The notes beneath the pieces are model-generated. The model did no database searches, was not told the origin of the DNA, and saw nothing but the letters and a program-made list of their open reading frames with translations. Shown here in pieces: positions 1-64,000 of a stretch of DNA of 64,000 bases. The DNA is from Anastrepha obliqua. Taxonomy: Eukaryota > Arthropoda > Insecta > Diptera > Tephritidae. The DNA is taken from contig NC_072893.1 in assembly GCF_027943255.1 (NCBI RefSeq), forward strand, positions 21,164,001 through 21,228,000, written 5' to 3'. The position numbers and the translations under genes are program-made. Position 1 is the stretch's first letter; the number at the start of each line of letters is the position of its first letter.

Positions 1-160
1 TCGCAGTGCATAATGGCCTTAGTCTGACCCGTACAACCATTACCATTTGAGCAAGTGGCCGTTGTATACTTAGTTAGGCTTTTGAACATTTGTCTAGGAA
101 AAATTTATAAAAGCTCTTCGAAACAATGAAAATATACCTTAATGTACTTTATTAGCTTAA

Positions 161-2602
161 CCCTCTACTGCATGGAAATGTTTAAAATAATGAAAATAAA
201 TAAAACACCGTAAATTTATGTTGATTGAGGGTAATTTATTGCGTATTTAACAAAAATTAAAAAATTCACTTGGCGGTTTGAAAGAAAAAAATGAAAAAAA
301 AAAAATTTTTGGGAAAAAAATTTATTGGGTGTGGAAACTTGTAAAACAGTTCCTTTTGTCGTTGTAGCACAAGAACACGTTGCACTTTTCGCAAAAGGTG
401 TATGAGCGAAAAGAGCAATCATTTTGACAAAGTTGTCGGTTTTTCATCCATTTCGGGAAATGGCCTATTCCGTCCGTCCGCACAGAACTCAAGGGGAAAT
501 CCTGTCGCTTTCTTCTTTTACTGCTGGTAGGTATATTTTCTCTACTTGCCGATAGAGAGTTTGAGGGTGTGGATATAGGTCGTCCTCATTTTTTCAATTT
601 ACCAACTTTGCAAAGATTTCCAGCTATTGCAAGTTTGAAGTCAAACAATGGCATATATTCTTTCGACTTTCGACGCCACAAAATCCAAGCATTGACAACG
701 CACATATCAATCATGAAAAAAAAATCTTTTTATATCACTTTTTTGTCCTCAGTTGTATTCTATAAAGGCCTAGTAAAGAATCCAGTAAATCAACGCCACC
801 CATATAATAATTATATACATCAACTGCCCTAGGAGAATTGATTTCAATATACTTCTTCCCTCTTTTACAGTACCGTTTTTTCTTGACATAGGGTGACATC
901 CGACATAGGTTAAAAGAATATTTACCACTTTGTTGTCAAACCAAGTGACGAGACCAAGTTCAACTTCATCAATATCTGCTACTTTTTCAACCATACTTCC
1001 ACGGCCTAACTTTTTCATTTCTTTTTCGGTTGGCATCTTACAATTTGTTACACGATTTAACCTTACTGTGCCTAAAGGTAATATACCGTTTTTCATTTGG
1101 TACACCTGAAGCTTCGGACTATTAAACCAATTATCAAAAAATAGTTGATAGTTTTTTCCTTTTGGTATTGTAGCTGCTAGTCTCGTTACAACATTTCCAC
1201 TTACTCCTATATTTGGTGCTCCTTCCGGGAATGTATCGCTTTGAGCTCCGGCAAATATATCAAAATCGTAATTGAAACCTGAAGACAAAATTTTTGAATC
1301 CCGATGGGGTTTAACTGGATTGTACTGTTTGAGGTGATGGCGGCACTTTGTGGGAATTATTTGTTCATCAACCACTAAATGTTCTTCTTTGGGTACAAGC
1401 AACAATCGAGCACGAATTTTGTCTAACAATGGTCGAATCTTAAAGAGCTTATCAAATCCGAGTTCACCTGGTGATCTTATATTTTCATTATTATTGAAGT
1501 GTAAAAATCGTTTGATGTTTTCCCATCTGTTACATGTCATTGCGTTACGTACAAATTCTTGGCCAATGAACGTGTTCCAATAATGTCTGGATGATGGTAG
1601 TTTTATCAAAGACATGTATATTGTTATGCCTGAAATAATTTTTTTAACTTTTTTACTTGAACTCGCCTATAAACTGATCAATCTCGTTCCGAGAAATATT
1701 GGCAGGTTTATTTATATCCATTTGTAATGCAATTAAATTCGATTGTTCTACAATAAAGTTCATCAAATCGTCATTTAAAATAAAATTAAACATATCTGCT
1801 GGTGTTTCCAGTTCCTCAATAAAGTCAGGAAGGTTTGAATCTCCTTGAAATGGAAAATTTTCACTGGAATAAGGAGGCAAACAAACTTCTTTCCAAATTG
1901 GAGGTCTAGGCTTTTTAGCAGATTTTGCATTTGATGTAGAAGGCTTGTTATAGTCATCTGAGTCATCGGTATCATCAGTCTCTGGTACATAAATATGCTC
2001 CTGTTCTGGCGGTTTACTTACAAAGTCTTCTTCGTCGGTATCAGATATGTAGTCATCATCACTTTGATCACCTCTACTCACTTCATAAACATACTTTAAG
2101 TTACCATAAAATGATCGTACATTCATTTCTAGGAAATTTCATTGCGATTTATCAAAAAACAAAACAGAAATATGTATACACATATGTTAGTTCATTATTT
2201 AACTACTATTAGTGCATGAAACGCCATATATGGCTTCGTCAGTTTTTACAAAAAATCAAACACAAGATACTTAGTTTTCATATAAATTATATTTTTATTC
2301 AAAAAATAACTTCACTTTCTATACAAATATATATTTTTTGCTGTAGTCTTGCTTTTATTTTTTATGCAATAGTGCACATAAATCACTTTAAAATTTGCTT
2401 TGTTCTCACACTTGAAGCATTCAAAAAAAATAACGGAAAAGGTAGCTAAAACACTTGTTGACAATATTTAGTTTTGCGTATGAGAAGAAAACAAAGCATA
2501 GAATGTGATAATTATTATTCTCTTTTGATTAAGTCCCGTTTTTATAAAAATACAACACAATCAAAGGTAAAAGCCATATTTGGCGTTATATGCGGTAGAG
2601 GG
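161..2602 (-). mobile_element. piggyBac-like DNA transposon, family 1
   Basis: TTAA sits on both sides (157-160 and 2603-2606), the target duplication typical of piggyBac. The ends are inverted repeats: left CCCTCTACTGCAT, and the right end read on the minus strand gives CCCTCTACCGCAT. Between them, on the minus strand, lies a broken transposase of the PGBD/DDE_Tnp_1_7 type. The element is about 2.4 kb, a normal length for the superfamily. Its terminal repeats and protein differ from the piggyBac at 15.9-18.4 kb, so two families are present. Confidence 0.9.
322..2126 (-). pseudogene. piggyBac-like transposase, frameshifted
   Basis: Read on the minus strand from an ATG at 2126. An acidic N-terminal part (1653-2126, rich in DDD and TDEED) ends at a stop. 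The next open part (770-1615) is in another frame and carries the catalytic core: an RNase H-like fold with VVDEQIIP and FFDNWFNSPKL, which fit the first and second acidic positions. After another frame change near 830-870 comes MGGVDLLDSL, the third catalytic Asp. The C-terminus has closely spaced Cys and His (CEKCNVFLCYNDKRNC), the piggyBac cysteine-rich domain, ending in TAA at 322-324 within a possible AATAAA. At least two frameshifts and a nonsense codon make it non-functional. Confidence 0.85.
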
Positions 2603-2606
2603 TTAA

Positions 2607-3317
2607 TGATTGTTTAGTTACATAATTACAAAAGAAATCGCTGAACCAAACTTGCTTGGCACCTGTTGAGTTGAGTCTCCATATATTCTGGTATCATTGA
2701 ATTAGAATTTTTGACTCAAGTTTTCGCTAAGACGACAATAATTGCTTAATAAACTTTTTTAACAAATTAATAACTTTTAAGCAATAAAGAAATGATAAAT
2801 TGATGCTCACTCGAAATACTCTTTTTTTTCAAATATTTCTACCATTAAATTCAAGTCACATTCAAGAAGGTAGAGAAGTAGAGAAGGATTAAGATAGAGA
2901 AGATCCAGTAACGAATACTTGCCCGAACCACTATTAATTCGTACTTCTACGATTTATTCTCAAAACAAATCCCGTTACAAAATTGTAAACCAATTTTTTC
3001 AAAATTTTATTACAGCAAAGTGCAAGTTTCAAGTTACTACAAAATACCATTGATTTTTTGTCGCTAAGGTTTCACGGCGTTTCTTCATTCAAAGTAAATG
3101 ATGGGTTTTTTTGAAATGAAAAAAAAAAACGCCTAGCTCCGTCAGCAAAAAACAAAAAAAAAAAAAGAGGTTGTCTGTAAAGTCGGTTTGCTGACGATAG
3201 TTTAACGTGATAACGTCATAAGAAAATACTGATTGAATGGTTGCATTTTTCAAAAGAAAATTTTAATTTTATTTGTTTGATAGATATTTTGTATGGATAT
3301 AGAGAATGAGTTAACAT
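2607..3317. other. AT-rich spacer, no gene seen
   Basis: No credible coding frame. AT-rich with A/T runs. The stretch at 3172-3226 contains AACGTGATAACGTCATAAG, which recurs in inverted, slightly diverged form near 5998-6020. These could be the ends of a degenerate repeat, but I cannot define its boundaries. Confidence 0.5.
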
Positions 3318-3856
3318 TAACATAACATAATATAACATAACATAACACAACACAACACAACACAACACAACACAACACAACACAACACAACACAACACAA
3401 CACAACACAACACAACACAACACAACACAACACAACACAACACAACACAACACAACACAACACAACACAACACAACACAACACAACACAACACAACACAA
3501 CACAACACAACACAACACAACACAACACAACACAACACAACACAACACAACACAACACAACACAACACAACACAACACAACACAACACAACACAACACAA
3601 CACAACACAACACAACACAACACAACACAACACAACACAACACAACACAACACAACACAACACAACACAACACAACACAACACAACACAACACAACACAA
3701 CACAACACAACACAACACAACACAACACAACACAACACAACACAACACAACACAACACAACACAACACAACACAACATAACATAACACAACACAACACAA
3801 CACAACACAACATAACATAACATAACATAACATAACATAACATAACATATCATAAA
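3318..3856. repeat. AACAC pentanucleotide satellite tract
   Basis: About 540 bp of near-perfect 5-bp repeat (AACAC, read AACAT in the flanks). The core from about 3345 to 3775 is almost pure AACAC. AACAT variants concentrate at both edges, as expected if homogenisation is strongest in the middle. The long Leu-Cys-Val frames on the complementary strand come from the repeat and are not genes. Confidence 0.97.
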
Positions 3857-4598
3857 GCATTCACCAACAGCTTCCATTTGATACCCATATTGTACATACA
3901 CATCCGAAGGTTACCCGGGTCCACGTTTTGACCTATATCTCGAGACCCTATCTACCAATAGGTATCCAAACTATACGGAAACCATCTTCAATACCTCCTT
4001 AACAATGTGTGTAAGTTTGGTTTAATTCGGTGCAAAGACACGGCGGGTCCACGTTTTGGCATATATTTCCAGACCCTAGTCATCAATAGGTATGAAAATT
4101 ACCCCGTATTAAAGCACTTATCAACAGCTTTCATTTGATACCCATATTGTACATACACAACCAAAGGTTACCCGGGTCCACGTTTTGACCTATATCTCGA
4201 GACCCCAGTCACGGAGCGGCATGGAAAATACTCTGTACTAAAGCATTCCCCAACAGCTTCAATTTGATATCCATATTGTACAAACACATTCTAGGGTCCA
4301 CGTTTTGGTCTCTATCTCGAGACCCTAGTCATGGAGCGGCATGAAAAATACTCTGGACTAAAGCATTCACTAACAGCTTCCATTTGATACCCATATTGTA
4401 CATACACATCCGAAGGTTACCCGGGTCCACGTTTTGACCTATATCTCGAGCCCTATTTCCAAAATAAAATATAATCCATGTTACTCGTGGATGATGTAGC
4501 TTTCGAATGGTGAAAGAATTTTTAAAATCGGGCCAGTAGTTTTTGAGCCTATTCATTACAAACAAACAAAGTTTTCCTCTTTATAATATTAGTATAGA
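3857..4598 (-). mobile_element. non-autonomous Helitron-like element with internal subrepeats
   Basis: On the minus strand it starts with TCTATACTAATATTATAAAG at 4598, a Helitron-type 5' TC terminus, and shares this start with 21921. It contains several copies of a roughly 120-130 bp unit holding CATTTGATACCCATATTGTA and CGGGTCCACGTTTTGACC (near 3875, 4130, 4265 and 4380). The same units recur in inverse orientation at 22240-22700. No coding capacity. The 3' end abuts the pentanucleotide tract and is not recognisable. Confidence 0.65.
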
Positions 4599-4791
4599 CA
4601 ACATATCTTATAAGGTATATGGTAAATATTAAAATACATTTTTTCCTTCATATATAATAAAAAAATTAATAATAATAACACTAAAACAACAGGTATTATT
4701 AACAAACTTGGTTTTATTTCAAATTCTTCAAGTAAATCAAATTAATAATAATCAATAAGAAGGCATATGCAAATACAAATACAGTACTATC
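4599..4791. other. AT-rich spacer
   Basis: No coding frame or known repeat seen. It separates the Helitron-like unit from the pogo-like element. Confidence 0.5.
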
Positions 4792-5543
4792 TCGATAATC
4801 CGGACACCCTTAATGTTAGGGGTCGTCCGGATTATGGGGGTGCCCGGATTATAGATGATTTTTTTTTTTTCAACTAAACGTTGTTTTTTTTTAAATGAAC
4901 ATAACGCAATTCAGATATATGTATGTACATAAATAGTTTTATTAAATACAGTACAATCATACTTACATAATAATATGTACATCTGTACATAATCAAACAT
5001 TTTTTTTTATTTAGTATGTACTATTTCAAAAAAATTATTAATTTTGGTCTGCTGCGAGTTCGCCAGCAACATTTTATCTGCAGTTTCTTTAAATCGTCTT
5101 AAAACTAAAATATCCATAGCCGAAGCGTCAATTTGTTCTGCCCATTGTATAGCCTTGGAAAAAATATTTTTTGCTTCACCGCTACTTATAGTATTTACCG
5201 CTTCAACTATGGTTCAATCAGAATCAGCTTCTTCTATATTATTATTTTCCTAATAATAATGTCCACTCAATTCAGTTTGTCACTAAAGAATAAACACAAC
5301 GCGTGATTTATGCTGTTGCATTTCGTATACATATACCATATTGTTGTTAAAGTACCGCTATTTTACGAAAAACTCACAAAGCAAACTAAAAATTAAAATA
5401 CATATGTATGTACATATTGCGAAGCAAATTTGAAAAATGTCCGGATTATAGAGTAAAAAATGTTAAACTGTCCGAATTTAGCAGTTGTCCGGATTATAGA
5501 TGTGACCGGACTACCGCGTGTCCGGATTATCGAGATAGTACTG
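4792..5543 (-). mobile_element. internally deleted pogo/jerky-like DNA transposon
   Basis: Perfect outer inverted repeats start CAGTACTATCTCGATAATCC at both ends, each flanked by TA (4790-4791 and 5544-5545), the target duplication of the Tc1/mariner/pogo superfamily. Further inverted copies of the TCCGGATTATAGA motif occur inside each end. At 752 bp it is far shorter than an autonomous element. Only the C-terminal coding remnant at 5007-5250 survives. Confidence 0.88.
5007..5250 (-). pseudogene. C-terminal remnant of jerky/pogo-like transposase
   Basis: The minus-strand frame reads from an acidic stretch through NTISSGEAKNIFSKAIQWAE and DILVLRRFKETADKML to a stop at 5007-5009. The pattern (acidic linker, then a helix with A-x2-W, then a final VLxLRRF helix) resembles the tail of CENPB/jerky-type transposases. 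An in-frame TGA precedes the block, and the CENPB DNA-binding and DDE domains are missing. The family call rests on the tail and on the terminal repeats together. Confidence 0.6.
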
Positions 5544-5695
5544 TACGTGAATTTATATATATACATATGCGCATATACATACACATATACGCTCACTTAA
5601 GTAGGAGAGAGCAAGATGTCGAACGTTGCCGTTCGTTTGCTTTGTTTGCTTTGTCGTTCGTTCCGCGCTTTCGCTTGCAGTTCATGCAATGCAAT

Positions 5696-5978
5696 GAGCA
5701 AGGTAACACTAATGTGAGCAAGGTAACACTAATGAGCAAGGTAACACTAAAGAGCAAGGTAACACTAATATGAGCAAGGTAACACTAATATGAGCAAGGT
5801 AACACTAATGAGCAAGGTAACACTAAAGAGCAAGGTAACACTAATATGAGCAAGGTAACACTAATATGAGCAAGGTAACACTAATGAGCAAGGTAACACT
5901 AAAGAGCAAGGTAACACTAATGAGCAAGGTAACTACATATGAACAGTAATGAGCAAGGTAACGACACATTTTTTCGTG
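5696..5978 (+). repeat. tandem repeat of an 18-20 bp unit with higher-order period
   Basis: About 14 consecutive units start GAGCAAGGTAACACTAA. The unit ends vary (AT, AA, ATAT), and the order of endings repeats every four units (AAT, AAA, AATAT, AATAT), giving a higher-order period near 76 bp. The last two units are diverged. It lies directly 3' of a pyrimidine-rich stretch ending TTGCAG. No protein function is inferred. Confidence 0.93.
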
Positions 5979-6299
5979 CGTGCAGCCTGTTAAATCGAAT
6001 TATAAGACGTTATCACGTCAAAAAACCAATAAAACCGCATACCTAGAAAAATTCTGAAAATACCTATTAAAAAGTGGAAAGTTTTGATGAAATTTTTTAT
6101 GTATATTTTTTTTAAGATAAATATTAAGTAGTAGCTGTACCCGGCGCGCGTTGCTACGCCAACAACTAAAATAAATTTAAGAAAAATAACTTTGAAGAAA
6201 AATCAGTACACAAATATTTAATTCATTCTAAACCATTTTATTGAATTTGTTAGTTTCGAAAAAATTGTGACATTACTAAGTTTAGTTTCAATTCGATGT

Positions 6300-6490
6300 T
6301 TATTGAAGTGCTGTGGGATACACAATATTTCTTGTTTTTCCATCTGGTGCGTAGACGAATAAATCAGAAGGTTTTCCGACACATGAGCAAGCCACAAAGA
6401 GCTGTCCATGTGAGAAGCATGGATTCTCCAAATTTAATCCACACACTTGTAACTATTGTCCTTGTGCTTCGTTAATAGCCATTGCGTAAA
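6300..6490 (-). pseudogene. Helitron helicase, C-terminal end
   Basis: The minus-strand frame from 6490 reads MAINEAQGQ, a stop, then LQVCGLNLENPCFSHGQLF, VACSCVGKPSDLFVYAPDGK, and ends TALQ-stop at 6300-6302. This is the conserved helicase motif V/VI end of insect Helitrons (normally VACSRVG, so the motif VI Arg is now Cys). It continues the frame broken at 8987 by the hAT insertion. A short deletion at the junction and the internal stop show decay. Confidence 0.85.
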
Positions 6491-6491
6491 C

Positions 6492-8978
6492 TAGTGATGG
6501 GCAAACTCAGCACATTTGCACTGTGCGGCAGCGTGTGCTTCTGCGTGCTTAAAAGTGCTAGGTGAAGGGGGATAACAAAGCACAGGGAAGAAACGGAAAA
6601 ATTGAGCGAGTTGTGTCTGTGTTTGTATCCTGAATGAGAGAGCAATTATTCATGAATTCTTACCAGGGATGCCAACTTTTATCTTCATATCAACAAATTT
6701 CTAAAAAAATAGGTTTTAAAAAATTTACTTTTTTACTATTAAACTTTCTATTATAATAATGAATTAAGATAATGAAGAACAATAAACAAGCAATTAAACA
6801 TTTCAAAAGTTCGCGTAATACTGTTTTTGCTTTGCTATATGTAAAGAAGATTAAGACCTCTGAAAATATTCAATTTGAGATTAAATTACAATCTTACATA
6901 TTGGAAAGCAATGACAGTTAAATCTTCAATAATATTGATCACTGCATATACTGACGAATCTGTAAATTATTTACACTTATCTTATGATTACTTAAATGTT
7001 TTTTGAGATCGGATATATTTTTTTAAATTGATGTTTTTTAAATTGAGCTAAGAAATCCAGAAAATCAATTTTTTTAGCAAATTACTTTATAAAATTGCAA
7101 ACTCTCTTGAGCTACCGAAGTTTGTCAAATGATACCATTTTTTCTTTTATTTTTCATAAAAAGTGGACGTGATTGAAAACTAATTTCGCCTATCTAAATC
7201 CAATACACTCTGAAATGCACAACTGTAAATAAAAATAAACAACCAATAGTATATACTTACATATGTATATAAATCATGAATAATAAAATCAACAATTTCC
7301 AAAATTGATTCCCACATTTAACAACTGCGGCAACTCTTACTCATAAGTTTTGACATTTCATAAATAAAATCAGTTTTTTCGTGATTTCTTCATTTTTCGA
7401 CGATATTTTTTGAGACCGTAAGTTACATATTATTGTCGCATAAAAAACCACTAATATTAAGTGTATTTGTATGGTGTGGATGCAGTGAAAGTGCTGAAAA
7501 TTCTATTTAAAAATTTGAAACGGCGAACGTGAAAACAAAGTGCACAGTGTTCAACTGCCGACAAAAACATAAATTTATTTCTAATGTGTAATATATTATT
7601 CTGTTTTAACTTTTCATTTAGATAAGCAAAGTTAAATAAAATATTAAATATAAAACATTTGGTTCAGCATGAGCTAAAATAAAAGAACATTGTTTAATTT
7701 GAATCCGAAGTGGAGTGTAACTTTTTTATGAAAATATGTAGACGGAGAATCACAATGCCTTGTATGTGAAAAACGTGTGGTGTGTAAAGTTTTTAACATA
7801 AAGAGACATTATGAGCTGCACAGGAGTGAATATGATGAATATGTAGGAGAAGAAAGGAAAAGTATATACAAATCCTTAAGTCTAAACGAAGAGCCCGATT
7901 CAGTGTGCCAAATTACAGAAGGTCGGAAAAATTCAAATTATTAAATTTTTTTTTTAATTTCTTAGGAAAGCGAAGATTACGTTGTAGATGCAAAGCGTGC
8001 AACTTATGAAATCGCGTTAAACCTTTCTTTAGAGAACCTTTGGACATTATTCCAATGAAAGGGACGACTAAAGGTGAAGATTTATTTCAATGTGTTAATG
8101 AATGTACTGAACGCATGGGTGTATCATGGCGAAAAGTGGTTTGCGTTGCCACCGATGGTGCGAAATCCATGAGCGGATGCAAAAAAATTTCGCTAATAAT
8201 TTTTGTGTATTTTGTCATACTGTGCGCATTGCCATATGCGTGTGATTTGAATTTGAGAGCAACTAAGTACTTACCAAGAATACCCACTCTGCTATGATAA
8301 TTTCCTCAATGTTTTTTGAAAAAATCCTCTATTTTTTTAATGGAAACATTTATGAATTGTCCTTTTTAACAAAATAAAATGTATAACATGCATTGTTTAA
8401 ATAAAATATGGCTGGTTGAGATTACTGTTCGCTGTTGTGACCAGCATTCTTTAAAAAAATGCACTAACATAAAAATATACGATATAACATACTTATATGT
8501 AAACGAAGACAATTTTTTCATTCAGAAAAATATACACCGATTGTCAGTACAAATTTTCCTCCACATAGTTTAGCAACTATGAAGCTTTGACATGCGAATG
8601 TTCAAACTTCTTGATTATAAAATCGCCTATGCTTCTTGATTACAAAAATTATTAAAGCAAATAAAATAGAAATTTGCAAAGATGATGTTAATATTCAAAG
8701 AAGCGTTTCCGATAAAAAAAACCAAAAGCATTTTATTATTTAATATGAACGATCAACACTTCGAAATCCCCTAACATGGAATTAAGTACCCTTATCTGGT
8801 AACTTTGCTATTGGCAAAGCTTCACTCTCTTTTTTACAAACACATATGCGTTGCTCAGAAGTGATTAATATACGTACACGCCTATTGCTTACCCTTCTGA
8901 TGTAAGTTTGTCGCCCCCCCATCTAGCACTTTGCTAGCACGCTCTGCTGCGAGCGTGCCACTCTGCTGCCCGTCCCTA
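6492..8978 (+). mobile_element. hAT-family DNA transposon inserted in Helitron helicase
   Basis: The 8-bp direct repeat GCGTAAAC flanks it exactly (6484-6491 and 8979-8986), the hAT hallmark. The terminal inverted repeats are TAGTGATGGGCA (left) and TAGGGACGGGCA (right, minus strand). The internal plus-strand remnants are hAT-like. Length is about 2.5 kb. Removing the element and one duplication rejoins the helicase reading order, so it arrived after the Helitron. Confidence 0.9.
7720..8184 (+). pseudogene. hAT transposase remnant (ZBED5/FAM200-like)
   Basis: The first block (7741-7945) reads QCLVCEKRVV and then NIKRHYELHRSEYD, a C-x2-C...H-x3-H BED-type zinc finger. The second block (8039-8184) reads DIIPMKGTTKGEDLFQC and CVATDGAKSMSGCKK, the conserved catalytic stretch KGTTKGED...TDGA.SM.G of domesticated-type hAT transposases. 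Stops precede and separate the blocks, and most of the catalytic domain and the dimerisation region are missing. Confidence 0.8.
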
Positions 8979-10208
8979 GCGTAAACGGTTGAATTCGAAT
9001 GGCATATCTGTCGGGATCATTGGGATACGTGGCAACAGAACGTCTTCACCTTTGAATTTTCCAGTCAAAATTGTTGCCTCGATAAGATTGTTCATCATTT
9101 TCTTGACTGAGAGTCTGGTTCCGTTGCAAAGTCGTGATGGATTTATGTTTCGAAGAAGAATGATGGGTGCGCCAATTTTCAATGTAAGAACGTGCGGCGG
9201 CATGCCTGGCAAATCAAGTGAATTCAAGAATTCAGTTGGATAGTTGACAACTTCGTCTTGATTCTCCACAGTATCGATGGACTTATATGTTGTCGTTTCA
9301 CTGGTGAAGTTGATGGTATTGGCATCGATGTTTTTGGCTGCTCTTATATCACGCGTACTGAGCCACTGATGGTTTTTGTAGTTTTGTGAAATGTTTGGGA
9401 AAACTTTTTGCACCAATTCGTCGATGCTTTCTGTGATACATTGTGTAGATTCATCAATTTCAATTCGCCCATTTCCCACATCCAATAATTGTTTTGCAAA
9501 ATTCCCAGCCGTTGCATCTCGTTGTAGTACACGCATGTTAGTTTTCAAAGTCTTCTGTAAATGACGTCATAGAACTGATGATTTATGACATGCATTAAGT
9601 TCATCAGCGGGTGTTGAACGTGGTATAATGGGCAGTGTTTGTCGAAAATCACTAGACAATAAAATAAATGCGCCACCGAAGATCCGTCTTTTTCCTCTCA
9701 AATCTCGCAGTGTACGATTAAGCGCTTCCAACGCTTCCTTGTGAGACATTGCACATTCGTCCCATATGATAATTTGACACGTTTGGCGTACTTTTCCCAT
9801 TCCAGAGTTTTTGCTGATGTTGCATGTTGGTGCCTCAGTGTTTTGCAAATTCAACGGCCGTTTCAATGCTGAATGCGTGGTTCGGCCACCATCCAAAAGA
9901 GTTGCTGCAATTCCAGACGATGCAATAGCCAGTGCGATATTATTTTGTGATCGTATGAGTGCATCTATGAAAAACAGTCCACCGCTTTGTTCTGTGATTG
10001 CACGCATAATTCTGTCAAATGCAATGCGTTGTTCTGGAATCAACTGCGGAAGATTTGTTCTAACGAATGTCCCCTGTTCGTCAGAATCATAGGGGGTTTC
10101 TCGTTGCCAATCACGATCGAAGAGGCTGTTTGCAGATCGGTTTGAATCAGGCATTCCCAGTTGCACCAGTGCATTGTTAGCGATTGTCAAACATATGTCT
10201 TCAATCAT
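8979..10208 (-). pseudogene. Helitron PIF1-like helicase, central part, P-loop deleted
   Basis: Two open pieces. 9567-10208 begins MIEDICLTIANNAL and includes LIPEQRIAFDRIM, the Walker B-type IIIWDECAMSHKEALEALNR, and FGGAFILLSSDFRQTLPIIP. 8976-9548 continues with TNMRVLQRD and GAPIILLRNINPSRLCNGTR. These match the helicase of insect Helitrons in order. The Walker A region is missing: FFIDA joins directly to LIRSQNNIALAIA where the family has an APGGTGKT loop, so ATP binding is lost. A frame break lies between the pieces and the 3' end is cut by the hAT element. Confidence 0.88.
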
Positions 10209-10453
10209 CTATGAACATGTCATATTCGTTTCATCTGTGTAAAAGTACATGGTCATACTAATTTTTCTGACAATCGGAGCAGAAGTTGCTACTCTATAGC
10301 GCCATCTGGTGGCGAGTGGCATCAATGAACATATTCTACAAACCTTCTCCGTGAAAAAATACATTTATATACCATTTTTCATAATAATCGGTCCAGTAGT
10401 TTTTGAGTTCATCGATGACATACAGACAAACATTCATTTTTATATATAAGATT

Positions 10454-10712
10454 ATATATATATATATAATTGGCGCGTACACCCGTTTTGGGTGTTTGGC
10501 CGAGCTCCTCTTCCTATTTATGATGTGCGTCTTGATATTGGCAGAAATACACTCGGAGGTTTGCCATTGCCCGCTGAGGGGCGACCGCTATTAGAAAAAA
10601 CTTTTTCTTAATTTTGATCTTTCGCCGAGATTCGAACCTACGTTCTCTCTGTGAATTCCGAATGGCAGTCACGCACCAATCCTTTCGGCTACGGCGGCCG
10701 CGGCGGAATTCC
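10454..10712 (-). mobile_element. tRNA-derived SINE
   Basis: On the minus strand an A-box-like TGGTGCGTGAC is followed by a B box GGTTCGAATCT (10628-10638), then a non-tRNA body containing CAATGGCAAACCTCCGAGTG and GGGTGTACGCGCCAATT, ending in a TA repeat. The body recurs on the plus strand at 28145-28340. This is a pol III SINE and not a functional tRNA: the head does not fold into a standard cloverleaf by eye. Confidence 0.8.
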
Positions 10713-11159
10713 TTTCTCTTTATAATGAAATAAACATCCGATCATTTTTATTAAAAAATGGCATTTTTCTTTGAATATCAAAATAACACCTCTTATTGGA
10801 AAAACCATTTATATTTCATAAAAATATTTCCTTTCAAGATTATTTCATAAATAAAAACTAATTATTAAAAAAAAACCGTATTATTAGTCATTCGAAACAT
10901 AGTAAACCAGAAAAACTAATTTTGTGTGAGCACGAGTTTCGGAATTGTCTTCCGCCAACAACAATTTCCACACGACTTAGTACTAATTAAATCAATTTTT
11001 AACTTTTTTAAACTTAACTCATCAGATTAGGTTTAAACGTTTGCAAAATACCAGATTCGTGTGCTGGCTGAAAAAAGATGAAGTCGATTTTTACAACTTC
11101 CTCACCTTGTCTTGACTCCTATTAGACAGATAAATTTGATTTTAGGTTTGCACTTCAAC
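10713..11159. other. AT-rich spacer
   Basis: No coding frame or recognisable repeat seen. Confidence 0.5.
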
Positions 11160-11405
11160 CTCAAAGTCTTTTGTTCCCTCTACTCACCGCAGTACCTCAT
11201 CCAAGCCCAGTTCCCTTAAAAGACCTAAGATAGAGGTGGGTTTGGCTGAGCATATGTGCCTTTCCTCTGGCTGCAATTGAGCGAGATGTCTCAACCATCT
11301 TCGCACTATAGCGGTGCACTCAGGGACAGGGTGCATTGGAGTCTTCGAGTATTGGTTGCAAGAGTTAGTGGAACATGTCCCAACCCTTTGCAGATGGCTG
11401 CGCAA
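11160..11405 (-). pseudogene. LINE C-terminal fragment
   Basis: The minus-strand frame contains PECTAIVRRWLRHLAQLQPE followed by KPTSILGLLRELGLDEVLR and a stop. The spacing of a Cys-containing strand, an RRxLRHL helix and a final LLxFxxxxGL helix resembles the tail of RNase H-carrying LINEs. No other domain is present. The clade is uncertain. The following 11406-11700 has no clear gene. Confidence 0.4.
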
Positions 11406-11897
11406 GTACCCGTGTCCTTAGGGAGAGTTATGAGTTTTCCAAACCTCTTTTGGTCGACCCCCTTCCAGTAAGTATTTCGCCTGGTGTAGCCTCATAGTTT
11501 GGTGCTAGTTACACTCCCTTAGCCTTAGCCCTTCACTCCTAAGCTTTTCTCTGATTGTGTGTTGTCTCATAGCAAAGAAGGGCTCAGGTCCTATTAATAA
11601 CGTGGCCGCAGCCTCTCATGTAAATGCGCTCATTACTTCGTTCCCAGTTATATCCATGAGCTCTGGGACCCGAATTAGCCAGGTCTAACCCAAACTAAAT
11701 ACATACATATTATGCATATATATGTATATCCCGCTAAGAACAGGCATTTCAGAAGCATCCCCAAAAAGTTAAAATTTGATGATTTTAAGAGAACAGAAAC
11801 AACTTATTATACATTTACTAAACCACAGTTATATCTTTTAGAAATATGTTATTAATCGCTTCAAATTTATTATTTTACCAGGGAATAACAACTACAA

Positions 11898-12938
11898 TTA
11901 AAGTTGAACCTTTGACATTGGTAAACCCCTTGCGCCTAAACCGGTAACTTTGTAAGTGCTGCCAGCCTGTGCGGGTAGGTCAGGCGAAGCCGATGTGGTC
12001 ACATACAAAATATCGAGATTGGGACCACCCCAGGCGGCTGAAGTGATTTGTTTGGTGGGGAACTTGATTTCCAGAAGAACTATGCCGGTGCTGCAGATAC
12101 AAAAATTTAAATAATAACTTCTCCTTTCATTACATTTGAATAAGCTTGCCTTGGGTTGACCTTGTAAATGGCATGTCCATTGTTTATGGCAACATAGAGA
12201 TTTCCTTTGCTGTCTATGGTTAAACCGTCGGGCCACAGATTGTCCTGCGGGTTTGAGTTACACAAATTTAATACAACTTTTGGGTTACCTACAAATACAG
12301 AAATTAATGCAACCAGATAACTAAGTCTCATTCACACATCAATCTTTCTTACTTGGTACACCGGCATCAAAGTCATAATCGTACTCTTTCACGTTACAGT
12401 CGGACGTGTCAATGTAGTACATTTTCTTCGTCTGCTCGTTCCAAGCCAAGCCATTGGAAATGCCCACATCCGTCTTCACCACCGTTACTTTGCCACCCTT
12501 TTCATATTTGTACAATGCGCTCGAACGATCATTAAGCACATCGCCCTCATAACGCATAGTGCCGGCAAAGAGGCGACCGCGTGGATCGGCTTTGCCATCG
12601 TTAAAGCGATAAACAACATATTTTTCACCGGGTAGCACTGAAAAGAGTACGCGATCTACTTTGCTTGTCTCGGAAACACCATCCCATGAAACAACTATTA
12701 CACTGCGTCCGGATCCAACGACAAACTTGCCACTCTGACCCTCAATGGGCACGATGAAGGAGGCTAGAGCTATACCCTTGATTTTGCTATGGTACACCTT
12801 GTTCTGCTGGTAGTCATAGCGTAATATTTTGCCAGCATCAATATCGACATAGTAGAGACTCTGCGTCTCGATATCCCAGTGAGGACCTTCACCGAGGTGG
12901 GCGTAAGAGTTTGGTAATGGCTCGATTTTGTACAAGAT
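11898..12938 (-). CDS. regucalcin: regucalcin (SMP-30) copy A, open but without ATG
   Basis: Calcium-binding six-bladed propeller of the SMP-30/gluconolactonase family. Exons on the minus strand: 12938-12353, 12288-12150 and 12090-11898, 918 nt with stop, no internal stop. Metal-site motifs are kept: LGEGPHWD, RFNDGKADP, GISNGLAW and WPDGLTID. Intron 1 is GT-AG; intron 2 starts GCAAGC (GC-AG). About 31 of roughly 195 exon-2 residues differ from copy B by eye. The codon aligned with B's start is ATC, directly after the acceptor, and no other early ATG exists. Module A also lacks the distal exon seen in B and C. Either it is dying, or translation starts in the upstream signal-peptide exon (15541-15621), which joins in phase 0. 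Confidence 0.85.
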
Positions 12939-13239
12939 CTAGGTAAATAAAGTGAATGCTGATTAGAGGCTGTGATTTAAATCTAAATGACATTCATAGG
13001 AATTGTAGGTAATTTTTTTTATTTAATGGGTGTTTGTATTCATGTCCTATCTAGAAGGCATTATCACTTTGGCTTGAACTGATAAACGAATGAGGGGAAT
13101 GAAGGAAGATGTGATATCCCATTGCAAGCTGGTGATAAGTTGTATGCAGCAGACGTTCAGACGTCAAAAGAACATAAGAAATGAAGTCAAAGTTGGCTGA
13201 ACTGCTGGCTGTAACGCTCTGACCTATAGACGTTCGTGG

Positions 13240-13596
13240 GTGACAGCAGAAGACGGAAGGGCGCTCTCGAATCTCCGTAAGAACACTGCCACCCAGTCAC
13301 CTTCCACCTCTGCGATGACAAATCCGAGGCGAACGGCAACTAGTCCGGCTGCCCGTGAGAGCTGTAACGAAGCCAGGGCAAATGAACTCAGCGGGGATAA
13401 AAAAGGACCCCCGGAGAAAAAGGTTGAGAAATGGCAGACAGTTACTAAAAGGGGCAACCAAGAGAAGCCGGGGCATAAGCTAGCCGAGTCAAACAAAAGG
13501 AGCAACCCACGAACAAAACACGTAAAGCCAGAAGCGGTTGTGATAAAAACCGCAGAAGGCCATAGTTATGGAGATGTGCTGAACGGCTTGCGCTGA
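13240..13596 (+). pseudogene. LINE ORF1 (gag-like) fragment
   Basis: An open frame of 118 residues, basic and Ser/Thr/Pro/Lys rich, ending in EAVVIKTAEGHSYGDVLNGL. The VIKPAEGxSYAxVL pattern is the start of the conserved globular part in ORF1 of R1/LOA-type LINEs. The zinc knuckles that should follow are missing. Confidence 0.55.
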
Positions 13597-13717
13597 TGGC
13601 CTGCTGCGGCAATCAAGGTTTGAGAAGTTCTGGAAGAATATACTGGAAGTAACCACCTGTATATCACTTTCCGGATCACTCAACATTAAAAACAAGCAGG
13701 GCACTCGCAAATGGAAC

Positions 13718-14605
13718 ATGGCCAAGCTGAACACTGAAACATTCTTAGCTCACTTTGAAGCTAATTTCATGCCTCACATTAGCGGGAACGCTGGATCCCT
13801 TGCAAGCGCTATGATGCAGCGTATTGCCAAAAGCCGTGGCGGATCGGCGTCCCGTGTGGGGCTACGCTTAAGAAGCCAACCTGTGTACTCGTGGAAATCG
13901 CAGAGTTCAGACAAACCTGCTTCCGTAATGGAAGAAGGTACGCCAGAGCCAGGTGAAAAAGAGAAGTAGCGCCTGACGCTGATGATTTCAGGTGAAAGAC
14001 GCTTAAACAAGCAATCATGGGAAGTAAAAAGGCAAAGGGGTCTAAATAGCAACTCTTGGAGACAGGGCTATAAAATTGTAAGGGGGAAGCTAAACGCCAA
14101 CTCCACAGCTCCCCATCTAGACAGTGATGCTATCAGCAAAATGGGGATAGACAATTTCTCACATACTCTATGATAACCAATACTCTTTGCTTGCGGGAGA
14201 AGGCCTGGAATATGTTTGAGAAACTCTTACAGCGCAGGCTTGCAGAGTCTATTGACTCTTGAGGAAGTGAATTACTTCTTAAATCAGTTTTTCTCGGGCC
14301 ACAGATCCTTCAGGAGATATCTATACCGCTTGGGCAAGGTAAGCGATCCCAAGTGCATATACGAATTGCGAAGCGTCGAGCGATGATACTGAACACACGT
14401 TTCTTAGTTGTGACAGATGGCTCGCGGTAAGAGATGCTCTGAGGAAGCAGATTGGCGACATGGCGCCAAGCAACATAATCAGCAAAATGCTGGAACGCGA
14501 GGATAGGAACAAGGTAAAGAGATACATCGAGGACGTACTACGGAAAATTAGATACACCTCACACAGTGCAACAAAGCAAAGCCGCATAGAGAGAGAGGGG
14601 CCCAA
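13718..14605 (+). pseudogene. LINE ORF2 remnants (linker and C-terminal end)
   Basis: 13720-14110 resembles the segment between endonuclease and RT: KWNMAKLNTETFLAHF, then in another frame EIAEFRQTCFRNGRRYARA. 14240-14600 matches the ORF2 tail: LNQFFSGHRSFRRYLYRLGK, DPKCIY, then TFLSCDRWLAVRDALRKQ and MLEREDRNKVKRYIEDVL, a Cys-containing region followed by paired helices. No FADD/YADD motif lies between them, so the polymerase core is deleted. Several frame changes. Confidence 0.65.
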
Positions 14606-14610
14606 TCAGA

Positions 14611-15486
14611 CGAGCTTATAGCATGAAAACTGCTTACAAATACGGTGAACCCAGACATGATTGAATAGAATTGGTCCGTTCTGAGCCCTTCTGAAGTAAT
14701 GCAGAAAGTAGTCCCGAGAAGGTTGTTTCCCTAGAAGGAGAGGAGGGATTGTTTTGGTGGTCACACTACTCGACGCAGTAGACGACGGTCGATGGAAGGA
14801 ATTTTGAACCCTACTTCGCACACCAAAAAAAGCCACTTATTGTGCATATTTCAATAAGTTTGCGGGATACCTTTATGAAATAAACTTTTGAGGTGACTGG
14901 CTTGTATTTTTCCTTCATACAAAAAAAAAAAAAATATGTCAGTGCTATTGTCTTACAGCTGCAATGTAATAAATATTTTGTAAGGTTTACAACAAATTTA
15001 CGAAGATTTTAGCGTTTTAACAAAAGTTTAAGTAAAGGAAGCAGCTGGTTTAAAAGCAAGATCGGTATTGTTTTTTCGAAGAAAAAAGTTTAAGTTGCGT
15101 TTACAATTGATTTCAGGCAAATAAAAGCGGCCATGTGTGTATTAGTTAATATTTTTAGGCTTTTTCTGAAATTTATAAGGAATGCCAGCACTTAAGCTAC
15201 ATTGGCCCAATGCTGTAGGTATGTAGGTACATAGGCAGGTACATAGGTGAAATGGTTGAATTGCCAGTCTGACACTCCTCAAGTTGCACTAAAGCGCCGG
15301 TTTGCGTCCAGTGCTGTACCTTTTCATAATATTATAGAGTTGGCTTTGAAAACTTCCTGCCCAGTTGAGGTCTTTGTGCTTCAGAAAATACAGTTTGCGC
15401 AATAAAAAACGCATTTCAAGTATGACAAAATCGAATCATAAAAAAATCACTTAGTTCCGTTTCACAACCTTATGAATATTTATGGT
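14611..15486. other. regucalcin A 5' intron, no further gene
   Basis: After the LINE end the sequence is collinear with B 31690-31990 and 33800-34045 (for example CACAGCTGCAATGTAATAAA near 14955). No coding frame recognised. The A copy passes directly from the first block to the second near 15150, so it lacks the 1.8 kb found in B and C. Confidence 0.6.
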
Positions 15487-15621
15487 TTATTCCCCAAACA
15501 CAACTAAATAGTTTCCTCTTAATTCCCGCAGCTTATTTACCGTTGCTTCCTCGTCAATTTCCACCCCATTGGCGCTTGAGCACAAAATAAGTGAAATTAT
15601 TATTAAACTTAACAGATCCAT
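15487..15621 (-). CDS. 44-codon signal-peptide ORF, copy A
   Basis: An intact minus-strand ORF of 44 residues. Residues 1-19 (MDLLSLIIISLILCSSANG) look like a classical signal peptide with cleavage after Gly19. The remaining 25 residues are acidic, then KLRELRG, ending YLVVFGE, with no Cys. TATAAAG lies at 15752-15758 and an initiator-like TTCAGTAG at 15724. The TAA stop is part of an AATAAA. Codon 27 (ACG) is followed by GTAAAT, a plausible splice donor at 15540. Splicing from there to 12938 would fuse 27 residues in frame to regucalcin A. So it is either a free secreted peptide or the first coding exon of a secreted regucalcin. I recognise no family. Confidence 0.6.
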   Translation of the reverse strand: MDLLSLIIISLILCSSANGVEIDEEATVNKLRELRGNYLVVFGE

Positions 15622-15723
15622 TGCTTTAATTTATTAGAAAAAATGTATGCAGGCACTAAATTCCGCCTTCGCGAAGAACAAACCGAGTGAGGCACAACAC
15701 AGCGCGGCGTTACAAGACACTAC

Positions 15724-15758
15724 TGAAGCCTTGAATGTGACTGCAGTGGCGCTTTATA
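15724..15758 (-). promoter_or_regulatory. TATA box and initiator for signal-peptide ORF A
   Basis: Minus strand: TATAAAG at 15758-15752 and TTCAGT with the presumed +1 A at 15724, 34 nt apart. That is slightly longer than the usual 30-32. The leader to the ATG would be about 103 nt. The same pair occurs in copies B and C. Confidence 0.55.
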
Positions 15759-15867
15759 AGTTTACATTTTAAGTTACTGCCGATCACCGAAGTCAGAGAC
15801 CCTACAAAACTAAATCAAAAGGCGCAAACAAAGAGTTGAATGAGTAAAAAGTGATTAGTTATTTTAA

Positions 15868-18364
15868 CCCTTAACTGGTATCGTGGGGGACGCGCAGACC
15901 CCACGCGTTTTATTTTTTTGAATTTCTTAAAAACTACGCATAGTACGCGACTGCCGTTTTGAGTAATCTCATTACGTCGCGACACGCGGCGGGTGTCGGA
16001 CGTTCGGCGCTGAAGCTTTTACCAGAGCGGAGCTACGTACGTTGCGGGGGCCGTGCGGACCCCACTATACCAGTTGCGTAAGTTTTTAGTAAATATTTTA
16101 TTTAACTTATTTGTTTGTTTTACAGTTATTTTGCTAAGATGGCCAGACCTTTGAGTAATAGGACTATAGAAGAAATACTGAACGAGGATTCTGACTCCGA
16201 ATCAGTACTCGGTGGCCATCTAGAAGAACATATCAGTGACAATGATGGAATTAGCGATTGTGAGAAGCCGCCAACACAAGACTCAGATAGCAGTGAGGAT
16301 CTGGGTCCAGAAATTGAAGCATGTTCTTCGAAGAGTGAAGATGAACCTGTTGCAGGACCGAGTCAGAGCAGTTACTATGGAAAAAATAAATACAAATGGT
16401 CTAAAAATCCACCAGCAGCTTCTCGAACTCGTCAACATAACATCGTTAGACAAAGGCCTGGATTGATTGGTCCAGCAGCGTCAAAAAATGAGATGACTAC
16501 CAAAGAACCATTTGAACTACTTATAGATGGTAATATTATACAAATTATAACTAACCATACAAACGAAAAGATTACAGAGAGTTCAGAAAAATATTCCACA
16601 GTGGCGTTTTGGACAAATCATGTTTCTGAAACGGAGATGAAAGCTTTTATAGGTCTTATGCTACTGGCCGGAGTATTCAAATCTGGACATGAAGATGTAG
16701 AATCTTTGTGGGCCACAGACGGAACTGGTCGCGAAATTTTTAGAACAACCATGGCATTGAAAAGATTTTTGTTCATTTTGGCAAATCTACGGTTTGATGA
16801 TATTGCATCAAGGTAGGAACGAAAGACTGTAAATCGGGCGGCATTGATTTCTGAAGTGTTTGACAGATTTATAGAAAATTGTCAGAAAAATTACAGTTGT
16901 TCGGAATATATAACCATTGACGAAATGTTATGTCCATTTCGAGGCCGATGTTTGTTCCGGGCTTACATGAAATCAAAGCCAGCTAAATATGGCATCAAAA
17001 TATTATGCCTATGTGATGCTAAGACTCACTATTTATATAATGCTTTCATATATACTGGGAAACAGCATGATCGTACCAGGTGTCAACAATCCATACTAAC
17101 ACAATCCGTACTACAGTTAGCTACTCCAATTTTTGGATCAAACAGAAATATAACAGCAGATAATTGGTTTTCTTCAGTGGAGCTGGTAGATACATTGCTG
17201 GAAAAGAATTTGACTTATGTTGGGACATTGAGAAAAAATAAACGTGAAATCCCCTCCCAATTTCAACCAAATAAACAACGTCAACCTGGAACAACTATCT
17301 TTGGATTTACGGCGAGCAAAACACTTCTCAGCTTCTTTTGTACCGAAAAAGAATCAGAGTGTAATAATGATTTCTTCAATGCACCACAACCAAACTGTCA
17401 ATGAAAGATCTGGGAAACCTGAAATAATAGAGTTTTACAATTCCACAAAAGGTGGAGTTGATGCTTTAGACCAAAAGTGCGCTAATTACTCTGTAGCTCG
17501 CAGAACACGACGTTGGCCAAGTGTAGTGTTTGCTGGAATACTAAATATTGCTTGTGCGAACGGCTGTGTGTTATGGAAAAGTTCAAATACTGAAAAAAAA
17601 AAAAATGAAAAGGAAGAACTACATAAAATCAGCTGGGATGGAATTAATAAAAGAACATGTCATAAATCGGAAAGCTGAGTATTCAATGTACCCACGAGAA
17701 CTGCGAGAAAAGATTGATCGTTTAGTAGCATCTTATAATATAACTGCAACATCTGTGACTAATTCCACGCCTGAAGTTGCCACCTCGAGCCGAAATGATC
17801 TAAAAAGAGGGCGCTTTTACTTATGTGATAGAAAAAAAGACGGGAAATTTGTTACAAAATGCAATAATTGCAAGCATTTCATTTGCAAATTGCACAGTAG
17901 CACAAAAGTACTGTGTGATAGTTGTCAAGACTGAAATTAGTCCACTTATAATGTTCCTAAACACTTCGGTTTATAATTTTGTGTTGATTTTTTTCTAATA
18001 CGTTGAAATACTTATGTTTTAGTTTATTTTTTCAAAGTTGATTTTATAAGAAATAAGAAAACATACATATGTTAGCTAAAGACTTTCGAAATAATAGTTT
18101 TTTTTTTTATTTTTATAGTGGTAAGAAAAAAATACCAAAAAATTGTCCAAATTTTGTGATCCCTTGTAGTAAATAAGTTAAAAGAAGTATGGTATATGAA
18201 TAAAAACTTATTAATTTCATAAAACAAGCTTGTTATTTGTCCTATCAAAATAATTCTTGAAAAAAATTGTAGATATTTGTATCCTAGAATCTAATTTTAA
18301 TAGGGGGCCGCGCGGCCCCCACGATACTAGTTTCGTTAGTCAAATTTACGATACCAGTTAAGGG
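15868..18364 (+). mobile_element. piggyBac-like DNA transposon, family 2
   Basis: TTAA flanks both ends (15864-15867 and 18365-18368). The terminal inverted repeats are CCCTTAACTGGTATCGT, identical over 17 bp, and a GTGGGGG/CCCCCAC motif is repeated subterminally. Length is 2,497 bp. The empty site is visible in module B near 34434, where the flanking bases are continuous, so the insertion is specific to module A. Confidence 0.95.
16139..17934 (+). pseudogene. piggyBac transposase, nonsense and frameshift mutations
   Basis: The start ATG at 16139 follows a TTGTTTTACAG acceptor-like site. The acidic N-terminus (SDSESVLGG, SDSSEDLGPE) leads into the DDE_Tnp_1_7 domain: ITIDEMLCPFRG (first Asp), ITADNWFSS (second Asp) and STKGGVDALDQKC (third Asp). 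The Cys-rich C-terminus has CNNCKHFICKLH and CDSC. Damage: an in-frame TAG at 16814-16816, a frame change near 17325, and another at the A-run near 17590. All catalytic Asp codons remain, so decay looks fairly recent. Confidence 0.92.
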
Positions 18365-18405
18365 TTAATGTTTTTGCACGACCTGTTGCCTGGTTTGAAA
18401 GCAAA

Positions 18406-18700
18406 GTCTACCGCCGAAGTAGTGTAAAATTAATGTAGACTAGCGCAGATGCTTGAAGTAGAGTTTTGCGCTAGACTACACCAGTGGTGTTCTTCGTAAT
18501 TTTGATAAATCTTAACTCGTTTTGCTGTTTTTCCTTTAAGCAGCAGGTGTTGGACATTACTAAAGGGTGTTAACAGGTGTTACTTTGAATAGTCCGCTAT
18601 TTCGCTAGATGTCACTTTTGAAGTTGTAATTTTTTGATATTTGACAAGCAGAAACTACGCCATTAATAAAAATGAAACGATACCCGCTTATACAACTCAT
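18406..18700. other. spacer between module A and mariner fragment
   Basis: No coding frame. TATTTGACAAGCAG and neighbouring sequence near 18640 may belong to the 5' end of the mariner-like fragment that follows. Confidence 0.4.
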
Positions 18701-19380
18701 AGATATTATAATTCACTAAAAAATGGTGAAAATCTGGCAGAGACGGTTCGTAAACTCGAACATTTTTGGGTCATCGTGAAGCACCTTGTCGGAACGCAAT
18801 GCAGAAATTGGTGAAAATATTCGAATTTCGAGCTGTTGTTGTTAATGATGTGAAGCATAAAAACCGTGCACGACGCTCAAGAACAGCCGAAAGTGTTGAA
18901 GAAAACCCTGGTTTGTCCATTCGTCGTCGTTCTTTGGAATTAGGCTTTCCATAAACGTCATTACACCGTATTTTGCATAAAGATTTGGGTCTTAAGGCCT
19001 ATAAAGTCCAGTTAACACAAGAACTCAAGCCAGCCGATCATCAACAACGTCGTGTCTTTGCTGATTGGGTCGTTGCAATGCATGAAGATGATCCGGAATT
19101 CCAATTTCAGTGATGAGGTCCATTTCCACCTCGGTGGTTTCGTCGGATCTGGGGCTCAGAATCCAACAAATCCAAGAGTTATTGTTAAAAAGTCTTTCCA
19201 TCCTCGACATGTGACTGTTTGGTGCGGTTTATGGACCGGCTCAGTCATTTGACCTTACTTTTTCGAAAATGAAGCTGGAGCAACAGTTACGGTGAATGGA
19301 TTGCGTTATAGAGAGATGATTAACGAGTTTTTATGGCCGGAATTGGATGGTATTGATCTGGATATAGGAATTGGATGGTA
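18700..19380 (+). pseudogene. mariner-like (DD41D/rosa type) transposase, 5' half
   Basis: The plus-strand frames read RRSRTAESVEENPGLSIRRR, then LHKDLGLKAYKVQLTQEL and HQQRRVFADWVVAM, the helix-turn-helix end and linker of mariner-like transposases. They continue with FSDEVHFHLGGFV (first catalytic Asp) and VTVWCGLWTGSVI, and stop after YREMINEFLWPELDGIDLD. The rest, including the second and third Asp, is missing. Several frame changes occur. Its family matches the minus-strand fragment at 43.4-44.0 kb. Confidence 0.75.
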
Positions 19381-19383
19381 CTG

Positions 19384-20409
19384 ATAGGGATAAACGCTAA
19401 AAAAAACACTTTTTTCATGAATTTATTGTAGCGAAACGGTTCAAGTCAGTTTATTAAGAGTTGTTGCATATTATAAAGTAACATTTCAAGAATATTTGAT
19501 AAAATTTTCATGTAAAAATATTGCAAAATGAGCGATTGAGAGCACATTTACGTAGACGTCTTTTCAAAAATACATTTTGCAGTAGTCAGCATATCTCAGC
19601 GTAGAATCATCTGAAATCAAAAAAATCGAATAATTTAGTTAAAGTATGAGTTAAACTTCCCCCCAACGTTTATTTTGACGATTTATTTTCATTTTCAGAC
19701 ATTTGGTAGTCGTTTGAAGTAAAAAGTGATTTTTGACGAAAAAATGCCGTCATTTTGTAGGTGTAAAACCACCTTAATATAAAAAAAAATGGCGAAAAAA
19801 AACGTTGGGGGGAGGTTTTTTATATGTGAAATATGTGTGCAAAATTTCAAAAGGATCGGTTGAGTAGTTTTAAAATGCCAATGACTACGAACTTTAAAAA
19901 AAAAGGTTCGAGAAAACCGCGTTTAAAGTTTGTAACGTACTACGCGCGCAACTGCAGCGCCTCGGCAGATGTTTGAGGCGGCTCGGCTTTATGCTCTATA
20001 ACTTAAAAAGTTTTGCTCGGATTGACTTAAAATTTTAACACGGTATTTTTGAAATGTTTTACTACAATAACATGCAAAAAAAATCGATTTTTATCCCTTA
20101 ACCCCCCCCTTAAATAATACCTCACAGAAATAAGTATATGTGCAAGGGTATTTTCATATGAAAAACTATAAAGAAGCAGGAGAAAGGTTGAACCAAGAAT
20201 TTTAATATATATTTAGAAAAAATAGGAACAAAAAAGTATACAACAAAAAATCAACTTGACTAAACTTATTAAATTAAAAAAGGAATTAAAATAACTTTCT
20301 ATGAAATAAGTTTATGTGCATTGGCCTTTCACTTTACGCTTTTTTTCAACGTTTCTACAACTTTCAAATTTCTAATAATTAATAAGTTTTCCATTTTTCC
20401 ATTTGCCAT
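19384..20409. other. non-coding region, possible MITE
   Basis: No gene. The ends look weakly inverted: TAGGGATAAACGCTAAAAAA near 19386, and AAAATCGATTTTTATCCCTT read from the other strand near 20100. A dispersed non-coding element of about 720 bp is possible. The match is short, so I do not claim a family. Confidence 0.3.
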
Positions 20410-21372
20410 TTAATTTATACGTTTAGGCATAGAGTCTGCCAAGTTTTGAAGAGTGGAATCACCTATCTTATCTCACTCTTCCACTAAAGCACTTTTCAGG
20501 TCTTTGATTGTCTCAAACTGCCAACCATTTATATAAATAAAGGCCGACAATATTCCCCAGAGGTCCTCAATTGGATTTAAATCGGGACTTAGTGCTGGCC
20601 AATCCAGAACTGAAATTTTTCTTGACGATAGAAAGGCCCTAGTTAAACGAGGCGAGGATTGAGGAATTGTCTCTCTGGAAAAACCTGTCGTCTCCGTATG
20701 TGTTTCCCGCAAACTCAATAAAAAAAAAATAATCTTATATTTTAACATAGAATTCTGCGTTGGTTTTTGTCGGAATAAAACAAATTGAAGACTTTCCACC
20801 ATGTCCGAAAGCGGCCCAAAGCATCAAAGATCCGCCACTGTAGTTCCGCTTATGACGCGTTTGCCGTGGTTGCCTAAGGTCCCGCCAATATTTCTGGCAA
20901 CCATCTAGAGCATCTAAGTTGAACTTTTTTTCGTCCGAAAATACAACGTTTCGGAATTCGTTAGCCCAAAATTTATATTTTCCGGCAAATGCTAAACGAG
21001 CCTTAATGTGGCGTGCTAATAGTCTTGGTACCGGCTCCCCCGCAAACAATATTTAAGTGTTCCGTCCTCGACCCAAATTTGATGTATTCGTCTATCGGTG
21101 GCCTTAAGCCTTAAATGGTGTTTGATTTCCTTGCAAGACATTTCTTTTTGAGCAGCCAGACGACAAATTTCTCATTTGCATCTGCTGTTGATGTTAGTTG
21201 GCCTGCCGCTTGGTTTGAGTTGACCATATGTTTCTGGATTTTTAAGAAAGTTGCTGATGGTATTCCTATGCCGATTTACTCCAGCAGTAATTTCATGAAT
21301 ACTTTTGCCACTTTCGCTCAGCCCTTTAATCAGGCCAAGCTCTTCATCGGATAAATGGCTTCCACGTGGCAT
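20410..21372 (-). pseudogene. Tc1-like transposase, multiply broken
   Basis: Minus strand, in order: MPRGSHLSDEELGLIKGLSE and GVNRHRNTISNFLKNP (paired-type helix-turn-helix) with the GRPTN hook. Then FRNVVFSDEKKFNLDALDG (first Asp) and GGSLMLWAAFGHGGKS. Then LDWPALSPDLNPIEDLWG, the C-terminal block with the Tc1-type catalytic Glu. The frames shift between 21172 and 21049 and again near 20735. A TGA at 20473 replaces an expected Trp before DKIGDSTLQNLADSMPKRI. Terminal repeats were not resolved. Confidence 0.85.
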
Positions 21373-21459
21373 TCTACAGATTAACCCATCAATAATGCAA
21401 TTATTCTTTGTTCAAAAAAAGTAATCTGTTCTACTTACATTTTTCTTTATGATATCAAT

Positions 21460-21840
21460 GCAAATGCTGGGTCCCAGGCCACAGAGATATACCAGGGAAC
21501 TGTAGGGCAGACCAACTTGCAAGGGAAGGTACCTGTATGCCAGACATAAGTAATTTTATGGAGGAGGAGGAATTGGAAACAATTCAACACCTTTTTTGCA
21601 CATGCCCGGCTCTAGCCAGAAGCAGAAACCGATTTTTAAAATCCTACTTCTTAACGAATATAGATAATCTATACACTTTAGGTATCAACAACCTTTTACG
21701 CTTTGCCAAAAGCTCAGGATGGTTCAATATGGAAAGGGAAATGTAGCCCAGCCCCCGCGGCTCACAACGGACCCATTCCGTGGTCTAAGTGGCATCGTTG
21801 TCTCTATGTGCGATGCGGCTGCCAAACCTACCTACCTAAT
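21460..21840 (+). pseudogene. LINE 3' end: RNase H tail and Cys-rich terminus
   Basis: WVPGHRDIPGNCRADQLARE is the last conserved stretch of a LINE RNase H. It is followed by EELETIQHLFCTCPALARSR, then LGINNLLRFAKSSGWFNMER and a stop. The 3' flank ends in CCTACCTACCTAA. This is the 3' tail of an RNase H-bearing LINE (I/LOA-like). 5' truncated. Confidence 0.75.
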
Positions 21841-21920
21841 GCAAATAGCTCAAAATTTTTTCATAACTTGCTCTCTATGCTTGCCAAATCAATACTGATC
21901 TTTGATTGCACATCTACTTA

Positions 21921-22119
21921 TCTATACTAATATTATAAAGAGGAAAACTTTGTTTGTTTGTTTGTAACGAATAGGCTCAAAAACTACTGGATCGATTTTA
22001 AAAATTCTTTCACCATTCGAAAACTACATTATCCACGAGTAACATGGATTACATTTTATTTTGGAAAAAAATAGGGTTCCGTAAGATATTTGGATTTTTC
22101 GGACACAAACTGAAAAAAA
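21921..22119 (+). mobile_element. Helitron-like 5' end fragment
   Basis: Begins TCTATACTAATATTATAAAG at 21921, as in the inverted copy ending at 4598, and continues with AAACTACTGGATCGATTTTA. It is followed immediately by a second Helitron-like 5' end at 22120. Confidence 0.55.
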
Positions 22120-23555
22120 TCTTATATATAAAATAAAGTCAACTTTTTGTGTGTGTTCGCTAACCGGCCGTGTCTGCACCGAATTAAACCACACTTACAC
22201 ACATTGTTAAGTAGGTATTGAAGATGATTTCCGTGTAGTTTGAATACCTATTGGTAGATAGGGTCTCGAGATATAGGTCAAAACGTGGACCCGGGTAACC
22301 TTCGGACGTGTATGTACAATATGGGTATCAAATGGAAGCTGTTGGTGAATGCTTTAGTTTAGAGTATTTTTCATGCCGCTTCGTGACTAGGGTCTCGAGA
22401 TAGAGACCAAAACGTGGACCCTAGAATGTGTTTGTACAATATGGATATCAAATTGAAGCTGTTGGTGAATGCCTTAGTACAGAGTATTTTTCATGCCGCT
22501 ACGTGACTGGGGTCTCGAGATATAGGTCAAAACGTGGACCCGGGTAACCTTTGGTTGTGTATGTACAATATGGGTATCAAATGAAAGCTGTTGATAAGTG
22601 CTTTAATACGGGGTAATTTTCATACCTATTGATGACTAGGGTCTCGAAATATATGCCAAAACGTGGACCCGCCGTGTCTTTGCACCGAATTAAACCAAAC
22701 TTATGCACATTGTTAAGTAAGTATTGAAAATGGGTTTCGTAAAGTTTGGTTGTAATTCGGAGCAGTGGCAACGGGTACAGCGTTCTTTTGAGCCAGCCAT
22801 AATGTCGCTTACTTTTTTAACGCTTGGGGCGGAACTGAACTGTCAAATTGACAGTGTGTCAATATTTCTTTCTGATTTGGATGCCATAAGGAATAAACGT
22901 AAGTGCAACATGTAAAAATTGTTTGTGAATTTTTTGGGAGTGGATTTTGGAACAGTGAATAATTTCTTACGAAATTTGAGAATTTAATGTGTATTCCGAA
23001 TGAAATTATGTGTTCGTGGAAAAAACAATTTTTTTCGTTTCTTTTTTTTGAAAAATATAAATGGATAATGGTTAAAAAAGCTCCAATGCTTAATAAAACA
23101 TATAAATTGAAACGAAAAATTCATGGATGATCAGGAAAAAAGACGATTGTTCATTCATATTTTTTTTTTGTTTTTCTCCATTTTTCTTTATTTATTGAAT
23201 CTTTCTTTTATAAGAAACTAACAATAAGTTTACAAATCTTATATACTAGAGTAATATGTTTCCTTGCCAGTGCTAAGAAACGAATTATTTGCTCAAATGA
23301 ACATATATTTACATATATGATTAAATCGGTTGTGAATCTCCAATTCTTCATAGTTGGGAGCTGAAAAGAACGGGTTTCCAGTCTCCGATTCTTCGTAGCT
23401 GGGAGCCGGAAAGGCCTAGTTTCCAGTCTCCCTTAGAGCTTCCGTTGTCTCTCATGTCGATTGTGAAAATGATGTTGTTTTTTTTGTTTTTGTTTCGAAT
23501 GTGATAGATGTGGTTGAAGGAAGTTGTGGACGGACTCTCGCGTGAGATGAGATCA

Positions 23556-26150
23556 TTAAGATACTGCAGACTTGAAGATGTCTCTTTTTTTCAATCTTGT
23601 GTGACCTTCATCTAAAAGTAGATTTCGCGCTAGTTTATTGGGATGGTGTTCTAGCTTTTGTAGGTATTTTTTGCTCAACCGTACTATTTCATCGGCTATA
23701 CGAGGTATGCAAATATCTCTGTGAATGTTAACGTTCTTTACATACCATGGCGCTCCCGTGATTATCCGCAAGGCTTTAGATTGCACTCTCTGAAGTTTTT
23801 CGATATTTGAGGGCGTAGCCGTTCCCCACATTTCTATACCATATGTCCATATTGGTTTTAGCATGGCTTTATATAGTAGCACTTTGTACTCTAGAGGTAA
23901 TGCTGATTTCGAATTAAGCATCCAATATAGGCTTTTCATTTTAAGCTTGATATTCGACATTTATGGTATATTCTGACCATTTATTGTAACTGCAGGGCAA
24001 GTTTCTTTTCTTAGAGTAAAAGTAATATGCACGCACTTGGTTTCATTAACCTTTATTCTCCAGTTTTTAAGCCATACTTCTGTTTCAAGTATATGCCTTT
24101 GTAATATAGACGTTGCTACTTTTGGGTCTGTGTGAGTGCAAAGTATTGCAGTATCATCGGCAAATGTTGATGTCATTGTTTGGCTCGTCGTTGGCATATC
24201 AGATGTGTATAATACATATAAAATAGGGCCCAGAACGCTGCCTTGTGGAACTCCAGCGTCTATTCTACAATGCCGAGAGAAAAAATCTTTTTGCTTTACA
24301 ACAAATTCTCTATTAGTGATATAGTTTTGCAGCAAGAGGTGTACATTCGTAGGCAGTAAACTAGTAATTTTGTGAATTAGGCCGCGATGCCATACCTTAT
24401 CGAATGCTTGTGCTACGTCTAAGAACAGTGCAGTGCAGTACTGATTTTTCTCAAAGGACTTTCGTATAAATGACACAATGCGATGAACTTGCTCAGTTGT
24501 ACTATGTTTTGCTCTAAATCCAAATTGATGTTGAGGAATAATATTGTTATCTTGAATAAAGGGCATTATTTTCTGCAAGAGCAACTTTTCAAATAGCTTT
24601 GAAAGTATGGACAATAGACTAATTGGCCGATATGAGGATGCTTGGCTTAAGTCTTTCCCAGGTTTACCAATCATAATGATTTGAGATAATTTCCAAGCTT
24701 TTGGGTAGTAGGCAGTACGAGAGATGGCGTTAAATATGTGCCTGATATGAAGAACGGCAATATCGGGAAGCTCTTTTAGCATTTTTGGGGTGATTTTGTC
24801 GTAACCTGGTGCTTTTTTAGGTTTAAGTTGATTAATAACTGAGACTATGTTATTTTTTTTAAACTTTATTGGCTTTTTTGGTGGTTGCAATATGTCTAGT
24901 GGTAAGCAAGTATTTGCAGAAGACTGATTGGGAGTGAAGACAGATTGCAGATGTTCAGCAAATACACACCCTTTTTCAGAATCCGTACGTGCCCAATTAC
25001 CATTTCCTAGCCGAATTGGTGATTCGTACTGTATGGGCCGATTTATATTTTTTGTGGCTTTCCACAATGCGGAATCTGTTTGGTCCGTCGGAGTAAGATT
25101 AGAAAGGAAATCATGAAGATGCCTCTCCTTTTCTTTTTTAAGGGCGCAACGCAACTTAACTGTGTATTCATACAATAGTTTCTTGTGTTTTGGAGAACGA
25201 TATTGTTGCCAAGACCTTCTCAGCTCTCGTTTCTTTTTAACTAAATCTTCTATAGTCTCATCAATGTTTCGCTGAGAGTTAACACGACTTTTATTATTTG
25301 TGGCCACTGCTGCCCTAGTAGCTCCATGCATTAGTTCAGTCAATGTATATATCTGCCTATCGATATCAATATCATTCTTTAAAGGAACATTGGCTTTTAT
25401 ATGAGTGCTAATGTATTTCTTATATTTAAGCCAGTTTATGACATTGGGATGGGGGAGCTGATTACCCGCTGTTCTGGTGCAAGGACTACCTTCCATTGTT
25501 ATAATAGACGGAGAATGGTCGGAGGACAATTCCAGGGATGAGGACGCTGTTACAATCTTGCGATCAATACCCTTTATAATACCAAAGTCAATCAGGTCAG
25601 GCATCTTCTGGCGGTCAGATGGCCAATATGTTGGCTGTCCTGTAGATACAACATCAAGTTTTGATCTTAGTATACAACTAAAAAGTTGTCTCCCTCTAGG
25701 TGTGACCAGTCTAGAGCCCCAATAGTGGTGCTTGGCATTGAAGTCCCCTGCAGCCATAAACTTTGGCCCAAGTTTGGCAAAAAAATCTTTGAACTGTTGT
25801 TCGGTTATAATTTGAGAAGGAGGGCACTACACAGCTGCGATAGCCATTGTACTGGAAAATTCTTGCAGTTGAATAATAGTGGACTGAAGGTATTCTTCAT
25901 TAAATTCCTCAAGTACACTGTGCTTTAGACGTTTTTTTATTAATATCGCTGTGCCACCACGAGCCATGTTTCTAGGATGTTTTGTATCATAGAAAAGATA
26001 TTCCGGAATTCTAAAATAATTTTTATCTGTAAGATGAGTTTCAGATATAAGCATAATGTCAATGTTATTTGATAATAGAAAATTATAGACTTCGAGCTTG
26101 TGCTTGGTGAGACCGTTTGCGTTCCAATGACAAATTTTGATTCTGTACAT
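23556..26150 (-). pseudogene. Jockey ORF2: endonuclease and reverse transcriptase
   Basis: AP endonuclease motifs CHWNANGLTKHK, ISETHL, AAGDFNAKHHYWGSR and SSDHSP are followed by RT: PGYDKITPKMLK, YRPISLLSILSKLFEKLLL, HQFGFRAKHSTTEQ, ALFLDVAQAFDKVWH, GVPQGSVLGPILY and the catalytic FADD in STFADDTAILCTHTD. The tail WYVKNVNIHRDICIPRIADE is typical of the Jockey clade. A TAG at 25827-25829 interrupts AIAAV-CPPS in the endonuclease. A TAA at 23961-23963 with a small deletion separates the RT thumb. The same frame is kept throughout, so the copy is fairly young but inactive. Confidence 0.92.
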
Positions 26151-26925
26151 TATGGTTTATTTAAAAGGGTTTGTATTAAAATGGTTTGATTTCTAATCAG
26201 ATCCTGTATCATGCTTTGCATTCCAACCATAAATTGATTAAGAGTTTGCACGAGTGTTTGAAGCATAGATTCTATACTGCAATTATTAATGTTATTTGCT
26301 TCCACATTTGGGTTGGTTTTTAGGACGTTTGCATATGATTGGTATTGTGGTTGTGCTATTGGTTGGCGACTAGAAGAATTTAGATTTGGTACTGTTGTAG
26401 GTGGGACAGGTTTTCTATTTGGCAGCAATTCTTTTTGTTTTATTGATAAAAATACAGGACAGCCCCGATAATTAGCAGTGTGGTTTTCTCCACAATTGCT
26501 AAATTTTTTAGCACTTGCATCTTGTTTTGGTTTGCTACACGTAGATGTGGAGTGTAAGTCACCGCATATCACACACACGCTTGGTAAATTACAGTAGCTA
26601 CGAGTGTGGCCAAATTCCTGGCAGTTTGTACATTGTACGGGACTCTTACGTTTTAGTGGTTCTTCTATTGAAATTTTACGATGCAGTAGATAACGCAGGT
26701 TGTAAATAGGATGCACTTCGCCTTTTTTTAATAATTTTGCTGATGGCTCAAGTTCTATACGAAACATTGGTTGCGGAACTTTGTTCCGGTTTTTTATATT
26801 AAATATGGACTTTATTTCGAATCTCGCTTCTTCCAGTGCTCCCTTTATTTCGGACGGATCTACATTATGCTCAACTCCTTTTAAAATTACTATAAGGCCC
26901 TTACTGCTTTTAAGCTATGCGTTGA
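26150..26925 (-). pseudogene. Jockey ORF1 (gag), 5' truncated
   Basis: From 26925: GLIVILKGVEHNVDPSEIKG, then NIKNRNKVPQPMFRIELEP, a gag PRE-C2HC domain. Then zinc knuckles: CTNCQEFGHTRSYC, CVICGDLHSTSTC, and a third, altered one (FSNCGENHTANYRGC, the first Cys now Phe). A Pro/Gln-rich linker and a hydrophobic C-terminal helix follow. ORF1 stop and ORF2 start overlap at 26150. The protein packages LINE RNA. The loss of the start and one knuckle Cys suggest it is inactive. Confidence 0.85.
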
Positions 26926-27137
26926 TTTGAAATTGAAAAACAATCTTCTTTTTTCCTGATTTTCAATTTATATTTTATATTTACTCAAAAACAAATAGAA
27001 AAACAAAAAATATTGTTTATGCCAAAGCGCTTGAATAAAGAATAAAGAAATAAATAATATGAAAACCATATATTTTCTATTCTAAACCATATCTATTCTA
27101 TTTTAGTGTGCCCAGCGAAGGGGGCCGGGTTTGCTAG

Positions 27138-27549
27138 TTTCATATGAAAACCAAATCTCGCAACACAAATTTGTAAAAACGATACTAAGAATAATGACTA
27201 AAGAAGAGTTTCGCAAGCGATTAGTTAAGTTGGACTGCAAATACAGACTTTGGCATACCAAACAAAAATGTACCGTTACTATCAAGAAAGATATTGATAT
27301 AAAAAACTTTGCACATATACTTCTTTCTGTGAGGTATGTAATAACATTGGTCTTATACTTTTTTCGTTCTAGAGATTTTACTTTCCTAATACTGAATTTA
27401 AGTTTCGTGAAATGTGTTTATTTTTAAAACATTTAACTTTAAAAATTTAAATATTAAAAACATAAATTGTTAGTCCTAAACTAATAATAAAAATATAAGA
27501 AATTTAGTTGGTCTTATCATTTTTTCTTTTGGTGTATAAAGTTTGGTTT
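27138..27549. other. AT-rich spacer
   Basis: A plus-strand open frame (27131-27427) resembles no family I know. No repeat boundary seen. Confidence 0.4.
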
Positions 27550-27960
27550 TGTCTGAACTTCGAGACTTCTATAATTCTTTTAAATCTAGAGTCAAATATT
27601 CTGCTTATAAATTTAATGAGCTTCTCATTTATATACAAATTTTAATGGCCTTAATGACATTTTAATTAATTTCGAAGATTTATGACAACAGCATGCGGAT
27701 TTTATAAAATTATTTATATATTCTTATTAGTTAAATATGAACTGATATGGGGGCAAATAAACGTAATCTGTGTACTCATGCCCTATTCATATACACCTGC
27801 ATACATACATACATACATACATACGTTTTCATTTAACTTAAAGTTCGTGAATATTTTTTGTTTTGGTTTAGAAATACATTTTGTGAAAAAAGTACCGAAG
27901 ATTGCTGAACAAATCACAAAAAATTTATATTAATTCAAATTTATTGCACTGCCTTTAAGG
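27550..27960 (+). repeat. dispersed repeat R3, copy 1
   Basis: About 400 bp, non-coding, collinear with 38935-39345: CGAAGATTTATGACAAC, GATTTTATAAAATTATTTAT, a CATA microsatellite, and TGCCTTTAAGG at the end. A short piece occurs inverted at 51037-51100. Type unknown. Confidence 0.65.
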
Positions 27961-27962
27961 CC

Positions 27963-28143
27963 GTACAAGCCTTGACGACGATCCGAGTAGAGGACGTCCA
28001 AAAATCAGCAACAACACCAGAAATCGCAGAAAAAATACAGGATTTCGTATTGGAAAATAGTCGAGTGACTGAAAGAGATTTAGTAGGAGCCCTAGGCAGC
28101 TCATTGGGCAGTGCAAGCAATATTTTGACTGAAGTATTGGGTT
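27963..28143 (+). pseudogene. mariner transposase helix-turn-helix fragment
   Basis: An open frame reading PSRGRPKISTTPEIAEKIQD, FVLENSRVTERDLVGALGSS and SASNILTEVLGF. This is the GRP hook and second helix-turn-helix of a mariner-like transposase (V..NRRLT.R.L...LG.S.GS...IL...L). It is cut by the SINE that follows. Confidence 0.75.
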
Positions 28144-28144
28144 T

Positions 28145-28343
28145 TAGGCAATGGCAAACCTCCGAGTGTATTTCTGCCATGAAAAAGCTACTCATAAAAA
28201 AAATTGCCGTTCGGGGTCGGCTTGAACTGTAGGTTCCTCCATTTGTGGAACAACATCAAGACGCACACCACAAATAGGAGGAGGAGCTCGGCCAGACACC
28301 TAGAAAGGGTGTACGCGCCAATTATATATATATATATATCATG
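28145..28343 (+). mobile_element. SINE, 5' truncated copy
   Basis: Shares CAATGGCAAACCTCCGAGTG, AGGAGGAGCTCGGCCA and GTGTACGCGCCAATTATATA with the SINE at 10454-10712, here on the plus strand. The tRNA head is missing. A TA run ends it. Confidence 0.75.
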
Positions 28344-28344
28344 A

Positions 28345-28530
28345 AAGATCGATCTGGTGCGAGTATCCAGCATTGATTCCCTTCTCAACGCCAATACGGA
28401 ATGACAAAGTGGTCTTGGAAAATTGGTTTGATAAGATGCACTACTGCAAGGCGAACCGAGTGCTTTGTACTCTACTTAATAAAGCAAAAAACATTGCAAA
28501 ATACTGAACGGTGGTTGTAGTTATATTTTT
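28345..28530 (-). pseudogene. truncated copy of the SLTKRR repeat ORF
   Basis: The reverse complement matches the start of the ORFs at 47.6-47.8 and 60.7-60.8 kb (LRRESMLDTR region, and the upstream CACTTTGTCATTCCGTATT). The SINE tail cuts it off near 28345, so only its 5' part exists. Confidence 0.55.
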
Positions 28531-28879
28531 CATTTGTATAACCCGCCCTTTAATCTAACACCCACTCCATAAATATTAAAGTAAATTAGTACTAAAAATA
28601 ATTTATCGGCAAAAGCGGATATTCTGATGCAAAAAAAATTGAAAAAAATGTATGCATTGTTTCTTATAAAAAACTGCACACTTGCGCTATACTTACACTT
28701 ATCTTGGATGCCTCCTTCTTGCACAACAAAAAATTTGCAGATAAGTACTGCAGCGGCGGCACAAGGTCAGATTACAGGCATAAATATGTGCGACTGTGTG
28801 TGTGTATGTATGTATGAGTGTAGGTGGGTAGGTGAAATGGTTGAAGTACCAGACTGGCAGTGCACAAGCAGCACTAAAT

Positions 28880-30060
28880 CGCAGCTTTGATACCATTTTG
28901 AGACCTCGAACGGGCAGATAACTACAGCCAGCCAGAGCTGTTGATGCAACGGAGAAGGTTGATGGGATTTAGGTTGGCGCACTGCCTCAGCCTGTCGAAG
29001 AAAGGAGCTCACAGTGACCTTAATCGTCTGGCTGCCAATCTCGAACATTTACAGAAAAAGTGCTCAACACTGTCCTTCTTTGAAAGATCCCCACAGCTTC
29101 TGCAATGGGGGTTAAGCGGACCCGGTGGTCTAGAAATTAAAAAAAATCGATTTTTTGTTTCTTCGATATTTCGAAAATATAGTATCCTAAAAATATACTG
29201 TGAAATTTTCATGCAGAAATTCCCAATATTATAGCTTCGACAGCCCATTGACTAGGTAATGAGCGGTTCGCGCGCTCCTGTACCTCAAACTTTAAACTCA
29301 AAACGACTTTTTTCGGCCTGGTGTTGTCAACCGAATCATCTGAAATTTTAATATGTTGTTCACAACATCAATGGCTATCGCCCGTACTGGAATCATATTA
29401 TTATTTCAATTATTTCGTATTTTTTTGATAAAAAAAAATCATTTTGTCAAAATTTTTTTGTTTTGAATTCTAGTAGTAACTATAGTCATACTGATTAATA
29501 ATTTTTTTTTTTTTTGTTTTTGTGTTTCAGATAAATAGAAGAGCCAAAATGGACACCGCCCGGGTCCTATTTTTTGGGAGTGTTAACTTCAGCGCACTTT
29601 TTAAATTATTAAAATTAAAATTTTTCTTTTCATTTTTGTATGTAAAAGAAGTTAAATAAAAAGCCTAAAAAGTTTAAATATCGTTTTTCATCTTTTTTAT
29701 TGTAAACAAATTCCTGAAAATACCTTAAATTTTCGAGCTCTATACCACCGGGACCCTTTATGTGGTAAACCTAATTGCCGATTGTCCAATTAATGGCAAG
29801 CAGAGCTCCGAGTTTGGAAATTGAATTGCGTGGAGAGCCCAAGACTTTCTGCGTTCTGCGTCGATTGTACTGGGGCCAAAGGGTTTTCGAAATAGCACAC
29901 GAAGAAATGTAGCTCCATTTGAACTGCGCTTTCCTGAGAAATAAGTTGTGCAACTTCCCTTTAAGAACAGTCAGAGGGATGCCGATGCCCGAGTGGGAGA
30001 CCTCAGTCAACCACCTCTTGTTTGTACATCCGTCAAAAATGTACCGGGAACTGATCATTT
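28880..30060 (-). pseudogene. LINE C-terminus (RNase H tail), split by a TIR element
   Basis: Minus strand: GIGIPLTVLKGKLHNLFLRK, KTLWPQYNRRRTQKVLGSPR and NSISKLGALLAINWTIGN, the end of a LINE RNase H. After the 641 bp insert it continues with PHCRSCGDLSKKDSVEHFFC and CSRLAARRLRSL, a C-x2-C...H-x4-C zinc-like motif, then the 3' UTR. Paralogous tails lie at 46.7-47.2 and 57.7-60.2 kb. The 46.9 kb copy lacks the insert and shows the empty site. Confidence 0.75.
29116..29756. mobile_element. non-autonomous TIR element X, copy in module B
   Basis: The ends are inverted: GCGGACCCGGTGGTCTAGA at the left, and AGGGTCCCGGTGGTATAGAG read from the right end on the minus strand. It is flanked by TTAA (29112-29115) and TTTA (29757 on). 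The uninterrupted LINE at about 46985 (TACCATTTAACCCCCATTG) is the empty site. 641 bp, non-coding, AT-rich. The superfamily is not determined (TTAA or TAA duplication). Confidence 0.75.
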
Positions 30061-30535
30061 AAAATGCCTTTTTAAAAGGATTGTCGAAATTACAAAAAGG
30101 GCAATAGGGAAATAAAGTACATTTCGGTTGCTTTTGGTTCGCCTAGCACTTGGCGACTTGCGAATAAACAACTCGTCAACTATTGCAAGTTCATAGGTGG
30201 TCCCCTTGCGTTTGGAGTTCGATGATTTTGGTGTTTTGACTTAATAAATAAATATTATAAGCCCATACAATGCAGTTTGATAGAATCGAAATGGTCAAAT
30301 AGTTCCTACGAGTCAGTTATGACATTTCGGAAGCATCCCCAAAATCCTAGAATTTTAAACCATCAAGAATAGTAAACCACAGTTAAATCTTTTAGAAGTA
30401 ATAATCGATTAAATTTATTATTTAACGAGCGAATAACAGTATAATGCAATATAAACAGTATGGACAAGCTCACTAGCACACACATACATACAAGTCTTTA
30501 TGTATGTACATATGTAAGTATATATTTTCATACAA
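30061..30535. other. 3' flank of regucalcin B
   Basis: Collinear with 57212-57660 and, in part, 46500-46640. Contains AAGTCGCCAAGTGCTAGGCG-type sequence and the presumed 3' UTR of regucalcin near 30420-30535. No separate gene. Confidence 0.5.
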
Positions 30536-31577
30536 TTAAAGTGTAACCTTGGCCATTGGCAGACCCTTCGCGCCTAAGCCAGTAATCTTGTAAGTGGTGC
30601 CAGCCGGTGCAGGTTGGTCGAATTTAGCCGATGTCGTCACATACAAAATATCGAGATTGGGACCACCCCAGGCGGCTGAAGTGATTTGCTTGGTGGGGAA
30701 CTTGATTTCCAGAAGAACTTTGCCGGTGCTGCAAAAAGAAAAATTTAAATAATAACTTCTCCACCCTTTACATTTGCTTCAACTTGCCTTGGGTTGATCT
30801 TGTAAATGGTGTGCCCGTTGAATGTGCACACATAGAGATTTCCATCGCTGTCAATGGTCAAGCCATCGGGCAGCAAGTTGTCCTTCGGGTTCGATTTACG
30901 CAAATTGAAAACAACTTTTGGGTTACCTACAAATACAGAAATAAATGCAATTTTCATTTACTGCTTTTCGCACTACTTCAGTCCTTCTTACTTGGTACAC
31001 CGGCATCAAAGTCGTAATCGTACTCCTTCACCTCGTAGTCGGCCGTGTCAATATAGTACATTTTCTTCGTCTGCTCGTTCCAAGCTAAGCCATTGGAAAT
31101 GCCCACATCCGTCTTCACCACCGATACTTTGCCACCCTTTTCATATTTGTACAATTCACCGAAACGCTCCTTGAACTCATCGCCCACATAAATCATAGTG
31201 CCGGCAAAGAGGCGGCCACGTGGATCGGCTTTGCCATCGTTGAAGCGGTTCCTAACATATTTGTCACCGGGTTGCACTGAAAAGAGTACGCGATCTACTT
31301 TGCTTGTCTCGGAAACGCCGTCCCATGAGACAACTACCACACTGCGTCCGGCACCGACAACAAACTTGTCACTCTGACCCGCGATGGGCACGATGAAACC
31401 GGCTAGATCTATACCCTCGACTTTGCTGCCGTACACTTTGTTCTCCTGGTAGTCGTAGCGCAATATTTTACCAGCTTCGATATCGACGTAGTAGAGACTC
31501 TGCGACTCGACGTCCCAGTGAGGACCTTCACCGAGGTGGGCATAGGAGTTGGGCAATGGCTCGATTTTGAACGACAT
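30536..31577 (-). CDS. regucalcin: regucalcin (SMP-30) copy B, intact
   Basis: Predicted cytosolic Ca2+-binding SMP-30/gluconolactonase-like six-bladed propeller of 305 residues. Exons on the minus strand: 31577-30992, 30926-30788 and 30728-30536. The start ATG directly follows a strong acceptor (CTTTTCTTCACCCAG). The metal-ligand motifs are GEGPHWD (Glu17), FNDGKADP, GISNGLAW and LPDGLTID. Intron 1 is GT-AG; intron 2 is GC-AG (AG|GCAAGT), which is required to keep frame into TGKVLLEIKF. All three reading frames are open and the length is normal for the family. It is the only copy with an ATG, a distal 5' exon (35200-35272) and the signal-peptide ORF. It probably has two promoters. Confidence 0.95.
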
Positions 31578-34045
31578 CTGGGTGAAGAAAAGTGAAGAAA
31601 AGTAAATGAGGATTAGAGGCTATGTGATTTGAAGCTAAATGAATTCGTAGGATGGGGGTGGTATCCAAGCCCAATCTACTTGAATTTATTGTGCATATTT
31701 CAAACATTTTGGGTTATGCCTTTATAAAATAAATCTGATGAGGTGATTGTCTTGTATTTTTCCATTAAAGCAAAAAAATATTTCAGTGTTATTGTCTCAC
31801 AGCTGCAATGTAATAAATATTTCGCAAGGTTTACAACAAATTGACGAGGGTTATCAGCCTTTTAACCTTTTCAAGCAGCTGGCTTAAGTACAATAAAATA
31901 TTTACAGAATCAAAATCAGATACTTTTTTTGTTTTTTTTTTCGAAGGAAAACGTTTAAGTTGTGTTTACAATTAATTACAGGCAATCAAAGCGATCAAAT
32001 GTGTGACCATATAAATGAAAGTGGGACCATCGAAATGAAATAGTAAATGACAAAAATATTTCTTCTACTTAATAACAACTACGCTTCAGCGACCTTTGGA
32101 AAACCTCGTAGTGCATTTCCGACATGGCGCGACTTCTGCCACCAAATTACCTACTAAAAGGTTTGTCAGTCAGAATTGGGTGAAAGATGAGATCAAAAGG
32201 GCACCTAACACGATTTTCAAAGCATTTGAACGCATTTGATGATCGATGCATTCTCTGAAAAATTTGATTTTTCTTCTACGTTCGGCGAAACCCTAAATCG
32301 GAACTAAAAAAAATACGGAAACATGGCGGCGATAGAGTGAAGGCCGGTATGGAAAATTCGGAATATTCAAAAAGAATTTGTTTTGCAGTGTTGGGAAACT
32401 GGGTATACTCGAACAATTCTGATTGAGTTAAGAGCAGAAGTACATTCCTGTATCATATGGAACTGGGCTAAGTGAGTGCTCCGACAGTCGGTTCTTTATT
32501 TACTATATATTCGGCCAAGGACTGTCATTCCAGCAGCACTCCCTGTACATGTATGGGAGTGCAACAACAACAACAGCGCTACTGGAGGAATGACGGAAGA
32601 TTCCACATGCCATTTCTTGAAAGTTTGTCGGTTTAATGGCCAGCAGACTACCCGCTTTTGTTAATATAAAAACTCATCACATCAAACTATCCACAAATTT
32701 GTGCAACTTTTAACCCAGAGCTGTGTATCAAAAAAGTTCTGTTATTAACTTTTCAGTATTTTTAGTTGTCACGTTGTTAGTCAAGAATATTGGAACATAA
32801 ATCGACTCTTCTGGCTAAAATAATCACAGTGAGTCTCACTGGAAATCGCACAGCTGTTTTGTTGGCACTATTTTGAAAGTTTGCATTTATTTCTTGTTAA
32901 TTCGCCATAAAAATATAGTCTAAAATACGCTAAAAAATTTTAAAATTAAAGCTCCAAACTCTTTAACTAAACTCACAAAAATCGAAAAAAAAAATTCATA
33001 AAAATTTAAAATATTTCAGATATGTTCTTAAGTTTGCCTAGAATTTTCCGGGTCATGAAATTTTTGGTTTATTTAATTTTTGTATTACATAATCGAGTGG
33101 AAGTTTGAAGTAACTACAATCACCTATTTGGAGGTTATGAGTTTTTTACAGATCTTTTTTACTATAGAACGAATTCTCGTAATTTACATTTCTATGAAAA
33201 ATTCACAAGGCATAATTTTTAAATTGTAAGCACTGGCCACTTATAACTTGCCCCATACTAACGGAACTTCGTGTGATTGCAATTATTGAAATCTTTTCGC
33301 TTCATTGTAAATTGTTCAAAAGAAATATTATTTGTTAGGTTATGTATTATGTTTTTATAATTCTGAAAATTCCAATTAAAATTTTTTAAACTTTTTCGAT
33401 TTTAGTAAATTTTTTTTAACATTTTTTTATTAATTTGTTTATTAAAATTTTCTAAGCAATTTATAGTGCCCTTTTTTTTAGTTCTAATAATATTTTTTTT
33501 AAATAAGCATAAAAGTAAAAATAAAGAAACAAATATTCTAAAAAACATATGTGGATGTGCGTTTTTCCGTGAAACTCACTGTATATTTTACCACAAGCGG
33601 ACAATCGCATTATTTAATTGTTGTGATTTTATTTGTAAATTATTATGATTTAACCCTAAAACAGGTACTGTATCAAGTAAGTCGCGAGTCACTGTGTGTG
33701 CGTGTGTTCAAAATTGTTTTCTAACAGTTGGAAAATAGAAATTTTTAATGTATGAATATAATATTTAAAAACATTAGTTATTGAAAAACCATGAATTTTT
33801 TATAGGCTTTTTCTGAATTTTGTAAGGAATGTCAGCACTTTAAACTACAGTGGCACTAAATTTATGCCCACCTGTACCTTTTCATAATATAAAAGAATTT
33901 GCCTTGAAAACTTCATGCCCAGTTGGGCTCTTTGTGCCTCAGAAAATACAATTTGCACAATAAAAAACGCATTTCAAAGTATGACAAAATCTAATCATAA
34001 AAAAATCACTTAGTTCCGTTTCACAACCTTATGAATATTTATGGT
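31578..34045 (-). other. 5' intron of regucalcin B
   Basis: No other coding gene seen. The part about 32005-33795 is shared with module C but absent from A. It contains the short repeat at 32470-32580. The rest is AT-rich and collinear with A and C. Confidence 0.6.
32470..32580 (-). repeat. short interspersed repeat ending in GTT run
   Basis: Minus strand: TGTTGTTGTTGTTG, then CTCCCATACATGTACAGGGAG (a small hairpin), TGCTGGAATGACAGTCCTTG and CCGACTGTCGGAGC. It is absent from the corresponding place in module C (55808), so it inserted into B. Related sequence occurs at 49360-49480. Confidence 0.6.
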
Positions 34046-34180
34046 TTATTCCCCAAACACCACTAAATAGTTTCCTTTTATTTCCCGCAGCTTATTTACC
34101 GTTGCTTCCTCTTCAATTTCCGCCTCATTAGCGTTTGAGCACAAAATAAGTGAAATTATTATTAAACTTAACAGATCCAT
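34046..34180 (-). CDS. 44-codon signal-peptide ORF, copy B
   Basis: Intact, the same length as copy A and collinear with it, on the regucalcin strand inside its 5' intron. The signal sequence is MDLLSLIIISLILCSNANE; the mature part starts acidic (AEIEEEATV) and ends NYLVVFGE. Compared with A there are six amino-acid changes and two silent ones, with no indels, so purifying selection is not shown. The donor-like ACG|GTAAAT after codon 27 (intron from 34099) joins regucalcin exon 2 at 31577 in phase 0. The two readings are a free secreted peptide, or an alternative first exon for a secreted regucalcin. TATAAAG lies at 34316-34322. Confidence 0.62.
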   Translation of the reverse strand: MDLLSLIIISLILCSNANEAEIEEEATVNKLREIKGNYLVVFGE

Positions 34181-34282
34181 TGCTTTAATTTATTAGAAAA
34201 AATGTATTCAGGCACTAAATTCCGCCTTCGCGAAAAATAAACCGAATGAGGTACAACACAGCGCGGCGTTACAAGACACTAC

Positions 34283-34322
34283 TGAAGCCTTGAATGTGAC
34301 TGCACTGCAGTGGCGCTTTATA
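34283..34322 (-). promoter_or_regulatory. TATA box and initiator for signal-peptide ORF B
   Basis: Minus strand: TATAAAG at 34322-34316 and TTCAGT with the A at 34283, 39 nt apart. A 5-bp duplication (CTGCACTGCAG against CTGCAG in A) lengthened the spacing from 34 in A and C. Confidence 0.5.
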
Positions 34323-34433
34323 AGTTTACATTTTAAGTTATTGCCGATCACCGAAGTCAGCTGGCCGCAGAGACAAAACTAAATCGAAAGGTGCAAACAA
34401 AGAGTTGAATGAGTAAAAAGTTATTTGTTATTT

Positions 34434-35195
34434 TAGTGTTTTTGTGCGACCTGTTGGCTGGTTTGAGAGCAACATCGGATTGAACGAGAGTTTATGCATA
34501 CATACATACATACATACGGATATGAAGCACTGTCTGTTGCTGCAGTGACCTCCACCTGGATCTGACCAACTTAAATATGATCTTCCCACTATGCACGATT
34601 AATTAATAAACTAACCAAAACTAGTTACACGAACTCTAAAGTTCTGTAGTGGTTGCAAATTATCACTTTTTATCTGTGATACCGCCTTGTAAAAGTAATC
34701 AATAGAAAGTATTGCGCGTAGAGGAGGCACATCTAGTGCCATCCTTTTTCAAATACAAACTAAGCGGCGAGCATTTTGAGTGCAAGAGAGGAATTTTCAA
34801 ATTGCATTCACTTTTGAGGGCATTAATTCTCAAAATGCTAATTGCAATGCATTTCAAATGACAATAAATACAAATCGATTACACAAACAATTCTCTGCTG
34901 AGTAACTCTTAAACTTTGCGTACACTCATAAACGGCATCGGTATTATATGAAGTTTATGTGAATATGAATTTGTGGAGTTGAGAGAGCTTTAGACACCTC
35001 ACGCACTTAAGCTTGGATAAATTATTTTTCATCCAACGCATTTTAATGCAAATGGAAATCAGTTAATAAACTAACAATAAGAAATAGTTTCCTATTCTCA
35101 TTCAATGCCAGTTATTTCACTTAAATTCTTGTTAATCGTTCAAAACACAAATCACTTTGCACCAAAAAAACTTCTAACTTTTGAAGTTCGTATTC
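34434..35195. other. 5' intron of regucalcin B, distal part
   Basis: Collinear in reverse with about 51425-52360 of module C. The piggyBac-free target site matching module A lies at its start (near 34434). Microsatellite CATA at 34497-34516. No coding frame. Confidence 0.55.
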
Positions 35196-35199
35196 GTAC

Positions 35200-35272
35200 C
35201 TTTGCACTTATTTAGTACTTTTTGAGGATCACGAAATGATTAAACAACAGAAGACGCACTGAAAAGCAAACT
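35200..35272 (-). other. predicted non-coding first exon of regucalcin B
   Basis: Runs from the initiator A (35272) to AAGTGCAAAG|GTACGA, a splice donor at 35199. It holds no ATG, so the start codon is the exon-2 ATG. The exon, donor and promoter are conserved in module C in the same position and orientation. The link to regucalcin is inferred: same strand, donor here, acceptor at 31578 with no intervening same-phase start. Confidence 0.55.
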
Positions 35273-35304
35273 GAATAGCAATGGGCTGAAGAGATCTTTT
35301 TATA
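35272..35304 (-). promoter_or_regulatory. distal core promoter of regucalcin B (TATA + Inr)
   Basis: TATAAAAAG at 35304-35296 and TATTCAGTTTGC with the +1 A at 35272. The 32-nt spacing is canonical for insect TATA/initiator promoters, and the Inr fits TCAGTT. The arrangement is conserved in C (51316-51348). Confidence 0.65.
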
Positions 35305-35432
35305 GGCAAATTGCCGGCAAAATATTCTTATGCGCGCTACACTCAACCCACTCGGCGCGTCTGTTATTAGATGATCGGCGAATATTGGGAATTTAAGAAT
35401 TCTATTAATTAGCTGTGGTATATTTACAATAT

Positions 35433-37984
35433 TTATAGGAGACCAGCTTAATGCCATTTTTGCGTCTTATGAGCTTCTTTGAGTTTATAATTTAAAAAGG
35501 TGACTTCTATTAGTAGTGAAAGAGTTTGTATTTTTATGAGCAACATTTGCGAGAGTTGTTGTGGAATATCGTCCAAGTGCTGCATACGGAGACTAAAAGG
35601 AAGTATATTTAAATAGCGAAATGTTTTTGCAATAAGTTGATTTTGATCGCCATGGATAGCATTTGCGAGAGGTTTTGCAGTTATTGATTCTATGTCGGTG
35701 AATGCTTTTTAATGTTTGCCTGTTAGAAGTGAAAGAAAGTTCCCCTAAATATCTCTAAACTTTTCTCTACTATCTCTAAAAGTCCCCAACTCGGGGCATA
35801 TAACAGGCGTCAGATATTAGTGATTAATTCAAAATCTTATGCAAAATTTGCAAGTGTTGCTATCTAACACAAGTCGATTCACCCAAAAGTATTCAAGTGG
35901 TTTAGAGATAACTGTAGTGAGTCGTGACAACGGACGATATGAGAGCTTCTAGCAAAACGCGTATCGAAATGGTACATAAAGCGCTAAACAAACTAATTTT
36001 AGCCACCTTTGAGAAGTGTTGTTTTTTTCTTGCACGGCATATTGACAGTAGAACCTCCATCTTCGGACATCAAACTGAAACTTATCAAACCAAAACTATA
36101 GAAAAGTTGTTTTCCAATACCGGTCGTCCTTCGGTCGGCATTAATAAACGTTCGAGTGTATTTCAGCCAAGAAAAAACATCCCAAATAAATCCTTTTCCG
36201 ATCAAAGTCTTCACAAAACTCTGTCATCTTCCATTTGTAGAAAAGCGCCTATGCACACCCTAAAAATTAGAGGAGAAGCTCCAAACTATTATTATTCCTC
36301 GTTTATTTTATAAATCTAATCTTGAGCTCTGTGTTCGTAATGATGACAGAACTCGCCGGTCTATTAAAAACAAAAGTGATACTTGTAGCGCCTCCATTGC
36401 TTCGTCTATGCTAATTCCTCAGATCGAAGACTTTCTTTGATAAGCCAGCAGCCGCTACAGATGGGTGGGGATGTATGTAGTTGTGTTTCGTATTATTTTC
36501 ATGCCATAAGTGAATTATTGTGCATAAAATCTTTCTGGTGTACATAAATACATATGTTTTGCCATGTGCGTGTGTCGACTTGTAGATGATTATTTGCATG
36601 CGTCTGTATGTATTTTCGAATGCCGGCTGTCAATGATAAAGTAAAATGGTTTTATTAAAAAACATCGGAAGAGTGGCTTTAACCGAGTGTAGAGCTGCCT
36701 AAATCTCTGAATCGTGAAAAAATTGCCAAATCTGTTGAGGCAGGGTCTGCAGCTGGCCTAAGATCGCTTTTGAGTGTTCTCTGTTTTTCAAAAAGAAATC
36801 CAAAATTATATTTTTCAAAAATCAGTTTAAGTTGAGCAAACGAGCAAGATAATTTATTTTCATTAAAGAGATAATTTATTTTTATTAATTTTATTTTCTT
36901 ATCTTGATAATCCAAAAAATATAATTTTACAGACAGGCGAAAGAGTTGCAATTTCTGTATGGAGGAAATGTGAAAGAAGGAGAAAGAATCTATTCGGCAC
37001 TTTTTGTTATATGACTATAACCTCAGATATCTGGGAACCCCTTCCATCAAATCCATTAGGATCTCAACAGTCTCGACACAATCTCGTTGAGGGTTTGACT
37101 GGATTTGACAAAGATCTAGATGATTTAAGAGCGTGCATGAATGGGGCCGCGGAAAGCTTTCCGGTCTTCATGATGGAATTCCGAGGCAACCGCGACAACT
37201 GTTGCTTTTGAGAGCAGCCGTTTAATCTTACCTAATTCACTTTTACATATAAAATTTTATAAAAAGGCACAATCAAAGTTGGTGAGGTCCTTTGTTCAAT
37301 GGGTAAATCGTTTTTAATCCAAAGGTCTAATGATTATTATACAAATCATTGCTAGGTCCTTCAGTTTCCAGATGTCAGTGTGAGTCCCAACAAAGCTAAA
37401 GAAATGAGAGCTGTAAGCTCAGCGCCTTGCTTGAGTGGTCAGTGATGGTTACCCTTGCATAATTTTGTGACCCTAAGGTATCCATCAAACATTCATAGGA
37501 AAGACTGGTGAAAAGGCGAAGAGTAAAGCTCCTGAATTCTTACTTTGTAGATCTTTGTAATATTTCACTATTCCTATTTTTCATTTCCGATTTATTACTT
37601 CGGACAACTCTGTTCCAAACGTCCAGCTTTTAATAAAAGGCAATCATTTGAAATTCCCTAAAGAAATTCATGACTTCTTTACCTTTGGAAGTAAATTACT
37701 TAGAAGTTATGACAGACACTAATATTTTTAAAATATCGGATCCCTCTTTTTCCCTTTTTATTACGTTTAACCCAAAAACTGCGGGTGATGCCAACAAAAA
37801 AGTTTTTTTGCTGTGGTCCTTTTAGTGCTGAAATTCTTAAAATAAATTGATTTTAAAAAATATATTTAAATATATAAATATAAATGATGGGATGTTTATT
37901 TCATTATAAAGAGGAAGGTATACCGTTAATAGAGGAAAATAACATCAGACATATGAGCACCACGACCACGCTTACAATTTGCAA
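35433..37984. other. spacer between inverted arms, no recognised gene
   Basis: AT-rich. An open frame of 129 codons (35924-36313, +) contains NTGRPSVGINKRSS and resembles no family I know; I do not call it. Nothing else stands out. Confidence 0.45.
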
Positions 37985-38345
37985 AGTGGCTACCCTCTGT
38001 CCTCGATACCCTCACGAATTCCATCTTTGAGGTATTGAATCGACCCTGGGCTGTTGGCGTAGACCTTCTCTTTCACGTGGCGCCAAAGAAAAAAGTCGCA
38101 AAGTGTTAAATCACCAGATCTCGGTGGTCAATTGTGATCTCTTCGAGAGATAACACGGTCGGGAAACTTTTCTCGTAAAAGATCAATGGTTTCATTGCTT
38201 GTGTGGCACGTAGCGCCGTCTTGTTGAAAATAAACGTTAACCAGATCAATACCATCCAATTTCGGCCATAAAAAATAGTTAATCATCTCTCAAAGGCGCA
38301 GTCCATTCACCTGTAATACCTCTAATTGGAAAACCCTTTACATAA
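37985..38345 (-). pseudogene. mariner-like (rosa type) transposase, 3' part
   Basis: Minus strand: MINYFLWPKLDGIDLV, FQQDGATCHTSNETIDLLRE (second catalytic Asp), then PPRSGDLTLCDFFLWRHVKE (third) and VYANSPGSIQYLKDGI. In-frame stops and a reading change are present. It belongs to the same family as 18.7 and 43.4 kb. Confidence 0.8.
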
Positions 38346-38934
38346 AAGGTGCGGCTATTGCCATACAAGACTGACCCTGTAAAGCCTTTTACTCTGATGA
38401 CCGGGCAGATGTTATGGCATTGAACAATCTGGTGTTGTGATACCTCAACTAAGTCTATAGTCTCTTATTCTGCAACTCACTATCTAGAGGGGAAAGGCGA
38501 ATTCAAAGACAAATATTTCAATAAATAAAATCGTAATACTATTTCAGGCAACTCCCTCAGCTGCGAAGGTCTATATTTCCTCAGTTTATTACCCGGGGGC
38601 ATTGACTGAAAGGGCGGAAAAATATCTAAGAACCAACCAATAATACTTTTTAATGTTGGCAACTCTGCTAATGGCTTCACCTTCGCCTTATTTTCTTCTT
38701 GAAGATGCGCGCCGCTTCGGATTGTTTGCGTGAGATGTCGCACAGCTGACCTTTGCTTATGATTTGGATTAAAAATTTGTGTACTTTATATTAAAAAAAA
38801 ATGATTTTCTCTGCCTATTAAATATATTTACATCTACTAGTCAATTTACATGTAGCAAATTAATACTAATTGCAATTTTGTATGTACATAGCTTTTTTTT
38901 ACCCGAGCGCACTACGTCACTGTAGCTTCTACGG
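38346..38934. other. spacer
   Basis: No recognised gene. A minus-strand frame at 38480-38743 shows no known motif. Confidence 0.4.
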
Positions 38935-39345
38935 CCGAGCTTATATAGTTCTTTTAAATCTGAAGCTAAATATTCTGCTTATCAATTTAATGGGCTTGTA
39001 ATTTATATATAATATTTTAATTGCTCTAATGACATTTTAATTCATTTCGAAGATTTATGACAACTGCGTGCAGATTTTATAAAATTATTTATATATTCTT
39101 ATTAGTTAAATATGAACTGATATGGAGGCAAATAAATATCATCTATGTATTTATGTCCTATACATACATACATACATACATACAACTTCATTTAATTTCA
39201 AGTTCATTTAATTTCAAGTTCATTAATATTTTTTGGTTTTTAAATATATTCTGTGAAAAAAGTACCGAAAATTGGTGAACAAACCACAAAATACCACAAA
39301 ATATTTTTTCATTCATTCAAATTTACTGCAATGCCTTTAAGGGAG
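38935..39345 (+). repeat. dispersed repeat R3, copy 2
   Basis: Same order of blocks as 27550-27960, including CGAAGATTTATGACAAC, ATTTTATAAAATTATTTATA and TGCCTTTAAGG. The CATA microsatellite lengths differ. Confidence 0.65.
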
Positions 39346-40279
39346 ACCCCTCTCGAAATAATCCTTTTATGCCAGTGATTCAATACCATTATGAAAACAC
39401 CTTTCAAATGCATTTTCCGGAATCGACTTCACTTCTCACTGCGAGCTCTCTTTTATAACTTCTAATTATCATCTGGGGTTTGGTATAAATAGATAAGATA
39501 AGGCTTCCCAAGTCAACCGATTAACTCAAAATTGGAAAATTTTCACATTCATATTTCTGCCGTAAATGTGTTCAATTTTCTTAACAATAAATTTTAACAA
39601 AGTAAAAAACCTCCCAATTTCGCGGCAGTCCCTTGATTTAGAGATTACAAAATAAAATACCAAAACTCCCCAAAAATTGATGGGATGCTCTTATTTGCAT
39701 GTTCAAGTTTTGTCTTTCAATTTTTCACACGCACGATTTGTCAAAAACCAATTGAATTGACAACTATAATTATGAGCCAAGCAAATATAGGAAAAACATT
39801 TAAGCGGGCGAGTTCGCAATCCGCATCTCAACTGGCCGATCTAGTAGAGCTACATCGCCAGGACTGCCACGTGCAAACTGCTAAACGGAGAGCAGCAAGT
39901 TTGACGGAGTGCAAAGTTAGCCAGGTACCTTATAAATTCGGATCTGTGGCGACAGTAAGTGATGAGCCGTAAAGTGACAGACTCACGGAAGGAAAGCACA
40001 AGGCAACTGGGCTCCCTGGTGCTTAAACATTCAAGGGAACCACCTCAAAGTCAAGTACTGGTACTGGACAGGCCTCTGTGGAAATTTCTTGCACCAAATG
40101 GTGCTCATAAAAGGATTTCTCAAAGAAGACTTAACACCAAGGGACATAAAGCAGAAGGGGATAGAGCGGCCCAAATGTACTACAAAAGCAAGGAAACGCA
40201 GTGCTATTGAACTCAGCCCAGCTGAGAGGAATTGTAGCAAAACAGGAGGGTATAGTCTGCAAGCTAGAATAAAGTACCT
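39346..40279 (+). other. possible LINE ORF1 5' debris
   Basis: Short plus-strand frames (for example HRQDCHVQTAKRRAASLTEC near 39850) precede the ORF1 remnant below and may belong to the same element. The evidence is weak. Confidence 0.3.
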
Positions 40280-41105
40280 GAAGCTTCGAGCGTAATAAAT
40301 TATGCATCCAAAGCTGTCCAGAAAACCAATTTAGACTCTGGGAAACTTGGTGCTAACTACTCTACCATCGTTAAGGGTTGAATACTGGCTGTTTCACTGA
40401 AATCTTTCCCTACAGAAACACTCTCAGGAGGAGGAGCATGCAAGGGCTGAGCAGCTTCTCATTGAGGAGAGAAGTATCAAAAGTATACACTTCGGCCAGG
40501 CTATTCTATTGTGCATCCAAAATGAAGCCACCTAGTTGCCAGAAACAGTTTGAAAAATATCCGACTGGGAAGGCTCAGACTAAGGCATATACGACGAGGA
40601 AAATATACCGGGTGGACCTACCACAAGCAGCTGGCGTTGAAACAAAGAAGTGCTTGGACTTTGTCGTCATCCAAAACAGGCGTCTATGCAAACTATTAAC
40701 TATAAGAATTTTCGACCAGTCAATAAAAGTAATCACGGAAAGCAACTGTAGGATATCTTATACATTAGACACAATTCACTTCCACTTATACAAAGGACGC
40801 AGTAATAAAGATGCTCCTGCTTGAGCGACAACGGGGGTAAAAACATCCACAGAAGTTGAGAAAGGCTCAGCTGATACTTCTTCTGCTGGCAAGCCGACAT
40901 CAACACAGGGATCAAAAGACGAGATGAGCAGCGTTAGGTTACTCTGAACGTTTTCACGATTGTGGATATCTAACGAAAATTAACAAATCGGCGACGTTGA
41001 TATCGAGTTCGAGGTGTTGAGGCAGCTCGACATAGGAGACTTGGACAAGGTATGACTGTCAGACATCGATGAGGTTATGACGATAGATGAAAATGAAGCG
41101 GTAAG
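40280..41105 (+). pseudogene. LOA-like LINE ORF1 remnant (DUF4780-like tail)
   Basis: An open stretch reads GVETKKCLDFVVIQNRRLCK, TIRIFDQSIKVITESNCRIS and YTLDTIHFHLYKGRSNKDAP. The strand pattern, with a final H-x-H/YKGR element, resembles the end of the DUF4780-type ORF1 seen better at 53.5 kb. A Ser/Thr/Lys-rich stretch and an acidic end (IEFEVLRQLDIGDLDK) follow. Many stops. The assignment is tentative. Confidence 0.4.
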
Positions 41106-41284
41106 GATTATGTTACCTAAAGATTATGTTACCGCTTCACTTTCATCTACCGCCATAACCTCATCGATGTCTAACAGTGATACTCTGTCCGAGTCTCCTA
41201 TGTCAAGCTGCCTCAACACCTCGAACTCGATGTCAACGTCGCCGATTTTTTCATTTTCGTTAGGTATCCGCAATCGTGAAAAAA
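40951..41284. repeat. long inverted repeat (hairpin) of LINE ORF1 tail
   Basis: About 150-bp arms (40951-41105 and 41128-41284) with a loop of about 22 bp. Both arms read IGDxDIEFEVLRQLDIGD outward from opposite strands. They differ at several bases and small indels. The loop has the direct repeat GATTATGTTACC. This is a tail-to-tail duplication of the acidic end of a LINE ORF1. Confidence 0.85.
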
Positions 41285-41829
41285 GGTGATTAATGCTGGC
41301 TTCGCCCAAATAAATTCTCACTATGCCGAAGACGCAAGGGCGGTAATAGCGATGGCAACGCAAGTCTAAACTGAAAATAGTGCTGATCCAAAAACCCTGG
41401 GTCATCAGGGACCAGATTTGAGGTGCGGCCGCAACAAATACGTAAGTATTATGGGACATCAGATGTTATAGCTCCAGAGTCTGCGTGCGCCTGTTTTTTA
41501 GAGATTTTATCTAGAGATCATGCATTCTTGCGTAAGAGGCAACTGTCTGTAAGTAAGGAATGTGTTTGTGAGTCGCCAAGAGAATACTGGATGCGTGTCC
41601 ACTTCGAATACCGGATGTACTCAGACATTAGGAATCTTGGGGGTGTGGGGATTACTTGGACCGTTGGACGGTATGATGTAAGTGATGTAGTCTCAACCCA
41701 TCGGAATGTCGAAATGTAAGATCAGTTTGCGCGTGAAGTGAAATTTTTAGGCGTTCAGTTGATTGACTAGGGTTTTTTATGCTGTTGGGTGCTTTGGAGT
41801 ATAGCCACCAGCCCAGAGCTGCGTGGAAG

Positions 41830-42230
41830 CTCAACTGGTAGTAGTATTGGCTACAAAGTCTGACCGGAAACTTATATCTGGAGATCGCTCCAAGCTGTTC
41901 GGGAGGACGGCCCCCGGGGAATATTGTGGTGGTTGTGGTTTAACACCCAAATGTGGGTCGAGCCTTTTTGGCTCTGTTGCCTCGCAAATGGTTGGACGGA
42001 CCCATCGTACGGCAGAGGTTAATATCAGCCTCGAACACCACCATAGTAGCTGTGGTTCTGCTAGGATTGTGGCCCTCATATAGTTCTGTACTACCTTTTC
42101 TATCATTTTTTATCTAAATGAGGCAACACAAATTGGCCTGGAGAGTTTAGGATGAAGTGGGCCCCTCTTTCTAACCGTCGATATAAATATCACTTTTGCC
42201 AACCTCCATATCTTTGGTACATAACTAAGT
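41830..42230 (-). pseudogene. LINE reverse transcriptase fragment
   Basis: Minus strand, across two frames: VPKVWRLAKVIFISTVRKRG, then HPKLSRPICVASFR and KMIEKVVQNYMRATILAE. It matches the RT stretch W..A.V.FIPK.G...P...RPISL.SFLLK..E..V of R1/LOA-type LINEs. No catalytic motif remains. Confidence 0.55.
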
Positions 42231-42339
42231 GCGACTGCTGACAATAGGCCGGTGGCAGCAGCGGTGGGATAAGTCACAAAGCGGACGTTGGACCTACAAA
42301 CTTATAACATGGATGAGTGGTTAATGAGAAAACATGGAG

Positions 42340-42680
42340 ACACCGACTATCACCTTTCGCAGTTGCTCAGCGGACATGGCTGTTTTCAGGAATACCTGCA
42401 CCGTTTGAAGCTGGCAAACATCACTTTCACACTTCATGTTTTATTCCGCCCGCTTTAGAGAGGAACGAGCTATCCTGGAGCAAGCCCTCGGTCATCAATC
42501 GTTCTCCAGCATCCTCATACGAGATATGTGCGCAACTAGCGGTAAGTGTGAGGAAGCGCAAACGTTCGCAGGTAAAATTTTGATGCGACTTCGCCATATT
42601 GATTGGGAACGCAAAGCGTTTCAGCAACAGAGAAGGCGGACATTTTCTGACGAACCGACAACAAGCACAGACGTTTGAGT
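42340..42680 (+). pseudogene. LINE C-terminal end (R1-like)
   Basis: Plus strand: LLSGHGCFQEYLHRLKLANI, LFRPL, RFREERAILEQALGHQ, RDMCATSGKCEEAQTFAGKI and LMRLRHIDWERKAFQQQRRR, with frame shifts. The order SGHGxFxxYL, Cys region, helix, CATS..., MRxRxxxWERxA is the tail of R1/LOA ORF2. It is opposite in orientation to the RT fragment at 41.8-42.2 kb. Confidence 0.65.
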
Positions 42681-43373
42681 GAAACACTCAATGCAGTATC
42701 GTACAGAAGACAAGACGGTAGTGAGTTAAGATAACACTACTGCAAGTTTTCCGATGTATCCTTTACTTTGGAACCACCTATAAACACAGTGGGAGTAATT
42801 GGGACTACCTATAGACGGTGTATAGCCTTCATATGCCTACAGGGGAGGAACCTGGACGCAGGTACCTGATGAGTCTTCGGACATAAACGCAGCTCTACTC
42901 AGAAGTTATACTTTTGTGGTCCCAGGACAGAATTAGCCGAGATGGAGCATTGTTATAGTATTGGTGGGAGCGTGCCCCACATACCATTGGTGTGACGGCA
43001 CCTTTGAGATGTTTCTGACATTTTGATTTCAACCTCCTTTAAAAAAAAAGTGCGATACTTGTTCTAGAAATTTTGGTAAGTGGTTCTAGAAGCAGGTATA
43101 TGCCTTTTTGGAATAATGCCGAAAGGATGTCATCAACATCTAGGGATTTTAACCGCTCGAAGTTGGGAACGAAATGGTCGATAAATTAACCAGGAAAGGG
43201 TCGGCCTACGAATTTATAGGCTCAAAGCCACTTTGTGGCCTAGGAAAAGTAACTTCTTCTCTCTAACTGAGGACGGGGAGAGGAGAATAAAATGCATTTT
43301 TTTTAGAAAATTATTGTCATTTCTCTTTGTTGTGACAATATTGGTATGGCTCAATTACGTATGGAACAAAATA
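42681..43373. other. spacer
   Basis: No gene recognised. Several short frames show no known motif. Confidence 0.4.
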
Positions 43374-44030
43374 TCGGCCAAATGGCCGCCGCGGCCTCGG
43401 CGGCATACCTCCATCCGATGATCCAAATTTTCGAAGACGCTGAGGCATAATTGAGGGTCTATGCCGTTAATGTGCCGAATTATCTCATCCTTTACCTCTT
43501 GAATTGTTGCTGGCTTATCGACGTACACCTTTTCTTTCAAATAACCCCAAAGAAAGAAGTCCAACGGTGTCAAATCACATGATCTTGGCAGCCAAGTGAC
43601 ATCGCCGCCACGTGAGATTATTGCGCCATCAAATTGTTCGCGCAAAAGAGCCATTGTTTCGTTAGCTGTGTGACAAGTGGCACCGTCCGGTTGAAACCAC
43701 ATATCGTCCACATCCATATGTTCCAATTCGGGCCATAAAAAGTTCGTTATCATCTCACGATAGCGAACACTATTCACAGTAACTGCCTTACCGGCCTCAT
43801 TTTGGAAAAAATACGGCCCAATGATGCCGCTGGCCCATTAACCGCACCAAACAGTCACTCTTTGTGGGTGCATTGGTTTTTCGGCAATCCCTCTTGGATT
43901 ATCATTCGCCCAAATGCGGCAATTCTGCTTATTGACGAATCCACTGAGGAGAAAATGTGCCTCATCACTGAAGATGATTTTCTTCCATTCACTGTTGCAC
44001 GTTTTCATAATAAGCCTGAATAACTTTAAC
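43374..44030 (-). pseudogene. DD41D (rosa-type) mariner transposase, C-terminal two thirds
   Basis: Minus strand: SDEAHFLLSGFVNKQNCRIW (first Asp), VTVWCG, a stop where Trp is expected, ASGIIGPYFFQNEAGKAVTV and YREMITNFLWPELEHMDVDD. Then FQPDGATCHTANETMALLRE (second Asp) and PRSCDLTPLDFFLWGYLKEK. The Asp of TPLD lies 41 residues after the second Asp, the spacing described for the rosa group. The C-terminus HRMEVCRRGRGGHLADILFH is complete. The N-terminal DNA-binding part is missing. Confidence 0.85.
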
Positions 44031-44385
44031 GCATTGCTCGATTGTTTATCTATCCATGGTTCAAATTGAATTAGTCTGAAATTGAAAAATGTTAAATGAA
44101 ATGCAGAAAAACACTTAACGTTTAGGTGTGGTTGACATTCAACATCGGCCCTTAAAATTTAGCCACCCTTTTGAATCTACGGGGTTTATCGCAATTCTTC
44201 ATAAATCGTTTCTTTGTTATTTTACAAATTTTAGTTATTCGAACAAATCTATTTCGTTGCGTCAAAGGAAGTAATGCTCCTTAGAAAGTGTGAACTTATA
44301 GTATATTAGAACTTCTTTTTCTAACTTCAGAACTCTATTTCTTAATTGACTCTCTTTTCACGCAGCGATTTATGAATCAACTCTC
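44031..44385. other. spacer
   Basis: No gene recognised. It may include sequence 5' of the mariner-like fragment. Confidence 0.4.
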
Positions 44386-44510
44386 ATCATCATCATCATC
44401 ATAGTAGCATCACAGTTCAGGGTGAACCACTGCTTCCGTTACAATTCGCCTCCACGTCACTCGGTCATCAGCTTTTCGTTTGATATCAAATATGCCCATA
44501 GCTGGGAAAA
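44386..44510 (-). mobile_element. RTE-like LINE, extreme 3' end
   Basis: On the minus strand it ends in a CAT/ATG microsatellite (44382-44402) after a stretch matching the tails at 48540-48600 and 61530-61630 (AGCTGATGACCGAGTGACGT type). RTE-like LINEs often end in short tandem repeats. About 120 bp only. Confidence 0.6.
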
Positions 44511-44789
44511 TTTTTTTGAAAAATAACAAAATGGCGGACTTTTGAAAAAAAAGGTATGTTTTTCGGGTGGAAATCAGACTGTAGATTTCTCACTGTAGCA
44601 CCTTCCAGAAAGCCTACAGAATAATAATCAGTGTAACTTTTTCGTTTCAGATGTCCTGAAGAGCCAAGATCCTGTCGACAAGCCATCTATCTTTTTTTTG
44701 AGACGCTTACTTTGGTGCCACACTACTACAAAAACATACGTAAAAAAAACGTTTTTGTATACTATTTGATGTCAATAATAACATACATA

Positions 44790-46065
44790 GGACTATGAAT
44801 AAGTTCGTGCGGTTTTTTTTCGAAATTTGAAACTTTATTGACGTAAAATGGTTACAAATTTAATATTCAAAGTATTGTCCATCGCTTACTACTACTTTTT
44901 CCCATCTTTCTGGCAATTCACGGATTCCCTTTGTGAAAAATTCGGTCGGTTTTGCCGCAATCCACGAATCGATCCATTTTTTGACTTCATCGTAATTACG
45001 GAAGTGCTGGTCAGCCAGGCCATGTTGCATCGATCGGAAGAGATAGTAATCGGATGGCGCAAGGTCTGGACTATACGGCGGGTGGGGTAGGACATCCCAT
45101 TTGAGCGTTTCTAAGTATGTTTTGACCACTTGTGCAACATGTGGCCGAGCATTGTCATGTTGCAAAATAACTTTGTCGTGTCTATCGGCGTATTGCGGCC
45201 GTTTTTCTCGCAGTGCTCGGCTCAAACGCATCAATTGTCGTCGGTAGACATCCCCCGTAATCGTTTCATTCGGTTTCAGTAGCTCATAATACACAACACC
45301 CAGCTGGTCCCACCAGATACACAGCATAACCTTCAGGCCATGAATATTCTGCGCCGACGTCGATGTTGAAGCATAGCCAGGGTATCCATACGTTGCCCGA
45401 CGTTTTGGATTGTCGTAATGGACCCACTTTTCATCGCCAGTCACAATTCGATGCAAAAAACCCTTTCTTTTGTGCCGTTGAAGCAGTTGTTCGCATGCCA
45501 TAAAACGGCGTTCAACGTCTCTTGGCTTCAATTCATACGGCACCCAATGGCCTACCTTTCGGATCATTCCCATGGCTTTTAAACGTTTGGAAATGGTTGA
45601 TTGATCAACTCCCAAAGTTTTTGCAACCTCTTCTTGCGTTTGAGCCGGATCTTGATCGAGCAATTCCTCCAATTCGGTATCCATGAACTTTGGCGGCGCA
45701 CCCTCGCGTTCTTCGTCTTCCAAGCCAAAATCACCACTTTTAAAGCGTGCAAACCACTTCTGGCACGTTCGCTCAGCTAGAGCATGCTCACCATAAACTT
45801 CCACCAAGATACGATGACTTTCGGCTGCTTTTTTCTTCATATTAAAATAATGAAGAAGAATTCCCCGCAAAAACACATTATTTGGCACGAAATTCGACAT
45901 TTTCAAGTGTGGTAAAAATATTGTTGTTTACGCTTCAAATAAAAAACTTATACTGACGTTTGTGCCTTACGACAGTAGCTCTCCAATGAATGTTTGGAAA
46001 TGTGGATCGATGGAATAATAATCAAGTTACGCCATCTGTTGTAAAACCGCACGAACTTATTAAAT
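44790..46065 (-). mobile_element. mariner element, complete, apparently intact
   Basis: The terminal inverted repeats share AATAAGTTCGTGCGG (left near 44796, right near 46046). A TA precedes the left end at 44788-44789. The right boundary is uncertain by a few bases because the outermost bases differ. It encloses one uninterrupted transposase ORF. The second copy at 63055 starts with the same GGACTATGAATAAG, supporting the left end. Confidence 0.88.
44860..45906 (-). CDS. mariner transposase, 348 aa, intact
   Basis: DD34D transposase for cut-and-paste transposition at TA sites. N-terminal helix-turn-helix: RGILLHYFNMKKKAAESHRI, ERTCQKWFARFKSGDFGLED. Second helix-turn-helix: TLGVDQSTISKRLKAMG. 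The linker motif WVPYEL is present. Catalytic residues: IVTGDEKWVHYDN (first Asp), ILQHDNARPH (second) and YSPDLAPSDYYLF (third, 34 residues after the second). The full length matches the usual 345-350 residues and there is no stop or frameshift, so it may be active. The other copy at 63.1 kb differs by one residue (His for Tyr in YPGYAST). Confidence 0.96.
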   Translation of the reverse strand: MKMSNFVPNNVFLRGILLHYFNMKKKAAESHRILVEVYGEHALAERTCQKWFARFKSGDFGLEDEEREGAPPKFMDTELEELLDQDPAQTQEEVAKTLGVDQSTISKRLKAMGMIRKVGHWVPYELKPRDVERRFMACEQLLQRHKRKGFLHRIVTGDEKWVHYDNPKRRATYGYPGYASTSTSAQNIHGLKVMLCIWWDQLGVVYYELLKPNETITGDVYRRQLMRLSRALREKRPQYADRHDKVILQHDNARPHVAQVVKTYLETLKWDVLPHPPYSPDLAPSDYYLFRSMQHGLADQHFRNYDEVKKWIDSWIAAKPTEFFTKGIRELPERWEKVVVSDGQYFEY

Positions 46066-46390
46066 AAAAGACGTTGAATATATTGAAAGAAATTGAATAT
46101 TTTTCAATAAATTTTTTAATATCTTGCCAATGCCATTAACATGCAACACAATTCCATTCCAGTGACTTTTACGACCCATTCTGTGTACCCAATATTTTGC
46201 GATATGTATTTTCGCGAGTTCAGCAGTTATCTCATTAATGGCAACTTCGATTTCATGCTTCAACTCTTGAATGGCTCTCTGAAAGGTTTACGCTAACCAT
46301 TTTTTTTACAGGCGCCTCACAAAATAGGATCTATCGGAGTCAAGTCACAGCTTCTGGGTGGCCAATTGACTTATAGTTTTGGCTGATTAT
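46060..46390 (-). pseudogene. mariner-like transposase C-terminal fragment
   Basis: Minus strand: VNWPPRSCDLTPIDPI (third catalytic region, cut), then IQELKHEIEVAINEITAELA and YWVHRMGRKSHWNG. The RSCDLTPxDFFLWG and I-Q-E-L-K-x-E-I patterns are mariner-type. It is a different family from the adjacent intact mariner. Several frame changes. Confidence 0.6.
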
Positions 46391-46699
46391 AAATTTTTCT
46401 CCGCTATTAACAGCAAAAAGCGATAAATTTTGTATATCTCCAACCATAAATTAAATTTTTGACAAATCACGGGTGCTCTTTTAGCTGTCAAAGACATAAC
46501 ATCAATAGTTCGAACTCCAAACACCAGGAGACCCACCTGTACCCATACAAAAGTCGCCAAGTGCTAGGCGAACCGAAAGCAGCTAAAGTCCTTTATTTGC
46601 CGATTTTCCTTTTTGTAATTTCGACAATCCCTTGAAACAGGCCAATTAAAAGATCAGTTCCTGGAATATAAATAGTATTTTTTTCGGATGTACGAACAG

Positions 46700-47180
46700 G
46701 AAGTGGTCGACTAAATTGGTCTCAGAGTTCTCCCATCCCATCGGGCATCGGCATCCCTCTGACTGTTCTTAAAGGGGAAGTGGCAAAACTTATTTCTCAG
46801 AAGAGCGCAGATCAAATGGAGCTCTGTTTCTTCGTGTGCTATTTCGAAAACCTTTTGGCGCCAGTACAATAGACGCAGATCGCAGGTAATCTTGGGAACT
46901 CTACAATATTCAATTTCCAAACTCGGAGCTGTTTTTAACGGTAATTGGACGATCGGCAAGCACGCAGAAAATCTAGGTGTACCATTTAACCCCCATTGCA
47001 GAAGCTGTGGGGACCTTTCAGAGAAGAAGACTGTTGCGCTTTTTCTCTGTGAATGTTTGAGTTTCGCAGCCAGACGATTAAGGTCACTGTGAGCTCCTTT
47101 CTTCGACAGGCTGAGGCAGTGCGCCAATCTAAATCCCATCAACCTTCTTCGTTGCATCAAAAGCTCTGTCTGGCTGTAGT
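46700..47180 (+). pseudogene. LINE C-terminus (RNase H tail), uninterrupted
   Basis: Frames read SISKLGAVFNGNWTIGKHAE, NLGVPFNPHCRSCGDLSEKK and TVALFLCECLSFAARRLRSL. This is the same tail as at 28.9-30.0 kb but continuous across the site where element X sits there. A 3' UTR with CCTACCCACCTACA and CA-rich microsatellite follows. Confidence 0.75.
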
Positions 47181-47609
47181 TATCTGCCCGTTCGAGGTGT
47201 CAAAATGGTATCAGAACTGCGCTTTAGTGCTGCTTGTGGACTGCCAGTCTGGTACTTCAACCATTTCACCTACCCACCTACACACATACATACACACACG
47301 CAGTCGCACATACATATTTATGCCTGTAATCTGGCCTTGTGCCGCCGCTGCAGTACTTATCTGCTCATTTTTTGTTGTGCAAGAAGGAGGCATGCAAGAT
47401 AAGTGTAAATATAGCGCAAGTGTGCAGTTTTTTATAAGAAATAATGCATACATTTTTTTCAATTTTTTTTTGCATCAGAATATCCGCTTTTGCCGATAAA
47501 TTATTTTTAGTACTAATTTACTTTAATATTTATGGAGTCCTGTGTTTATTTACACGTGGGTGTTATATTAAAGGGTGGGCTTTAAAAATAAAAACTATAA
47601 CTAAAACCA

Positions 47610-47950
47610 CCGTTCAGTATTTTCCAATGACTTTTTCAGAAAATATAACTGCACTCAGTTCCGCTCCGTCTTTTCAAGCCAACTTTCCAAGATCACTTTG
47701 TCATTCCGTATTAGCCTTGAGAAGTGAATCGATGCTAGATACTCGCATCAGGTCGATCTTTCACGATAACCCAGAAATAAATGAACTTAAATGGAGTCTA
47801 ACTAAGAGGCGGACAATTGATTTCACCCGGATGGCTGATAACGCAATTACCGAACTGTATGCGAAATATCCAGTGTTTGATGGGCTGTCTGACATGGAAG
47901 CGCTTGCTGTCGAAACCGAAGTTCATTCAAGTTCAGAGCACCAAGTTTAG
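47610..47950 (+). CDS. repeated ORF with SLTKRR motif, copy 1, unknown
   Basis: An open frame ends in NPEINELKWSLTKRRTIDF, TRMADNAITELYAKYP, FDGLSDMEALAVETEVHSSS and EHQV-stop. The tail is hydrophilic, with no membrane segment. It is present at 60764-61000 with near-identical protein, and truncated at 28345. I recognise no family; it may be the last exon of a host gene captured in the duplication, or part of a transposon. TAG is followed by AATAAATCT, a possible polyadenylation signal. The start is uncertain, so the 5' limit is arbitrary. Confidence 0.4.
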
Positions 47951-48529
47951 CCAGCAATAAATCTACAATTATGGTTCCTTAACCGAAACACCGTTCCCAG
48001 TAGCATTTTCGACAAAGTGAAGCGATAAAGGAAGCAGTCCAGAACCTTGAACAAAGAGATGCGGGTTGTGTTCATTCGAGACTCATATTTTTTAATAAAT
48101 GCACAGTTTTTTAATAATTCGAAATTTTATTCGAACGTAAATTATCCATTCTGTATGAGCGCGAAATTCCTGCCAGTGTCGAAATAACATGCGATCTAAA
48201 AATAAACCAACCCTTGGACAACCCTTTACGGTATACTCCTATGCACATAAAATGCATTTACTAATTCATGTGAATTCCAAAGTTATATAAATTCTAGTGG
48301 GTTCCATTCTCCCGTACATTTGTAAAATTCTACAAACTCAGTTGCATTAGAATCGTGGTTTCCCAAGAAAACTCTTTGGAATTTTGCGTCGTCTTGGGAC
48401 AGAATTTTGCGTGCCACTTGTTGAGGGTGAATGTGGTGAAGTGCTCTACTGACAGGGGTTCGCACCTACCACAACTCCGACAGCCAATTCGTATGATTTT
48501 TCAGGTCAGCTGTTATTGTTGTAACAGCA

Positions 48530-49330
48530 TAAAAATCATCATCATTATAGCATCACAGTTCGGGGTAAAGCAGCTTTTCGTTTGATATCAGATATGCCCA
48601 TAGCTCCAAGACCGCCTTCAATGTCATCGCTCCATCACTTTCTCGGTAGGTCGCTACTTCTGTCGCTTTGTAGATTTGTTTCGAAGATCTTTTTTATCCT
48701 TGCTCATTCGTAGCATGTGACCGTACCATCGAATCCTTTGCGCTTTGATGTACCTGATTACATTTGCACCCCTGATAAGTGTGTCCAAATTTGGTAAGTA
48801 CCGCCTTCAAGTCGTACCGGTACATATATTTTTCTCAGAATCTTTCTTTGAAAACAATTTAACCGATCGGTTTCTTTGGATTTCAGCACCCAGACTTCGC
48901 ACCCGAATGTGAGTGTAGGTCTTAGACAGTTTTCTATATTCGTAGTTTTTGGTTTCCTGAAAGTATCTCGACTTAATCAAATTTCTATGTGCGAAGTAAG
49001 ATTCAAAGCCCAACTCAAAGGTACCTAAATTCATCGACTATTTCAAAGCTATAGCTGCCGATTTGTAAGTTATGTGATGCGTTGCGCCCTGCACCTTCCA
49101 TATATTTTGTTTTTTTTTCGTTAATTATAAGTCCTGCCATCCTAGCAGATGATTCTGGACGCATAAATGTTTCTTCTTGAGTCTGTTTGTTTCTGGCTAT
49201 AATTAAAATGTCATCGGCATAAGTTCAAATTTGTGTAGATTTGCAAAAAAATGTGCCTCCGGGATCTATATCACCTATAGAAGTGTGTAAGTGTGTGAGT
49301 TGAAAAGCAGGGATGAAAGCGCATCTCCCT
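48530..49330 (-). pseudogene. RTE-like LINE, RT palm to C-terminus
   Basis: Minus strand: LIINEKKTK-like thumb (49130), SMNLGTFELGFESYFAHRNL, RYFQETKNYEYRKLSKTYTH, RVRSLGAEIQRNRSVKLF, then LDTLIRGANVIRYIKAQRIR and WYGHMLRMSKD. The RIRWxGHxxRM motif is the usual end of RTE-like ORFs. Several stops. A related copy lies at 61.5-62.2 kb. Confidence 0.7.
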
Positions 49331-50822
49331 ATTTTACCCCTGGGATCACTTCATAACAGCATAAACATTCCCCACAAATGTTTGGGGTTGGCTCCTGGAG
49401 TGACAGTTCTAGGCCGGATATAAAGTCGTGGTCGTTCCGGTAAGGTAGCACCAAATGTTGTGGGTCCGCAGACGTCACAATATCCGATTGACTTGTCTTG
49501 CTTTTCGTTTTTAATCCTCAATTTCTAGAGTTCCAAGTTGGAGCATAGCTCAGCTTTTGTTTTCACTACGATTTCATCAGAGCCTTGAAACCATAGCCTT
49601 TACAATGTTTTTCGCCATCGTCAGAAAGAGACTTATCTGATCTGTAGCTGGTTCTACAACTATCATATTTTCGATCAGGTTCTCGATTGGAATAGTCCCT
49701 TTGAATTCACAGTGACGTCACTCTCACCTGTGTTTCCGTAGGAAATGCCTCGAATTGATCGACAACCGCGGCAGTCAGCTGACGTACTCCATTCCATTTC
49801 AGTACGAATATTCGATTGAAAGGGTTTCTGTAACCAAATGAAATATTGTCTCGATTATTGTTCTTACTTGTCCTTGAAGTGGTGGCTACACACATTTCGT
49901 TTATTCTATGGGATAAGTTAATTCTTTATAACAAAAGCTAGCAAAGAGTTATTTAATCTATGGAACTGTACTTTTTGTCTCTTTGTTTAAGTTAGAGTCT
50001 TATTTTTACCCAGGTCCCACTACGGATTAGGCTATAACAGAGAGCTTTTAGTCTGTACTCTTTTGTTTTATTTTTGCTCGTTGTATGTTTTATATATTTA
50101 CATATTTAAGTGGGCGTAAATTTACTGAAATATTATTTTGTTGACAAAAGGCAAAGAAAAAATTGTTGAAGAAAATCGGTGAGCGCAAACAAAATGGAAA
50201 GGAAATTTAAAAAAATTTAGAGAAAATATGAAAAAAATGGTATTTAATAACGCTGTTACTTGCGATTGTGGAATCACTGATCAAATTTGAGATTTACACG
50301 TGCAACTTTTCAGGCGATTTGATATCAATTTCCAAAATACTGACACTTTTCAATTTGACCATCAGCTTTTATACAAACTTTACTTTCCAAGCTGAGATGA
50401 AATTACCAAAGCGAGGATTTTCAGTGGTTTCTTTGCCAATGGATCTCCAAAATGAAGTTGCTCGCAGTTGACGTCATAGCTGCCAACTCAAATGGTTCTT
50501 GACGAGTCGTAAGTGTGAGCAAATTGAAAGACAAAACTTGAACGTTTAAAGATGAGATGAATGTAAATTTTCAATATTTTAATTTGTTATATCGGGATCA
50601 CGGGACTGTTTCGAAATTGAAGTTTTTTATTTTGTAAAAATTGTACTGTTTCGAAATTGGGGTACTTTTACTTTTTTATTGTTACAAAAATTTAACCCAT
50701 ATCTTCCCCCTTATAACAGAAACATGAATGAAAACATGAAAAAATGTACACACGAGTAGATGACATTTATTAGCTTCCATATCAGTTTAACCAGTCATAT
50801 TTAACTAATAAGAATATACAAA
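49331..50822. other. spacer with one short repeat
   Basis: 49350-49480 resembles the short interspersed repeat at 32470-32580 (AACAGCATAAACATTCCCCA, GGAGTGACAGTTCTAGGCCG). The remainder is AT-rich without a recognised gene. Confidence 0.45.
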
Positions 50823-51035
50823 TCTTATATATAAAATAAAGTCAACTTTTTGTGTGTGTTCGCTAACCGGCCGTGTCTTTGCACCGAATTAAACCAAACT
50901 TACACACATTGTTAAGAAGGTATTGAAGATGGTTTCCGTATAGTTTGGATACCTATTGGTGGATAGGGCTCGAGATATATGCCAAAACGTGGACCCGCCG
51001 TGTCTTTGCCCAGCGAAGCGGGCCGGGTTTGCTAG
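50823..51035 (+). mobile_element. complete short non-autonomous Helitron
   Basis: 213 bp. Starts TCTTATATATAAAATAAAGT after A, and ends CAGCGAAGCGGGCCGGGTTT-GCTAG before T. The TC...CTAG|T ends and 3' hairpin are the Helitron hallmarks. The body has GCACCGAATTAAACCAAACT, shared with 22.7 and 4.0 kb. Confidence 0.82.
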
Positions 51036-51036
51036 T

Positions 51037-51120
51037 AATTTTATAAAATCCGCACGCAGTTGTCATAAATCTTCGAAATTAATTAAAATGCCATTGAAGC
51101 AATTGAAATCTATTTTTGAA
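51037..51120 (-). repeat. dispersed repeat R3, fragment
   Basis: Inverted, short match to R3 (ATTTTATAAAATCCGCACGC, TTGTCATAAATCTTCGAAAT). The small Helitron inserted at its edge. Confidence 0.55.
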
Positions 51121-51315
51121 GTAAACAATTTCCTAAAATAAACAACGATGTTAGTCTGCAAATAGAACGAAATTAAGAGTAAGGGATTCATTGTAAATAG
51201 ACCAGAGCTAATTAATAGAATTCTTAAATTCCGAATATTCGCCGATCATCTAATAAAAGAAGTGCCGAGTGGGCTGAGTGTAGCGCACAGAAGAATATTT
51301 TGAAGGGAATTTCCC

Positions 51316-51348
51316 TATAAAAAGATCTCTTCAGCCCATTCCTGTTCA
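51316..51348 (+). promoter_or_regulatory. distal core promoter of regucalcin C (TATA + Inr)
   Basis: TATAAAAAG at 51316-51324 and CTGTTCAGTTTGC with the +1 A at 51348, 32 nt apart as in B. Confidence 0.6.
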
Positions 51349-51421
51349 GTTTGCTTTTCAGCGCCTCTTCTGTTGTTTAATCATTTTTGTGACCCTCAAA
51401 AAGTACTAAATAAGTGCAAAG
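51348..51421 (+). other. predicted non-coding first exon of regucalcin C
   Basis: From the initiator A to AAGTGCAAAG|GTACGA, with the donor at 51422. No ATG. Collinear with 35200-35272. The downstream gene is broken, so its transcript would probably be non-coding. Confidence 0.45.
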
Positions 51422-52467
51422 GTACGAATACGAACTTCAAAATTTAGAAGTTTCTTTGGTGCAAAGTGTTTTGTGTTTTGAACGATTAACAAGAATTTAA
51501 GTGAAATAACTGGCATTGAACGAGAATAGGAAACTATTTCTTGTTGTTTGTTTATTGACTGATTTCCATTTCCATTAAAAAGCGTTGGATGAAAAATACT
51601 TTATCCAAGCTTCAGTGCGTCAGGTGTCTAAAGCTCTCTCAACTCCACAAATTCATATTCACATAAACTTCATATAATACCGATGCCGTTTATGGGCGTA
51701 CTCAGGCAAAGTTTAAGAGTTACTCAGCAGAGAACTGTTTGAATAATCGATTTGTATTTTTTGTCATTTGAAAGGCATTGCAATTAGCATTTTGAGAATT
51801 AATGCCCTCACAAGTGAACGCAATTTGTAAATTCCTCCGTTGCACTCAAAATGTTCGCCGCTTAGTTGCGGAAGCTTCTCTGTAGTAGCGCAGAACTTCA
51901 TTTTCAAGGGATGGCACTAGATGTGCCTCCTCTACGCGCAATTCTTTCAATTGATTATCATTACAAGACGATTTTAAGATACAAAGTGATAATTTGCAGC
52001 CACTACAGAACTTTAGAGCTCGTGTAGCTAGTCAGGTTTTGGACAGTTTATTAATTAATCGTGCATAGAGGGAAGATAATATGTAAGTTGGTGAGGGTCA
52101 GGCGGAAGTCACTGCAGCGACAGAAAATCTGAGCGCATTTTGACAATTTTTTTAATGGAGGATAATTAAATGAATTAAAATTTTGAAAGCGGCCTTTTAT
52201 TCAAGATGCCCTAAACTGTATAGTTTTTTATATGTAGTTTTTTCTTTCTCAATGTACTAGCAGGGCTTCATATCCGTATGTATGTATGAATAAGCACTCG
52301 CTCAATCCGATGTTGCTCTCAGACCAGCCAACAGGTCGCACAAAAACACTAAAATAACAAATAACTTTTTACTCATTCAACTCTTTGTTTGCACCTTTCG
52401 ATTTAGTTTTGTGGTGTCTCTGCGGCCAGCTGATTTCGGTGATTGGCAATAACTTAAAATACAAACT
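51422..52467 (+). other. 5' intron of regucalcin C, distal part
   Basis: No coding gene. Collinear in reverse with 34434-35199. Confidence 0.5.
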
Positions 52468-52502
52468 TATAAAGTGCCACTGCAGTCACATTCAAGGCTT
52501 CA
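52468..52502 (+). promoter_or_regulatory. TATA box and initiator for signal-peptide ORF C
   Basis: TATAAAG at 52468-52474 and TTCAGT with the A at 52502, 34 nt apart as in copy A. Confidence 0.5.
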
Positions 52503-52605
52503 GTAGTGTCTTGTAACGCCGCGCTGTGTTGTACATCATTCGGTTTGTTCCTCGCGAAGGCAGAATTTAGTACCTGCATACATTTTTTACTAATAAATTA
52601 AAGCA

Positions 52606-52740
52606 ATGAATCTGTTAAGTTTAATAATAATTTCACTAATTTTGTGCTCAAGCGCCAATGATGCGGAAATTGACGAGTAAGCAACGGTAAATAAGCTGCG
52701 GGAAATAAAAGGAAACTATTTAGTTGTGTTTGAAGAATAA
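52606..52740 (+). pseudogene. signal-peptide ORF, copy C, nonsense mutation
   Basis: Collinear with copies A and B over all 45 codons. The ATG is kept (MNLLSLIIISLILCSSAND), but codon 25, GAA in A and B, is TAA at 52678-52680. The stop lies before the donor-like site after codon 27 (52687), so it disables both the free peptide and any in-frame fusion to regucalcin. The later codons, including the old TAA at 52738-52740, are still recognisable. Confidence 0.8.
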
Positions 52741-53411
52741 ACCACAAATATTCATAAGGTTGTGAAACGGAACTAAGTGATTTTTTATGATTAGATTTTG
52801 TCATACTTTGAAATGCGTTTTTATTGCGCAAACTGTATTTTCTGAGGCACAAAGATCCCAGCTGGGCACGAAGTTTTCAAGGCAAATTCTTTTATATTAT
52901 GAAAAGGTACAGCATTGGGCATAAATTTAGTGCCAATGTAGTTTAAAGTGCTGACATTCCTTACAAAATTCAGAAAAAGCCTATAAAAATTATTAGTTTT
53001 TCAATAACTAATGTTTTTAAATAATTATTATATTCATACATTAAAAATTTCTATTTTCCAACTGTTAGAAAACAATTTTGAACACACGCACACACAGTGA
53101 CTCGCGACTTATTTGATACAGTACCTGTTTTAGGGTTAAATCATAATAATTTACAAATAAAATCACAATAATTAAAAAATGTGATTGTCCGCTTGTTGTA
53201 AAATATACACAGAGTTTCACGGAAAAACGCACATCCACATATGTTTTTTTATAATATTTATTTTTTTTTTTTTACTTTTATGCTTGTATTGTAAAAATAT
53301 TGTTTAAACTAAAAAAAAGCTATAAATTGCTTAAGAAATTTACTTAAATCGAAAAAGTCTCAAAAATTTTAATCGGAACTTTCAGAACTATAAAAATATA
53401 ATTCATAACCT
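52741..53411 (+). other. 5' intron of regucalcin C
   Basis: Collinear in reverse with 33340-34045 of module B. No coding gene. Similarity to B stops after TTCATAACCTAAC near 53411, where the LINE begins. Confidence 0.6.
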
Positions 53412-53540
53412 AACTAAGTTTTTCCTATTTTCAGGAGGTACGGTTATTGTTCGATACTCCTCAATAGTACAGCAAAATGCAAAGTCCTAATACAAAAACA
53501 AACAAAAAAAAGGAGGTCAGTTTCGCAATACGAGCAACGG

Positions 53541-54656
53541 ATGCACCGAGCTCGATCTAAGCAGTCAACTACGATTCAACCCCCAGAAATGGTCCCGGTC
53601 GGAAGCACAGCTACGGCTAGCTCCGGTACCGAAGAATGGCCGGATGTGTGCGTGCTAGACTCATCGAAAGTGAGATACCAGGATCACAGAAACACCACAA
53701 GGCACCTAAGGAGTGTGTACGAAACCCACCTAAAGAAAAGCGAACTGTTCAAAGAAGCTATTGAAAGAGCGAAAGAGTCTATCTTTAAATATAACATTCC
53801 TGATTTCAACCCCAACTTTAAACCAGCACAACCTGTTACAAAACGACAACGGTCCTTGGAAGAAAATAAGCCAAACGTAAAAAGGCACAAAACAATTGGC
53901 GAGACGCCCAGAAAATCATCTGCGGGGGTTGCAAAAGACTTCATTATTATAGGAGTTCTGGACGAAAACAATCTTGGAGGTATGATCCCCAAGGCCCAAT
54001 GGAAATGGGTTGAGGCCGAGCTGACGAAAGTGGCACTGAAGGTTATTCTGCAGAACCCCGGCCCCCCGCCTGCGTACCTAGATTTAGGCTGGCACCAAGA
54101 CCAGATAAAAATAATAGCGTGTGGCGATGAGAGATCGGTTCAGCTGTATAAAAAGGCCATCTCAAAAGTCGGCGAAGTGTACAAGAATGCCAAGCTGGTG
54201 GTCGTGGACAAGAAGGATATTCCGCCCAGGCTGCGAGCAAGGGTCTGGTTACCTTCAACTGTTGAAGACCCGGTAGAGATAATGGAGCTTATTCGGGTCT
54301 GCAATCCGGACATCCCAACGCAGGAGTGGAAATACGTAAAAACATTAAGTAACAAGAACAGCGCAGAAGAATCGAAAGAACAGAATCGCGCCACTATGCA
54401 GATTCTCCTGCTCCTGACTGAAAACTCAAGTGCACCGTTAGAGAAATGCGATTGGCAATTGAGATACGGTTTTGTAAGAGTACAGCTTCACATCTACAAA
54501 ACTGATATAGAGTTCCTCAACACTAAGGAAAGTACAGAGCCCATGAGCGAATTAGAACCCCTGAGCGAAACAGAGCCGATGAGCGAAGACGATCATCCCA
54601 CCGAAGAAGAATACGCCTCTTCAGGCTCAGAAATGGGCGGTCGGAGGGGAGAGTAA
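53541..54656 (+). CDS. LINE ORF1, DUF4780-type, 371 aa
   Basis: An open frame with no internal stop. The basic N-terminal region (VTKRQRSLEENKPNVKRHK) is followed by a globular domain: KDFIIIGVLDENNLGGMIPK, WKWVEAELTKVALKV, PPPAYLDLGWHQDQIKIIAC, RVWLPSTVEDPVEIMELIRV and WQLRYGFVRVQLHIYKTDIE. This fits the DUF4780 family attached to insect LOA-like LINEs. The acidic repeat tail (PMSELEPLSETEPMSE) is typical of such ORF1. Its role is presumably RNA binding. The true start may lie upstream of the ATG used here. ORF2 follows after about 80 bp. Confidence 0.75.
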   Translation: MHRARSKQSTTIQPPEMVPVGSTATASSGTEEWPDVCVLDSSKVRYQDHRNTTRHLRSVYETHLKKSELFKEAIERAKESIFKYNIPDFNPNFKPAQPVTKRQRSLEENKPNVKRHKTIGETPRKSSAGVAKDFIIIGVLDENNLGGMIPKAQWKWVEAELTKVALKVILQNPGPPPAYLDLGWHQDQIKIIACGDERSVQLYKKAISKVGEVYKNAKLVVVDKKDIPPRLRARVWLPSTVEDPVEIMELIRVCNPDIPTQEWKYVKTLSNKNSAEESKEQNRATMQILLLLTENSSAPLEKCDWQLRYGFVRVQLHIYKTDIEFLNTKESTEPMSELEPLSETEPMSEDDHPTEEEYASSGSEMGGRRGE

Positions 54657-54739
54657 GTATTCCGTACAACAGCGTAAGTATTCCGAAAGGGAACTTTTAT
54701 GCGAAAATAAAGAAGACCCAGACATAACGTTAACAGCTG

Positions 54740-55632
54740 ATGCATCTTCTTCAGATAAACCTAGACCATTATAAGGAAGCATGCCTTACCCTCCTGGATC
54801 GTCTGGCAGGAGATCGTCCGGATGTAGTCCTCATCCAGGAACCCTGGGTACGGAATGGCGAAATCTGCGTCTTGAGGACATCAGGTTGCAAGGTATATAA
54901 GAAAAATTGTGAAGGTACTAAAAGAGCATGTATAATAGCAAAAACACATCTTAATATACATATTTATGATTTAAAATTTCAGTAACGCGGCGGTTAACTG
55001 GGAACTGACCGGAAGCAACACCTGGCTAACCTCATTTTACTATGCTGGATACGACACCGGTCCACTGCCGTCGCCGCTAATAAGAAATCTTGTGGAAGAC
55101 TGCAAACACACAATTATGAATTAGTTCTAGGAGGTGACTCCAATGCCCACCATACCGTATGAGGAAGCTCGGATACCAACGAATGTGGTGAGTCTCTCTT
55201 TAATTATATTATATGTAGTAAGCTTTTAGTGTGTACCAATGGCAACGAACCCACATTTATTACGCGCAATAGACACGAAGTTCTTGATATTACGCTAGCA
55301 TGTCACACCCTCCACGAAAAGATGACGCAGTTGAGAGTTCTGAACGAACACTCTTACTCCGATCATCGCTATATAGAAATAAGAATTGAGGGAAACAGCT
55401 CACGGGCCCCGCCTGCCCAGAGGAACTTGAAAAAGACCAATTGGCAAATATTATATATAAATGGGAACTTAAGGAAAGACTTCCTAATTCCCAAAATATT
55501 ACTATTGAAAATAGAGAATCACTGCACGACGACTACGTACAAATCCTTACGGAGGTTTGTAGAACTGCGCTAAATAAGGCCTGCCCTCTGATTGAGTATA
55601 AGGGGAAGAAAAAACCGCCCTGGTGGTCCTGA
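54740..55632 (+). pseudogene. LINE ORF2 endonuclease, truncated
   Basis: MHLLQINLDHYKEACLTLLD, DVVLIQEPWVRNGEI, then after stops GGDSNAHH, NEPTFITRNRHEVLDITLAC and NEHSYSDHRYIEIRI. These are apurinic-type endonuclease motifs (N, E, D-x-N-x-H, SDH) in order. The fragment is broken by stops at 54983 and elsewhere. It ends about KKPPWWS, where an RT would begin; no RT follows. Confidence 0.78.
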
Positions 55633-55742
55633 CAACATTAAGAAATGACAGCAGAAGACAGTATAATAGAGCGAAAGCGACCCGAGATGGTAAAGACTGG
55701 AACTGCTATTACAGTAATCTAAAAATTTATAAAAAAGAAGTT

Positions 55743-56161
55743 TAGCCAGAAGAGGCCGACAAACTTTCAAGTAATGGCATGTGGAATCTTCCGCCATTCC
55801 TCCAGTAGCGCTCACTTAGCCCAATTCCATATGGAACAGAGGTGTGCTTCTGGCCCTGATTAAACCAGAATTGTTCGAGTTACCCAGTTTCCCAGTACTG
55901 CAAAACAAATTGTTTTTGAATATTCTGATAATGAATTGCGAATTTTCCATACTGGCCTTCACTCTATCGCCGCCATGTTTCGTAGTAGCTTAAGGCCCGA
56001 TTTATGGTTTCGCTGAACGTAGAAGAAAAATCAAATTTTTCGGGCAATGCATCGATCGTCAAATGCATTCAAAAATATCCTACCACTCCTATGAATTTAT
56101 TCAGCTTTAAATCACATAGCCTCTCATCCTTATTTAATTTTCTTCACTTTTCTTCACCCAG
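55743..56161 (+). other. 5' intron of regucalcin C, proximal part
   Basis: Collinear in reverse with about 31578-32660 of module B, minus the short repeat. It ends in the acceptor TTTTCTTCACCCAG. No other gene. Confidence 0.6.
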
Positions 56162-57211
56162 ATGTCGTTCAAAATCGAGCCATTGCCTAACTCTTACGCC
56201 CGGTGAAGGTTCTCACTGGGACGTCGAGAGGCAGAATGTCTACTACGTCGATATTTGAAGCTGGCAAAATATTGCGCTATGACTACCAGGAGAACAAAGT
56301 GTACGGCAGCAAAGTCGAGGGTATAGATCTAGCCGGTTTCATCGTCCCCGTCGCGGGTCAGAGTGACAAGTTTGTCGTCGGTGCCGGACGCAGTGTGGTA
56401 GTTGTCTCATCGGACGGCGTTTCCGAGACAAGCAAAGTAGATCGCGTACTCTTTTCAGTGCAACCCGGTGACAAATATGTTAGGAACCGCTTCAACGATG
56501 GCAAAGCCGATCCTCGAGGTCGCCTCTTTGCCGGCACCATGATTTATGTGGGCGATGAGTTCAAGGAGCGTTTCGGTGAATTGTACAAATATGAAAAGGG
56601 TGGCAAAGTATCGGTGGTGAAGACGGATGTGGGCATTTCCAATGGCTTGGCTTGGAACGAGCAGACGAAGAAAATGTACTACATTGACACGGCCGACTAC
56701 GAGGTGAAGGAGTACGATTATGACTTTGATGCCGGTGTACCAAGTAAGAGAGGCTGATGCAGTGCGAAAAGCAGTAAATGAAATTTACTTATCTGGTTGT
56801 GTTTATTTCTGTATTTGTAGGTAACCCAAAAGTTGTTTTCAATTTGCGTAAATCGAACCCGAAGGACAACCTGTTACCCGATGGATTAACCATTGACAGC
56901 GATGGAAATCTCTATGTGTGCACATTCAACGGACACACCATTTACAAGATCAACCCAAGGCAAGTATAAGCAAATGTAATGAAAGGAGAAGTTATTATTT
57001 AAATTTTTCTTTCTGCAGCACCGGCATAGTTCTTCTGGAAATTAAGTTCCCCACCAAGCAAATCACTTCAGCCGCCTGGGGTGGTCCCAATCTCGATATT
57101 TTGTATGTGACGACATCGGCTAAATTCGACCAACCTGCACCGGCTGGCACCACTTACAAGATTACTGGCTTAGGCGCGAAGAGTTTGCCAATGGCCAAGG
57201 TTACACTTTAA
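56162..57211 (+). pseudogene. regucalcin: regucalcin copy C, frameshifted
   Basis: The exons 56162-56743, 56821-56959 and 57019-57211 match copy B. After codon 13 a 5-bp deletion (GCCCACCTCGG to GCCCGG) shifts the frame to an immediate TGA, and a 1-bp insertion follows near 56256. Exon-2 length is 582 instead of 586, exactly -5+1. The Glu17 metal ligand lies in the damaged part. From AGKILRYDYQ on the frame is open and differs from B in about two of 160 exon-2 residues, one of them Trp to Ser in VVSWDGVSE. Introns are intact, including the GC-AG second intron. The young age of the breaks is inferred from this high similarity. Confidence 0.92.
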
Positions 57212-57719
57212 TTGTATACAAATACATATAAACATACATAAAGGCTTGTATGTATGTGTGTGCTAGTGAGCTTATCCATACTGTTTATACTGCATTCTAC
57301 TGTTATTCGCTGGTTAAATAATAAATTTTAATCGATTATTACTTCTAGAAGATTTAACTGTGCTTTACTATTCTTGATGGTTTAAAATTCTAGGTTTTTG
57401 GGGATGCTTCCGAAATGTCATAACTGACTCGTAGGAACTATTTGACCATTTCGATTCCAACAAACTGCATTGTATGGGCTCATAATATTTATTTATTAAG
57501 ACAAAACATCAAAATCATCGAATTCCAAACGCTAGTGCACCACCTGTAAACCTGCAACCATCGACGAGTTGTTTATTCGCAAGTCGCCAAGTGCTAGGCG
57601 AACCGAAAGCAATTGAAATGTACTTTATTTGCCGATTGATCCTTTTAATGAGACAATCCGTTTAAAAGGAATTTTAAATCATCAGTTCCCACTATATTTT
57701 TGATGGATGTACATACGGA
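57212..57719 (+). other. 3' flank of regucalcin C
   Basis: Collinear with 30061-30535 of module B in reverse. No gene. Confidence 0.5.
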
Positions 57720-58398
57720 AGTGGTCGATTGAATTGGTCTCAGAGGTCTCCCACTCGAGCATCGGCATCTCCCGGACTATTGTTAAAGAGGAATAGCACA
57801 ACTTACATATTTTTCAGGAAAGCGCAGTTTAAATGGAGCTACATTTCTTCGTGTGCGATTTCGAAAACCCTTTGGCCCCAGTACAATCGACGCAGAACGC
57901 AGAAAGTTTTGGGCACTCCACGCCATTCAATTTCCAAACTCGGAGCTGTGCTTGCCATTAATTGGACAATCGGCAATTAGGTTTACCACATAAGGGGTCC
58001 CGGTGGTATAGAGCTCGAAAATTTAGGGTATTTTCAGGAATTTATTTACAATAAAAAAGATGAAAAACGATATTTAAACTTTTTAGGCTTTTTATTTAAC
58101 TTCTTTTGCATACAAAAATGAAAAAAAAAGAGTTTTTGTTTCCATTTTAATAATTTGAAAAATGGCGCCGAAGTTGACCCTCCCGAAAAATTGGACCCGT
58201 ACGGTGTGTCCATTTTGGCTCCTCTATTTTTCTGAAACTAAAAACCAAACAAATTACACTAGTCTACAAGGAAAAGTATCCGAAATAATTTAAACTAATA
58301 TCTGCTTCTCTGTCCATGCAAAATTCGGATTGATAACTAAAATTAATTTATTAGTTTGAGTTTTTACGATAATCGTATCTTTCGTGTTTAATGGAACT

Positions 58399-58866
58399 AG
58401 GCCGACAAAATTTAACCAACATTCAGACCCAGAAACCAGACTATATATTTCCGAAGGTTTATGATGCGTTGAATCCAAATCTGGCCTCAGAATTGCTCTA
58501 TCAGCTCTGGTTTTCGAGATATCCTAACCTAAAAGTGCAAAAAATACAAAAAAAACATGAAAATTTCAAAATGCGATATCTCTGCGAAAAAAAATGATAT
58601 TTGAGCAAACAAAACGCCATTTGAAAAAAGAAGGCTTGTATTTAAAGATGCCATCCTTTAATTTTGGTGAAAGAAAACATCTGCAAGGCTACATAACCTC
58701 AAATATGGGCAAAAATGGGGTTTTTTGCACTTTTAGGTTAGGATATCTCGAAAACCAGAGCTGATAGAGCAATTCCGAGGCCAGATTTGGATTCAGCGCA
58801 TCATAAACCTTCGGAAATATATAGTCTGGTTTCTGGGTCTGAATGTTGGTTAAATTTTGTCGGCCT
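58399..58866. repeat. near-perfect 146-bp inverted repeat with 176-bp loop
   Basis: The arms 58399-58544 and 58721-58866 are reverse complements with two mismatches by eye. The outer ends are AGGCCGACAAAATTTAACC; the inner ends are TAACCTAAAAGTGCAAAAAA. The loop has no recognised motif. It is absent from the corresponding place in module B (after about 29500), so it is an insertion. Possibly a foldback element, or a product of DNA repair. Confidence 0.92.
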
Positions 58867-58989
58867 GTGTTATTAATCAATATGACTGTAGCTATGCCCC
58901 GTACTAGAATTCAAAAAGACAAAAAAAAATTTTAACAAAATGATTTTTTTTTTATAAAAAAAATACGAAATAATGGAAATAATAATATA

Positions 58990-59848
58990 AAAGGGTGATT
59001 TTTAAGAGCTATAGGAAAGTTTTTCAAAAAAAAACACACGTAAAGTTCAGAAAAAAGCATGCAATTTTTATTTAAATCGATAGTACAGTCCATAAAATTT
59101 AATGTTTGAAGATTATTTCATGCAAATGTTGACCGCGACTGCGCTTCAAATGGTCCATCCGCTTAGTCCAATTTTGGCATACGCTTTCCAATGTTTCGGC
59201 CGGTATCTCAATGTCTTCCAATGCGTTAATTGAAGCAGGCTTCTCTGAATAGTCAATAACTTTAACATAGCCCCACAAAAAATAATCTAAAGGCGTTATA
59301 TCGCACGATCTGGGTGGCCAATTGACAGGTCCCGAACGTGAAGTAAAATGTTCACCGAACTCTCACCGCCTCTCAAATCCGTCTTGCTGAAACCACATGT
59401 CATGCAAGTCAAGCTCTTGCATTTTGGGCAAAAAAAAATTGGATATCATTTCACGGTAGCGCTCACCATTCACAGTTACGTTACGATTCGCAGCATCTTT
59501 GAAGAAGTACGGTCCAATGATACCTCCAGCCCATAAATCGCACCAAACTGTGACCTTTTCTGGATACATTGGTAGCTCTTGCAATTCTTCTCGCTGATCT
59601 TCATTCCGAAATCGACAATTCTGCTTATTTACGTACGCATTGATCCAAAAATGAGGCTCGTCGTTGAACACAATTTTTCGATAAAAAAGTAGATCTTAAA
59701 CTTTCTTAACAGAACAAGCATTTTTATAATAAAACATGGTTAAATTATAGACCAAACTGATGATGTTTGACAATGAAATAAAACACGTAACGTGCGTCAG
59801 CTGGTTAAACCAACTGTTTTAAAAGATAATAGCTAAAAAATCACCCGT
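58990..59848 (-). mobile_element. deleted mariner-like element
   Basis: The inverted ends share GGGTGATTTTT, flanked by TA (58988-58989 and 59849-59850). 859 bp. Absent from module B. It carries a minus-strand transposase remnant. Confidence 0.85.
59100..59680 (-). pseudogene. mariner-like transposase, internal deletion
   Basis: Minus strand: MFNDEPHFWINAYVNKQNCR (first Asp), KVTVWCDLWAGGIIGPYFFK, YREMISNFFLPKMQELDLHD and MWFQQDGFERR (second Asp, then deletion). In another frame follow PPRSCDITPLDYFLWGYVKV (third Asp) and HLKRSRGQHLHEIIFKH. A segment after the second Asp is missing and the N-terminus is absent. Confidence 0.82.
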
Positions 59849-60763
59849 TAGTACCATTCTAGCCATTGATGTTGTGAACAACATAGTAAAATTTCAGATG
59901 ATTCGGTTGACAACACCAGGCCGAAAAAAGTCGTTTTGAGATAAATGAGTTTAAAGTTTGATGTACAGGAGCGCGCGAACCGAATCTCTACCTAGTCAAT
60001 GGGCTGTCGAAGCTATAATATTGGGCATTTCCGCATGAAAATTTCACTGTATATTCTTAAAAGCCTATAATTTCGAAATATCGAGAAAACAAAAAATCGA
60101 TTTTTTTAAATTTCTAGACCACCGGGTCCGCTTAACGCCCATTGCAGAAGCTGTGGCGACTTTTCAGAGAAGGAGACTGTTGAGCACTTTCTCTGTGAAT
60201 GTCTCTGGAGTTATCTGCCCGTTAGAGGTCTGAAAATGGTATCAAAGCTGCGCTTTAATGCTACTTGTAGACTGCCAGTCTACTACTTCAACCATTCACC
60301 TACCCACCTACACTCATACATACATACACACAGTCGCACATATTTATGCCTGTAATCTGGCCTTGTGCCGCCGCTGCAGTACTTATCTGCTAATTTTTTG
60401 TTGTGCAAGAAGGAGGCATGCAAGATAAGTGTAAGTATAGCGCAAGTGTGCAGTTTTTTATAAGAAACAATGCATACATTTTTTTCAATTTTTTTTGCAT
60501 CAGAATATCCGCTTTTACCGATAAATTATTTTTAGTACTAATTTACTTTAATATTTATGGAATCCTGTGTTTATTTACACGTGGGTGTTATATTAAAGGG
60601 TGGACTGTAAAAATAAAAACTATAACTAAAACCACCGTTCAGTATTTTCCAATGATTTTTTCAGAAAATATAACTGCACTCAGTTCGCCCTGCAACTGCA
60701 CTCAGTTCCGCTCCGTCTTTTCAAGCCAACTTTCCAAGATCACTTTGTCATTCCATATTAGCC

Positions 60764-61000
60764 TTGAGAAGTGAATCGATGCTAGATACTCGCACCAGAC
60801 CGATCTCTCACGATAACCCAGAAATAAATGAACTTAAATGGAGTCTAACTAAGAGGCGGCCAATTGATTTCACCAGGATGGCCGATAACGCGACTACCGA
60901 ACTGTATGCGAAATATCCACACATGTTTGACGGGCTGTCTGACATGGAAGCGCTTGCTGTCGAAACCGAAGTTCATTCAAGTTCAGAGCACCAAGTTTAG
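60764..61000 (+). CDS. repeated ORF with SLTKRR motif, copy 2, unknown
   Basis: Nearly identical to copy 1 (47610-47950): NPEINELKWSLTKRRPIDFT, RMADNATTELYAKYPHMFDG, LSDMEALAVETEVHSSSEHQ. It has one extra residue (His before Met-Phe-Asp), so the copies stayed in frame despite an indel. It ends TAG followed by AATAAATCT. 78 residues from the first ATG. Function unknown. Confidence 0.4.
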   Translation: MRSESMLDTRTRPISHDNPEINELKWSLTKRRPIDFTRMADNATTELYAKYPHMFDGLSDMEALAVETEVHSSSEHQV

Positions 61001-61509
61001 CCAACAATAAATCTGTAATTATGGCTCCTTAACCGAAACACCGTTCCCAGTAGCATTTTCGACAAAGTGAAGCGATAAAGACAGCAATCCAGAACCTTGA
61101 ACAAAGAGAGGCGGGTTGTGTTCATTCGAGACTCGTATTTTTTAATAAATGCACAGTTTTTTAATAATTCGAAATTTTATTCGAAGGTAAATTATCCATT
61201 TTGTATGAGCGCGAAATGGCTGGCATAAAATGCATTTACTAATTCATGTGAATTCCAAAGTTATATAAATTCTAGTGGGTTCCATTCTCCCGTACATTTG
61301 TAAAATTCTACAAACTCAGTTGCATTAGAATCGTGGTTTCCCAAGAAAACTCTTTGAAATTTTGCTTCGTCTTGGGACAGAATTTTGCGTGCGATTTGTT
61401 GAGGGGGAATGTGGTGAAATGCTCGACTGACAGGGGTTCGCGCCTACCACAACTCCGACACCCAATTCGTATGCTTTTTCAGGTCAACTGAATTAGACGT
61501 TGTTGTTGT

Positions 61510-62260
61510 TGTAACGGCATAAACATCATCATCTTTATAGCATCACAGTTCGGGGTGAACCATTGCTTCCACTACAAGTCACCTCCACGTCACTCGGTCA
61601 TCAGCCTTTCTCTTGATATCAGATATGCCCATAGCTCCAAAGTCGTCTTCAATGTCATCCCTCCATCGTTTTCTCGGCCGGCCTCTTTTTCTGTCGCCTT
61701 GTGGATTTGTTTCGAAGATCTTTTTTATAGCTCTATCGTTGCTCATTCGTAGAATGTGACCGCACCATGGAATCCTTTGCGCTTTGATGTGCCTGATTAC
61801 ATTTCCACCCCTGATAAGTGTGTCCAACTCGTCGTACAGTCGTACAGGCTGATATATTTTTCTAATGATCTTTCTTTCAAAACAGTTTACTCGTAACTGA
61901 TCAGAGTGTAGGTCTCATGACAGTTTTCTATATTCGTAGTTTTTGGTTTCCTGAAATATCTCGACTTCATCAACTTTGTAAGTGCGAAATAAGACTCAAA
62001 GCACAACTCAAAGGTACCTAAATTCATTCACTATTTGAAAGCTATAGCCATCGATTTTTAAGTTATGTGTTGCGTTGTGCGCTGCGCCTTCCATATACAT
62101 ATTTGATTTTTTTCCGTTAATTATAAGTCCTACCATCCTATCAGATGATTCTGGACGCATAAATGTTTCTTGTAGAGTCTGTTTGTTTCTGGCTATAATT
62201 ACGATATCATCGGCATAAGTTCAAATTTGTATAGATTTGCTTCCGGGATCTAAGTATATC
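61510..62260 (-). pseudogene. RTE-like LINE, RT palm to C-terminus
   Basis: Minus strand: TYADDIVIIARNKQTLQETF (catalytic YADD, about 62205-62216), MRPESSDRMVGLIING, and in another frame LDTLIRGGNVIRHIKAQRIP, WCGHILRMSNDRAIKKIFET and GDRKRGRPRKRWRDDIEDDF. The tail is typical of RTE-like elements. Better preserved than 48.5-49.3 kb. Frameshifts at about 61860-61990. Confidence 0.8.
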
Positions 62261-62284
62261 AGCTGTAAACGCGTGCAGTTTTTT

Positions 62285-62740
62285 TTTCCTTGTTCACTCC
62301 TCTCGGGAGCGTAGGGCCTCGACAAGACTCTTCCATCGTACATGGTTCTGTGCTGTTGTTTTTGCACCATATCATTATATGTATGTCGGCATCTGCTAGT
62401 TCGCGCAGCATTGACCTTCTTCAAGTGTTTTTTGGTCGGTCGCGACCTCTGCTCCCTTGCGGGTTCCAGTCCAGTGCCATTCGCGTGATGCTATCTGGTG
62501 GTTTGCTCAATGTGTGTCCTATCCATCGCCGCTTTCTGCGTTTGTTTTGCCTAAGGATGCGTTCCTCGTTCGTTAATCTCCACAGTGCGCCGTTACTGAT
62601 GGTATTTGGCCAGAATATTCTGCAGATGATGCGGAGGCTTTTGTTGATGAAGGATTGTAGCCTTTGTGTGATGGTGTTAGAGACCAGCCAAGGTTCGTTT
62701 CCGTACAACAATATGGACTTCACGCATGAGGCGAATATTC
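62285..62740 (-). pseudogene. second RTE-like LINE C-terminus
   Basis: Minus strand: [80 protein letters not shown] and [20 protein letters not shown]. This is an end of RT plus the WIGHTLRK...WNPQGxRxRGRPxxTWRR motif of another RTE-like lineage. It is 5' truncated and unrelated to the neighbouring 61.5-62.26 kb fragment. Confidence 0.75.
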
Positions 62741-62789
62741 GTAGTTTAATGCTCCTGGAGATTTGGGAAGCTCCTCATTTATCTCGAAA

Positions 62790-63054
62790 CGAGTTTTTTC
62801 GGCTTGATGTTGTCAAAAATAATTTAAAAAAATATTCAACCGAATAGTCTGAAATTTCAATATGTGGTTCACAGCATCAATGGCTGTCGTCGCCCGTATT
62901 AGAATCATATTATTATTTCAATTATTTCGTATTTTTCTGATTGAAAAACTGAAAAAAAAACCTTTTAGAGTGTCAAATTCAAAACCAAGCCATTTTGTCG
63001 ATTTCTTTTTTAATCAAGTACGGGGCATGGCTACAGTCATACTGATTAATAATA
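62790..63054 (+). repeat. partial copy of element X interior
   Basis: Shares TCAATATGTGGTTCACAGCA-type sequence and ATTATTTCAATTATTTCGTA with 29340-29500 and 58870-58990. Neither terminal repeat is present. It ends at the mariner insertion (ACTGATTAATAA). Confidence 0.6.
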
Positions 63055-64000
63055 GGACTATGAATAAGTTCGTGCGGTTTTTTTCGAAATTTGAAACTTT
63101 ATTGACGTAAAATGGTTACAAATTTAATATTCAAAGTATTGTCCATCGCTTACTACTACTTTTTCCCATCTTTCTGGCAATTCACGGATTCCCTTTGTGA
63201 AAAATTCGGTCGGTTTTGCCGCAATCCACGAATCGATCCATTTTTTGACTTCATCGTAATTACGGAAGTGCTGGTCAGCCAGGCCATGTTGCATCGATCG
63301 GAAGAGATAGTAATCGGATGGCGCAAGGTCTGGACTATACGGCGGGTGGGGTAGGACATCCCATTTGAGCGTTTCTAAGTATGTTTTGACCACTTGTGCA
63401 ACATGTGGCCGAGCATTGTCATGTTGCAAAATAACTTTGTCGTGTCTATCGGCGTATTGCGGCCGTTTTTCTCGCAGTGCTCGGCTCAAACGCATCAATT
63501 GTCGTCGGTAGACATCCCCCGTAATCGTTTCATTCGGTTTCAGTAGCTCATAATACACAACACCCAGCTGGTCCCACCAGATACACAGCATAACCTTCAG
63601 GCCATGAATATTCTGCGCCGACGTCGATGTTGAAGCATGGCCAGGGTATCCATACGTTGCCCGACGTTTTGGATTGTCGTAATGGACCCACTTTTCATCG
63701 CCAGTCACAATTCGATGCAAAAAACCCTTTCTTTTGTGCCGTTGAAGCAGTTGTTCGCATGCCATAAAACGGCGTTCAACGTCTCTTGGCTTCAATTCAT
63801 ACGGCACCCAATGGCCTACCTTTCGGATCATTCCCATGGCTTTTAAACGTTTGGAAATGGTTGATTGATCAACTCCCAAAGTTTTTGCAACCTCTTCTTG
63901 CGTTTGAGCCGGATCTTGATCGAGCAATTCCTCCAATTCGGTATCCATGAACTTTGGCGGCGCACCCTCGCGTTCTTCGTCTTCCAAGCCAAAATCACCA
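63055..64000 (-). mobile_element. mariner element, second copy, runs off the window
   Basis: Same family and orientation as 44790-46065. The left end GGACTATGAATAAG and the following sequence match almost base for base to the window edge. I see one T-run length difference and one A/G change. It inserted in the element X interior, whose uninterrupted form is visible at about 29495. Confidence 0.93.
63124..64000 (-). CDS. mariner transposase, partial (window edge)
   Basis: C-terminal 290 or so residues of the DD34D transposase. Open throughout, with catalytic VTGDEKWVHYDN, LQHDNARPH and SPDLAPSDYYLF. Identical by eye to the protein at 44860-45906 except His for Tyr in YPGxAST. The N-terminus lies beyond the window. 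Confidence 0.94.
   Translation of the reverse strand, partial: GDFGLEDEEREGAPPKFMDTELEELLDQDPAQTQEEVAKTLGVDQSTISKRLKAMGMIRKVGHWVPYELKPRDVERRFMACEQLLQRHKRKGFLHRIVTGDEKWVHYDNPKRRATYGYPGHASTSTSAQNIHGLKVMLCIWWDQLGVVYYELLKPNETITGDVYRRQLMRLSRALREKRPQYADRHDKVILQHDNARPHVAQVVKTYLETLKWDVLPHPPYSPDLAPSDYYLFRSMQHGLADQHFRNYDEVKKWIDSWIAAKPTEFFTKGIRELPERWEKVVVSDGQYFEY

What the first reader, a model, noticed from the sequence alone, without database searches (positions are those of the whole stretch)
30536..35304. Regucalcin with a nested signal-peptide exon: possible switch between cytosolic and secreted forms
Seen: in module B a TATA/Inr promoter and a non-coding exon lie 3.7 kb upstream of the regucalcin ATG. 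Inside the intron, on the same strand, lies a second TATA promoter with a 44-codon ORF beginning with a signal peptide. A donor-like ACG|GTAAAT after codon 27 joins the regucalcin start exon in phase 0. Known: regucalcin is generally described as a cytosolic/nuclear SMP-30 protein. Inference: alternative promoters could give a cytosolic and a secreted regucalcin. The alternative is an independent secreted micropeptide gene nested in the intron.
Basis: partly seen in the sequence, partly recalled or inferred. Interest (0 to 1): 0.9.

Follow-up and report, generated by a model that had tools for sequence, protein, structure and literature searches.

The report
Fly regucalcin with optional secretion exon
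A fruit-fly gene for the normally intracellular protein regucalcin has a second starting exon that adds a secretion signal, and neighbouring copies of the gene look specialised for the secreted or the intracellular form, a split that seems to recur in other flies.

Summary
In copy B the 27-codon signal-peptide exon (34180-34100) joins the regucalcin start exon (31577) in phase 0. The joined 332-aa protein is identical over its whole length to NCBI "regucalcin-like isoform X1 [Anastrepha obliqua]".

The gene lies in a five-copy cluster that separates the two modes. B and D carry both first exons. A has the signal exon, no cytosolic exon and no Met before core residue 128. E has the cytosolic exon and ATG, but no signal exon. 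C is broken. A, B, D and E cores are open and conserved (dN/dS 0.06-0.33).

Of 120 listed relatives, 29 have a hydrophobic N-terminal extension; seven of these end in an N-glycosylation sequon exactly at the junction. Met-less copies seem to have arisen separately in Anastrepha and Bactrocera (p-AU 0.0012).

Best reading: alternative promoters give cytosolic and secreted regucalcin. The free-micropeptide rival found no support. No RNA or isoform-level protein data could be examined, so secretion is inferred. The isoform is in RefSeq; my searches showed no paper that discusses it, though I opened few of those listed.

The parts
35200..35304 (-). Copy B cytosolic promoter (TATA 35304, TCAGT 35274) and non-coding first exon ending at 35200, donor GT at 35199
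   Evidence: TATAAAAAG and donor GGTACGAATAC identical in copies B, C, D, E; no match at copy A
34285..34322 (-). Copy B inner promoter: TATAAAG 34322 and TCAGTAGTG 34285
   Evidence: both words kept in 4 of 4 signal cassettes (B has 5 more bases between them than A, C and D)
34100..34180 (-). Copy B signal-peptide exon, 27 codons, MDLLSLIIISLILCSNANEAEIEEEAT, donor at 34099
   Evidence: identical to residues 1-27 of NCBI isoforms X1 and X3
34049..34099 (-). Codons 28-44 of the 44-codon ORF; intron in the fused transcript, coding only if the intron is retained
   Evidence: no homologue of the 44-aa peptide
30992..31577 (-). Copy B regucalcin exon 2; ATG directly after the acceptor
30788..30926 (-). 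Copy B regucalcin exon 3, followed by a GC-AG intron
30538..30728 (-). Copy B regucalcin last exon and stop
15541..15621 (-). Copy A signal-peptide exon, MDLLSLIIISLILCSSANGVEIDEEAT, open, same donor
11901..12938 (-). Copy A regucalcin core (exons 12938-12353, 12288-12150, 12090-11901, with introns); begins ATC TTG, first Met at core residue 128
51291..51431 (+). Copy C cytosolic promoter and first-exon region (92% to B)
52606..52686 (+). Copy C signal-peptide exon, stop at codon 25
56162..57208 (+). Copy C regucalcin core, frame broken near its start: pseudogene

Best explanation
Copy B is a dual-destination regucalcin gene. A distal promoter (TATA 35304) makes an mRNA whose non-coding exon splices to 31577, where translation starts at the ATG next to the acceptor and gives the ordinary 305-codon cytosolic protein. 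An inner promoter (TATA 34322) makes an mRNA whose first exon carries its own ATG and a 27-codon signal peptide. It splices in phase 0 to the same acceptor, and the product enters the ER and is secreted, with the former start Met now internal. Duplication has since separated the two modes: A is a secreted-only copy, E a cytosolic-only copy, B and D remain dual, C is dead. Shown here: exon anatomy, identity of the fusion to a RefSeq isoform, copy architecture, core conservation, hydrophobic extensions on relatives. Inferred: promoter use, signal cleavage, secretion, any functional difference.
For: Identity over 332 of 332 residues with NCBI regucalcin-like isoform X1 of A. obliqua. Musca X1 and X2 share an identical 306-aa core. 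29 of 120 listed relatives start with Met and have a 16-53 residue extension with a hydrophobic stretch; 23 of these 29 also pass the stricter rule, which 15 of 409 window ORFs pass (A and B among the 15). In 7 of the 29 (the 4 Bactrocera, Musca, Glossina, Lucilia) the last three residues before the junction are N-x-S/T, a signal used in the ER (the last point is general knowledge). Copy A's core has no early Met yet is conserved (dN/dS 0.28-0.33 against B, D, E); three Bactrocera proteins also lack an early Met. In the 5 copies the cytosolic exon and the core ATG go together (present in B, C, D, E; both absent in A), while the signal exon is present in A, B, C, D and absent from E. AF2 model of the fused form: mean pLDDT 93.4; block means for residues 1-30 are 63, 49 and 58, with a helix at 3-14, so the extension is not part of the confident fold.
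Against: No transcript, CAGE or isoform-level proteomic data were available; RefSeq models may rest partly on prediction. My signal-peptide test is a simple rule, not a trained predictor; 6 of the 29 extensions fail the stricter form (P0014, P0015, P0023, P0064, P0089, P0110), and the Anastrepha n-region (MD) has no positive side chain. The signal exon between A and B shows 5 changes in 81 nt, 4 of them non-synonymous (ratio 1.09): too few to show coding constraint. Copies A-D are similar well past the donor, so similarity of the exon is not evidence by itself. A search with the signal end of a Bactrocera protein found only four Bactrocera proteins and A. obliqua X3, so homology of the extensions between fly families is not shown by sequence. 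8 of 37 Met-starting extensions are not hydrophobic. Neither Anastrepha nor Drosophila has the junction sequon. Copy A's second core codon is TTG, a possible near-cognate start.
Confidence: 0.8

Rival explanations
1. The 44-codon ORF is an independent secreted micropeptide gene nested in the intron and ends at its own stop.
For: The ORF stays open through codon 44 with the stop at the same place in A, B and D.
Against: No protein of similar length shares three words with it, whereas its first 27 codons are found fused to regucalcin in RefSeq. Similar signal ends are fused to regucalcin in Bactrocera.
Confidence: 0.04
2. The hydrophobic extension takes the protein to the ER lumen, a membrane (uncleaved anchor) or another organelle rather than outside the cell.
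For: Short Drosophila extensions run straight into MSYK with few residues for a cleavage region. No trained predictor was run.
Against: No KDEL-like end in the A, B, D and E cores. Longer extensions in Bactrocera and the three calyptrates end in a sequon at the core border, as a mature luminal N-terminus would; this fits the ER lumen too.
Confidence: 0.12
3. The signal form of copy B is a rare or accidental transcript without a role; only the cytosolic form matters there.
For: Signal exon A-B ratio near 1; likeness of the cassettes does not stop at the exon.
Against: Hydrophobic extensions recur on regucalcins from Drosophila to sandflies. Met-less copies are kept in two tephritid genera.
Confidence: 0.09

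Closest known systems
Regucalcin / SMP-30 (Pfam PF08450; Drosophila regucalcin CG1803 and smp-30/Dca)
   Same: Full SGL domain (216 bits against cut-off 26.3); sequence relatives of known structure are the firefly luciferin-regenerating enzyme 5d9b and human regucalcin 3g4e (species names recalled).
   Different: Here a second first exon adds a signal peptide.
RefSeq N-terminally extended regucalcin isoforms of Anastrepha, Bactrocera, Musca and Drosophila
   Same: The same kind of extended isoform; A. obliqua X1 is identical to the window's fusion.
   Different: They are database models. In 8 searches I saw no paper on the extension, but I opened passages of only 6 of the papers listed there.
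Genes with alternative first exons that change protein destination (methionine sulfoxide reductase, PMC1431549, seen in the listing with title and start of abstract; gelsolin and IL-1 receptor antagonist, recalled)
   Same: Two first exons, one core, two compartments.
   Different: Here duplication has also separated the two modes into secreted-only and cytosolic-only copies within one cluster (inferred from exon content).

Membership tests
Regucalcin / SMP-30 (SGL) | SGL domain above the curated cut-off | tested here: met
   P0001 216.2 bits, P0002 200.9 bits, cut-off 26.3
Regucalcin / SMP-30 (SGL) | Metal-site residues Glu, Asn, Asn, Asp (identity of the residues recalled) kept in copies B and A | tested here: met
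   E of GEGP, N of FNDGK, N of ISNGL and D of PDG in copy A align with 3g4e; same residues in B and A
Regucalcin / SMP-30 (SGL) | Lactonase activity and Ca2+ binding | not testable with these tools
   needs purified protein
Alternative-first-exon dual-destination gene | Two first exons that can join one acceptor in a usable frame | tested here: met
   sequence; fused form identical to RefSeq X1
Alternative-first-exon dual-destination gene | One form carries a cleavable signal peptide | tested here: inconclusive
   passes a hydropathy and -3/-1 rule; no trained predictor, no N-terminal sequencing
Alternative-first-exon dual-destination gene | Both transcripts are made, from separate start sites | not testable with these tools
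   no RNA or CAGE data here; TATA and TCAGT elements seen at both
Alternative-first-exon dual-destination gene | Protein found in two compartments | not testable with these tools
   no isoform-level proteomics; PMC3986406 lists Drosophila regucalcin in a table on apocrine secretion, annotated cytoplasmic (passage)
Independent secreted micropeptide | Relatives as a free short protein | tested here: not met
   no candidate

The most novel reading that the evidence does not exclude
The cluster behaves as one compound gene. The signal cassette is a movable unit, copied into or homogenised in copy A after A's core had diverged, and one signal exon (B) can splice onto the core of a different paralogue 21 kb downstream. 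The annotated A. obliqua isoform X3 carries B's 27 residues, not A's own, on A's core. Secreted regucalcin would then be produced from exchangeable cores behind one promoter.
Probability: 0.3. Interest if true: 0.75.

Novelty: new member of a known kind. Interest (0 to 1): 0.57.

Why it matters
Regucalcin is generally treated as an intracellular calcium and lactone protein, and regucalcin and smp-30 have been studied in Drosophila cold response (PMC3184994, abstract start and passages). If flies also secrete it from a dedicated exon, studies that knock down or measure the whole gene have mixed two products, and regucalcin in saliva or haemolymph need not mean leakage. The cluster gives a natural series (dual, secreted-only, cytosolic-only, dead) in which the partition of a dual-destination gene after duplication could be tested directly.

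Tried and rejected
Free micropeptide: searched with E up to 10, no candidate. Nucleotide constraint as the cause of the A-B likeness of the signal cassette: disfavoured, because B-D differ there (29 of 475) about as much as at core third positions (13 of 305, Fisher p 0.33), while A-B differ by 26 of 481 against 65 of 305 (p 3e-11); later transfer or gene conversion fits better. One origin of the Met-less copies: rejected by the AU test for Anastrepha A plus three Bactrocera copies (p 0.0012) and with a partial Rhagoletis protein added (p 0.0038). I named these groups by the trait but after seeing the tree, and gene conversion within a genus could imitate the result. Loss of A's cytosolic exon through the piggyBac-like insertion alone: not sufficient, since beyond the insertion about 40 bp of B-like sequence remain (B 34472-34433 to A 18404-18365). 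A calcium-affinity argument for an extracellular role: dropped; the one paper looked at gives Kd 0.29 uM for human and 7.89 uM for mouse SMP30 (PMC6586323, passages), which does not favour it. A genome-wide count of regucalcin cores could not be obtained (server busy, 9 tries); five copies is the count in 184 kb.
Full report
What is there. On the minus strand, copy B has a distal TATA (35304) and TCAGT (35274), a non-coding exon ending at 35200, an inner TATA (34322) and TCAGTAGTG (34285), an ATG at 34180 opening 44 codons, a donor after codon 27 (34099) and a shared acceptor before 31577. Joining 34180-34100 to 31577-30992, 30926-30788 and 30728-30538 gives a 332-aa open frame.

Identity. NCBI's regucalcin-like isoform X1 of Anastrepha obliqua is identical over all 332 residues (P0001). 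The contig that holds it and the contig that holds the window have the same length, 134,537,425, so the window is very probably A. obliqua (inference). The isoform is therefore already in a public database. Eight paper searches that bear on it showed no paper discussing it. This is limited: I saw listings, and opened passages of six papers only (PMC3184994, PMC10558556, PMC3986406, PMC12218971, PMC10961823, PMC6073878). Of the 18 papers that hold regucalcin, signal peptide and Drosophila, I opened four; insect-saliva papers among the rest were not opened.

The cluster. In 184 kb around the window there are five regucalcin cores (window coordinates, those above 64000 lie outside the window). 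A: 12938-11901 minus, signal exon at 15621, no cytosolic exon, starts ATC TTG with first Met at residue 128. B: dual. C: 56162-57208 plus, both exons, stop at signal codon 25 and a broken core frame. E: 69666-70704 plus, cytosolic promoter and exon region 69120-69260, ATG, intron of 415 bp, no signal cassette. D: 87154-88204 plus, cytosolic region 81866-82006, signal exon with ATG at 83141 (its last codon is ATG, not ACG), ATG in the core, thus dual. The signal-exon DNA matched nowhere else in the 836-Mb assembly at the sensitivity (4 matches, all here). The A, B, D and E cores each have 305 open codons. dN/dS is 0.12 (B-D), 0.06 (B-E), 0.10 (D-E) and 0.28-0.33 for A against the others. With Ceratitis, Bactrocera and Eurosta as outgroups, of 52 A-B differences in 303 residues 33 are derived in A, 13 in B and 6 unclear. 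A is thus conserved but faster. A conserved core with no early Met needs an upstream coding exon, or a near-cognate start such as the TTG at codon 2; in A the candidate exon is the signal exon. This argument does not depend on RNA data.

Breadth. Of the 120 relatives listed (of 784 matches), 39 have 14-99 residues before the core, 37 of them start with Met, and 29 of these contain a 10-residue stretch of mean hydropathy 2.0 or more. Under the stricter rule, 23 of the 29 pass and 6 fail. The 29 come from Anastrepha, Bactrocera, Musca, Glossina, Lucilia, Drosophila, hoverflies, Eurosta, sandflies, a biting midge, a gall midge and unnamed contigs. Against the reading, 8 Met-starting extensions are not hydrophobic, five of them from Drosophila. 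In 13 of 29 the core's first residue is Met, in 4 the extension ends in Met, in 2 its last-but-one residue is Met, and in 10 there is no Met in its last six residues or at the first core position (from the rows). In 7 of 29 (4 Bactrocera, Musca, Glossina, Lucilia) the last three residues of the extension are N-x-S/T. By eye the alignment also shows a shared stretch before that sequon, like VSMEV in Bactrocera dorsalis and Lucilia, ISMAV in Glossina and VSLEV in Musca. Neither Anastrepha nor Drosophila has the sequon. A search with residues 1-60 of P0007 found only four Bactrocera proteins and A. obliqua X3 (5 of 9 candidates), so common descent of the extensions between families is not shown by sequence; it rests on position, phase and these short likenesses. 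Musca X1 and X2 have identical cores. P0050 (B. latifrons) has an aberrant C-terminal end in the alignment.

Repeated partition. On a tree of 17 cores without their first two residues, Anastrepha A groups with Anastrepha B (94/91, just short of the strongest class) and the Met-less Bactrocera copies with B. dorsalis X1 (96/98); a tree of 35 cores agrees (95/92 and 96/95). Forcing the Met-less copies of the two genera together is rejected (p-AU 0.0012; with a partial Rhagoletis protein 0.0038). So the loss of the cytosolic start probably happened at least twice, unless gene conversion within genera has erased an older pairing.

The cassette in A is younger than its core. Over the signal cassette A and B differ at 26 of 481 sites, but at 65 of 305 third positions in the core (p 3e-11). 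B and D differ at 29 of 475 and 13 of 305 (p 0.33). The cassette was therefore probably transferred to A, or homogenised with a B-like copy, after the cores separated. Homology of A to B ends near B 34472, beside a short TATG repeat; a piggyBac-like element lies between. Whether the upstream exon was lost or never copied is open.

Cross-paralogue isoform. NCBI's A. obliqua isoform X3 (P0002) has A's core but B's 27 signal residues, which differ from A's own. Either a transcript from B's inner promoter skips B's core and splices 21 kb on, or the model is an alignment artefact; the two signal exons share their last 12 nt. I could not decide.

Fold. An AF2 model of the fused form has mean pLDDT 93.4; the first three blocks of ten residues average 63, 49 and 58, with a helix at 3-14, and the later blocks 92-99. 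The extension thus lies outside the confident fold. The four residues recalled as the metal site align with human regucalcin.

Verdict. The step from exon to secretion is inferred. The added value is the copy series and the signs of its recurrence in other flies.

Noticed in passing
15860-18368: piggyBac-like element: similar ends near both borders with TTAA, transposase-like frame interrupted between 16106 and 17934. It lies just upstream of copy A's signal cassette (type recognised by eye).
   Followed up: partly
44787-45736 and 63052-64000: Two stretches 99.8% identical, the first overlapping a 355-codon stop-to-stop frame that looks like a mariner-type transposase (type recognised by eye); possibly recently active.
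   Followed up: no
30787 and 12149: The second intron of the regucalcin core starts with GC instead of GT (GCAAG) in copies A and B; the same CCCAAG|GCAAG site was found in D and E when their frames were built.
   Followed up: partly
3216-3910: Long array of a 5-base repeat open in several frames on both strands, so its ORFs are meaningless.
   Followed up: no
P0048, P0060, P0066, P0072: Some Drosophila regucalcin or smp-30 proteins have 20-54 residue extensions that are not hydrophobic; by eye P0072 resembles a mitochondrial leader. A further destination may exist.
   Followed up: no
P0092, P0093, P0108 and P0070, P0075: Hoverflies and Eurosta have regucalcins with a hydrophobic extension and no Met at the core start, suggesting secreted-only copies in other lineages.
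   Followed up: partly
P0006 (A. ludens): Extended protein of 275 aa with a disturbed stretch about 30 residues into the core; its signal end begins MNLL as in copy C. It may come from a damaged relative of copy C.
   Followed up: no
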